Positions 1-34,097 of a stretch of DNA of 34,097 bases are shown here, in pieces. The notes beneath the pieces were generated by a model. That model ran no database searches, was not told where the DNA came from, and worked only from the letters and a program-made list of their open reading frames with translations. Position 1 is the stretch's first letter, and every line of letters begins with the position of its first letter. The DNA lies in NCBI GenBank assembly GCA_012839085.1, contig DUNZ01000149.1, positions 1 to 34,097 of the forward strand, in the 5' to 3' direction. Source of the DNA: Clostridiales bacterium. GTDB lineage: Bacteria; Bacillota; Clostridia; Lachnospirales; Lachnospiraceae. The position numbers and the translations under genes are program-made.

Positions 1-22
1 AAGAACAATCAAATAAAGAACA

Positions 23-42
23 ATCAAAAGATATCTTTTGAT
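23..42. repeat. 20-bp perfect palindrome at the left edge
   Basis: ATCAAAAGATATCTTTTGAT reads identically on both strands. It follows two near-copies of AAGAACAATCAAA about 16 bp apart at positions 1-29. It may be part of the 3' region of a gene left of the window, or of the AraC terminator region. The function is unknown. Confidence 0.5.
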
Positions 43-43
43 G

Positions 44-72
44 AAAAAAGCTGCCGCTTTTAAAGCGACAGC
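44..72 (-). terminator. Rho-independent terminator of the AraC gene
   Basis: On the minus strand an 11-bp stem (GCTGTCGCTTT / AAAGCGGCAGC, one G-U pair) is followed by TTTTTT. It lies about 90 bp beyond the stop codon of the minus-strand AraC-family gene. Confidence 0.8.
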
Positions 73-162
73 CAAAGATTATCTTTAAAACACAATCTAA
101 TAATATCTTATATTTTATATTTTTTTATAATTATGGAATAGAAACTCCTTAGGAAATAAAGC

Positions 163-1038
163 TCAAATTTTTGCACGAATCATTTTTCTATAATTCCTAG
201 GTGCACTTTGGAACATTTTCTTGAAACAAGTTGTAAAGTAATTGGGATCCGTAAAACCATTGCGGAATGCAATTTCTGTAATTGTAAAATCGGTATCCCG
301 GAGCATTTCCTTTGCGGCATTTAAACGAATACTTAAAAGATAATTACTAAATGTAATATTAAAACTTTTCTTAAAATATCTGCTAAAATACTCCTCACTT
401 ACTGCAAAATGATTTGCGATATCGGTTAGAGTAATATTTTCAGAAAACTGTTTTTCAATATATTGAACGATATCCTTCATTCTTTCTCCTGTTACATGAT
501 TTTGCTTTTTTTCTTTTCCTTTTTCTAGATATGGAATGAGTAAATAAAAGACATGATATACCAAGGATTTGATTAATAATTCATAACCAATATTCTTTTT
601 TATGTATTCCTCGTAGATTCTGTTTAGCAAGTGAACGATTTCCATTGCAGAATCTTGTTCAATAAAAATATAGGGATGGTCAGTGTTATAGATTTTATTG
701 ATATATTGTTGTTGGACAAGATCGTTTACAAGAGCTCTTACAAAGGATTGATCTATCAAAATTGCACGGAATATTAACTGTAAACTGTCCTTCTCCGAAG
801 AGCCATGAACATGGTCAGGTCTAACAAGGACAAGGTTACCAGCTTCCATTGAAATTATTTTATCACCAACTTGAAATTTCATGGAACCTTCCATGATCCA
901 AAAAAGTTCTAGTTCTGGATGTACATGATAGTACAAGGGGATATGATCTTGTTTTTTTTCATCGATTATTGTTTCATAAGCGGAAAAAGCAAAACTAATA
1001 TCTCCATGGGGGACATCTGGTTGAATTCTGATTCTCAT
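163..1038 (-). CDS. AraC-family transcriptional regulator with N-terminal cupin
   Basis: This is a 291-residue regulator of the size usual for sugar-responsive AraC proteins. Residues about 20-100 form a cupin-like ligand-binding domain (HVHPELELFWIMEG followed by the beta-rich VLVRPDHVHG). Residues about 185-287 hold the two helix-turn-helix motifs, with the typical second-helix stretch ITEIAFRNGFTDPNYF. The ATG start is preceded by GAGG at good spacing. The gene stands alone on the minus strand with its own terminator, so its target is not evident; a carbohydrate-responsive activator is the usual role for this architecture. A 7-bp inverted repeat about 75 bp upstream could be its operator. 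The ligand cannot be deduced from the sequence. Confidence 0.9.
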   Translation of the reverse strand: MRIRIQPDVPHGDISFAFSAYETIIDEKKQDHIPLYYHVHPELELFWIMEGSMKFQVGDKIISMEAGNLVLVRPDHVHGSSEKDSLQLIFRAILIDQSFVRALVNDLVQQQYINKIYNTDHPYIFIEQDSAMEIVHLLNRIYEEYIKKNIGYELLIKSLVYHVFYLLIPYLEKGKEKKQNHVTGERMKDIVQYIEKQFSENITLTDIANHFAVSEEYFSRYFKKSFNITFSNYLLSIRLNAAKEMLRDTDFTITEIAFRNGFTDPNYFTTCFKKMFQSAPRNYRKMIRAKI

Positions 1039-1112
1039 AATAAAATCCTCTATTTCTGACAGTAAATTTATGTATTAACCTAGTTAATCATCATAACATT
1101 ACAATAATGCTG

Positions 1113-1132
1113 AAATAGCATAGTAGCTATTT
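1113..1132. promoter_or_regulatory. Inverted repeat upstream of the AraC gene (candidate operator)
   Basis: AAATAGC-N6-GCTATTT is a perfect 7-bp inverted repeat about 75 bp upstream of the AraC start codon, just upstream of a possible extended -10 on the minus strand. The position suits an autoregulatory site. The assignment rests only on symmetry and position. Confidence 0.3.
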
Positions 1133-1332
1133 TATATTATATTACTTTTGCTTTAAAAGTGAAAATAATTTAAAAAAGTTCAGCCCATGCTGTGCAACTC
1201 AAAGATTAGTGGATAGAAAAACTTTCCATCTACCATCAATTATATATTATTCTGTTGCTGGTTATCAAGATAAATAATTACATGCAATTTATAATAATCA
1301 ATCCCTAATTCCTTGTGACTATAAGATTTACT

Positions 1333-1562
1333 ATTAAAATCCTTGTTTTATATTCGAAGAGGGTATATGAACTCTTGAGAAATATAACCAATAATGTATT
1401 CTCAACAGATTTGTACCGAATCCTAAATAATTAAAATTTGCCTCAAAATTTTTGTTGGGAGCTCTTGCTGATCCAAGATACTTGTTATCTGAACCAATAG
1501 CTCAAGAGTCGAAAGATCAACTCCTATTATACTATCATGGAATCAGTAATAATTGTCATTAA
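1333..1562 (+). pseudogene. Possible decayed coding remnant, unidentified
   Basis: Two adjacent open stretches lie in different frames. One (1333-1431) reads protein-like residues including VYELLRNITNNVFSTDLYR and stops at 1432. The next (1431-1559, another frame) reads LLGALADPRYLLSEPIAQES and ends at a TAA at 1560. Neither has a start codon or ribosome binding site, and no family is recognised. An open run of about 43 codons in AT-rich DNA can arise by chance, so this is a weak call for a frameshifted gene fragment. Confidence 0.2.
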
Positions 1563-1650
1563 AGCGAATGTATGAATGTATGGAGGACAATGATTTACTT
1601 ATAACAGCCATAAGAACAAAATATTGCTGATTCAATAAAAGATTAAAATG

Positions 1651-1678
1651 AAAAGTGCCATCTTATTCTTGATGGCAC
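1651..1678 (-). terminator. Minus-strand terminator downstream of the azoreductase gene
   Basis: An 8-bp stem GTGCCATC / GATGGCAC is followed on the minus strand by TTTTCATTTT. It lies about 140 bp after the stop codon at 1821, with the repeat tract between. Confidence 0.65.
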
Positions 1679-1718
1679 GCACTTTCATATTTCATCAATC
1701 ATATTATTCCTATAGTAC

Positions 1719-1820
1719 ATCAGGTAATTCCTAAACGCAATCAGATAATTCCAATGTTAAATTAAATCCTAATCCTATACGAAATCAGATAATTCCGATA
1801 CGAAATCAGATGATTTTTAC
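1719..1820. repeat. Degenerate ~21-bp direct repeats behind the azoreductase stop
   Basis: AATCAGATAATTCC-type units recur at about 1720, 1739, 1783 and 1804. The last full unit, AAATCAGATAATTCCGATACG, is 21 bp and abuts a diverged copy running into the stop codon. The units do not match other repeat tracts in the window. Confidence 0.6.
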
Positions 1821-2492
1821 CTAGACTAACATAGGTTCTTCAACTTTAATTTTTTCTATGATACCATCAATTTTTTCCATAGCACCATGAATGGCATCCA
1901 TTCTTTCTTGCTCAGTGGTTCCAGTACCGTCGACTAATAATCGTTCAAAATTACTAATTCCCATAAACTTCACAATATCCTCCACATAATCAAGTCCCTT
2001 GTTTAAGATGGGTCTCATCATCCATGGAATGTTTCCACCGGAGGATTGAACATAGATAACTGTCCTTGGTTTATCCTTAAGAAGCCCTTCTGGTTTTTTA
2101 TCATTATCGGGAAAGGATATGGTTTTATTGGATTGAACGATACAATCGATATATTCTTTTAATGGAGCAGGGAAAGACAAGCTCCACATAGGGGAAGCGA
2201 TTACATAGATATCTGCTTCAATAAACTGATCACACAACTCGACGATTTTATGAACTTCCTTTTGTTCTTTTTCGGGGAGTTGATTAAATGCTTCTTTATT
2301 TACCAGACAGTTTCTACTTTCGAAATATTGATATTCTAATCTTGGTATGTGTTCTTTATACAAATCGAGTTCCTCTAAAGTAATTTCTGGATATCGTTCC
2401 ATTATTTTTTTTACCAATGCTCTACCTACCGTTTTACTGGAAGATAAATGTTCCGGTTTTGAATTCACGGTGATATATAATAATTTCTTCAA
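1821..2492 (-). CDS. FMN-dependent NADH-azoreductase / NAD(P)H quinone reductase family
   Basis: This is a flavodoxin-fold oxidoreductase of about 223 residues. The N-terminal strand KLLYITVNSKPE and the loop with LSSSKTVGRALV form the FMN phosphate-binding region of AzoR-type proteins. IYVIASPMWSLSFPAPLKEYID is the conserved flavin-contact and dimer segment, and YVQSSGG is the second FMN loop. Family members reduce quinones or azo compounds with NAD(P)H by obligate two-electron transfer, often as thiol or quinone stress protection. The ORF track starts at an ATG (2501), but GGGG abuts that ATG directly. A TTG three codons later sits 9 nt behind the same GGGG and gives the usual MKKLLYITVN start, so I prefer TTG at 2492. 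The gene is monocistronic. The exact substrate is not deducible. Confidence 0.85.
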   Translation of the reverse strand: MKKLLYITVNSKPEHLSSSKTVGRALVKKIMERYPEITLEELDLYKEHIPRLEYQYFESRNCLVNKEAFNQLPEKEQKEVHKIVELCDQFIEADIYVIASPMWSLSFPAPLKEYIDCIVQSNKTISFPDNDKKPEGLLKDKPRTVIYVQSSGGNIPWMMRPILNKGLDYVEDIVKFMGISNFERLLVDGTGTTEQERMDAIHGAMEKIDGIIEKIKVEEPMLV

Positions 2493-2652
2493 AAATAACA
2501 TCCCCTTTTTTGTTTTTTATTCTTTATTAGTATGAAGCTATTTTTGAAATTTATGATGAATTTTAAAATTTTATAATTTTTCGTTGTTATATATCGAAGA
2601 ATGGAAAAAAGAATCATGTGAAAAATATTATTAAAAGAAATTTATGATTTAC

Positions 2653-2679
2653 GAAACGTTTTCACACTTTCAATCGTAT
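2653..2679 (+). promoter_or_regulatory. ECF-type promoter of the sigma/anti-sigma operon
   Basis: CGAAAC, 17 bp, then CGTAT closely resembles the Bacillus SigW-type consensus (TGAAAC-N16-CGTA). The predicted transcription start (~2686) leaves a leader of about 17 nt with AAAGGAGG right before the TTG start at 2703. This supports autoregulation by the sigma factor it precedes. Confidence 0.6.
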
Positions 2680-2702
2680 TACTATTGAAAGGAGGATGTC
2701 AA

Positions 2703-3194
2703 TTGCAGAGATCTCTTATACGTTCGAACGAAGAATTAATTCAAATCTATCATCGCCATGTAGATACGATCTATCGTGTCTGTTTCATGTTTATGAAAAA
2801 TAAATCAGATACAGAGGATATGGTTCAAAATACATTTATTCGGTTGATGAAGGATAAGACAGTATTTCAAAGTGTTGAGCATGAGAAGGCATGGCTTATA
2901 AGAACCGCTACCAATCTGTGCAAAGACCACTTTAAGCATTGGTGGTCGAAAACCGTAAGCATTGATTATGCCTTGGATCTAGCTACAGAGCAGACCACAA
3001 TAACAGACAGTAATTTAGACAAAGTTATGGCCTTACCCACAAAATATAAGACAGCCATTTATTTATATTATTATGAAGGCTATTCCACAATAGAAATAGC
3101 AAAAATGATGAATAAAAATGAAGCTACAATTCGAGGGTATCTCCATAAAGGCCGAAAACTATTGAAGATGGAAATGGAAGGTGATGATCAGTGA
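2703..3194 (+). CDS. ECF-subfamily RNA polymerase sigma factor
   Basis: This is a group 4 sigma factor of about 163 residues. Region 2 is seen in IYRVCFMFMKNKSDTEDMVQNTF (core and -10 binding). Region 4 is the C-terminal helix-turn-helix YSTIEIAKMMNKNEATIRGYL (-35 binding). Region 3 is absent, as expected for ECF factors. The ORF track begins at TTG 2685, but that codon lies at the predicted transcription start and before the Shine-Dalgarno AAAGGAGG (2688-2695). TTG at 2703, 7 nt behind GGAGG, is the better start. The stop codon overlaps the GTG start of the next gene, implying translational coupling with the anti-sigma factor. It probably directs a cell-envelope stress response, but the regulon is unknown. 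Confidence 0.93.
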   Translation: MQRSLIRSNEELIQIYHRHVDTIYRVCFMFMKNKSDTEDMVQNTFIRLMKDKTVFQSVEHEKAWLIRTATNLCKDHFKHWWSKTVSIDYALDLATEQTTITDSNLDKVMALPTKYKTAIYLYYYEGYSTIEIAKMMNKNEATIRGYLHKGRKLLKMEMEGDDQ

Positions 3195-4402
3195 ACAAAG
3201 AGGAACTAAAATATTCTTTAGATCAAATAAAACCAAGTGAAACAGCAAAAAAAAGGATGCTAGAAAACATATTAAATCATAATGAAAATAAGAAGGAGGT
3301 CCCTATGGCATCATTTTCATATAAAAAAGTGGTCCCAGTATTGGCTTTATCAGCCGTGCTTGTGGGAGGAATGTATACTTATAAATTTTTAAATCAAAAC
3401 AATAATCATCATGGAAATTCACAGGATTATCTGGTAACTGATGATTTAGTAACCGATGAGTTAGATACTGGTAGAGAGGATGCAGTGGCACCCTTATTGA
3501 ATTTCTTTCGTATCGATGACAAAAATTATAGCTTATTATATGACGAATTAAGAGAGGAATATGGACTGCCCTCTCATGTAAAGGAGAGCGATATCGGTGA
3601 AGAGATTACTGCCATTACCATTAGCCCCGACGAAAGTTTGATTGGTAGTAAAGTTTATCAATATCTTCCTGCTGGTTCCGATGCTATTGTTGCAGTGAAA
3701 AAAGGTGAGGAATATCAACTGTTCCGTTTCTTTACTTTTGAAAGTTACAATAATAATCAAGATGAAGATGCCCTTCGGTATTTAGAGATATATGGGATAG
3801 ATAAAGCGGATGATATTAAAACGATTGAATTTATTAGCCATTCAGAAGAAAGCAAACTACAAGGTCGTGTGGATATCATAGGAAAATTAACGGATAGGGA
3901 AGAGATTGCTATATTTTACAATTACTATTCCCAATTAAAGAATTCCAGTGATAAATATTTTGATCGCTTGTTTAATTTTAATAACTCCAGCTTTAATCAA
4001 GGGGTAGAGATTGATAATCTCACTCCGAATCAAGCGATACAGGATAAAGTTGCTCCTGACCAGGTGGTTCTAGATAATCCTGAACCTGTTAAAAATGCTA
4101 CAGATGCAGTGGCACCAGACAAAATGGATACCGTTTCGAATGAAACATCGGTATCAAATTCAGGTTGGGATACACCCAGCTCATCTCAGGGGATGATGGA
4201 TATGGGAGATGGTGTTTCCGGATCGGTGGAACCGAGTCAGGGATTTGCAGGCAATGCCTTAGGGAATCCTATTACAATTAGGATTTATAATCAAAATGGT
4301 ATATATTATGATTCAGTATATTATGAAAATATAGGTTTTATTAATCGATATGAAATCAGCAAAGACTTTGTTGATTTTATCAATGATAGTATAGAAAAAT
4401 AA
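3191..4402 (+). CDS. Membrane-anchored anti-sigma factor (DUF-type, cognate to the ECF sigma)
   Basis: This is a 403-residue single-pass membrane protein. Residues 1-43 are a short cytoplasmic segment rich in Lys and Glu that would hold the sigma factor. A hydrophobic span at about 46-66 (VVPVLALSAVLVGGMYTYKF) crosses the membrane, and about 335 residues lie outside the cell. The outer part includes an Asp/Val/Pro-rich linker with near-repeats (DAVAP occurs twice, KVAPD once) and a C-terminal globular portion. There is no RsiW-type zinc motif (HxxxCxxC), so this is not a ZAS-domain protein. GTG overlaps the sigma stop (GTGA). A second in-frame ATG (codon 39) has its own GGAGG 5 nt upstream; it may allow a form lacking the sigma-binding segment. 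The assignment rests on gene order and topology more than on sequence similarity. Confidence 0.75.
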   Translation: MNKEELKYSLDQIKPSETAKKRMLENILNHNENKKEVPMASFSYKKVVPVLALSAVLVGGMYTYKFLNQNNNHHGNSQDYLVTDDLVTDELDTGREDAVAPLLNFFRIDDKNYSLLYDELREEYGLPSHVKESDIGEEITAITISPDESLIGSKVYQYLPAGSDAIVAVKKGEEYQLFRFFTFESYNNNQDEDALRYLEIYGIDKADDIKTIEFISHSEESKLQGRVDIIGKLTDREEIAIFYNYYSQLKNSSDKYFDRLFNFNNSSFNQGVEIDNLTPNQAIQDKVAPDQVVLDNPEPVKNATDAVAPDKMDTVSNETSVSNSGWDTPSSSQGMMDMGDGVSGSVEPSQGFAGNALGNPITIRIYNQNGIYYDSVYYENIGFINRYEISKDFVDFINDSIEK

Positions 4403-4560
4403 GTATAGTAAAGTAAGTAAAAAAATAAGTGTAGAAAAGTAAGTAAAGTGATATAAGTAGTAAGTATAAAAAATAAATTGAAAAATAATCAAAGAAAGAT
4501 ATTATAGAAAACTAATATCAAAGAAAAATATTGTAGAAAAAATCAAAAAAAATAAGTATA
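4403..4560. repeat. A-rich degenerate repeats behind the anti-sigma gene
   Basis: Units such as AGTAAGTAAA..ATAAGT recur every ~23-25 bp from the stop codon to about 4470. A second motif, TCAAAGAAAGATATT / TCAAAGAAAAATATT, is repeated about 28 bp apart at ~4487-4530. No clear terminator hairpin for the sigma operon is seen in this tract. Confidence 0.45.
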
Positions 4561-4595
4561 AGTGGTTAATTTATAAGTTTCACAATTAAAATTAC

Positions 4596-4624
4596 TTGAC
4601 ACTAGGAAGAAAAAGTGATAGCAT
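4596..4624 (+). promoter_or_regulatory. Sigma-A promoter of tyrS
   Basis: TTGACA (perfect -35), a 17-bp spacer and TAGCAT (4 of 6 to TATAAT). The predicted start at ~4631 lies just upstream of the T-box leader. Confidence 0.65.
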
Positions 4625-4679
4625 ACAAAAAAATAATATTTGCATAACGAAGAATGGTTAGGCATTCGAAGTATAAGAA

Positions 4680-4955
4680 AAGACGTTGAAAAGAAATAGT
4701 AGCATTTTTGATTTCTAACAGAAAGTAGCCGGTTGATGAGAGGCGCGAGAATAAAAAATGTGAATACCTCTTGGAGTTGCGTACCGAAAGGATTATTCAA
4801 GTAGGCTACGACGGAAAGCACACCGTTATCAAGTGCAAGGGTATCGCAGCAGCTGTACTCTGTAAGGTAGGCAATGTGAGTTGTCTATAAACGAAGGTGG
4901 TAACGCGAGATGAACTCTCGTCCTTTTGGAAACATTAGGACGGGAGTTTTTTTAT
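4680..4955 (+). promoter_or_regulatory. T-box leader, tyrosine specific
   Basis: This leader RNA senses uncharged tRNA-Tyr. Stem I includes the AGTAG / TGAA specifier-loop sides flanked by CATTTTT / AAAAATG pairing. The apical region carries GCCGGTTGATGAGAGGC, and the specifier GAA-UAC (UAC at 4765-4767) codes for Tyr. The T-box proper, AAGGTGGTAACGCGAG (~4894-4909), has bulge UGGU, which pairs with an ACCA tRNA end. It differs from the usual GGTGGNACCGCG by one C-to-A change. The antiterminator competes with the terminator at 4913-4953. The gene behind it is tyrS, matching the codon. Confidence 0.92.
4913..4953 (+). terminator. T-box regulated intrinsic terminator
   Basis: AACTCTCGTCCT / AGGACGGGAGTT (12 bp, one G-U) is followed by a 7-T run. 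The 5' strand overlaps the antiterminator, as expected for a T-box attenuator. The ORF-track tyrS start at 4926 lies inside this hairpin and is therefore rejected. Confidence 0.92.
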
Positions 4956-5015
4956 TATTCTTTTCTTATAGAGATTGCAAATATCTATTTGTTTAATTTT
5001 AAGGAGGAAGAAGTT

Positions 5016-6227
5016 ATGTTAACACCACAGGAACAATTAAGAATTATTTGTAAAGGGGTTCAACAATGCGTCAATGAAGAAGAGTTATTTAAAAAATTAG
5101 ATGCTTCTTACAAACAAAAGAAACCACTTACCATTAAACTGGGACTGGATCCTTCTGCGCCAGATATTCATCTTGGGCATGCCGTTGTATTACGGAAAAT
5201 CAAACAAATGCAAGATTTGGGCCATAGGGCTATCATTGTAATCGGCGATTATACTGGTAAGATTGGTGATCCCACAGGAAAATCCAAAGGACGAGTAGCC
5301 CTAAGCGATGAGCAAGTAAAAGAAAACGCATTAACATATTGTGAGCAAATATTTAAGATATTGGATCGACAAAAAACAATAGTCAGATTCAATAGTGAAT
5401 GGCTGTCAAAACTTAATTTTCAAGAGGTGTTACAGCTTGCATCTACTACGACCGTTGCCCGAATGCTGGAACGAGATGATTTTCAAAAACGATATAAGAA
5501 GGGGCTTCCTATTGGACTTCATGAGTTCTTTTATCCTCTGATGCAAGCCTTTGATTCCGTTGAATTAAAGGCAGATATTGAGTTAGGGGGAAGGGATCAA
5601 ACCTTTAACATTCTTATGGGTAGAACCCTTCAAAAAAATTTAGGGCAGGAACAACAAATCGCAATTTTTATGCCCATTCTGGAAGGATTGGACGGAGTTG
5701 AAAAAATGAGCAAAAGTCTCGGTAACTATATTGGTGTAAATGAAGCAGCAGAAGTTATGTTTAAAAAGGTTATGGAGCTTCCAGATGATTTGATCCTTAA
5801 GTACTACGAATTAACCACGGATGTGCATCCTGATGAAATTGATAAAATAAAAAGAGATTTGTTGAAGGGTCTTAACCCAAGAGATATGAAATATCAACTA
5901 GCAAAAATTATAACATCACTCTATCATTCTAAGGAAGTAGTCGAGAAAGCAATGAAATATTATGATGCTGCCTATACTAAAAAAGCAATTCCAGATGATA
6001 TACCAACCTTGCTGATAGAACTTAATATGGATACATTAAATGATGTGATTCCCCAGTTGGTTCATAGAGGATTTGTACAAAGTAAAAGTGAATTTATTCG
6101 ATTGATTCAACAAGATGGAGTTCAAATCAATGGTGAAAAAATCAATCTAGATGATTTGGGCCAAGTATTATATAATTTTGATGTTATTAAGATTGGTAAA
6201 AAGAAGTTTGTAAAAATTATTAAATGA
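5016..6227 (+). CDS. tyrS: Tyrosyl-tRNA synthetase (type 2, TyrZ-like)
   Basis: A 403-residue class I aminoacyl-tRNA synthetase that joins tyrosine to tRNA-Tyr using ATP. The HIGH-like signature is HLGH (residues 52-55 in PSAPDIHLGHAVV). KMSKS is exact (residues 230-234). A C-terminal S4 RNA-binding domain is seen at about 340-403 (FVQSKSEFIRLIQQDGVQING). The sequence GDYTGKIGDPTGKSKGR and overall length fit the type 2 subclass (HAMAP TyrS type 2, as in B. subtilis TyrZ) rather than E. coli-like TyrS. ATG 5016 follows AAGGAGG by 8 nt; the 30 extra codons of the track ORF lie in the T-box terminator. Expression is controlled by the tyrosine T-box. Confidence 0.97.
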   Translation: MLTPQEQLRIICKGVQQCVNEEELFKKLDASYKQKKPLTIKLGLDPSAPDIHLGHAVVLRKIKQMQDLGHRAIIVIGDYTGKIGDPTGKSKGRVALSDEQVKENALTYCEQIFKILDRQKTIVRFNSEWLSKLNFQEVLQLASTTTVARMLERDDFQKRYKKGLPIGLHEFFYPLMQAFDSVELKADIELGGRDQTFNILMGRTLQKNLGQEQQIAIFMPILEGLDGVEKMSKSLGNYIGVNEAAEVMFKKVMELPDDLILKYYELTTDVHPDEIDKIKRDLLKGLNPRDMKYQLAKIITSLYHSKEVVEKAMKYYDAAYTKKAIPDDIPTLLIELNMDTLNDVIPQLVHRGFVQSKSEFIRLIQQDGVQINGEKINLDDLGQVLYNFDVIKIGKKKFVKIIK

Positions 6228-6268
6228 TAGGTGAAGCTTACTTAATTTTTAGGTAATTGGTGAGCTGA

Positions 6269-6300
6269 TTTTATAGCTAGTATGCTTACTAGCTATAAAA
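6269..6300. repeat. Perfect 14-bp stem hairpin downstream of tyrS
   Basis: TTTTATAGCTAGTA-TGCT-TACTAGCTATAAAA is a perfect inverted repeat 42 bp beyond the tyrS stop. It lacks a following T run, so it may stabilise the 3' end or act as a protein-binding palindrome rather than terminate. Confidence 0.6.
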
Positions 6301-6386
6301 TATTAAGGAAATGGAAAAATCAAATTGATTAGCTGAGAAAATTTAGAAAAATAAATAAAAATTGAAAGAATTGAGTTAACATAAGA

Positions 6387-6439
6387 AACAAAGAATTAGA
6401 GAAACTGTATGATCCATTTCTCTGGTTCTTTGTTTTTTT
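6387..6439 (+). terminator. Rho-independent terminator of tyrS
   Basis: An 18-bp stem (AACAAAGAATTAGAGAAA with TTTCTCTGGTTCTTTGTT, two G-U pairs) and 12-nt loop are followed by TTTTTTT. Confidence 0.85.
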
Positions 6440-6544
6440 AAATATATTTATAATTTGCATTTAGAGTAATTATACTATCCTTGTAGATGCTAATATAAAG
6501 AAGATTTTCTATTGTCAGAAGTCCGGATTCGTTGGAGGTAAAAT

Positions 6545-9500
6545 GTGTTTAATAAATTTATTGGTAAGATTAGTAAATTCACAGAAAAAGCTAAAAAAGA
6601 AGAAAATAAAATAGTAAGGGAAAACCTAAAATACAGCCAAAGTATTACATATACTGGTAGCTGGACCCATGATCTTATAAAGGATAGGATTTTTTTGTCC
6701 GAAGAGGTATACCGAGTATTAGGCACCTCCCCTCTAGAATTCGATGGTAAATTAGAGAACTTTCACAAATTTATACATCCGGATGATTTAGATGAAGTAA
6801 AAGAAGCAACCATAGCTGCACTAACTGGGAAGGAATATGATATTGAATATCGAATTCTTAGTCCCGATGGAAAAGTCAAGTTTGTACATGAAAAGACCAA
6901 AGCAATCCTAGATAAGGATCTGAAACCAATCAAAATGGTTGGTGTGATAAGAGATATTACCAAAGAAAAACTTCTTAAAAATTGTCTAATGGAATTGAGT
7001 TATAATCTCAATGAAGCACAAAGAGTCTCTGGTGTGGGTAGCTGGAAATATGATTTAATAAAAGATGAGTTTTTTGGATCCGATGAACTCTATCGTATCT
7101 TAGGTGTTGATATTAAGGATTATTCCAATGATTTTGAAAGTATGTTAAAGTTAATTCACCCGAATGATCGGATAAAGATAAGTGAAGCCTTGGATTTGTA
7201 TTATAAGGGAAAATGTGTAGAAAATATTTTTCGTATCATGCAACCGGATGGCTTGGTAAAGTATGTACAAGAAAAAGGCGAACCGGTATTCGATGAAAAA
7301 GGAAAAGTAATTGCAATTCAAGGGACACTACAGGACATTACAAAGATAAAGCTTCTAGAGTTGAAATTAGAGAAAAACAATAAATTGCTGAATCGAACAG
7401 AAGCTTTGACTCAAATGGGTAGTTGGGAATGGGATTTGCTTCAAGATATTTATTATTGTTCCGATGAAGTATATCGAATATTGGGAATAAAGAAGCAAGA
7501 AGAAATAAATATATTAAAGGTATTTATAAAATGTGCCGATTCTAAGGATGTCAAAATCATTGAAGATTATATAAACAATCCCAGTAGAACACCCTTTGAC
7601 ATAGAACTTTTTATTACTCGACCGGATGGAATAGAAAGATGTGTGTCTTTAAGGATGGAATTTGTATTTAAGGAAGAAAATCAGCCCCTTTATCTTTATG
7701 GCATGATGCAAGACATTACCGAAAAGAAAGAATTACAAAAGGAAATTGAAAAACAACAGCAGGAAATTCAAAAACAACAAAAGAAATTTCAAATTCTCAT
7801 AGAAAAATCCAAAGATGTATTTGAAATTATTTCTCTCGATGGGACCATTACTTATATCAGTGAATCCTGTGAAAAAGTAATTGGTATGGTTCCGGAAGAG
7901 AGAATAGGGAAAAATGTTTATGATTTTTATACCCAGGAATACCAATTAAAGATAAAGCATCTTATTAATCAAATAATACAATTTCCAGACAAACCAGCTC
8001 AAGATATCCTTGTAATAAAAACGCCATCAGGCAAAGAGGTTCATTTAGAAGTTAATATGCAAAATTTTTTAGATGAACCAATTATTAAGGGAATAGTGAT
8101 CAATTTTAGAGATGTCACGAAACGTATTAAGATGGAGCGAAAATTGCATTGTATTAATAATAGGGATGAAATTACAGGTTTACCTAACAGAATTCATTTT
8201 AATAAACATTTGTCCAATCTTTGGAAGGAAAAAGTTAAGAAACAAGAAAAATTTGCTTTAATGATATTGGGGTTATTTGGACTCGACGATATTATTTATA
8301 ATTTAGGTTATGAAACACATATTAGTTTGTTAAAAAGGATTGTAAAAAGATTAAGAGAATTCCTGGGCGATGGGATCTATATTAGTCGATATACGGATGG
8401 CTATTTTGCAATTATTATTGACAAGCAAATGACTTATGGCAATTATGATAAAATTGCTAAGGGAATCCTAGATTTGATGATGGAATCTTTTTTGGTAAAT
8501 AGTTATGAACTTAATGTTTCTGCTAATTTAGGTATCTGTGTTTATAGTGATCAAACCCAAAATGTAGATATACTCAAAAAGCAAGTTTTTGCTGCCTTAC
8601 TAAGAGCCATTAAAGAAGGTAGAAATATATATAAATTTTATTCCTCAGACTTTGATATTCAAAATTATAAAGAGTTTGTCATAAGAAGGGATCTTCTTAA
8701 GTCAATCGGTAATCATCAATTAAAAATCTATTATCAACCTATGGTCGACTTGAAGACCAACGATATCTTAGCCGCTGAAGTGTTAATTCGATGGGAGCAC
8801 CCGGAATGGGGGATCATCTCTCCCAAAGAGTTTATTGCCATTGCTGAAGAAACAGGTTATATTATAAAAATTGGTGACTGGCTAATCGAAGAAGTGTGTA
8901 AAACCTATCGCCAATGGATGATGGAAGATTGGCTGGAGATAAAAATATCCATAAATTATTCCAGTATACAGTTTTTCAAAAATGATTTTGTCGATAAAAT
9001 TATTAATGTCATTCAGCGCTATCACTTAAATCCTCATTTTCTTATCGTTGAAATAACGGAAAGTATTTTTTTAAGTAAAGTGGAGAAAGTTGTGAATGAC
9101 ATAAAAAAATTGCAATCATATGGTATTCAAGTTGCCTTAGATGATTTTGGGACGGGATATTCATCCTTAGCTTATTTGAATTCCTTATCCATTGATATCA
9201 TAAAAATTGATGGCAGCTTTATCAAAAATATTAATACAGATTTAACCAGTTCTATTATTGTAAAAGGAATTGTAAATATAACAAAGGAGCTGAAAATAAA
9301 AATAGTTGCCGAGTGTATTGAAAATTGGGAACAATTATCCTTGTTAAAAAGTTTAAACTGCCATACAGGCCAGGGTTATATTTATAGTAAACCCTTGCCT
9401 AGGGAGGATTTTGAACGTGTTTTGGCAAAAGGGCGTTGTAAACCAGTAGTGGTAAATCATCTTCAGATAGAACCTAGAGAAGAACGTCGGAAATTCTTTC

Positions 9501-9910
9501 GAATTGAGTTTAATCAATTATTAGAAACCTCTATGACAATTAAAGAACTCAACGGAAAAAGGTTGGATGTTGGAAATACAAAGGTACTGGTGAAAAATCT
9601 TGGACCTGGGGGTTTGTGTTTTATATCACATATTAAATTTCCTCTACAAAAATCAATTGTTTTAAAATTCAAAACAAATCTATTAAATCAAGAACTATAT
9701 GTTAGTGGGACACCAGTGTGGACAGAGGAATATGATTATGATTTATATGTATACGGTATTCAATTAATGATTGAAGAAAATGATAGAAAGGATCTAATTC
9801 GCTTTCTAAATCAGGTACAAATAAAAACGAAAAATAATCTTCTATTTGATGAAGGGAGTTTTATTACAGAACATCCTGGGAATTTTTTTAAAGGGATTAT
9901 TTATAATTGA
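6545..9910 (+). CDS. Multi-PAS c-di-GMP protein: PAS x4, degenerate GGDEF, EAL, PilZ
   Basis: A 1121-residue cytoplasmic signalling protein with no membrane span. Three PAS_3-type domains (about 30-140, 145-268, 275-393), each ending in a DIT motif, are followed by a Gln/Lys coiled coil (~393-415) and a fourth PAS (~415-527). The GGDEF domain (~537-698) begins DEITGLPNR but carries TDGYF at ~617-621 instead of GGDEF, so diguanylate cyclase activity is unlikely. The EAL domain (~716-958) keeps its metal and catalytic motifs: EVL in place of EAL (AEVLIRW), EITES, DDFGTGYSS, IKIDGSF, VAECIE and GQGY; it is probably an active c-di-GMP phosphodiesterase. A C-terminal PilZ-like domain (~978-1092) has RRKFFR plus NLGPGG (Ser of the NxSxxG motif replaced by Gly). 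GTG start with GGAGGT 5-6 nt upstream. Likely roles are motility or biofilm control. Confidence 0.93.
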   Translation: MFNKFIGKISKFTEKAKKEENKIVRENLKYSQSITYTGSWTHDLIKDRIFLSEEVYRVLGTSPLEFDGKLENFHKFIHPDDLDEVKEATIAALTGKEYDIEYRILSPDGKVKFVHEKTKAILDKDLKPIKMVGVIRDITKEKLLKNCLMELSYNLNEAQRVSGVGSWKYDLIKDEFFGSDELYRILGVDIKDYSNDFESMLKLIHPNDRIKISEALDLYYKGKCVENIFRIMQPDGLVKYVQEKGEPVFDEKGKVIAIQGTLQDITKIKLLELKLEKNNKLLNRTEALTQMGSWEWDLLQDIYYCSDEVYRILGIKKQEEINILKVFIKCADSKDVKIIEDYINNPSRTPFDIELFITRPDGIERCVSLRMEFVFKEENQPLYLYGMMQDITEKKELQKEIEKQQQEIQKQQKKFQILIEKSKDVFEIISLDGTITYISESCEKVIGMVPEERIGKNVYDFYTQEYQLKIKHLINQIIQFPDKPAQDILVIKTPSGKEVHLEVNMQNFLDEPIIKGIVINFRDVTKRIKMERKLHCINNRDEITGLPNRIHFNKHLSNLWKEKVKKQEKFALMILGLFGLDDIIYNLGYETHISLLKRIVKRLREFLGDGIYISRYTDGYFAIIIDKQMTYGNYDKIAKGILDLMMESFLVNSYELNVSANLGICVYSDQTQNVDILKKQVFAALLRAIKEGRNIYKFYSSDFDIQNYKEFVIRRDLLKSIGNHQLKIYYQPMVDLKTNDILAAEVLIRWEHPEWGIISPKEFIAIAEETGYIIKIGDWLIEEVCKTYRQWMMEDWLEIKISINYSSIQFFKNDFVDKIINVIQRYHLNPHFLIVEITESIFLSKVEKVVNDIKKLQSYGIQVALDDFGTGYSSLAYLNSLSIDIIKIDGSFIKNINTDLTSSIIVKGIVNITKELKIKIVAECIENWEQLSLLKSLNCHTGQGYIYSKPLPREDFERVLAKGRCKPVVVNHLQIEPREERRKFFRIEFNQLLETSMTIKELNGKRLDVGNTKVLVKNLGPGGLCFISHIKFPLQKSIVLKFKTNLLNQELYVSGTPVWTEEYDYDLYVYGIQLMIEENDRKDLIRFLNQVQIKTKNNLLFDEGSFITEHPGNFFKGIIYN

Positions 9911-9982
9911 TTTATTTGGGATGAAATTGGAATCCTAGATGGTATATCAGTAAGAATTCAAGGTAAGATTGGAAAATGGAAA

Positions 9983-10030
9983 GGGAACCTCGATTATTTG
10001 AATTTCATTCATTCAAAAATCAAGGTTCCC
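9983..10030. terminator. Bidirectional terminator between convergent genes
   Basis: GGGAACCTCGATTATTTGAAT pairs with ATTCAAAAATCAAGGTTCCC (one wobble pair and one bulged base; TTCATTC loop). It lies 72 bp after the PAS/EAL stop and 37 bp after the minus-strand heptad-protein stop. The minus-strand tail is T-rich (CCCTTTCCATTTTCC); the plus-strand tail is weaker. Confidence 0.65.
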
Positions 10031-10067
10031 TATGTTTCATTAGGATAGACCTGTTTCCTAAATTAGC

Positions 10068-11609
10068 TTAGCCATCATAAAGACCAAATAGTTTTAAAAG
10101 TTTTTGCCAGAAATTTAATTTTACTGGTTCTTGAACGATCACTGAAGGTGTATCTGGAATTTGTATTGCTTCTGTCTTCAGGACGAACTGAACCGAATCA
10201 ACTTGCTTGTTTTTATCTGAAACGAAGGATTTGGCTTGAAAATCAGAATCATAGATTTCAGCTAGAAGCTGCTGAATCTGTTTTTCGATTTCTTCATCCA
10301 TATGAGAGCTTTCATTTTTAAATTTCTCTGTACCATCTTTGTAAGATGCAAGCCCATCTTCAATGTTTTTAATGGCGTTGTTTAAGTTCACTGCGGCATC
10401 GTATAGATCCTTAGATGAGGAAGCTATTTCTAAGATTGAATCATGGAGTTTTTCCGTACCGTCTGCTAAACTAGCTGCACCTTTTCCCAACTCTGCTACT
10501 CCCTGGGTATATTCTTTTAAACCTTGGGTAAATTGTATAATACCATCCAATTGTAGTTTGAGCTCTTCTAGTTGGGGCACATTTGATAGGATGGAACTAT
10601 AATTATCGGGAGTGATCTGAGGCAGATTTAGACCAAAACCACTTAGCTGCATATTGATTGCATCAAAGGCTGCTTCTTGTAAAGCGAGAGCACCGTATAC
10701 CAAAGTATTATTTTCTTTCGTTAACTGGGATAGACCCTCTTCCAAGGAGGAAGCCCCCTTACTTAAATCTTTTACCCCTGTAGAAAGCTGTCCCATGCCG
10801 TCGTGATAAGCTTTCATTCCATTAACGTATTCATCCATACCATCCGATAACTGCTTAAGGCCATCCAGTAATTGTCCTGCACCACTGTCTAGTTCTTCTA
10901 CAGCCGTGATTAGTTGGGAAATCTGGCTGGAAAATTCATCGCTGTCAATATCCATTTTTAAATTTAAACGGATAGCATTAAAAGTAATGGAATCCATTTC
11001 AAAATTTTTCACATCAGCGGTTACACTTGCTTCAAAAGGATTACCTGGTAGTAGGGTAAAGTTAACTTGTTTTTTTCCACCAGCCTCTGCAATGGTGGCT
11101 TGATCCGTTTTAATATTGGAGCAAAGTTTATTATCCAGGGTCAGGGCTATTTGTAATGCGTAATTTTCATAAAAGATCGGATCAATATTAGGGTTCTGTG
11201 AAACAGAAATATTAATCTTAAGTTGACCGCTTTGTCCGGCAAGATCTAGTCCCGATACTTCCTTATCGTTTATATAATATTTGACTAGGATATTCCAAGG
11301 AAGCTCTTTCGAAATTAGGTTTCCTTGATAGTAAAAGGGAGTGGCTATTGTATCAATTGTAATTTTATCTTGACTTTGCTTTATTTCTTCCGAGCTAGTC
11401 ATGTTGCGTATTTCTGAATAATTCCCATAATCAATGATCTTACTACCAGGAAAGATATTTACTACATAGAGGTTTCTTACACTACCATCTTGACCTAGAA
11501 TACCATAAACAACCTCTTCCTTAGCTGATGGGATGGTAGTAGCTGTTACTGGGAATGAGGAAGTAATCAGTAATATGAAAACGAGAACAAGGGAAAATAA
11601 TTTTTTCAA
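10068..11609 (-). CDS. Secreted X-X-X-Leu-X-X-Gly heptad-repeat protein (YhgE/Pip-associated type)
   Basis: A 513-residue exported protein. A signal peptide is clear (KKLFSLVLVFILLITSSFPVTA, cleavage near residue 24). Residues ~25-235 form a beta-rich domain. Residues ~238-425 hold long runs of heptads with Leu and Gly at fixed positions (QLLDGLKQLSDGMDEYVNGM, QLSTGVKDLSKGASSLEEGL, then AELGKGAASLADGTEKL), interrupted by a short non-repeat insert. This is the repeat described for Firmicute YhgE/Pip proteins and actinobacterial relatives. The C-terminus (WQKLLKLFGLYDG) is short and amphipathic, with no transmembrane bundle as in full YhgE. TTG start with AAGGAG at 9 nt. It lies 46 bp behind the MMPL transporter gene in the same operon, so it is probably its extracytoplasmic partner. 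The cargo is unknown. Confidence 0.8.
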   Translation of the reverse strand: MKKLFSLVLVFILLITSSFPVTATTIPSAKEEVVYGILGQDGSVRNLYVVNIFPGSKIIDYGNYSEIRNMTSSEEIKQSQDKITIDTIATPFYYQGNLISKELPWNILVKYYINDKEVSGLDLAGQSGQLKINISVSQNPNIDPIFYENYALQIALTLDNKLCSNIKTDQATIAEAGGKKQVNFTLLPGNPFEASVTADVKNFEMDSITFNAIRLNLKMDIDSDEFSSQISQLITAVEELDSGAGQLLDGLKQLSDGMDEYVNGMKAYHDGMGQLSTGVKDLSKGASSLEEGLSQLTKENNTLVYGALALQEAAFDAINMQLSGFGLNLPQITPDNYSSILSNVPQLEELKLQLDGIIQFTQGLKEYTQGVAELGKGAASLADGTEKLHDSILEIASSSKDLYDAAVNLNNAIKNIEDGLASYKDGTEKFKNESSHMDEEIEKQIQQLLAEIYDSDFQAKSFVSDKNKQVDSVQFVLKTEAIQIPDTPSVIVQEPVKLNFWQKLLKLFGLYDG

Positions 11610-11655
11610 TCCATATCACTCCTTGTAATTATATTTATTTGGTAATGTGTCGTTT

Positions 11656-13704
11656 TTACATTTTCATACTTAGGCTAGTTTTCCGGATTACTTTGTCAAA
11701 GATTAAAAGTAATGCAGGTAACACGAAAGAAACCATGGCCAAAGAGAGGAGAGTACCTCTACCTAATAATATTCCCAGTTCTGAGATAATCGGATTGTTG
11801 GAGGTTAAGGCTAAGGCAAAACCAGCAGAAGCAAGGATAATCGCTGAGGTGAGGATTGCGATTAAGTTATTGCTGATGGTGAGCCTCATGGCATCATATT
11901 TCCTTAGGTTCTTTCTGTTTTGAAAATAGGTGTTAGTTATTAGAATGGCATAATCAACGGTTGCACCCAGTTGAACCGTACTAATAATTAAGTAACCAAT
12001 AAAGCTTAGGCTCTTTCCTGTAAAATAGGGGAAAGAAAGATTGATCCATATAGCAGTTTCAATGGTAAATATCAAAATAAATGGAATGCTTAGGGAACGA
12101 AAGGTAACTAGTAGAACAAAAAATATACCAATAATAGCTATTAGGTTTACAAGCCTTGTATCGGTGGAAACGATATTTTTCATATCATACAGGGTAGCAC
12201 TGGTTCCGGATAGGTAATAGGCATCGTAGTACTTGGCTGCAGTATCCATTACCGCCTGGACAGTGTCAAAGGCATCTGGACCTTCCTCTGTGGTATCCGT
12301 AGACAGAATTATTCGGGTATATTGGTCAGAATAGAACTGTTGGTAGGCTTCCTCAGGTACAAATTCCGCAGGTATTTCGGATCCCACGGATGTAACATAA
12401 GTTACAACATTGGTAATATGGGGAAGTTGGGATAAATCTTTGCAAAGATCCGCTTCTGTTCCTGGATTTTCCTTTGGCACAAGTAAAACTAGGGGATGAT
12501 CTCTACCAAACACCTCCTCAATCCGTGAGCTATCGCTCCCAACCCGAGATGCCGCAGTTATGCTTCCCAAACCATACATAAATTCCGCTTTGGATTGAGC
12601 CAGGAAACTGGGAATGACAACTACCAGGGCAAGTATAAGAAAGGGAACCCTTAACTTCAAAAATAGACTTCCTAATTTTTGAAAGCTAGGTATTAACTTG
12701 CCATGTCTTGTTTTATCAATAATTTTGTAGAACAACAAGGTAATTACCGGTAAGAATATCATCACTGATAGAAAGCTAAAAATAACACCTTTTAGTAGAT
12801 TTAGTCCCAAATCAGCGCCAATTCCAAATCTCATAAAAATCAATGCCATAAAGCCAATGACGGTAGTTGCTGCACTGGCAGCTACCGTTGGTAGGGCTTC
12901 TTTCATTGCTAATATCATAGCATTTTCAGGATCATTGGATGTACGATGATCATTAAAGCTATGAAGAAGGAAGATAGCATAATCTAGTGATACTGCCAAT
13001 TGTAAAACAGGACTAACGGTTCTTGTAACAAAGGATATTTCATCAAAAATAATATTAGTTCCCATATTGATTAAGATAGCAACTCCAATGGTGGATAAAA
13101 AAAACAATGGTTCCGCCCAGGAGCTGGTTGTAAGGATTAGTATTATAATTACGATGGGGAGTAATATCATCATGGCTTCCAAAACTTCAGAAACAGACAT
13201 GGATTGGGTTTCTGCAGAGTTGATTGCTTCTCCAGCAGCATTGTTCTCACCAATCAATTCATAAATTTCTTTTACAACTTCCAATTCTTTACCACTTTCC
13301 ACGGTTATGGAAATGAGAGCCTTATTATTTTTATAATAATTTTCAATTACCCTAGCATCTAGAAATTCCAGGGGGATTGTAGTTAAGGTATCTAAGCCTA
13401 TTATGTCATCCAGCCAGCTAAGAGAGGTGATGCCTTTAATGCTTGCAATCCTTTCCTTATATTCCAAAGCTTCCTGTATCGATACATCGGTCAACATGAT
13501 TTTAGCGTTAGGAATATCTCCACTAAATTCCTCTTCCATAATTTTAACCCCAATGGTAGATGAAGCATCTTTCGGAAGGTAGTCGACCATATTATAATTC
13601 ACCGGTACGAAAGTTGATAGGAAAGCACTTATGATAGCTGCAAGTAAAAAGATAATTAGAACCATCTTTTTATGTATAATAATTGTACGGAAAAATTTAT
13701 CCAA
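11656..13704 (-). CDS. MMPL/RND-family transporter
   Basis: A 682-residue polytopic membrane protein with the duplicated RND plan: TM1 (~13-33), an outer loop, TM2-6, a central TM7 (~350-370), a second outer loop and TM8-12. Each half has the family's intramembrane Asp motif: AVSLDYAIFLL in TM4 and GATVDYAILI in TM10, the expected proton-relay positions. The outer loops are small compared with AcrB-type pumps and match MmpL/YdfJ-like exporters of lipids, siderophores or drugs, which use the proton-motive force. TTG start with GGAGGGG; the first codons encode MDKFFRTIIIHKK. It is the first gene of a two-gene operon with the heptad-repeat secreted protein and is divergent from a TetR regulator, suggesting inducible export of an envelope component or toxic amphiphile. 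Confidence 0.9.
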   Translation of the reverse strand: MDKFFRTIIIHKKMVLIIFLLAAIISAFLSTFVPVNYNMVDYLPKDASSTIGVKIMEEEFSGDIPNAKIMLTDVSIQEALEYKERIASIKGITSLSWLDDIIGLDTLTTIPLEFLDARVIENYYKNNKALISITVESGKELEVVKEIYELIGENNAAGEAINSAETQSMSVSEVLEAMMILLPIVIIILILTTSSWAEPLFFLSTIGVAILINMGTNIIFDEISFVTRTVSPVLQLAVSLDYAIFLLHSFNDHRTSNDPENAMILAMKEALPTVAASAATTVIGFMALIFMRFGIGADLGLNLLKGVIFSFLSVMIFLPVITLLFYKIIDKTRHGKLIPSFQKLGSLFLKLRVPFLILALVVVIPSFLAQSKAEFMYGLGSITAASRVGSDSSRIEEVFGRDHPLVLLVPKENPGTEADLCKDLSQLPHITNVVTYVTSVGSEIPAEFVPEEAYQQFYSDQYTRIILSTDTTEEGPDAFDTVQAVMDTAAKYYDAYYLSGTSATLYDMKNIVSTDTRLVNLIAIIGIFFVLLVTFRSLSIPFILIFTIETAIWINLSFPYFTGKSLSFIGYLIISTVQLGATVDYAILITNTYFQNRKNLRKYDAMRLTISNNLIAILTSAIILASAGFALALTSNNPIISELGILLGRGTLLSLAMVSFVLPALLLIFDKVIRKTSLSMKM

Positions 13705-13800
13705 TAAAACCCCTCCTTCATATTCTAAGATCTATTCTTTAATAATTTTTCTCTTATAATGATTATTATTTATTTAATAATCCTGATTAATAATCTAGCT

Positions 13801-13880
13801 TAATAAGATGATGATCTTCTTAATAAGATGATGAGCTTCTTAATAAGATAATGATCTTCTTAATAAGAAAATGACCTTAT
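13801..13880. repeat. Four 20-bp tandem repeats in the MMPL-TetR divergent region
   Basis: Units TAATAAGATGATGATCTTCT, TAATAAGATGATGAGCTTCT, TAATAAGATAATGATCTTCT and a fourth diverged copy follow head to tail. The first and third units contain inverted halves AAGAT-N4-ATCTT (unit 3 has AAGAT-AATG-ATCTT); the others are partly decayed. The spacing is about two helical turns. The tract lies 97 bp upstream of the MMPL start, where an operator array is plausible. Confidence 0.75.
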
Positions 13881-13913
13881 TTAATAATTCCTATCATCTA
13901 TAATGATTCCTTT

Positions 13914-13998
13914 GTTTACTAAACACGAAGTTGACAAACAATCTTATTTATATTTTAATAACATCAAGATGTTATATCAACAAACAGATATTTAGTAA
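13914..13998. promoter_or_regulatory. Pair of TTTA-N-TAAA palindromes flanking the tetR promoter
   Basis: GTTTACTAAAC (13914-13924) and TTTAGTAAA (13990-13998) are the same short palindrome in opposite orientation, centred about 75 bp apart. One sits just upstream of the tetR -35 and the other in the leader. Related TTGA[CT]AAAC sequences occur beside both. These are candidate TetR operators; the assignment is by symmetry and position only. Confidence 0.4.
13931..13959 (+). promoter_or_regulatory. Promoter of the tetR gene
   Basis: TTGACA (perfect), a 17-bp spacer and TTTAAT (5 of 6). It points toward the TetR gene and is flanked by the palindromes described above. Confidence 0.7.
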
Positions 13999-14071
13999 AT
14001 GTTAGTTGATAAACTTAAATTGTTAAAACGATGGATAAACAACATTTTTATGGGATTTGGAGGTTTTTTAC

Positions 14072-14647
14072 ATGAAGCAGGCTAGGGAGGATAGGAGAGT
14101 AAAATATACCAAGATGGTATTAAAGGAAAGTTTTATCAATCTTTTAGAAAAGAAAGAGATTTCACAGATTACCATCAAAGAAATTTGTGAAGATGCTGAT
14201 ATCAACCGTTCGACCTTTTATACCCATTATACAGATCAATATGATTTGCTAAGAAAGATTGAGAATGAGCTTCTTGATAATGTTAGTGCTCATTTGGCAG
14301 AGCTGGATCATAAGAATAAGAGAATGGATGATATTGCATTGGCTGAGAAAATATTTGACTATATCAAGGAAAATGCCAAGCTGTGTAAGCTACTTCTTAG
14401 TGAGCGTGGAGATTTGAGTTTTCAGAAAAAGATTATGACCTTGGTTTATGATAAAATCATCACAGAATTGACCCATAATAGTAATCTCACCAAGGAAGAT
14501 GCGGAATATGTATACTCCTTTACGATAACAGGGTGTGTTGGAATAGTACAAAAATGGCTAGACGAAGATATGAAAAAGACCTCCCGTTATATGGCGGAGA
14601 TGGTAATTAAGTTAACCATGGGATTGATTCAAACATTTAAAAAGTAG
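14072..14647 (+). CDS. TetR/AcrR-family transcriptional repressor
   Basis: A 191-residue repressor. The N-terminal helix-turn-helix is plain (ISQITIKEICEDADINRSTFYTHY, residues ~30-52), and the C-terminal ~130 residues are all-helical as in TetR ligand-binding and dimer domains. The ORF track begins at TTG 14057, but GGAGGT lies inside that extension and is 8 nt from ATG 14072, which is the better start. It is divergent from the MMPL/heptad operon, the classic layout for a local repressor of an efflux system, and its promoter is flanked by matching palindromes. The inducer is unknown. Confidence 0.92.
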   Translation: MKQAREDRRVKYTKMVLKESFINLLEKKEISQITIKEICEDADINRSTFYTHYTDQYDLLRKIENELLDNVSAHLAELDHKNKRMDDIALAEKIFDYIKENAKLCKLLLSERGDLSFQKKIMTLVYDKIITELTHNSNLTKEDAEYVYSFTITGCVGIVQKWLDEDMKKTSRYMAEMVIKLTMGLIQTFKK

Positions 14648-14714
14648 TGTGAAATAAAACTTTAGTTTAGATAATCAAGGAAAATAGATCAAGATTATCA
14701 AGGAAACCTTCCAT

Positions 14715-15050
14715 GAAAGGCATATGAAAGATTCGGAAAGACCAATGAAAGATATCAGAAAGTCGTATGAAAGATGTCAGATAGACAAATGAAAGATACC
14801 AGATAGACAAATGAAAGTTTCAGTAAGGCATATAAAAAATATTGGAAAGAAATGTGAAAGATGTCAGAAAGACCAATAAAAGATGTCAGAAAGACCAATA
14901 AAAGATGTCAGAAAGACCAATAAAAGATATCAGAAAGACCAATAAAAGATATCAGATAGACAAATGAAAGATTCAGTAAGACCAATGAAAATATCAGAAA
15001 GGCATGTGAAAGATGTCAGGAAGACATATGAAAAAGATCAGGAAAACACA
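14715..15050. repeat. Tandem array of ~15 degenerate 21-22-bp units
   Basis: The consensus unit is AAAGATGTCAGAAAGACCAAT plus one base. About 15 units run head to tail with no spacers. The central copies (14856-14943) are nearly identical and the outer ones diverge, the pattern expected when the centre is the most recent expansion. Unit lengths of 21 and 22 exclude a conserved reading frame, and the ORF track shows no ORF here. Two further AT[AT]ATCAAGGAAA-like copies 23 bp apart lie before the array, nearer the tetR stop. Confidence 0.9.
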
Positions 15051-15088
15051 GTTAAAATAATTGAAATGATTATTTAGTAATAAAGATG

Positions 15089-15176
15089 AAAGCTTAAGGA
15101 GTCGAGTGTACCGTTATGAAACCCACACCTTTATGGGTTTACATAAGGGTATAAGGACAGCCCCTTAAGCTTTTTA
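15089..15176 (+). terminator. Long composite hairpin with U-tract
   Basis: The outer stem AAAGCTTAAGG / CCTTAAGCTTT (11 bp) encloses a second helix (TACCgTTATG / CATAAgGGTA) and an inner stem AAACCCA / TGGGTTT. It ends in TTTTT. It is a plausible terminator for tetR and the repeat array, but at 85 nt it is unusually long, so a structured small RNA or leader is an alternative. Confidence 0.6.
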
Positions 15177-15190
15177 ATAATATGCATGCT

Positions 15191-15285
15191 TAAATAATAA
15201 ACTTTCCTCAATCATAAGTATTCTTACATAATATTTCTTAAATAAAAACTTTCCTAAATCATAAGTTTTCTTAAATAATATTTCT
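15191..15285. repeat. Two ~47-bp direct repeats downstream of trpB
   Basis: Two adjacent AT-rich copies share ACTTTCCT[CA]AATCATAAGT and ATAATATTTCT with similar spacing (15191-15238 and 15239-15285). They lie between the composite hairpin and the trpB stop; no clear minus-strand terminator for trpB was found. Confidence 0.65.
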
Positions 15286-15370
15286 TTAATAAGAATCATT
15301 CTTTATTCGAGCTAAGCTAAGGCATAAATATCTGATTTTTCTTCTGGTTATAATAGAAAATATAATTGAA

Positions 15371-16585
15371 TTAAAGAAGTTGCTCCCCATAGCCATAATG
15401 CTCAACAACATAGTCGATATCTTTGTCTCCACGGCCACTTAAGTTTACTAGAATCGACCCTTGCTTCATTTCTTTTGCCTTTCTCATAGCATAGGCAACC
15501 GCATGAGAGCTTTCCAGTGCTGGAATTATACCTTCCAGTCTGGAAAGAAGGAAAAAGGCTTCAATTGCCTCTTGATCACTTACCGTTTCATACTGTATTC
15601 TACCCAAGTCATGTAAAAATGCATGCTCAGGTCCAACGGAAGGGTAGTCAAGACCACTGGCAATGGAGTAAACAGGGGCTGGATTTCCATTTTCATCTTT
15701 TAACATAATGCTTTCGAAACCATGCATGATACCTCTTTCCCCATAAGACATGGAAGCGGCGTGATCACCTAAGTTAGAACTTTTTCCTAGAGGCTCTACA
15801 CCGACTAAGTCAACTGGATCCTCTAAAAATGGAATTAACATTCCAGCTGCATTACTACCGCCTCCCACACAGGCACAAACAAGATCTGGTAATAAACCGG
15901 TCATTTCTTTAAATTGATTTTTGGCTTCATAACCAATTACAGATTGGAAATCTCGAACCATAAGGGGGAAGGGATGAGGACCCAAGGCGGATCCAATACA
16001 ATAAATGGAGTCTTTATAATTTTTTGCATAAGATTCAAAAGCAGAATCTACAGCTTCTTTAAGAGTTTTTAAACCATGAGTAACTGGTACCACTTTAGCA
16101 CCTAAAATTTTCATACGGGTTACATTCGGTGCCTGTTTTGCGATATCAACTTCACCCATATGTATCTCGCATTCCAAACCAAAGAATGCAGCTGCTGTAG
16201 CCAGGGCAACACCATGCTGACCAGCGCCTGTTTCAGCAATCAGTCGCTTTTTGCCCATGAATTTGGCTAAAAGACCTTCTCCCATACAATGATTTAATTT
16301 GTGTGCTCCAGTATGATTTAAATCTTCCCTTTTTAAATAAATCTGGGCACCACCAACATAAGTTGAAAGACGTTCGCAGTGATAAACGGGTGTGGGACGA
16401 CCTTGAAATTCTTTTCGAATTCTTCTAAGCTCATTAATAAACTGAGACGAATGGCAGATGGTCTGATAGGCAGCGGATATTTCTTCAAAAGCTGGAATAA
16501 GTTCATCTGGAAGAAAAGATCCTCCGTAATTACCAAAACGGCCATTAGCGTCTGGATAATTTCGTAAATAAGTTCTGTAGTCCAT
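15371..16585 (-). CDS. trpB: Tryptophan synthase beta chain (standalone)
   Basis: A 404-residue PLP enzyme of normal TrpB1 length that condenses indole with L-serine to tryptophan. The PLP lysine is K96 in HTGAHKLNH, the catalytic Glu is E118 in [11 protein letters not shown], the phosphate-binding loop is GGGSNA, and the C-terminal [13 protein letters not shown]-like segment ([17 protein letters not shown]) and NLSGRGDKD are intact. Odd points are [13 protein letters not shown] where most TrpBs have a Gly-rich EPGG or EAAG segment, and His after HKLN. ATG start with AGGAGG 6 nt upstream. There is no trpA or other trp gene beside it, so it may act in indole salvage, or its partner may be elsewhere. 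It has its own promoter, divergent from ddh. Confidence 0.95.
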
Positions 16586-16646
16586 AGTTTCCTCCTAGGT
16601 AATAAAAATTACAGCGGATTGCTGTCGAATTAACTTTATTTTCTAT

Positions 16647-16675
16647 AGTATAACAATTTTGATAAAATATTACAA
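16647..16675 (-). promoter_or_regulatory. Promoter of trpB
   Basis: On the minus strand, TTGTAA, a 17-bp spacer, then TATACT (5 of 6). The leader is about 55 nt, too short for a T-box or TRAP-type attenuator. Confidence 0.7.
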
Positions 16676-16741
16676 CGAAATTTCTTGAATTAACACGTTA
16701 AAGTAATAATGCGAATATTAGTGAAAAAAAAGGATTATGTC

Positions 16742-16771
16742 TTGCATGAAAGATTTATCCTTTGTTATACT
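16742..16771 (+). promoter_or_regulatory. Promoter of ddh
   Basis: TTGCAT, an 18-bp spacer, then TATACT. The -10 is good and the -35 weak. The predicted start near 16778 gives a leader of about 155 nt. Confidence 0.5.
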
Positions 16772-16932
16772 GTTCCTATCTTGGTAATGTCTGCCGAAAC
16801 TTGACGAAGTATGATTAGATTAGGTTTTTGACCGGCAATAATATGGACATCCATATTTCTTAAAAATACAAGAAGGTAAAGATAAGCCTAGGTTGGCTTA
16901 AGTAGAAGTTCATTAAGGAAGGTGAATGATAT
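16772..16932 (+). other. ~155-nt leader of ddh with small hairpins
   Basis: The leader holds ATATGG-N3-CCATAT (~16848) and TAAGCC-N6-GGCTTA (~16885) and a distal GCCG / CGGC pair. It was compared mentally with the lysine riboswitch, the expected class for a DAP/lysine gene, and the conserved core was not found. No class is recognised. Confidence 0.4.
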
Positions 16933-17922
16933 ATGAAGAAGATAAAAATCGGGATTATGGGATATGGTAATCTTGGAAAAAGTGTGGAATTAGGGATTTG
17001 TCAAAATAAGGATATGGAACTGGCAGGAATTTTTGTTCGACGAGATCCGGCTACCATAAAAACTTATTCTGAAGACGTTCCGGTATACCATGTTGATGAT
17101 GCAAAAAAGATGGTAAATCAAATCGATGTTATGATTTTATGCGGTGGTAGTATGTCTGATTTACCGGTGCAGGGACCCCTATATGCCAGCATGTTTAATA
17201 CCGTAGATGCCTATGATACCCATGCAAAGATTCCTCAATATTTCGTTTCTGTAAATAAAAATGCTATAGAAGCAGGTAAGGTCTCCATAATCTCTATTGG
17301 ATGGGATCCAGGGGTATTTTCCTTAAATCGTTTGTTTGGTGAAGTGATTTTACCTGAGGGCAATACTTATACATTCTGGGGAAAAGGAATCAGTCAGGGT
17401 CATTCCGATGCTATTAGAAGGGTACAGGGTGTTAAGGATGCAAAACAGTATACAATTCCCCTGGAAAAGGCCATAGAAGCGGTAAGAAAGGGAGAAATGC
17501 CAGAACTTTCTACAAGGGAAAAGCACAAAAGAGTATGCTATGTGGTTGTAGAAGAGGGTGCTGATAAAATAAAGATTGAGCATGAGATAAAAACCATGCC
17601 CAACTATTTTGCGGATTATGATACGGAAGTATATTTCATTTCAGAAGAGGAATTGAATCAAAACCATAGCGGCCTTCCCCATGGTGGATTGGTGATCCGT
17701 TATGGAAAGACTGGAGAGAAACAAGAGCATAACCATGCCATAGAATATCGATTAAATTTGGAGTCAAATCCGGATTTCACGGCCAATGTTTTACTTGCCT
17801 ATGCAAGAGCTGCCTTCCGATTGAATCAAGAAGGGGGATCTGGTGCAAAAACTATTTTAGATATCCCTCCTGCATATCTATCCCCAAAATCAGGAGAGGA
17901 ACTAAGAAAGTATATAATATAA
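16933..17922 (+). CDS. ddh: meso-Diaminopimelate D-dehydrogenase
   Basis: A 329-residue NADPH-dependent enzyme that makes meso-diaminopimelate directly from tetrahydrodipicolinate, bypassing the succinylase, acetylase or aminotransferase steps, for peptidoglycan and lysine. The N-terminal Rossmann loop is GIMGYGNLG (residues 7-15). Family landmarks include LCGGSMSDLPVQGP, NTVDAYDTHAKIP, SIGWDPGVFSLNR, FWGKGISQGHSDAIRR, LPHGG and the C-terminal NPDFTANVLLAYARAA. Length is typical (~325-330). The ATG follows AAGGAAGG. It is monocistronic with its own promoter and sits divergent from trpB. A fragment of an unrelated sugar permease and that gene's terminator follow directly. Confidence 0.96.
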   Translation: MKKIKIGIMGYGNLGKSVELGICQNKDMELAGIFVRRDPATIKTYSEDVPVYHVDDAKKMVNQIDVMILCGGSMSDLPVQGPLYASMFNTVDAYDTHAKIPQYFVSVNKNAIEAGKVSIISIGWDPGVFSLNRLFGEVILPEGNTYTFWGKGISQGHSDAIRRVQGVKDAKQYTIPLEKAIEAVRKGEMPELSTREKHKRVCYVVVEEGADKIKIEHEIKTMPNYFADYDTEVYFISEEELNQNHSGLPHGGLVIRYGKTGEKQEHNHAIEYRLNLESNPDFTANVLLAYARAAFRLNQEGGSGAKTILDIPPAYLSPKSGEELRKYII

Positions 17923-17955
17923 GTAGGAACAAATAGAGGTCTATTTTATTGCTGT

Positions 17956-18045
17956 ATTAGTATCGATTGGCAACAGGCAATGAAAGGATTTGTACTTTTA
18001 GGTGCAGTTGTTTTCGATGTATATTCAAAATCTAAGACAAAATAA
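17956..18045 (+). pseudogene. C-terminal remnant of a sugar ABC permease (MmsB/GguB/XylH type)
   Basis: Between ddh and the terminator one frame reads IS-DWQQAMKGFVLLGAVVFD, then VYSKSKTK and a stop. This matches the C-terminal tail typical of BPD-transp_2 sugar permeases, where a WQ..IKG.VLL.AV.FDVYNK pattern closes the protein. Upstream in the frame, similarity fades and a TAG occurs just behind the ddh stop, so only about 28 residues remain. There is no start codon with a ribosome binding site. It does not match the tails of the two permeases at the right end of the window. I infer a deletion or rearrangement that brought ddh next to the end of an old sugar-transport operon. Confidence 0.55.
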
Positions 18046-18071
18046 ATAGATACATAGAGAATCATAGATGT

Positions 18072-18100
18072 AAGAGCAGATGTTTGGGTCTGCTCTTTTT
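18072..18100 (+). terminator. Rho-independent terminator
   Basis: AAGAGCAGA / TCTGCTCTT, a perfect 9-bp stem with an 8-nt loop and TTTTT. It now ends the ddh transcript and probably originally ended the lost permease operon. Confidence 0.85.
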
Positions 18101-18102
18101 CC

Positions 18103-18131
18103 TTGCATTCCGTTCATAGATACTTTATTAT
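18103..18131 (+). promoter_or_regulatory. Probable promoter of the Tet(M)-like GTPase fusion
   Basis: TTGCAT, a 17-bp spacer and TATTAT (5 of 6), starting right behind the preceding terminator. The leader would be only ~33 nt, so there is no room for the attenuation leader that precedes many tet(M) genes. Confidence 0.45.
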
Positions 18132-18170
18132 AAACATGTTAACCAAAGAAATTGATACAGGAGATGAAGG

Positions 18171-20921
18171 ATGAAAAAGTTAGTCGTCGGTATTTTAGCC
18201 CATGTGGATGCTGGAAAAACAACACTGGCAGAGAGTATTCTGTATCAGACCGGTCGTATCAGAAAATTGGGTAGAGTTGATCATAAAGATGCCTTTTTAG
18301 ATACCTATGATTTAGAACGTGCAAGAGGAATTACCATCTTTTCAAAACAGGCTCAGGTTACTTTTGATGATATGGAAGTGTCGCTTTTGGATACTCCAGG
18401 GCATGTGGATTTTTCTGGGGAAATGGAACGAACCTTACAGGTTCTTGATTATGCCATACTAGTAATCAGCGGTAGTGATGGGGTTCAAGGTCATACAGAA
18501 ACCTTATGGAAGTTACTAGGGAGGTATCAGATACCAACCTTTCTCTTTATTAATAAGATGGACTTGGAAGGAACAGACCGCCAGTCCCTTATGATAGAGT
18601 TAAAAAAGAGATTACATGATGGCTGTGTGGATTTTGGAGATGATCAGAATCCTAAGGATTTTTATGAAAATATAGCCTTATGTGATGAAAAATTACTAGA
18701 ACAATATATGGAATTGGAAGAGATTAAAACGCAAGAGATTGCTACAGCCATAGAAGAGAGAAGAATTTTTCCTTGCTATTTTGGTTCTGCTCTAAAACTA
18801 GAGGGCGTTGATGATTTTTTATATGGACTTTCCAAGTATACAAAGTCTAAAAAATACCCGGAAGAGTTTGGGGCAAAAGTATATAAAATAGCTAGAGATG
18901 AACAAGGGAATCGTCTAACTTATATGAAGATTACTGGAGGTAACTTAAAGGTAAAAATGCTTCTATCAGACCATTCTTCGCAATGGGCTGAGAAAGTGGA
19001 TCAAATACGAATATATTCTGGGGTAAAATATGATACCGTAGAAGAGCTAAGGGCAGGGGGAGTTTGTGCTGTAGCTGGACTCAGCAAGACATATCCCGGG
19101 GAAGGCCTAGGTATCGAGTCTGGAACCAATATGCCAATATTGGAACCGGTACTAAATTATCAGCTTTTATTACCTGAGGGCTGCGATCCCGTTACTATGT
19201 TATCCAAATTACGGCAGTTAGAAGAAGAAGATCCTTTATTGCATATTGTATGGTCCAGCCATCTTAAAGAGATCCATTTGCAGTTGATGGGTGAGGTGCA
19301 AATTGAGGTTCTCAAAAGCTTGATCTTGGAACGATTTGGGGTAGAAGTAGAATTTGGAACAGGCAACATTTTATATAAGGAGACGATTGCAGAACCAGTC
19401 GTCGGTGTGGGGCATTTTGAACCTTTACGCCATTATGCGGAAGTACATCTATTGTTGGAGCCGGATGAAGCTGGTAGTGGATTGACCTTTGATAGTAATT
19501 GCAGTGAGGACTCACTGGATCGAAATTGGCAGAGGCTGATATTAACACATTTAGAAGAAAAGGAACATCTTGGAGTTTTGACTGGCTCACCAATTACGGA
19601 TATGAAGATAACTCTCATTGCTGGAAGAGCCCATCAAAAGCATACCGAAGGTGGAGATTTTAGACAGGCCACCTATCGAGCTGTGCGACAGGGACTAAAG
19701 AAAGCAAAGAGTATTCTTTTGGAACCCTATTATGATTATAAATTAGAAGTTCCCTCTGAAATGATTGGAAGAGCCATGTCTGATATCCAACGGATGAATG
19801 GGAATTTTAATCCTCCCGAAATCACAGATGATATGTCCATCCTCACAGGAACTGCACCGGTTGCCAGTATGAGGGGGTATCTTTCAGAAGTTACTGCCTA
19901 TACCAAGGGGAGGGGCAGGCTATTCTGCTCCTTGAAAGGTTATTTGCCCTGCCATAATCCTGAGGAAGTCATAGAAAGTATTGCTTATGATAGTGAACGG
20001 GATTTGGATAATCCAACAGGATCTGTATTTTGTTCCCATGGGGCTGGTTTTCTTGTTCCCTGGAATCAAGTAGAAAATTATATGCATATTGACAATGGCT
20101 ACGATCCAGGAAATCTGCAAGAAAAACGTATAGAATCCTTGAATGAGGCTAAGACCTTATTTCAAGAAGAATGGAAGGACTTATCAAAGACGATTCAAAA
20201 GGAAGGGAAAAATGCCCAGGTTAGCAGTAAAACAAGATCTTATCCGTCTACTTCCTTAGAAGAGGATAAAGAGTTAGAGGATATCTTTGTTCGAACCTTT
20301 GGTCCAATTAAACAAAGGATCAGCCATTCTCAAAATCGTCTAGGATATGAAAAGGCTACAAGGATAGATTTAAGTCAAAGAAAACAAAAGAACAATAATG
20401 GGGACAAGGATTCTAGGAAAGAATATCTGCTGGTTGATGGATATAACATCATATTTGCCTGGGAGGAATTAAGTGAACTTGCCAAGGAGAATATGGATGC
20501 AGCAAGAAATAAGCTGATGGATATTCTTTGTAATTATCAAGGATTTAAACAATGTGTGCTCATTCTAGTCTTTGATGCATACAAAGTAAAGGGTGGAGTT
20601 GGGCAGATAATGGACTACCACAACATCCATGTGGTTTATACCAAAGAAGCAGAAACTGCGGATGAGTATATAGAGAAAGTTACCCATGAAATGGCCAGTA
20701 AACACCAAGTGACGGTTGCCACATCGGATGCATTGGAACAATTAATCATCATGGGGCAGGGTGCAACAAGGCTGTCTGCCAAAGATTTAAAGGAAGAAAT
20801 CATTCGAACCTGGGATCAGATTCAAAGTGATTATTTGAACAAGCAGGCTTCGGGGCGAAGTTATCTGGGGGATCAATTTGATGAAACACTTTTGGAGTTT
20901 TTAAAGAAAGGTTATAATTAA
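18171..20921 (+). CDS. Tet(M)/EF-G-like ribosomal GTPase fused to a C-terminal YacP/Rae1-type NYN nuclease domain
   Basis: A 916-residue fusion. Residues 1-~690 form a Tet(M)/Tet(O)-type translation GTPase: P-loop AHVDAGKTT (10-18), RGITI switch I, DTPGH, NKMD, then domain II, EF-G domains III-IV and a domain V with LLEPYYDYKLEVPSEMIGRA. Tet(M) itself is ~640 residues. After a charged linker (~690-750) comes a YacP-like NYN domain (~752-916). It keeps VDGYN (D756, N759), VFDAYKVKGG (D802), ETADEYIEK (D831) and TSD (D853), the acidic set of NYN nucleases. B. subtilis YacP is Rae1, which cuts mRNA in the ribosomal A site. ATG follows GGAGA. The gene is monocistronic. It probably acts on stalled or antibiotic-bound ribosomes; whether it gives tetracycline resistance cannot be told. 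Confidence 0.92.
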   Translation: MKKLVVGILAHVDAGKTTLAESILYQTGRIRKLGRVDHKDAFLDTYDLERARGITIFSKQAQVTFDDMEVSLLDTPGHVDFSGEMERTLQVLDYAILVISGSDGVQGHTETLWKLLGRYQIPTFLFINKMDLEGTDRQSLMIELKKRLHDGCVDFGDDQNPKDFYENIALCDEKLLEQYMELEEIKTQEIATAIEERRIFPCYFGSALKLEGVDDFLYGLSKYTKSKKYPEEFGAKVYKIARDEQGNRLTYMKITGGNLKVKMLLSDHSSQWAEKVDQIRIYSGVKYDTVEELRAGGVCAVAGLSKTYPGEGLGIESGTNMPILEPVLNYQLLLPEGCDPVTMLSKLRQLEEEDPLLHIVWSSHLKEIHLQLMGEVQIEVLKSLILERFGVEVEFGTGNILYKETIAEPVVGVGHFEPLRHYAEVHLLLEPDEAGSGLTFDSNCSEDSLDRNWQRLILTHLEEKEHLGVLTGSPITDMKITLIAGRAHQKHTEGGDFRQATYRAVRQGLKKAKSILLEPYYDYKLEVPSEMIGRAMSDIQRMNGNFNPPEITDDMSILTGTAPVASMRGYLSEVTAYTKGRGRLFCSLKGYLPCHNPEEVIESIAYDSERDLDNPTGSVFCSHGAGFLVPWNQVENYMHIDNGYDPGNLQEKRIESLNEAKTLFQEEWKDLSKTIQKEGKNAQVSSKTRSYPSTSLEEDKELEDIFVRTFGPIKQRISHSQNRLGYEKATRIDLSQRKQKNNNGDKDSRKEYLLVDGYNIIFAWEELSELAKENMDAARNKLMDILCNYQGFKQCVLILVFDAYKVKGGVGQIMDYHNIHVVYTKEAETADEYIEKVTHEMASKHQVTVATSDALEQLIIMGQGATRLSAKDLKEEIIRTWDQIQSDYLNKQASGRSYLGDQFDETLLEFLKKGYN

Positions 20922-20923
20922 CC

Positions 20924-21006
20924 CTAGGATAAGAAATAAAATTCTAGGATAAAAAATAAAAATTCTCGTATAAGAAATAAATATTCTCGAATAGGAAATA
21001 AATATT
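20924..21006. repeat. Four ~21-bp tandem repeats behind the GTPase stop
   Basis: Units CTAGGATAAGAAATAAAATT, CTAGGATAAAAAATAAAAATT, CTCGTATAAGAAATAAATATT and CTCGAATAGGAAATAAATATT are contiguous and begin 3 bp after the stop codon. The sequence is unrelated to the array behind tetR. Confidence 0.85.
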
Positions 21007-21023
21007 AAAGTCACTAACTACAG

Positions 21024-21179
21024 ATAATGGGGCTGTCGCACTAAATGTGCGACGCCCTTTTTACATTAATGATGTTTTAAATTTAAAAAAATAGCGTGTG
21101 ACTATCCATCCAACAGAGACACGTTCTCACTCGATTGCCGCACATAGCGATTCAATCGTTAAAGCAACAGCCCCATTAT
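21024..21179. repeat. 156-bp segment bounded by 13-bp perfect inverted repeats
   Basis: ATAATGGGGCTGT at the left end and ACAGCCCCATTAT at the right end are exact complements. The interior holds the plus-strand terminator and a small CGATT-g-AATCG-like hairpin. It lies between convergent genes. It could be a paired terminator or a small MITE-like element; no target-site duplication was recognised. Confidence 0.6.
21029..21062 (+). terminator. Rho-independent terminator of the GTPase fusion
   Basis: GGGC-T-GTCGCAC / GTGCGAC-GCCC with one bulged T, then TTTTT. The stem is strong and GC-rich compared with its surroundings. Confidence 0.9.
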
Positions 21180-21202
21180 TTATTTCAAGAGATATATCCT
21201 TT

Positions 21203-22108
21203 CTAGGATTCGGTCTCTATTTCATGAATTATTTCGTAATTTCTTTTTAAAACATTTTTGCCTCTCCAGCTAAAAGAACGATCCTGATATTTTTTCGTAA
21301 AAGCTTTGTTGGAAAGTTGGCATAATTCCTCATAATCAAGATGGTAGAGTAAATTTTCCTGAAACTCCTTAAGTTTCGTCTTTTCTATTTTACGATTATG
21401 GGGACAGACCTCCTGACATACATCACAGCCCCAAATCAGGGAATGTTTTTTTATGATCTCTTTTTCCCTTGATGAAAGTTCTTGTTTTTTCTGGGTGATG
21501 TATGATTTGCATTGTAAGGGATTTATGGTAAAATCCCCTATTATGCATTGACCTGGACATTTTCTCACACATTCCATGCATTGAATACAGGTTCGCTCCA
21601 AGGGCTGATCTGCTTCAAAGGGGAAATTGTTCAGGAGATATCCAATAAAAACATAGGAGCCATAAGAATCCGTGATGAGATGATTGTTTATTCCCCAGAA
21701 ACCTAGTCCGGCCTTATAGGCTAAATATCGATCGCTAAAGGGACCAGTGTCTACAAAGGCCTTATATTCAAAATTATCGATTGTTTCTTGTAAATAATGG
21801 CCGATGACCTCCAGTTTCTCTTTAACGATTCGATGATAATCAGTACTAAAGGCTGATTTTGTTAGGTTGGCATCTTCACCATTACCAATATAATATGGAA
21901 ACAAACAAACAATTACAGATTTTGCATCGGGTAAGGTTAGGTCTGGATATATTCTTTTCTTTATATCTTTTTCTTCAAATCCGCTGATGTAACCCCGCTC
22001 GATCTGTTTTTTCCAAATCCTTTCAAAATCGTAATAGGGTTTGGCTGGCGCGATTCCAACAGCATCGATATGAATTGATTTGCAAAATTCAATTAATTTA
22101 TCTTTCAT
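21203..22108 (-). CDS. queG: Epoxyqueuosine reductase
   Basis: A 301-residue cobalamin- and iron-sulfur-dependent enzyme that reduces epoxyqueuosine to queuosine in the wobble position of tRNAs. Seen are the N-terminal IDAVGIAPAKP, the conserved FVDTGPFSDRYLAYKAGLGFWG substrate/cobalamin segment, and two 4Fe-4S motifs: CIQCMECVRKCP with a further Cys, and CDVCQEVCPHN. The length is shorter than E. coli QueG (~380), as in the short clostridial form lacking the C-terminal HEAT repeats. The track ORF starts at ATG 22156, but a promoter-like TATACT overlaps that start and no Shine-Dalgarno precedes it. ATG 22108 (MKDKLIEFCKS), preceded by GGGATGG, is preferred. It is a monocistronic minus-strand gene convergent with the GTPase fusion. 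Confidence 0.92.
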   Translation of the reverse strand: MKDKLIEFCKSIHIDAVGIAPAKPYYDFERIWKKQIERGYISGFEEKDIKKRIYPDLTLPDAKSVIVCLFPYYIGNGEDANLTKSAFSTDYHRIVKEKLEVIGHYLQETIDNFEYKAFVDTGPFSDRYLAYKAGLGFWGINNHLITDSYGSYVFIGYLLNNFPFEADQPLERTCIQCMECVRKCPGQCIIGDFTINPLQCKSYITQKKQELSSREKEIIKKHSLIWGCDVCQEVCPHNRKIEKTKLKEFQENLLYHLDYEELCQLSNKAFTKKYQDRSFSWRGKNVLKRNYEIIHEIETES

Positions 22109-22145
22109 AATAATCCATCCCATCGGTATATTTTGTCTACTAAAT

Positions 22146-22174
22146 AGTATACTCATTAACAGAGGTTTTTTCCA
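22146..22174 (-). promoter_or_regulatory. Promoter of queG
   Basis: Minus strand: TGGAAA (4 of 6), a 17-bp spacer, TATACT (5 of 6). The predicted start near 22139 lies downstream of the ORF-track ATG, supporting translation from 22108. Confidence 0.5.
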
Positions 22175-22306
22175 GATAAGATATTTTAAAAGGAAGTAAA
22201 ATTGTCATTAAAATTTATTCTAATGTTTTACCACTAGAATCTTATAAGTAATTCTTCTATATATAATTAATATTTTTTATTTGTAGATATTATAAAAATT
22301 GGTTAC

Positions 22307-22315
22307 TGTTATAAT
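22307..22315 (+). promoter_or_regulatory. Extended -10 promoter of purC
   Basis: TGTTATAAT is a perfect extended -10 (TGnTATAAT). The predicted start near 22322 leaves a ~70-nt leader, too short for a complete purine riboswitch plus expression platform. Confidence 0.6.
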
Positions 22316-22390
22316 ATGATAAATTATTGTTTTGTATGTTACTATAAAAGATACTTAAATGTTGCTAAGAATTATGGAAAGGAGATTGTT

Positions 22391-23071
22391 ATGAATTTAA
22401 TTTATAAAGGAAAGACCAAGGATGTATATGCTTTAGAAGATGGAAACTATTTGTTGAAATTTAAAGATGATGTTACTGGTGAAAATGGAAAATTTGATCC
22501 AGGTGCCAATACAGTGGGATTAACTATGGAGGGTTCTGGTAAGGCTGGACTAAGACTTACAACATATTTTTTTGAAAAATTAAATGCTTTAGGAATCCCT
22601 ACCCATTATATTAGTGCTGATTTCGATCAGGTTACCATGACTGTAAAAAAAGCTACGGCCTTTGGTGAAGGATTAGAGGTAATATGTCGTTACCGTGCGG
22701 TTGGGAGCTTTTTGAGAAGATATGGAAAATATGCAAAAGAGGGTCAGCCCCTTGATGCCTTCGTTGAAGTTACCTTAAAAGATGATGAACGAAATGATCC
22801 TCCAATTTCTGAAGATGCACTAGATATGTTGGGAATACTGTCCAAAGAAGAATATCAGATACTAAAAGATTTAACCATAAAGATATCCAATTTTGTTAAA
22901 GAGGAATTAGCCCAAAGAGGAATCGAATTATATGATATCAAACTAGAGTTTGGTAGACTTGGTGAAGATAAGCATATTGCTTTAATTGATGAGATTTCCG
23001 GTGGCAACATGAGAGCCTATAAGGATGGAAGATACATTGAACCTCTAGAATTAGAAGAATTAATGAGATAA
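22391..23071 (+). CDS. purC: Phosphoribosylaminoimidazole-succinocarboxamide synthase
   Basis: A 226-residue SAICAR synthetase of the purine pathway (CAIR + Asp + ATP). Landmarks are YKGKTKDVYALEDG at the N-terminus (ATP site), the ICRYRAVGSFLRRYG segment, and the C-terminal LIDEISGGNMRAYK with the metal and nucleotide acidic residues. The family usually carries LxDEIsPDxxR; here SGG replaces SPD, a feature of the shorter clostridial form. ATG 22391 follows AAAGGAGA; the 25 upstream codons of the track ORF begin inside the promoter and are rejected. It stands alone, apart from any pur operon, with its own extended -10 promoter. Confidence 0.94.
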   Translation: MNLIYKGKTKDVYALEDGNYLLKFKDDVTGENGKFDPGANTVGLTMEGSGKAGLRLTTYFFEKLNALGIPTHYISADFDQVTMTVKKATAFGEGLEVICRYRAVGSFLRRYGKYAKEGQPLDAFVEVTLKDDERNDPPISEDALDMLGILSKEEYQILKDLTIKISNFVKEELAQRGIELYDIKLEFGRLGEDKHIALIDEISGGNMRAYKDGRYIEPLELEELMR

Positions 23072-23154
23072 GAGCTATTGTTTTTAGAAGTAATACTATG
23101 GGTTTCATCAAATATAATATAGTAATAACAATTGATGGAGCTTGAATAAGAGAT

Positions 23155-23955
23155 ATGAATAATAAAAGAATATTTATGACGGTAATACTCTTTATTACTT
23201 GTTTTTTTCTTGGAGTAGGTATTTCCAGGATTAAAAATGCTTCCAAAGAGGTTTTACTGAAAAGAGCCAAAGAAGAAAACTGGGGTCTTGGATTTACGGA
23301 AAAGGGAAGACCCCCAACAGGCAATGCTACTGCAGACGAACTAAAAAAATATGATGCCTATTATATTGGAGATACCAATGAGAAAATAATATATCTTACC
23401 TTTGATGCAGGTTATGAAAATGGCAATACCCCTCCAATACTGGAAGCTTTGAAAAAACATCAAGTTCCTGCTTGTTTTTTTCTAGTAGGTCATTATATCG
23501 AGAAGAATCCTGAATTGGTCAAGCAAATGGTTGAGGAAGGCCATATGGTGGCCAATCATACATACTCCCATCCCAATATGCATAAAATTTCATCCATAGA
23601 TGCTTTTCGAAAAGAGTTGGAGGATTTAGAAGTCTTATATAAAGAAGTGGTTGGCCAAGATATGCCGAGATATTACCGGCCTCCCCAAGGAAAGTATAAT
23701 ATTGAAAATTTGAAGATGGCCAAAGAACTGGGCTATAAGACATTTTTTTGGAGCCTAGCTTATGTTGATTGGTATAATGATAAACAACCAACCAGAGAAC
23801 AGGCCTTGGATAAATTAGTAAACCGAATTCATCCAGGTGCCATAGTACTTTTACACAGTACTTCAAAAACCAATGCCGAGATTATGGATGAACTGATCAC
23901 CAAATGGAAAGAGCTGGGCTATAGTTTTGGATCTTTAGAGGATTTGGTTCAATGA
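23155..23955 (+). CDS. pdaA: Polysaccharide deacetylase, PdaA-like (delta-lactam-biosynthetic de-N-acetylase)
   Basis: A 266-residue CE4 enzyme with an N-terminal membrane anchor or signal (IFMTVILFITCFFLGVGI, ~6-23). The pre-catalytic ENWGLGFTEKGRPPTGNATA segment is the PdaA hallmark. CE4 motifs are TFDAGYENG (D84, with A for the second Asp as in PdaA), NHTYSHPN (H135, H139), RPPQGKYN, FWSLAYVDW and LLHS. PdaA removes acetyl groups from muramic acid during formation of muramic delta-lactam in spore cortex and is needed for germination, so this implies an endospore former. The start lacks a strong Shine-Dalgarno (GGAG is ~17 nt away), consistent with low or stage-specific translation. It is 83 bp behind purC on the same strand with no obvious terminator between. 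Confidence 0.9.
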   Translation: MNNKRIFMTVILFITCFFLGVGISRIKNASKEVLLKRAKEENWGLGFTEKGRPPTGNATADELKKYDAYYIGDTNEKIIYLTFDAGYENGNTPPILEALKKHQVPACFFLVGHYIEKNPELVKQMVEEGHMVANHTYSHPNMHKISSIDAFRKELEDLEVLYKEVVGQDMPRYYRPPQGKYNIENLKMAKELGYKTFFWSLAYVDWYNDKQPTREQALDKLVNRIHPGAIVLLHSTSKTNAEIMDELITKWKELGYSFGSLEDLVQ

Positions 23956-24002
23956 CTTCATATTCATAGCATGACACTATATGGATATGATTAATTTTCA
24001 CT

Positions 24003-24059
24003 GCATACCTCGGTACTTAGGTTTCTATCAAAAGAGCCTGATGTACCGCTAGGGTATGC
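24003..24059 (+). terminator. Large interrupted hairpin downstream of pdaA
   Basis: GCATACC / GGTATGC outer stem, GGTAC / GTACC inner stem and AGG / CCT near the loop. There is no strong U-tract (ATATCTTT follows), so it is a possible terminator or RNA-stabilising structure. Confidence 0.4.
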
Positions 24060-24075
24060 ATATCTTTGGTACTAA

Positions 24076-24104
24076 TTGACACCATTCTTATTCTATGCTA
24101 AGAT
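24076..24104 (+). promoter_or_regulatory. Promoter of the riboswitch-antiporter transcript
   Basis: TTGACA (perfect), a 17-bp spacer, TAAGAT (4 of 6). The predicted start at ~24111 is immediately upstream of the aptamer. Confidence 0.7.
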
Positions 24105-24114
24105 AGGGGAAACA

Positions 24115-24320
24115 TCTCCGAATATCATGTTTTGGTAGTGGGGGACCCAATATTAGGGGTGAATCTTTGGTATGGAAGAGCTATGCAACAGGGACGAATC
24201 GTTGCAAAGATAATAATCCAACAAATAAGTTGGATTTTTAAAAGCCAAATAGACATACAAGGAGGGGCGAACTTGGTAGCCCTAACCCGTCAGCTAATCC
24301 CATAGGAGTAAACCAAGCGT
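24115..24320 (+). promoter_or_regulatory. c-di-AMP riboswitch (ydaO/yuaA class)
   Basis: The class signatures are present in order: GGGGGACCCAA then GGGGTGAATC (~24140-24165), and further 3' AACCCGTCAGCTAATCCCATAGG (~24285-24308), followed by AAACCAAGCG, which can pair with TTTTGGT at the 5' side to close P1. Between them is a variable helix AATCCAAC / GTTGGATT followed by TTT. In this class c-di-AMP binding favours termination, and K+ or cation transporters and cell-wall genes are the usual targets. The downstream gene is a cation/proton antiporter, fitting that regulon. Confidence 0.9.
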
Positions 24321-24363
24321 ATGACGAAACTCAATTTATTGAGTGGGTTTATTCGCTTTTTTT
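24318..24363 (+). terminator. Riboswitch expression-platform terminator
   Basis: GCG...ACTCAAT / ATTGAGT...CGC followed by TTTTTTTT. The 5' arm begins within the end of the aptamer P1 strand (AAGCG), giving the overlap needed for ligand-controlled termination. Confidence 0.85.
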
Positions 24364-24477
24364 GTGTGCATAAATATTACATAAGGAGGTTTGCTAATTC
24401 GTTAAATCTATGCAGTTGAATATGTAAAGCGCCATAGTCATACGGTTTAATACTAATTGTGATATGGAGGAGCAAAA

Positions 24478-25704
24478 TTGGATTTACTTTTGAAAATTAG
24501 TATCGTATTGTTGGTAGGGGTAATCGGTGGGAAAGTGGCGAAAATTTTTAAACTTCCTAATGTATCAGGTTATTTAGTTGCTGGTTTATTTCTAGGACCC
24601 TCATTTTTTGGGTTTATCAGTGGACAAGATATCGAAACATTTTCAGTAATAAATGAATTGGCCTTAGCGGTAATTGCCTTTAGTATTGGAAATGAGTTTA
24701 TTCTTAAAGATATGTTAAAGTTAGGAAAATCTATAGTAATCATAACTTTAACTGAGGTTGTGGGTGCTGTAGCCCTAGTTTTTTCTGTAATGTATTTCGT
24801 GTTTCATCAGTCATTTGCCTTTAGTATCGTTATTGCTTCCATGTCAGCAGCCACAGCGCCTGCAGCTACTCTCTTAGTAATTCGGCAGTACAAAGCCAAA
24901 GGACCATTAACAAAAACAATACTGCCGGTTGTAGCTTTGGATGATGTATTTGGTATTATTGCATTTGGTATTGCTATGTCTTTGGCAAAATTATCGATTG
25001 GACAAGAAAAGTTTTCAATTACAAAAATGATAAGTGAACCGTTGATTGAAATAGGAGGGTCTATTTTACTGGGGTTTGTTCTAGGTTTATTGCTGGTTAT
25101 AGCGGCAAAGAAGTCCAAAGGTCGTGATGAACGTCAGGCTATATCCCTGGTGGCCATTGGGGTAGCAACTGGTATTTCCAATTGGCTAGGATTATCCCCC
25201 TTATTAACTAGTATTATGATGGGAACCACCATGGTGAATATGTTACATAGTTCAAAAAAGGTGTTTGACTCTGTCAATGATTTTGTTAACCCTGTATATA
25301 TCTTATTTTTTACTTTAGCTGGTGCAAGTTTGGATTTAAGTATATTAGCATCGGTTGGATTGTTAGGGGTGGCATATGTTATTTCCAGAGCAGGAGGAAA
25401 AATCATCGGTGCCTGGTGCGGGGCAAAAGCTGTAAAAACAGATCCTATGGTAAGAAAATATCTGGGATTTGCCTTACTTCCCCAGGGAGGTATATCCATT
25501 GGCTTAATTGTATTGGTTCGCCAACAATTACCGGAATTGTCGACTGCAATTAGTACCATAATTATGTTTAGCGTATTAATCTATGAGGTATCTGGTCCAA
25601 TATTTGCTAAGCTTGCCATTCAAAAAGCAGGTGAAATTAAGGATATAGGAAGCAAGGAAGAAAGCCATGAGAGAAAGAAAATAAAAACGGTAGAAGCTTC
25701 TTAG
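24478..25704 (+). CDS. CPA2-family monovalent cation:proton antiporter (KefB/GerN-like membrane domain)
   Basis: A 408-residue integral membrane protein with about 11-12 hydrophobic spans and no cytosolic RCK/TrkA_N domain. Seen are the N-terminal KLPNVSGYLVAGLFLGPSFFG typical of CPA2 proteins, the SMSAATAPAATLLVIRQYKAKGPLT stretch, LDDVFGIIAFGI containing the paired acidic residues (DD) of the ion site, and a C-terminal polar tail. It exchanges K+ or Na+ for protons at the cell membrane. TTG start with GGAGG 7 nt upstream. It is behind a c-di-AMP riboswitch, which argues for a role in K+ or osmotic balance; ion selectivity cannot be told from sequence. Confidence 0.9.
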   Translation: MDLLLKISIVLLVGVIGGKVAKIFKLPNVSGYLVAGLFLGPSFFGFISGQDIETFSVINELALAVIAFSIGNEFILKDMLKLGKSIVIITLTEVVGAVALVFSVMYFVFHQSFAFSIVIASMSAATAPAATLLVIRQYKAKGPLTKTILPVVALDDVFGIIAFGIAMSLAKLSIGQEKFSITKMISEPLIEIGGSILLGFVLGLLLVIAAKKSKGRDERQAISLVAIGVATGISNWLGLSPLLTSIMMGTTMVNMLHSSKKVFDSVNDFVNPVYILFFTLAGASLDLSILASVGLLGVAYVISRAGGKIIGAWCGAKAVKTDPMVRKYLGFALLPQGGISIGLIVLVRQQLPELSTAISTIIMFSVLIYEVSGPIFAKLAIQKAGEIKDIGSKEESHERKKIKTVEAS

Positions 25705-25809
25705 TAAACAATGATGGGAATGGTTTACTTGGTGTACCAGACTTAATTTGTTAATTGAATTGATATTAAAACAGAAAACAAGTGAATAATAAAAAGAAAT
25801 ACAAAAAGA

Positions 25810-25864
25810 AAAAAGTAAGGAAACAGAAATTCTAATAAAAATGATCTGTTTTCTTACTTTTTTT
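25810..25864 (+). terminator. Rho-independent terminator of the antiporter gene
   Basis: AAAAAGTAAGGAAACAGA / TCTGTTTTCTTACTTTTT (about 17 bp with one G-U), then a T-rich tail TTTTGTTTT. Confidence 0.85.
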
Positions 25865-25945
25865 GTTTTATAAGGAAATTTACTTGCTTAAATTCGTAAA
25901 GAGGCGAATTTTGCAAAATATATGTTTAAATTCCCTGTAAAGATG

Positions 25946-25954
25946 TGGTAGAAT
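25946..25954 (+). promoter_or_regulatory. Extended -10 promoter of the two-component operon
   Basis: TGGTAGAAT fits TGnTAtAAT with one mismatch. The transcript would begin near 25961, inside the extra codons of the track ORF, supporting the TTG start at 26003. Confidence 0.45.
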
Positions 25955-26002
25955 ATGTATAGTGCAATATGTCGGAAATTTTGCATAAGGGAGGTGCTTT
26001 CT

Positions 26003-27673
26003 TTGTTAAAAATTTTTTTGGTAGAAGATGAAGTTGTGGTAAGGGAGGGAATAAGGGAAACCTTAAATTGGGAGGAAAATGATTTTCAATTCTGTGGGGA
26101 GGCCAGTGATGGTGAACTAGCCTACCCTTTGATACAAAAATATAAACCAGATATTGTGATTACCGATATTCGGATGCCCTTTATGGATGGATTAGAACTC
26201 AGTAGGTTAATTAAAAAAGATATGCCTTGGATCAAAATTATTATACTTAGTGGATATGGGGAATTTGAATATGCCAAAGAGGCGATTAATATTGGGGTAA
26301 CGGAATATTTATTGAAACCGATCAATGGTAGTGAATTAATGAATTGCTTACTTAAGGTCAAGAAGAAAATTCTAACCGAACAGAAGGAAAAGGCGAATAT
26401 AGAACGTTTCAAAAAAGAAATGAAGGAATATGAAGAAGATGAAAAAAGGCGTATCTTTTATGATTTAGTAAATAATGCACAGCCTCTTGCTAGCATATTG
26501 GATCGGGGAAATGAACTAAATCTTGAATTAAGCGCCATTGTATATAATATTATTTTATTTACTATAGACCATAACCGGGAATATCATCATGAATCCTTGG
26601 AAGTACATACCATTCATCAAGAATTGAAACCTTTGTTTCAAGCCAATGATGACCTTATTAAGTTTGATTTGTTTATGGACGGCATGGCCTTATTGATGAA
26701 AGGAAATAGTTTGGAAGATTTGCAAAAAAAGCAAGTCTACTATATTAATCGCATACAAGAAATAATGGAGACTCATCAAGGGATTTCTTATTTTGGAGCT
26801 ATCGGAGTTCCAGTGAAAAGATTGGGTGAGTTAAATCGCTCTTATCATGAAGCTAGCCGTGCCTTTTCTTATCGCTATATCTGGGAGGAAAATCTGATTC
26901 TGGATAGTAATGCCATAGCGGAAACTGGTGAAACTCTAAAGCGGACAAACCCTTTGAATATGGATAATATAGTTAAGTTAGAGAAGCGTAAAGTAGAAAT
27001 CTTTTTAAAATCAGGTAGTAAAGAAGATGTTAATAATTTTGTTGAAGAGTATTTACAATCCATCGGCAATGAAAATCGTAATTCCTTTTTGTTCCGTCAA
27101 TATGTGGTCATTGATATGTATTCCATTGTAGCAGGTTTTTATGAGGAAATAGGCCTTGAAGATTATGATTTAGAAAAACCATTTCATAATAACACTCAAT
27201 TTAATCAAATTGTATCAAATTTTGATTATACAAAGGATTACATTAAACGTATTTTTAATAATGCCATTGAGGCAAGGGATAAGATAACAACGAAGCAATA
27301 TAATAATATCGTTAGTAAAGCCAAGATATTTATTCAAGAGAATTTTTGTAGAGAAGATTTGTCCTTAAACCAAGTGGCAGCCAGTGTATTTGTAACTCCC
27401 AGTCATTTTAGCTCTGTATTTTCCCAGAAAACCGGTCAAACTTTCATTAAATATTTAACAGATTTAAGGATGAATAAAGCAAAGGAACTATTGAAGTTCA
27501 CTGATATGAAAACTTCAGAGATTGGTTATGCCGTAGGCTATAAGGATCCTCACTATTTTTCCTACTTATTTAAGAAAACATTTAATTGCTCTCCAAAGCA
27601 ATATCGTAATAATATCCGAAAAAGGGAGGATTCAATGTGCTACAAATCTGCAAAAAGAAATTCTCCAACATAA
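26003..27673 (+). CDS. Response regulator, YesN/AraC type
   Basis: A 556-residue DNA-binding response regulator. Residues 1-~120 are a receiver domain with acidic pair VEDE, phospho-acceptor D55 (VITDIRMP), and the conserved K in EYLLKPI. A long middle region (~125-440) follows, as in YesN-type regulators. The C-terminal AraC HTH (~450-548) includes DLSLNQVAASVFVTPSHFSS and TSEIGYAVGYKDPHYFSYLF. The track ORF start at 25955 lies on the promoter. TTG 26003 follows GGGAGG by 8 nt and gives the canonical LLKIFLVEDE start. It overlaps the kinase gene by 37 bp. It probably activates the adjacent sugar importer in response to its kinase. Confidence 0.94.
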   Translation: MLKIFLVEDEVVVREGIRETLNWEENDFQFCGEASDGELAYPLIQKYKPDIVITDIRMPFMDGLELSRLIKKDMPWIKIIILSGYGEFEYAKEAINIGVTEYLLKPINGSELMNCLLKVKKKILTEQKEKANIERFKKEMKEYEEDEKRRIFYDLVNNAQPLASILDRGNELNLELSAIVYNIILFTIDHNREYHHESLEVHTIHQELKPLFQANDDLIKFDLFMDGMALLMKGNSLEDLQKKQVYYINRIQEIMETHQGISYFGAIGVPVKRLGELNRSYHEASRAFSYRYIWEENLILDSNAIAETGETLKRTNPLNMDNIVKLEKRKVEIFLKSGSKEDVNNFVEEYLQSIGNENRNSFLFRQYVVIDMYSIVAGFYEEIGLEDYDLEKPFHNNTQFNQIVSNFDYTKDYIKRIFNNAIEARDKITTKQYNNIVSKAKIFIQENFCREDLSLNQVAASVFVTPSHFSSVFSQKTGQTFIKYLTDLRMNKAKELLKFTDMKTSEIGYAVGYKDPHYFSYLFKKTFNCSPKQYRNNIRKREDSMCYKSAKRNSPT

Positions 27674-29091
27674 AACTGAATGTAAAAATCAGCTTATACT
27701 ATTCTATTATTTTACTAATCTTTTGTTTTGTCTTCTTAATGTTTTTTGCTACAACCGTAAAATACAATCGTGAGTATAACGAAATTGTTAAAAGTGCAAC
27801 CATAGCCAGCAGTTTTAGTATTGACTTTAAAAAAGATTTTGACTATAAAATGTATCGCATTATTATCGGCAGTAAGGAATTTTATGAGGAAAATCCTTAT
27901 AAGGACATTGAAGAGGCGAGGGTGATAGCAGAAAAATTACAGTCTAACTCTTGGTCCAAAGGGAATGTCGAAAGAGCAGAAGCCATACAAAAATATTTAA
28001 CCAATCTAAAAAAACATGTTCAAAAAATTGAGAATAATATTACAGAGCTAGGTCACTACGATGAGAATATCACAATTCTTTATAATGACATTCATGTAGT
28101 AACTTCTTTAATCCAAGATACCATCTTAGAGTATACCTATTATGAAACCCTGGAAATGGAAAATGTCCGAGCTGAAATGGAAGTTGAAATGTTAAAGAGC
28201 ATGGAAATCATGATAATCATGGTAATTACCATGATTATGGTAGGACTATTCGTTTCAATATTAATTTCTAATAGTATTTCAAAACCTGTAAAAGAATTGA
28301 GTTATATTACGAATCAGGTAGCAAAAGGCGATTTGACGGTTCGTTCCCATATTAAAAATGGAGCTGAAGTGAAAATGCTTAGCGATTCCTTAAATATTAT
28401 GATCGAAAAATTAAGCGATCTAATTGAAACCGTTAAGATTGAGCAAAGTAATTTAAGAGAAACAGAAATAAAACTACTTCAGGAACAAATTAACCCTCAT
28501 TTTCTTTATAATACCCTGGATACGATTATATGGTTGGCAGAGTCGGGTAAACTAGAGGATGTTGTAGAAGTGGTTGGCTCTCTTTCTAAGTATTTTCGTA
28601 CCTCCTTAAGCAAGGGGAAGGACTTGGTTACCTTGAAAGACGAAGAGCTTCATGTATGTAGTTATTTGCAAATTCAAAAGGTGAGATATGGAGATATTCT
28701 AGAGTATGAGATTGATTTTCCCAAGGAACTATCCTTATGCAGAATACCAAAAATTACATTACAACCTCTGGTGGAAAACGCTTTATATCACGGTATAAAA
28801 AACAAAAGATCAAAGGGGAAAATCTCGGTTCTAGCTAGAATGGATAAGGAACGTCTTATTATTAAGGTTATGGATAATGGTTTGGGAATGACCCCAGAAA
28901 GGCTGCAGCAAGTAATCAATAGTTTACAAAGAAAGTCAGAAGATAATCAAGATTTTTATGGTCTATATAATGTAAATGAGCGGATTCGTTTGATCTTTGG
29001 TTGCAATTATGGATTAACCATTGAAAGTACCTATGAAGAAGGAACTAAGGTAACAATTGCTTTGCCAGCGACTACCACAGAGGATGGTTAA
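27637..29091 (+). CDS. Sensor histidine kinase, YesM/LytS-like (HisKA_7TM-independent His_kinase family)
   Basis: A 484-residue membrane kinase. TM1 is about 17-42 and TM2 about 189-212, enclosing an extracytoplasmic helical sensor region of ~145 residues. A HAMP domain (~210-265, SNSISKPVKELSYITNQVAKGDL) and a coiled coil follow. The phospho-acceptor is H288 in INPHFLYNTLD, typical of the His_kinase (PF06580) group. The HATPase domain has LVENALYHGIK (N box), VMDNGLGM (G1) and GLYNVNERI (G2). GTG start with GGGAGG 7 nt upstream, located 37 bp inside the end of the response-regulator gene, so translation is probably coupled. The ligand is probably a sugar or sugar-loaded binding protein of the neighbouring importer; this is inference from gene order. 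Confidence 0.93.
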   Translation: MLQICKKKFSNIKLNVKISLYYSIILLIFCFVFLMFFATTVKYNREYNEIVKSATIASSFSIDFKKDFDYKMYRIIIGSKEFYEENPYKDIEEARVIAEKLQSNSWSKGNVERAEAIQKYLTNLKKHVQKIENNITELGHYDENITILYNDIHVVTSLIQDTILEYTYYETLEMENVRAEMEVEMLKSMEIMIIMVITMIMVGLFVSILISNSISKPVKELSYITNQVAKGDLTVRSHIKNGAEVKMLSDSLNIMIEKLSDLIETVKIEQSNLRETEIKLLQEQINPHFLYNTLDTIIWLAESGKLEDVVEVVGSLSKYFRTSLSKGKDLVTLKDEELHVCSYLQIQKVRYGDILEYEIDFPKELSLCRIPKITLQPLVENALYHGIKNKRSKGKISVLARMDKERLIIKVMDNGLGMTPERLQQVINSLQRKSEDNQDFYGLYNVNERIRLIFGCNYGLTIESTYEEGTKVTIALPATTTEDG

Positions 29092-29278
29092 TCTAAAAAT
29101 ATTATAAGTATATCCAAAAAAAACAAACATCTATAAATTTAAGTATAAAAATCCCATAAAATAACTACATATTCTCTAAAGATAATTAATCGTATTTTTA
29201 CCTCTTCTATGTAAAGATATTGGTGTCATCAGTGATATCATTGGTGATTATAAAAAATAATAGGATGGAGGATTGAAG

Positions 29279-30298
29279 ATGAAAAGAATGAAACAGTTGT
29301 TGGTTGTTCTTATGATTTTAGCTCTTGGAATGGCATTCTGGGGCTGCGGCAATAAGGATAAGGATGATCAGACCTCAGGAAAAGACGTATCTTCTAGCGA
29401 AGATGGAGATCTTATTGTAGTAGGTTTTTCTCAAGTAGGTGCAGAATCTGACTGGCGTACAGCAAATACAAAATCATTCCAGAGTACATTTGTAGAAGAT
29501 GCTGGATACAAATTACTTTTTGATGATGCTCAACAAAAACAAGAGAACCAGATTAAGGCAGTTCGTAACTTTATTCAACAGGATGTGGATTACATAGTAA
29601 TCGCTCCGGTGGTTGAAACTGGTTGGGAAACCGTTCTCGGTGAAGCAAAGGAAGCTGGTATTCCTGTAATCATCGTAGACCGTATGATTGATGTTTCTGA
29701 CGATAGTTTATTTACCTGTTGGGTAGGTTCTAACTTCAAACAAGAAGGATATGACGCTGCTGATTGGTTAGCAGAATATCTTGATAAAGAAGGTAGAAGT
29801 GATGAGACAATTAATATTGTAACCCTTCAAGGTACCATTGGTTCTTCCGCTCAAATTGGTCGTACCGAAGGTGTGGAAGAAAGACTGAATGATCATCCAA
29901 ACTGGGTTATGTTAGACAGACAGACTGGTGAATTTACTCAGTCTAAGGGTCAGGAAGTTATGGAATCATTCCTTAAATCCTATGATGGTATTGATGTTGT
30001 AATCGCTGAAAATGACAATATGGCATTTGGTGCTATTGATGCTATTAAAGCAGCAGGTAAAGTTCCAGGAAAAGATATCATTATCATTTCCTTTGACGCT
30101 GTTAAGGCTGCCTTTGAATCTATGATCGCTGGCGATATGAATGTTTCTGTAGAATGTAATCCACTTCACGGACCTAGAGTATCTGAAATTATTCAGAAAC
30201 TTGAAAAAGGTGAAAAGGTAGATAAATTACAGTATGTAGAAGAGGGAGTATACCCTGCAGAGACTGCAGCTGAACTAATTGACTCTAGACAATATTAA
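29279..30298 (+). CDS. ytfQ: Sugar-binding lipoprotein, YtfQ-like (galactofuranose-type)
   Basis: A ~339-residue periplasmic-binding-protein type 1 (Peripla_BP_4) lipoprotein. The signal peptide ends in a lipobox FWGC, followed by an Asp/Lys/Ser linker. The mature domain follows E. coli YtfQ closely in key segments: VGFSQVGAESDWR, QQKQENQIKAVRNFIQQ, VIAPVVETGWE and GEFTQSKGQEVMESF. YtfQ binds the furanose form of galactose, and its contacts include residues in the SQVG..SxWR and APVVxTGW loops. Start: the track begins at TTG 29273, but ATG 29279 is 7 nt behind GGAGG. A 181-bp gap separates it from the kinase gene, and a strong hairpin follows. Substrate specificity in this lineage may differ (other furanoses). 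Confidence 0.93.
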   Translation: MKRMKQLLVVLMILALGMAFWGCGNKDKDDQTSGKDVSSSEDGDLIVVGFSQVGAESDWRTANTKSFQSTFVEDAGYKLLFDDAQQKQENQIKAVRNFIQQDVDYIVIAPVVETGWETVLGEAKEAGIPVIIVDRMIDVSDDSLFTCWVGSNFKQEGYDAADWLAEYLDKEGRSDETINIVTLQGTIGSSAQIGRTEGVEERLNDHPNWVMLDRQTGEFTQSKGQEVMESFLKSYDGIDVVIAENDNMAFGAIDAIKAAGKVPGKDIIIISFDAVKAAFESMIAGDMNVSVECNPLHGPRVSEIIQKLEKGEKVDKLQYVEEGVYPAETAAELIDSRQY

Positions 30299-30368
30299 TT
30301 TTTCGTATAATTATTAAGAATTAGGAGCGAAATGTCAGCTTCTTAGGATTATTGAGATCTAGTATAAG

Positions 30369-30406
30369 AGGCTGCTGCAAATACTAAGGTTTTGCAGCAG
30401 CCTTTT
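30369..30406 (+). terminator. Intercistronic terminator between ytfQ and ytfR
   Basis: AGGCTGCTGCAAA / TTTGCAGCAGCCT is a perfect 13-bp stem with 9-nt loop and TTTT. It is likely a partial terminator that lowers transport-gene expression relative to the binding protein and protects the ytfQ mRNA 3' end. Confidence 0.85.
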
Positions 30407-30470
30407 ACAAAAGAGATAAGTGTTTTTATGAATGCTAAAAAGTTGTGAACAAAGAAAGGATTGATTCCTT

Positions 30471-32006
30471 GTGATGAATGAGAATAAACCGCTTCTTACA
30501 ATGAGGCATATTACCAAGACATTTCCTGGTGTCAAGGCTTTGTCCAATGTTGATTTTACTTTAAGAGCTGGTGAAATCCATGCTTTGATGGGTGAAAATG
30601 GAGCAGGGAAATCAACTTTGATTAAGGTGTTGACTGGTGTAGAAGAAATGGAGACGGGAGAAATCTATCTGGAAGGAATAGACCATCCGATTATTAACCG
30701 ATCACCACAAGAGGCTCAGGCAATAGGTATTAGTACAGTTTATCAAGAAATAAATCTCTGTCCCAATTTATCGGTTGCAGAAAATATTTATATTGGTAGA
30801 GAACCGAAGAAATTTGGGAGAATTGACTGGAAGACCATGAATAAGAAATCCAGTGAGCTGTTAAAAAATTTAAATATTATGATTGATGTTACAAAACCTT
30901 TAAGCAATTTTTCTGTAGCCATTCAACAAATGGTTGCTATAGCAAGAGCAGTAGATATTTCGTCTAAAGTATTAATCTTAGACGAACCCACATCAAGTTT
31001 GGATGAGCAAGAAGTTGAAAAGCTATTTCTTGTCATGCGCAAACTAAAAGAATCAGGAATTGGTATTATTTTTGTAACCCATTTTTTAGAGCAAGTATAT
31101 AAAATCTGTGACCGAATTACGGTGTTAAGAAATGGTTGTTTAGTAGGAGAGTATGAAACAGAAAAGCTACCTAGTGTTGAACTGGTAGAATTAATGATAG
31201 GAAAAGAAATTGAAGATCTAGCAAAATTAAGTAAAGAAGAAAATGATGAGGAAAATAATGAGAAAAAGGAGATTGTTATAGACGCCAAAGGACTTGGTCA
31301 TACAGGAACGATTCATCCCTTTGATTTAAAGATACATAAAGGTGAAGTAATCGGATTGTCTGGATTACTTGGTTCCGGACGATCTGAACTAGCAAGAGCT
31401 ATCTATGGAGCCGATAAACCTGACCAGGGAGAACTTTACTTTAAAGAAAAGAAATTGCAGATCAACACCCCTCTAGATGCTTTGAAATCAGGGATGGCAT
31501 ATCTACCGGAAAACCGAAAGGAAGAGGGCATTATAGAGGATTTGTCTGTAAGAGAAAATATTATCATTGCTCTTCAGGCAAGACGTGGGATGTTTAAGGT
31601 GATTAGCCGAAAGGAACAAGAGGAATTTGCAGACAAATTTATTGATTTGTTGCAGATTAAAACTTCCAGTAGAGATGTACCAGTAAAACAACTCAGCGGA
31701 GGTAATCAGCAAAAAGTTATCTTGGGAAGATGGCTCCTTACAAATCCAGATTTTCTGATACTGGATGAACCTACCAGAGGAATCGACGTAGGAACCAAGA
31801 CGGAAATTCAAAAATTAGTTTTAAAATTTTCAGAAGAGGGAAAGACCATTTTATTTATCTCATCTGAAATTGACGAAATGCTCCGTGTTTGCAATAAAAT
31901 AGCCGTATTAAGAGATCGTAAAAAGGTAAGTGAATTAAAAGGGGATCAACTTTCTCAGAGTAATATAATGAAAGCGATTGCAGGAGGTGATACGAAGGAT
32001 GAATAA
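30471..32006 (+). CDS. ytfR: Sugar ABC transporter ATP-binding protein, YtfR-like
   Basis: A 511-residue tandem ATPase of the CUT2/ribose type. NBD1 has Walker A GENGAGKST (~40-48), a degenerate signature FSVAIQQMVAIARA and Walker B LILDEPTSSL. NBD2 has the reduced Walker A GLLGSGRSELARAI, the exact signature LSGGNQQKV and Walker B LILDEPTRGIDVG. This asymmetry is normal for the family (RbsA, MglA). It powers uptake with the two permeases that follow. GTG start (GTG-ATG pair), with AAGGA about 10 nt upstream. It lies behind the intercistronic terminator and overlaps the next gene by 8 bp. Confidence 0.95.
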   Translation: MMNENKPLLTMRHITKTFPGVKALSNVDFTLRAGEIHALMGENGAGKSTLIKVLTGVEEMETGEIYLEGIDHPIINRSPQEAQAIGISTVYQEINLCPNLSVAENIYIGREPKKFGRIDWKTMNKKSSELLKNLNIMIDVTKPLSNFSVAIQQMVAIARAVDISSKVLILDEPTSSLDEQEVEKLFLVMRKLKESGIGIIFVTHFLEQVYKICDRITVLRNGCLVGEYETEKLPSVELVELMIGKEIEDLAKLSKEENDEENNEKKEIVIDAKGLGHTGTIHPFDLKIHKGEVIGLSGLLGSGRSELARAIYGADKPDQGELYFKEKKLQINTPLDALKSGMAYLPENRKEEGIIEDLSVRENIIIALQARRGMFKVISRKEQEEFADKFIDLLQIKTSSRDVPVKQLSGGNQQKVILGRWLLTNPDFLILDEPTRGIDVGTKTEIQKLVLKFSEEGKTILFISSEIDEMLRVCNKIAVLRDRKKVSELKGDQLSQSNIMKAIAGGDTKDE

Positions 32007-33063
32007 GATGAAAGAATTGTGGAAACGGGTTACGGGTTTTTCATTGCTATTCCCCCTGGTTTGTCTTGTAATCGTCTTAGTTGTTAACCTGATTAAAACG
32101 CCAGATTTTTTCAAAATCTCTATGAACAATGGAGTTCTTTATGGATATGTAATTGATATATTAAATAGATCCAGTGAATTAATCATCCTAGCAGTTGGTA
32201 TGACTCTGGTAGTAGCAGCCTCTGGGGGAACCGATATATCGGTTGGGGCGGTTAGTGCAGTAGCTGGTGCTGTTTGTATCTATTCCTTAATTGGCGGTGC
32301 TAGTAGCAGTGTTTATCGGATTCCCTATGTCCTAGCAATTGTTTTAGGTATATTAGCAGGTACAGCTTGTGGAGCTTTTAATGGATTTTTGGTTGCCAAA
32401 TTACATATCCAACCTATGGTTGCAACTTTAATCTTGTTTACCGCAGGAAGGGGTATGGCTCAAGTACTTACCCAAGGATTTATCCTTTATGTAAGAAAGG
32501 AATCCTTTAAATTTCTAGGAAACTTTCTTCCTGGAGTTCCAATTCCGACTCCTATATTTATTGCAACAATAGTTGTTGTATTGACATTTTTGATATTAAA
32601 GAAAACATCCCTTGGTTTATACATTCAATCGGTGGGTGTGAATCGGAAAGCATCTAGACTCGTTGGGTTAAATTCTTCACTGATTATTTTCCTGGCCTAT
32701 GTTTTTAGTGGATTCTGTGCAGGAATTGCTGGAATGATCATTACCTCTAGAGTTTATTCGATTGATGCCAATAACGCAGGATTGAATATCGAATTGGATG
32801 CCATTTTAGCAGTGGCCATTGGTGGTAATAGCTTGGGCGGTGGTAAATTTTCTCTAGCTGGAAGTGTCATAGGTGCAATAACGATTCAGGCATTAACGAC
32901 ATCTCTTTATGCAATGAAGGTTACTGCAGATCAGCTTCCGGTCTATAAGGCTGTGGTAGTTATAATTATCGTCGCTCTTCAATCACCGATTGTGAAACGA
33001 TGGATGAAAAACATCAAGCAGAAGCTTGCTTCATCCAGAAATGGAAAGAAGGTGGAAGCATGA
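31999..33063 (+). CDS. ytfT: Sugar ABC transporter permease, YtfT-like
   Basis: A ~354-residue BPD_transp_2 permease with about 9-10 hydrophobic segments. The conserved stretches are GMTLVVAASGGTDISVGAV, QPMVATLILFTAGRGMAQ and AIGGNSLGGGKFSLAGSVIGA. It forms the membrane channel with the next gene product. The ORF-track start (TTG 31978) is replaced by ATG 31999, which follows CAGGAGG by about 11 nt and overlaps the ytfR stop; ATG 32008 is an alternative. The stop overlaps the next start (ATGA), implying tight coupling. Confidence 0.93.
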   Translation: MNKMKELWKRVTGFSLLFPLVCLVIVLVVNLIKTPDFFKISMNNGVLYGYVIDILNRSSELIILAVGMTLVVAASGGTDISVGAVSAVAGAVCIYSLIGGASSSVYRIPYVLAIVLGILAGTACGAFNGFLVAKLHIQPMVATLILFTAGRGMAQVLTQGFILYVRKESFKFLGNFLPGVPIPTPIFIATIVVVLTFLILKKTSLGLYIQSVGVNRKASRLVGLNSSLIIFLAYVFSGFCAGIAGMIITSRVYSIDANNAGLNIELDAILAVAIGGNSLGGGKFSLAGSVIGAITIQALTTSLYAMKVTADQLPVYKAVVVIIIVALQSPIVKRWMKNIKQKLASSRNGKKVEA

Positions 33064-34091
33064 TTAAGAGAATACGAAACCGCTTAAGCTCAAACTCCTT
33101 TCTAATTATAATAACGATTATCTTATTTCTATTGATGTACATAGCAGGGGTTATTGTTTTTAAACAGAAAAACTTTGGAAATTTACAAGTGTTTTTGAAT
33201 CTTTTCATCAGTAATGCTGGTTTAATTGTTGCAGCCGTTGGTATGACTGTGGTTTTAATCTCTGGAGGTATCGATATCTCCGTTGGCTCTGTGGTCGCCA
33301 TGACTTGTATGCTTCTGGCTTGGATGATGGAGAACAAAGGTGTCAATGCCATTGTAGCAATTATCCTTGTTCTAATCGTAGGTGTGGTTTTTGGTTTGAT
33401 TCAAGGATGGTTGATTTCCTACTTAAAAATCCAACCCTTTATCGTAACCTTAGCAGGTATGTTTTTCGCTAGAGGTATGACTGCTGTCATCAGTGTTGAT
33501 ATGATTACCATAAAAAATGAAACTTTTCTTGCTATGGCAAAGTCTAAAATATATTTACCCTTCGGAGGTACGGTAAATAAAAGAGGGGTTTTAATACAAC
33601 CCTATATCTATCCTAGCGTAATTATCTGTCTTCTTGTATTGCTAGTTTTGTTCTTCGTTATGAAATATACCAAATTTGGTAGATCCATCTATGCGGTAGG
33701 TGGAAATGAGCAATCTGCATTACTGATGGGACTCAATGTGAGACGAACCAAATTAAAAGTATATGTACTCAATGGCTTTCTTGCAGCCTTAGCTGGCTTT
33801 GTATTTTGTCTGAATACAACAGGGGGATTCGTAGAGCAGGCAAAAGGATTTGAGATGGAAGCCATCGCTGCAGCCGTAATTGGAGGTACCTTGTTGACTG
33901 GTGGTGTAGGAAATGTGATTGGCAGTATTTTTGGTGTTTTAATCAAAGGTACTATAGAAACCTTTATCACATTCCAAGGAACCTTGTCATCCTGGTGGAC
34001 CAAAATAGTAATCGCTGCATTGCTATGTTTCTTCATCATATTACAAAGTATCTTTATGAATGTAAAATGGAGAAAAAAGAAGAGGGGATAA
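33060..34091 (+). CDS. yjfF: Sugar ABC transporter permease, YjfF-like
   Basis: A 343-residue second permease of the heterodimeric importer, with about 9-10 transmembrane segments. Landmarks are VGMTVVLISGGIDISVGSVV, KIQPFIVTLAGMFFARGMTA and AIAAAVIGGTLLTGGVGNVIG. The track ORF begins 20 codons earlier, inside ytfT; ATG 33060 overlaps the ytfT stop (ATGA) and follows AAGGTGG, so it is the real start. The gene ends 6 bp before the window edge, so anything downstream (for instance a glycoside hydrolase or furanosidase) is not visible. Confidence 0.94.
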   Translation: MIKRIRNRLSSNSFLIIITIILFLLMYIAGVIVFKQKNFGNLQVFLNLFISNAGLIVAAVGMTVVLISGGIDISVGSVVAMTCMLLAWMMENKGVNAIVAIILVLIVGVVFGLIQGWLISYLKIQPFIVTLAGMFFARGMTAVISVDMITIKNETFLAMAKSKIYLPFGGTVNKRGVLIQPYIYPSVIICLLVLLVLFFVMKYTKFGRSIYAVGGNEQSALLMGLNVRRTKLKVYVLNGFLAALAGFVFCLNTTGGFVEQAKGFEMEAIAAAVIGGTLLTGGVGNVIGSIFGVLIKGTIETFITFQGTLSSWWTKIVIAALLCFFIILQSIFMNVKWRKKKRG

Positions 34092-34097
34092 AAAGGG

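Follow-up and report, generated by a model that had tools for sequence, protein, structure and literature searches.

Intergenic minisatellites are described from many bacteria, and as VNTR loci they are used in MLVA typing, for example of E. coli and S. aureus (PMC2884548). Two further systems resemble them. The tandem repeats of the archaeal Borg elements are nearly perfect, vary within populations, and have an A content of 48.4%, compared with 38.4% (PMC9879509). BrickBuilt of Porphyromonas gingivalis is present in 19 dispersed copies with inverted ends and 23-bp direct repeats (PMC4596501). Here we describe a 22-bp tandem array between the convergent genes tetR and trpB of a Lachnospiraceae bacterium. 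It lies in a 34,097-nucleotide stretch (contig DUNZ01000149.1, hereafter the window) of an incomplete (89.9%) 2.65-Mb assembly of 238 contigs (GCA_012839085.1). A literature search for tandem repeats between genes of Lachnospiraceae returned no report that matches.

Results

Structure and uniqueness of the array

A sequence-only reading of this DNA had claimed a noncoding, spacerless array of 15 copies of a 21-22-bp unit between tetR and trpB, with near-identical central copies and decaying edges, and all of this is borne out. According to TRF the array spans positions 14715-15048 with a period of 22, 15.4 copies, 79% matches and a score of 318; its plus-strand consensus is AAAGATRTCAGAAAGACCAATR. 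A wrap-around (cyclic) alignment places 15 units from 14727 onwards, with an incomplete unit ahead of them at 14715, a count that may be too low if identical units were collapsed in the short-read assembly. Four units measure 21 bp and the others 22 bp, with an extra base in the last, degenerate one. The units follow each other head to tail with no spacers between them, which rules out a CRISPR array. The homogenised core (14857-14944) comprises three identical units, starting at 14857, 14879 and 14901, and a fourth at 14923 that differs by one base, while the least alike units of the array share 12 of 22 positions. TRF also returns a second description, in which a 153-bp (7-unit) period covers 14727-15025 in 2.0 copies (83% matches, score 426), indicating a higher-order duplication. 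Each unit in turn consists of two halves of 11 bp that resemble each other, AAAGATRTCAG and AAAGACCAATR. All reading frames of the tetR-trpB gap contain at least 12 stops and the longest stop-free stretch is 50 codons; the array is therefore non-coding. Since first-order Markov shuffles of the intergenic DNA of this genome gave no array with a score of at least 80 in five trials, the repeat is far above chance.

Within its own genome the unit is found at this single place, which excludes a dispersed element as well as a CRISPR or an iteron. We obtained no match in plasmids, no useful match in IMG/VR or in relatives, and no RNA family match in Rfam. A single non-repeated stretch of 50 bp in the relative G013 (L032:914-962) matches the array at 82% and could be either a chance match or an ancestral seed. 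The locus thus shows what characterises a bacterial minisatellite, namely a unit of about 10-100 bp, a single spacerless locus and a unit that is not dispersed.

The tetR-trpB gap

Upstream of the array lies the TetR-family regulator (14057-14647, plus strand; Pfam TetR_C_8, with a DhaS-like match below the cut-off), and downstream, in convergent orientation, trpB for the tryptophan synthase beta subunit (15371-16585, minus strand; TIGR00263, 531.8 bits, cut-off 392). Just beyond the array, positions 15055-15190 have a folding energy of -42.8 kcal/mol (z -5.5) and include a long hairpin (15089-15173) whose outer arms, AAAGCTTAAGG and CCTTAAGCTTT, pair perfectly over 11 bp. This hairpin probably terminates the tetR transcript and may do the same for trpB. 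Since we detected no terminator from the stop codon of tetR up to the array, the tetR transcript probably crosses the array and reaches the hairpin, which, acting as a shared terminator, would place the array in the 3' UTR of tetR. The gap holds a second, unrelated AT-rich array with a 47-bp period (15189-15292, 2.2 copies, TRF).

A cassette of tetR, mmpL and a gene for a coiled-coil-like protein of 513 aa is conserved in relatives. In four of them the gene after tetR reads as rpsU, an assignment made from the sequence and not by a family search, and trpB sits elsewhere, with a different neighbour after trpB in G013. The tetR-trpB junction occurs only in this genome among those compared and thus looks lineage-specific. 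The nearest TrpB is that of Lachnoclostridium sp. UBA5725. Close relatives of this trpB, at 75-80% identity, are also found in Akkermansia, Lentisphaerae, Selenomonadales and Victivallis, which suggests horizontal transfer.

Sister arrays in the window

Three sister arrays in the window have units of similar size (all TRF). One, with a 21-bp unit in 5.6 copies, lies at 1697-1815, and another, with a 21-bp unit in 4 copies, follows an elongation-factor-G-like gene (20924-21006). The product of that gene (18171-20921, 916 aa) carries a C-terminal YacP-like NYN ribonuclease domain; the fusion is conserved as one reading frame in most congeners, whereas in relatives farther away the two parts are apparently separate. 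Farther on, the block 21030-21180, bounded by GGGGCTGTCGCAC and AACAGCCCCATT, is about 85% identical to three other loci of the genome (L051, L142 and L055) and looks like what is left of an insertion sequence or a MITE.

The third sister array (13799-13887), with a 20-bp unit in 4.4 copies and the palindromic core CTTAATAAG, occupies the divergent promoter region between mmpL and tetR. The ribosome-binding site of mmpL is on one side of it and the conserved promoter core on the other, and the array is missing from the otherwise alignable promoter of six relatives, so that the mmpL 5' UTR is probably longer here. The promoter core itself is common to this genome and the six relatives and combines TTGACAAA with a CAAC-GTTG inverted motif. 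Conserved over the mmpL-tetR intergenic regions as TTGACAAA..., CAACA-ACAGATATTTA-TAAATGTTAGTTG (13930-14010), it is a candidate TetR operator.

Intergenic arrays across the genome

We surveyed 540 kb of the same genome, using a TRF score of at least 80, mechanical gene calling and contigs that were not randomly chosen, and found 39 intergenic arrays, a density of 7.2 per 100 kb; together they make up 7.8% of the intergenic DNA in the sample. Leaving out the window, which was itself chosen and holds 6 of them, 33 arrays remain in 506 kb. The same script applied to 24 congeners gave 14 arrays in 729 kb (1.9 per 100 kb; Fisher p = 9e-6). When two relatives were sampled more extensively, the densities were 1.8 (G013) and 4.6 (G024) per 100 kb. 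One array in a congener (G003, L180:5923-6215) consists of about 26 repeats of an 11-bp unit between genes.

The periods vary between 13 and 105 bp, and 22 bp is not favoured. Pairwise comparison of the 39 arrays yielded only three weak matches of 28-46 bp, so essentially all units are unrelated, and by extrapolation the genome would hold roughly 170-190 independent, locus-specific arrays. At L046:13649-13835 a dispersed intergenic element is duplicated in tandem (87 bp); copies elsewhere in the genome (L047, L054 and L147) are 73-87% identical to it.

Of the 42 convergent gaps, 12 contain arrays, compared with 16 of 208 others (p = 5e-4); such a bias would follow if arrays were tolerated at sites where they leave promoters intact. 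Periods divisible by three are found in 12 of 14 arrays within ORFs and in 8 of 39 intergenic ones, a contrast that fits expansion as a general process from which frame-breaking arrays are weeded out by selection. On the purine-rich strand the A content is 46.9% in arrays against 38.9% in intergenic DNA, both figures being inflated by the choice of that strand. The purine asymmetry of the arrays, which at first looked very strong (p = 2e-8), becomes smaller with a control for unit length (median 0.132 versus 0.081, p = 0.0016); the orientation of the purine-rich strand relative to the genes (11 to 5) is not significant. Homologues of mutS, recA and sbcC are present in the genome, which led us to reject the idea that arrays are abundant because mismatch repair, RecA or SbcC is missing.

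Discussion

Origin of the array

We consider it likely that the array is a non-coding minisatellite that arose by tandem duplication and then grew by slippage and/or unequal exchange, neutrally, at a permissive lineage-specific junction. A piece of local intergenic sequence would have been tandemly duplicated to give the first units, and replication slippage and/or unequal exchange between units would have extended them. The result would be tolerated because the genes on either side converge, a probable shared terminator hairpin lies downstream and no promoter is broken. The homogenised core, the decayed edges, the duplication of a block of seven units, the locus-unique unit and the unrelated sister arrays all argue for slippage, which was the first origin proposed by the sequence-only reading. 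With so many independent arrays in the genome, the cause probably lies in a tendency of the genome as a whole to form or retain repeats rather than in something specific to tetR or trpB. With 79% matches the array has diverged, and part of it is old; its long persistence could mean weak selection. Nothing indicates a function of its own. Its copy number may still be unstable today, and the further suggestion that it is a polymorphic minisatellite suitable for strain typing is plausible. Alone the array carries little weight beyond that of a candidate typing marker.

Could the array serve instead as a curved or nucleoid-protein-binding stretch of DNA, in which A-tracts every 11 bp bend the DNA into a superhelix and thus insulate or terminate the transcripts that converge from tetR and trpB? 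Its AA/TT Fourier power at 11.0 bp (15.6) is the highest among 1583 genome windows of 334 bp (background maximum 11.7), and its predicted curvature, calculated with a set of wedge parameters, ranks within the top 3 of the same set. This regularity, together with the high predicted curvature, is unusual, and a purely neutral account does not need it. However, the period is 11.0 and not 10.5 bp, where the power is 0.1, and the array falls only at the 5th percentile when it is ranked against intergenic DNA free of arrays. Of 24 sister arrays, only 2 belong to the most curved 5%; curvature is therefore not a feature that unites the arrays. Moreover, a unit built of two 11-bp A-tract halves produces the pattern automatically, and we treat the bend as a by-product. 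We therefore regard a role as curved DNA as improbable.

It is still harder to see the array as a set of operators or iterons that bind one protein per 22-bp unit in helical register, be it the neighbouring TetR, a plasmid-type Rep or a ParB/ParR-like protein. The 22-bp direct repeats do match iteron arrays in size, and a TetR-family gene adjoins them. The unit starts, however, are incoherent at 10.5 bp per turn (R = 0.17), and this, with the weak power at 10.5 bp and a unit that occurs nowhere else, speaks against the helical-phase protein-binding array that had been proposed from the sequence. The unit is absent from the tetR promoter, where relatives have the different conserved core described above, and has no matches in plasmids. 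In addition, a Pfam scan of 20 window proteins revealed no replication-initiator or partition gene, and some units agree at as few as 12 of 22 positions. Equally unlikely is a transcribed functional repeat RNA or an element of the tetR 3' UTR: the probable read-through of tetR to the hairpin would allow it, but the array folds no better than shuffles (z -1.4), matches no RNA family and has no counterpart in the relatives searched by which its conservation could be judged. Least probable of all, a miniature inverted-repeat element carrying a minisatellite, as BrickBuilt does with its spacerless intergenic 22-23-bp direct repeats (PMC4596501), is very hard to reconcile with a single array copy in the genome and with the lack of terminal inverted repeats bracketing it.

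Comparison with known systems

The minisatellite reading makes the array an ordinary kind of feature. Like the VNTR loci used for typing, it has a unit of about 20 bp, repeated head to tail, and is intergenic, imperfect and locus-specific; unlike them, it is known from one genome, and that genome has unusually many such loci. With BrickBuilt it shares spacerless direct repeats between genes, but it is single-copy and has no inverted ends (PMC4596501). A genome with many one-of-a-kind intergenic arrays, several times more than in most relatives, is mildly interesting and more notable than the array itself.

This abundance invites comparison with the Borg arrays (PMC9879509). In both cases many independent arrays with locus-unique units, often of about 20 bp, are found per genome; they are enriched in A, have periods divisible by three within ORFs and are rare in relatives. 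In contrast to Borg repeats, the arrays described here are located on a bacterial chromosome, have imperfect units and are mostly intergenic. Tentatively, and at odds that we would put well below even, an active genome-wide process comparable to that inferred for Borgs may repeatedly make locus-unique minisatellites from A-rich intergenic sequence in this Lachnospiraceae lineage. If so, the tetR-trpB array would be one of its products, and intergenic regions should differ extensively among strains. The question of how tandem repeats form has been raised and left unanswered for Borg elements; the array excess provides a bacterial chromosome in which their formation can be compared with close genomes that mostly lack such arrays.

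Follow-up and report, generated by a model that had tools for sequence, protein, structure and literature searches.

A translational GTPase-Rae1 fusion that is apparently the only Rae1 of the cell in a Lachnospiraceae bacterium

Introduction

Rae1 (YacP) of Bacillus subtilis is small, stands alone with no GTPase attached and is described as a nuclease that acts in the A site when ribosomes stall (PMC6613710; PMC10100781; PMC12320835). The A site is shared ground for this nuclease and for domain IV of EF-G-type GTPases, both of which act there (PMC7456112; PMC6613710; PMC12320835). The joining of a YacP-like NYN domain to a translational GTPase was noted in one paragraph by Atkinson 2015 (PMC4342817), who described this Tet-NYN architecture in ten Clostridiales species, filed the GTPase under "Tet" and suggested an antibiotic-resistance mechanism. 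The gene analysed here has the same architecture, belongs to the same bacterial group and is very probably a member of that set. A targeted literature search found no experimental study of the fusion; later mentions may exist. The first-pass annotation of this DNA, which knew of no experimental description of such a protein, therefore stands as far as experiments are concerned, but the architecture itself had been mentioned (PMC4342817). New here are the status of the fusion as the resident Rae1, the separateness of its GTPase family from Tet(M) and an unusual constraint on domain IV. In contrast to the Tet assignment of Atkinson 2015, the GTPase falls outside the clade of ribosomal protection proteins (RPPs), in a protein that appears to replace the Rae1 of the cell.

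Results and Discussion

Domain organization of the fusion protein

The window, by which we mean the whole stretch of 34,097 nucleotides that was analysed, carries the fusion gene at 18171..20921 on the forward strand, on which all of the gene's features given below also lie. The ORF call and Pfam agree on a translational GTPase-Rae1 fusion of 916 aa, read in one intact frame with an ATG start and no internal stops, which confirms the natural fusion of an EF-G-like GTPase with a YacP-type NYN domain proposed in the first-pass annotation. A frameshift or assembly join is excluded by the recurrence of the same long frame across the majority of the family's genera and in numerous further families, among them finished single-contig genomes; about nine tenths of the family matches listed have a frame of ~850-1,040 aa.

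The G domain (residues 1-224; 18171..18842) is matched by Pfam GTP_EFTU over residues 5-224 (6e-50) and contains the P-loop AHVDAGKTT, the switch 1 motif RGIT, DTPGHVDF and NKMD; the residues of the P-loop, switch 1, DTPGH and NKMD are unchanged across 41 aligned diverse fusions. EF-G-like domain II (residues 234-307; 18870..19091) rests on a weak EF-G_D2 match under the Pfam cut-off and on strands in the model, and is followed by domains III (338-396; 19182..19358; EFG_III, 2e-7), IV (399-513; 19365..19709; EFG_IV, 9e-19) and V (516-596; 19716..19958; EFG_C, 1e-17). The G1-G5 motifs and the EF-G domain series are present, as had been claimed, but the series ends near residue 596 and not at ~690. 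The AlphaFold2 model of the full-length protein has a mean pLDDT of 82.9 and resembles EF-G structures. Fold and G motifs are common to EF-G and the GTPase half, which is a single-copy accessory paralogue alongside the true EF-G.

Domain V is followed by a family-specific extension (residues 597-640; 19959..20090) that is conserved in the fusions with the pattern HNPEEVI..SVFCSHGAGF..W..V..YMH and is also kept in NYN-less relatives, most of which terminate shortly beyond it. A metal site in this region, formed by C594 and C621 with histidines, was considered and rejected, the histidines not being conserved. The linker (residues 641-750; 20091..20420) is poorly conserved and is predicted in the AlphaFold2 model to be helical for the most part and then disordered (679-698 and 714-747; pLDDT below 50). 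Among the 41 fusions its length, measured from W631 to D756, varies from 80 to 131 residues, and its mean identity is 13-15% outside one short motif, ELxxIFxRTYG (residues 701-712; 20271..20306), in which E701 is found in 41/41, I705 in 38/41 and T709 in 38/41 aligned sequences. This motif is possibly a docking element.

The C-terminal domain (residues 753-913; 20427..20909) was identified as a Rae1/YacP NYN nuclease domain by Pfam, phmmer and Foldseek. NYN_YacP matches it with 178 bits (2e-52) against a cut-off of 24.6, covering profile positions 1-163 of 166, and phmmer aligns it with B. subtilis Rae1 (5mq9) at E 2.3e-25. The predicted fold, which had been presumed YacP-like, has 5mq9 (E 1.7e-12) and 5mq8 as its best Foldseek matches, the Rae1 fold. 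The four acidic residues listed in the first-pass annotation, D756 (20436..20438), D802 (20574..20576), D831 (20661..20663) and D853 (20727..20729), align with D7, D53, D81 and D104 of Rae1, respectively, and together with N759 and E835 they are unchanged in the 41 fusions. The Rae1 domain of the fusion thus has the same fold and acids as the B. subtilis protein and is apparently active.

The fusion as the resident Rae1

In a class-level sample of 196 genomes, YacP was found in 128, fused in 69 and standalone in 59, and no genome had both forms. Two of these genomes gave two YacP matches; one, a bin of 61% completeness, has the fusion twice, and in the other the second match is below threshold. 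Fusions are rarer in the phylum-level sample (about nine, in families f72, f76, f123 and f135), again with no genome carrying both. In the family-level sample of 200 genera the fusion is near-universal, with about 80% of them carrying it, and such a spread fits a core factor; the few genomes with two matches include one (G154) with a duplicated contig. These counts bear out the surmise that the gene is common in Clostridia. Twenty of the 200 genera have neither YacP nor the GTPase, and the factor is therefore dispensable.

The genomic position of yacP tells a parallel story. Standalone yacP follows rlmB in 19/23 loci and lies beside sigH in 17/23, and this ancestral rlmB-yacP-sigH locus makes B. 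subtilis Rae1 apparently orthologous to the NYN domain of the fusion. Among 17 fusion genomes in which rlmB was located, yacP lies downstream of it in none and sigH is directly next in 11, the source genome among them. The source genome (89.9% complete) has the fusion and no separate yacP; its rlmB is followed after a gap of 52 bp by sigH, the identities of both having been verified by Pfam, and yacP is absent from the slot. Because the rlmB-sigH slot lacks yacP in fusion genomes, the fusion appears to be the sole Rae1 of the cell, and because sigH now stands next to rlmB, the fused copy would have replaced the ancestral gene. The simplest history is that yacP moved onto the GTPase and the original copy was then lost. 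An origin of the standalone NYN proteins of Lachnospiraceae by fission of a fusion, which the NYN tree neither supports nor opposes, is not favoured, since most of them sit at the ancestral rlmB locus.

No conserved operon partners were found among 43 fusion loci. In the window the gene is flanked by a diaminopimelate dehydrogenase gene (16933-17922, +) and a gene for a QueG-like epoxyqueuosine reductase (21203-22156, -), neither of which is a conserved neighbour. An intrinsic terminator-like hairpin, recognized by sequence pattern only, lies downstream at 21034..21054 (+), and the fusion gene looks monocistronic.

GTPase and nuclease together and apart

A maximum-likelihood tree built from 70 sequences unites the fusions and their NYN-less relatives in a 58-row clade (100/100). 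The fusions have a single origin (100/99), after which the architecture was kept across many families. Their sister group (100/97 and 100/99) is NYN-less by ancestry and comprises proteins of Clostridiaceae, Peptostreptococcaceae and Neobacillus as well as some from Lachnospiraceae. Nested within the fusion clade (100/96) is a second NYN-less group, whose members come from Bifidobacterium and Collinsella and from a megaplasmid of Ligilactobacillus salivarius; it is best read as the product of transfer followed by nuclease loss. The NYN-less proteins are of the same subfamily as the fusion, sharing the K-H-T signature described below, the HT loop and the extension, but have neither the linker motif nor the nuclease; they are natural controls for the role of each half. 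The L. salivarius gene (L293:3530-5920), annotated as a tetracycline-resistance protein, adjoins an extra rpsN (ribosomal protein S14).

A strict dependence of the GTPase on the NYN domain was considered and rejected, given GTPase-only genomes (G228, G261, G381, G233 and G277); three clostridial families (f31, f36 and f19) have genomes that carry the GTPase but lack YacP altogether. The NYN domain likewise occurs in many genomes without such a GTPase. Since each half is found alone, neither strictly needs the other, and GTPase and nuclease can each be selected on their own. One natural variant (G135, L150:5858-7900, -) has lost domains IV and V and keeps the G domain, a stretch like the linker motif and the NYN domain. 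Another genome (G099) has a separate GTPase gene with an interrupting stop codon (L129:6638-8215, -) and a standalone NYN protein, and its lineage may be losing the GTPase.

Domain IV and a proposed mechanism

The distribution of sequence constraint sets the family apart from EF-G. Mean pairwise identity among the fusions is 0.72 in domain IV and 0.65 in the G core, with corresponding values of 0.63 and 0.55 in the NYN-less relatives, whereas 55 EF-Gs of many phyla gave 0.51 and 0.69. Domain IV is therefore the most conserved region in the fusion family and the least conserved in EF-G. The natural reading of this pattern is that domain IV, the decoding-centre arm of EF-G, has a fixed ribosomal or ligand target.

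A role in ribosome quality control or rescue, as the first-pass annotation had it, is plausible and is the reading that we prefer. We propose that the fusion serves as a resident factor for ribosome rescue or mRNA surveillance in which the sole Rae1 of the cell is tethered to a distinct EF-G-like GTPase, and we rate the chances of this at about even. The GTPase would bind ribosomes whose A site is empty or blocked, where domain IV may probe or clear the decoding centre; once GTP has been hydrolysed and the GTPase has withdrawn, the NYN domain on its tether would enter the same A site and cut the mRNA, and ribosome release (by tmRNA, for example) and decay of the message would follow. The nuclease would in this way be coupled to the GTPase. 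Simultaneous action of the two halves on one ribosome is unlikely because both should need the same A site; the flexible linker of ~100 residues would permit sequential action, the alternative being action on a neighbouring ribosome. A more far-reaching version is offered tentatively and falls short of being probable: Rae1 would normally take this form across much of Lachnospiraceae and related Clostridia, as a GTP-driven, mRNA-cutting rescue factor on a single polypeptide whose specialised domain IV tests or clears the A site before its own nuclease cuts. Should the proposed reading be right, much of the gut Clostridia would carry out A-site mRNA surveillance by means of a GTPase-nuclease, which would provide a direct handle on how Rae1 chooses its ribosomes. 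In favour of the proposal are the unchanged GTPase motifs and NYN acids of the 41 fusions, the absence of genomes with both fused and standalone YacP from the class and phylum samples, the replacement of the ancestral gene, the near-universal occurrence in the family sample, the constraint on domain IV and the A-site activity described for B. subtilis Rae1. The separability of the halves, the variant devoid of domains IV and V and the 20 of 200 genera that lack the factor all count against the proposal.

Much of the same evidence is what one would cite for two independent activities carried on one chain, in which the NYN domain performs the codon-dependent mRNA decay of Rae1 and the GTPase has a separate job, such as aiding translocation, recycling or clearing of A-site ligands, with the fusion ensuring co-expression and tethering to the ribosome but no coupling of the two reactions. 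The occurrence of both halves alone in many genomes, the retention of the NYN domain in the variant without domains IV and V, and a linker that is long, variable and largely disordered all speak for such an arrangement. The single origin of the fusion with its subsequent retention in many families, and the presence of a conserved motif inside an otherwise unconserved linker, speak against it. We regard independent activities as a serious alternative to the rescue or surveillance factor, if a rather unlikely one.

Relation to tetracycline ribosomal protection proteins

The reading implied by Atkinson 2015 and by some RefSeq records, in which members of the fusion family are named as of the TetM/TetW/TetO/TetS family, is that of a tetracycline-resistance RPP with an added nuclease. 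The likeness on which it draws is real: Tet(M), Tet(O) and Tet(W), like the fusion, have EF-G-like domains I-V without RNA-binding additions and a loop III of equal length. They are, however, only ~31-33% identical to the GTPase of the fusion and belong to a distinct clade. With the NCBIfam models NF012153 and NF033148 the fusion scores 425.7 against a cut-off of 775 and 295.1 against 1100, respectively, below both cut-offs, and is no better on the tetracycline-protection model than ordinary EF-Gs, which reach roughly 385-425 bits. In the tree of 70 sequences, the true RPPs and their nearest relatives form a clade of their own (98/89) beside the one containing the fusions and not around it, the RPP side being a narrow sample of Tet(M/W/O)-like sequences and one more distant member in which tet(Q), tetB(P), otr(A), tet(T) and tet(36) are thinly represented. 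Three RPP-like GTPases (L203, L274 and L275, one of them from Paenibacillus jilunlii) with H-T or H-S in loop III are sister to the true RPPs and lie under the tetracycline-protection cut-off where scored.

The tip of domain IV loop III, GRAHQKHTEGGDF (residues 485-497; 19623..19661, +), aligns without gaps to Tet(M) and Tet(O). K490-H491-T492, present in 41/41 fusions, is aligned with P509-V510-S511 of Tet(M), so that the S508-P509-V510 tip faces Q489-K490-H491, the first position being Q, L or N among the fusions; true RPPs retain YYSPVSTPADF. The exchange of S-P-V for an invariant K-H is a point against tetracycline protection, but on its own it proves nothing, because a Tet(M) S508A P509A V510A mutant is still active (PMC4750697), and we dropped the loop III change as a proof. 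Other differences point the same way: the C-terminal helix of Tet(M) is replaced in the fusion by a different extension, the distribution of the fusion is vertical, near-universal and chromosomal, and four class-sample genomes (G225, G234, G247 and G350) as well as G035 have an RPP scoring above cut-off besides the fusion. Tetracycline protection by the fusion is accordingly improbable, and the GTPase half is, as judged from these comparisons, not a tetracycline-protection protein but a member of a family separate from Tet(M). The equation of the GTPase half with Tet(M) in the first-pass annotation is thus not upheld, and its suggestion of a drug-bound ribosome as the target is not favoured, because the GTPase scores at about the level of EF-G and branches outside the Tet(M/W/O) group. 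The fusion is misnamed in several public records, which matters for resistance surveillance, as family members bear tetracycline-resistance names although they score below all curated cut-offs and fall outside the resistance clade.

Other possible roles

The ancestral neighbours of yacP include rlmB and mrnC, whose products act on rRNA, and the NYN domain could be imagined to process rRNA or tRNA, with the GTPase carrying it to ribosomes or precursors. Such processing was predicted early on for NYN domains (cited in PMC4342817), but the substrate of B. subtilis Rae1 is mRNA in the course of translation (PMC6613710; PMC10100781) and the NYN domain of the fusion has the same key acids and fold, which makes this role very improbable. 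Least probable of all is a role in defence or as a toxin-like effector aimed at the ribosome, for instance in abortive infection, which the union of a ribosome-directed nuclease with a GTPase sensor might suggest: an identity as a defence system was rejected as no PADLOC model matched, the 43 loci have neither conserved neighbours nor a defence context, and the distribution is that of a conserved core gene.

Upstream region and other elements of the window

A strong intrinsic terminator (18072-18097, +) lies 74 nt upstream of the fusion start and is itself preceded by a short ORF, MKGFVLLGAVVFDVYSKSKTK, at 17980-18045. An attenuator at this position was considered and rejected, as the nearest relatives have no conserved equivalent. 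Some other fusion genes have terminators no more than 60 nt from the start, counted in 4/24 against 0/102 (overall p 0.035), a weak and post hoc enrichment, and attenuation of the fusion gene in some species is possible. A candidate promoter, TTGCAT-N17-TATTAT, was recognized by eye between terminator and start and is absent from the consensus-scan listing. Elsewhere in the window, a T-box leader (4677-4928, +) lies upstream of the ORF at 4926-6227, and a c-di-AMP riboswitch (24106-24324, +) precedes a sodium/hydrogen exchanger gene (24478-25704).
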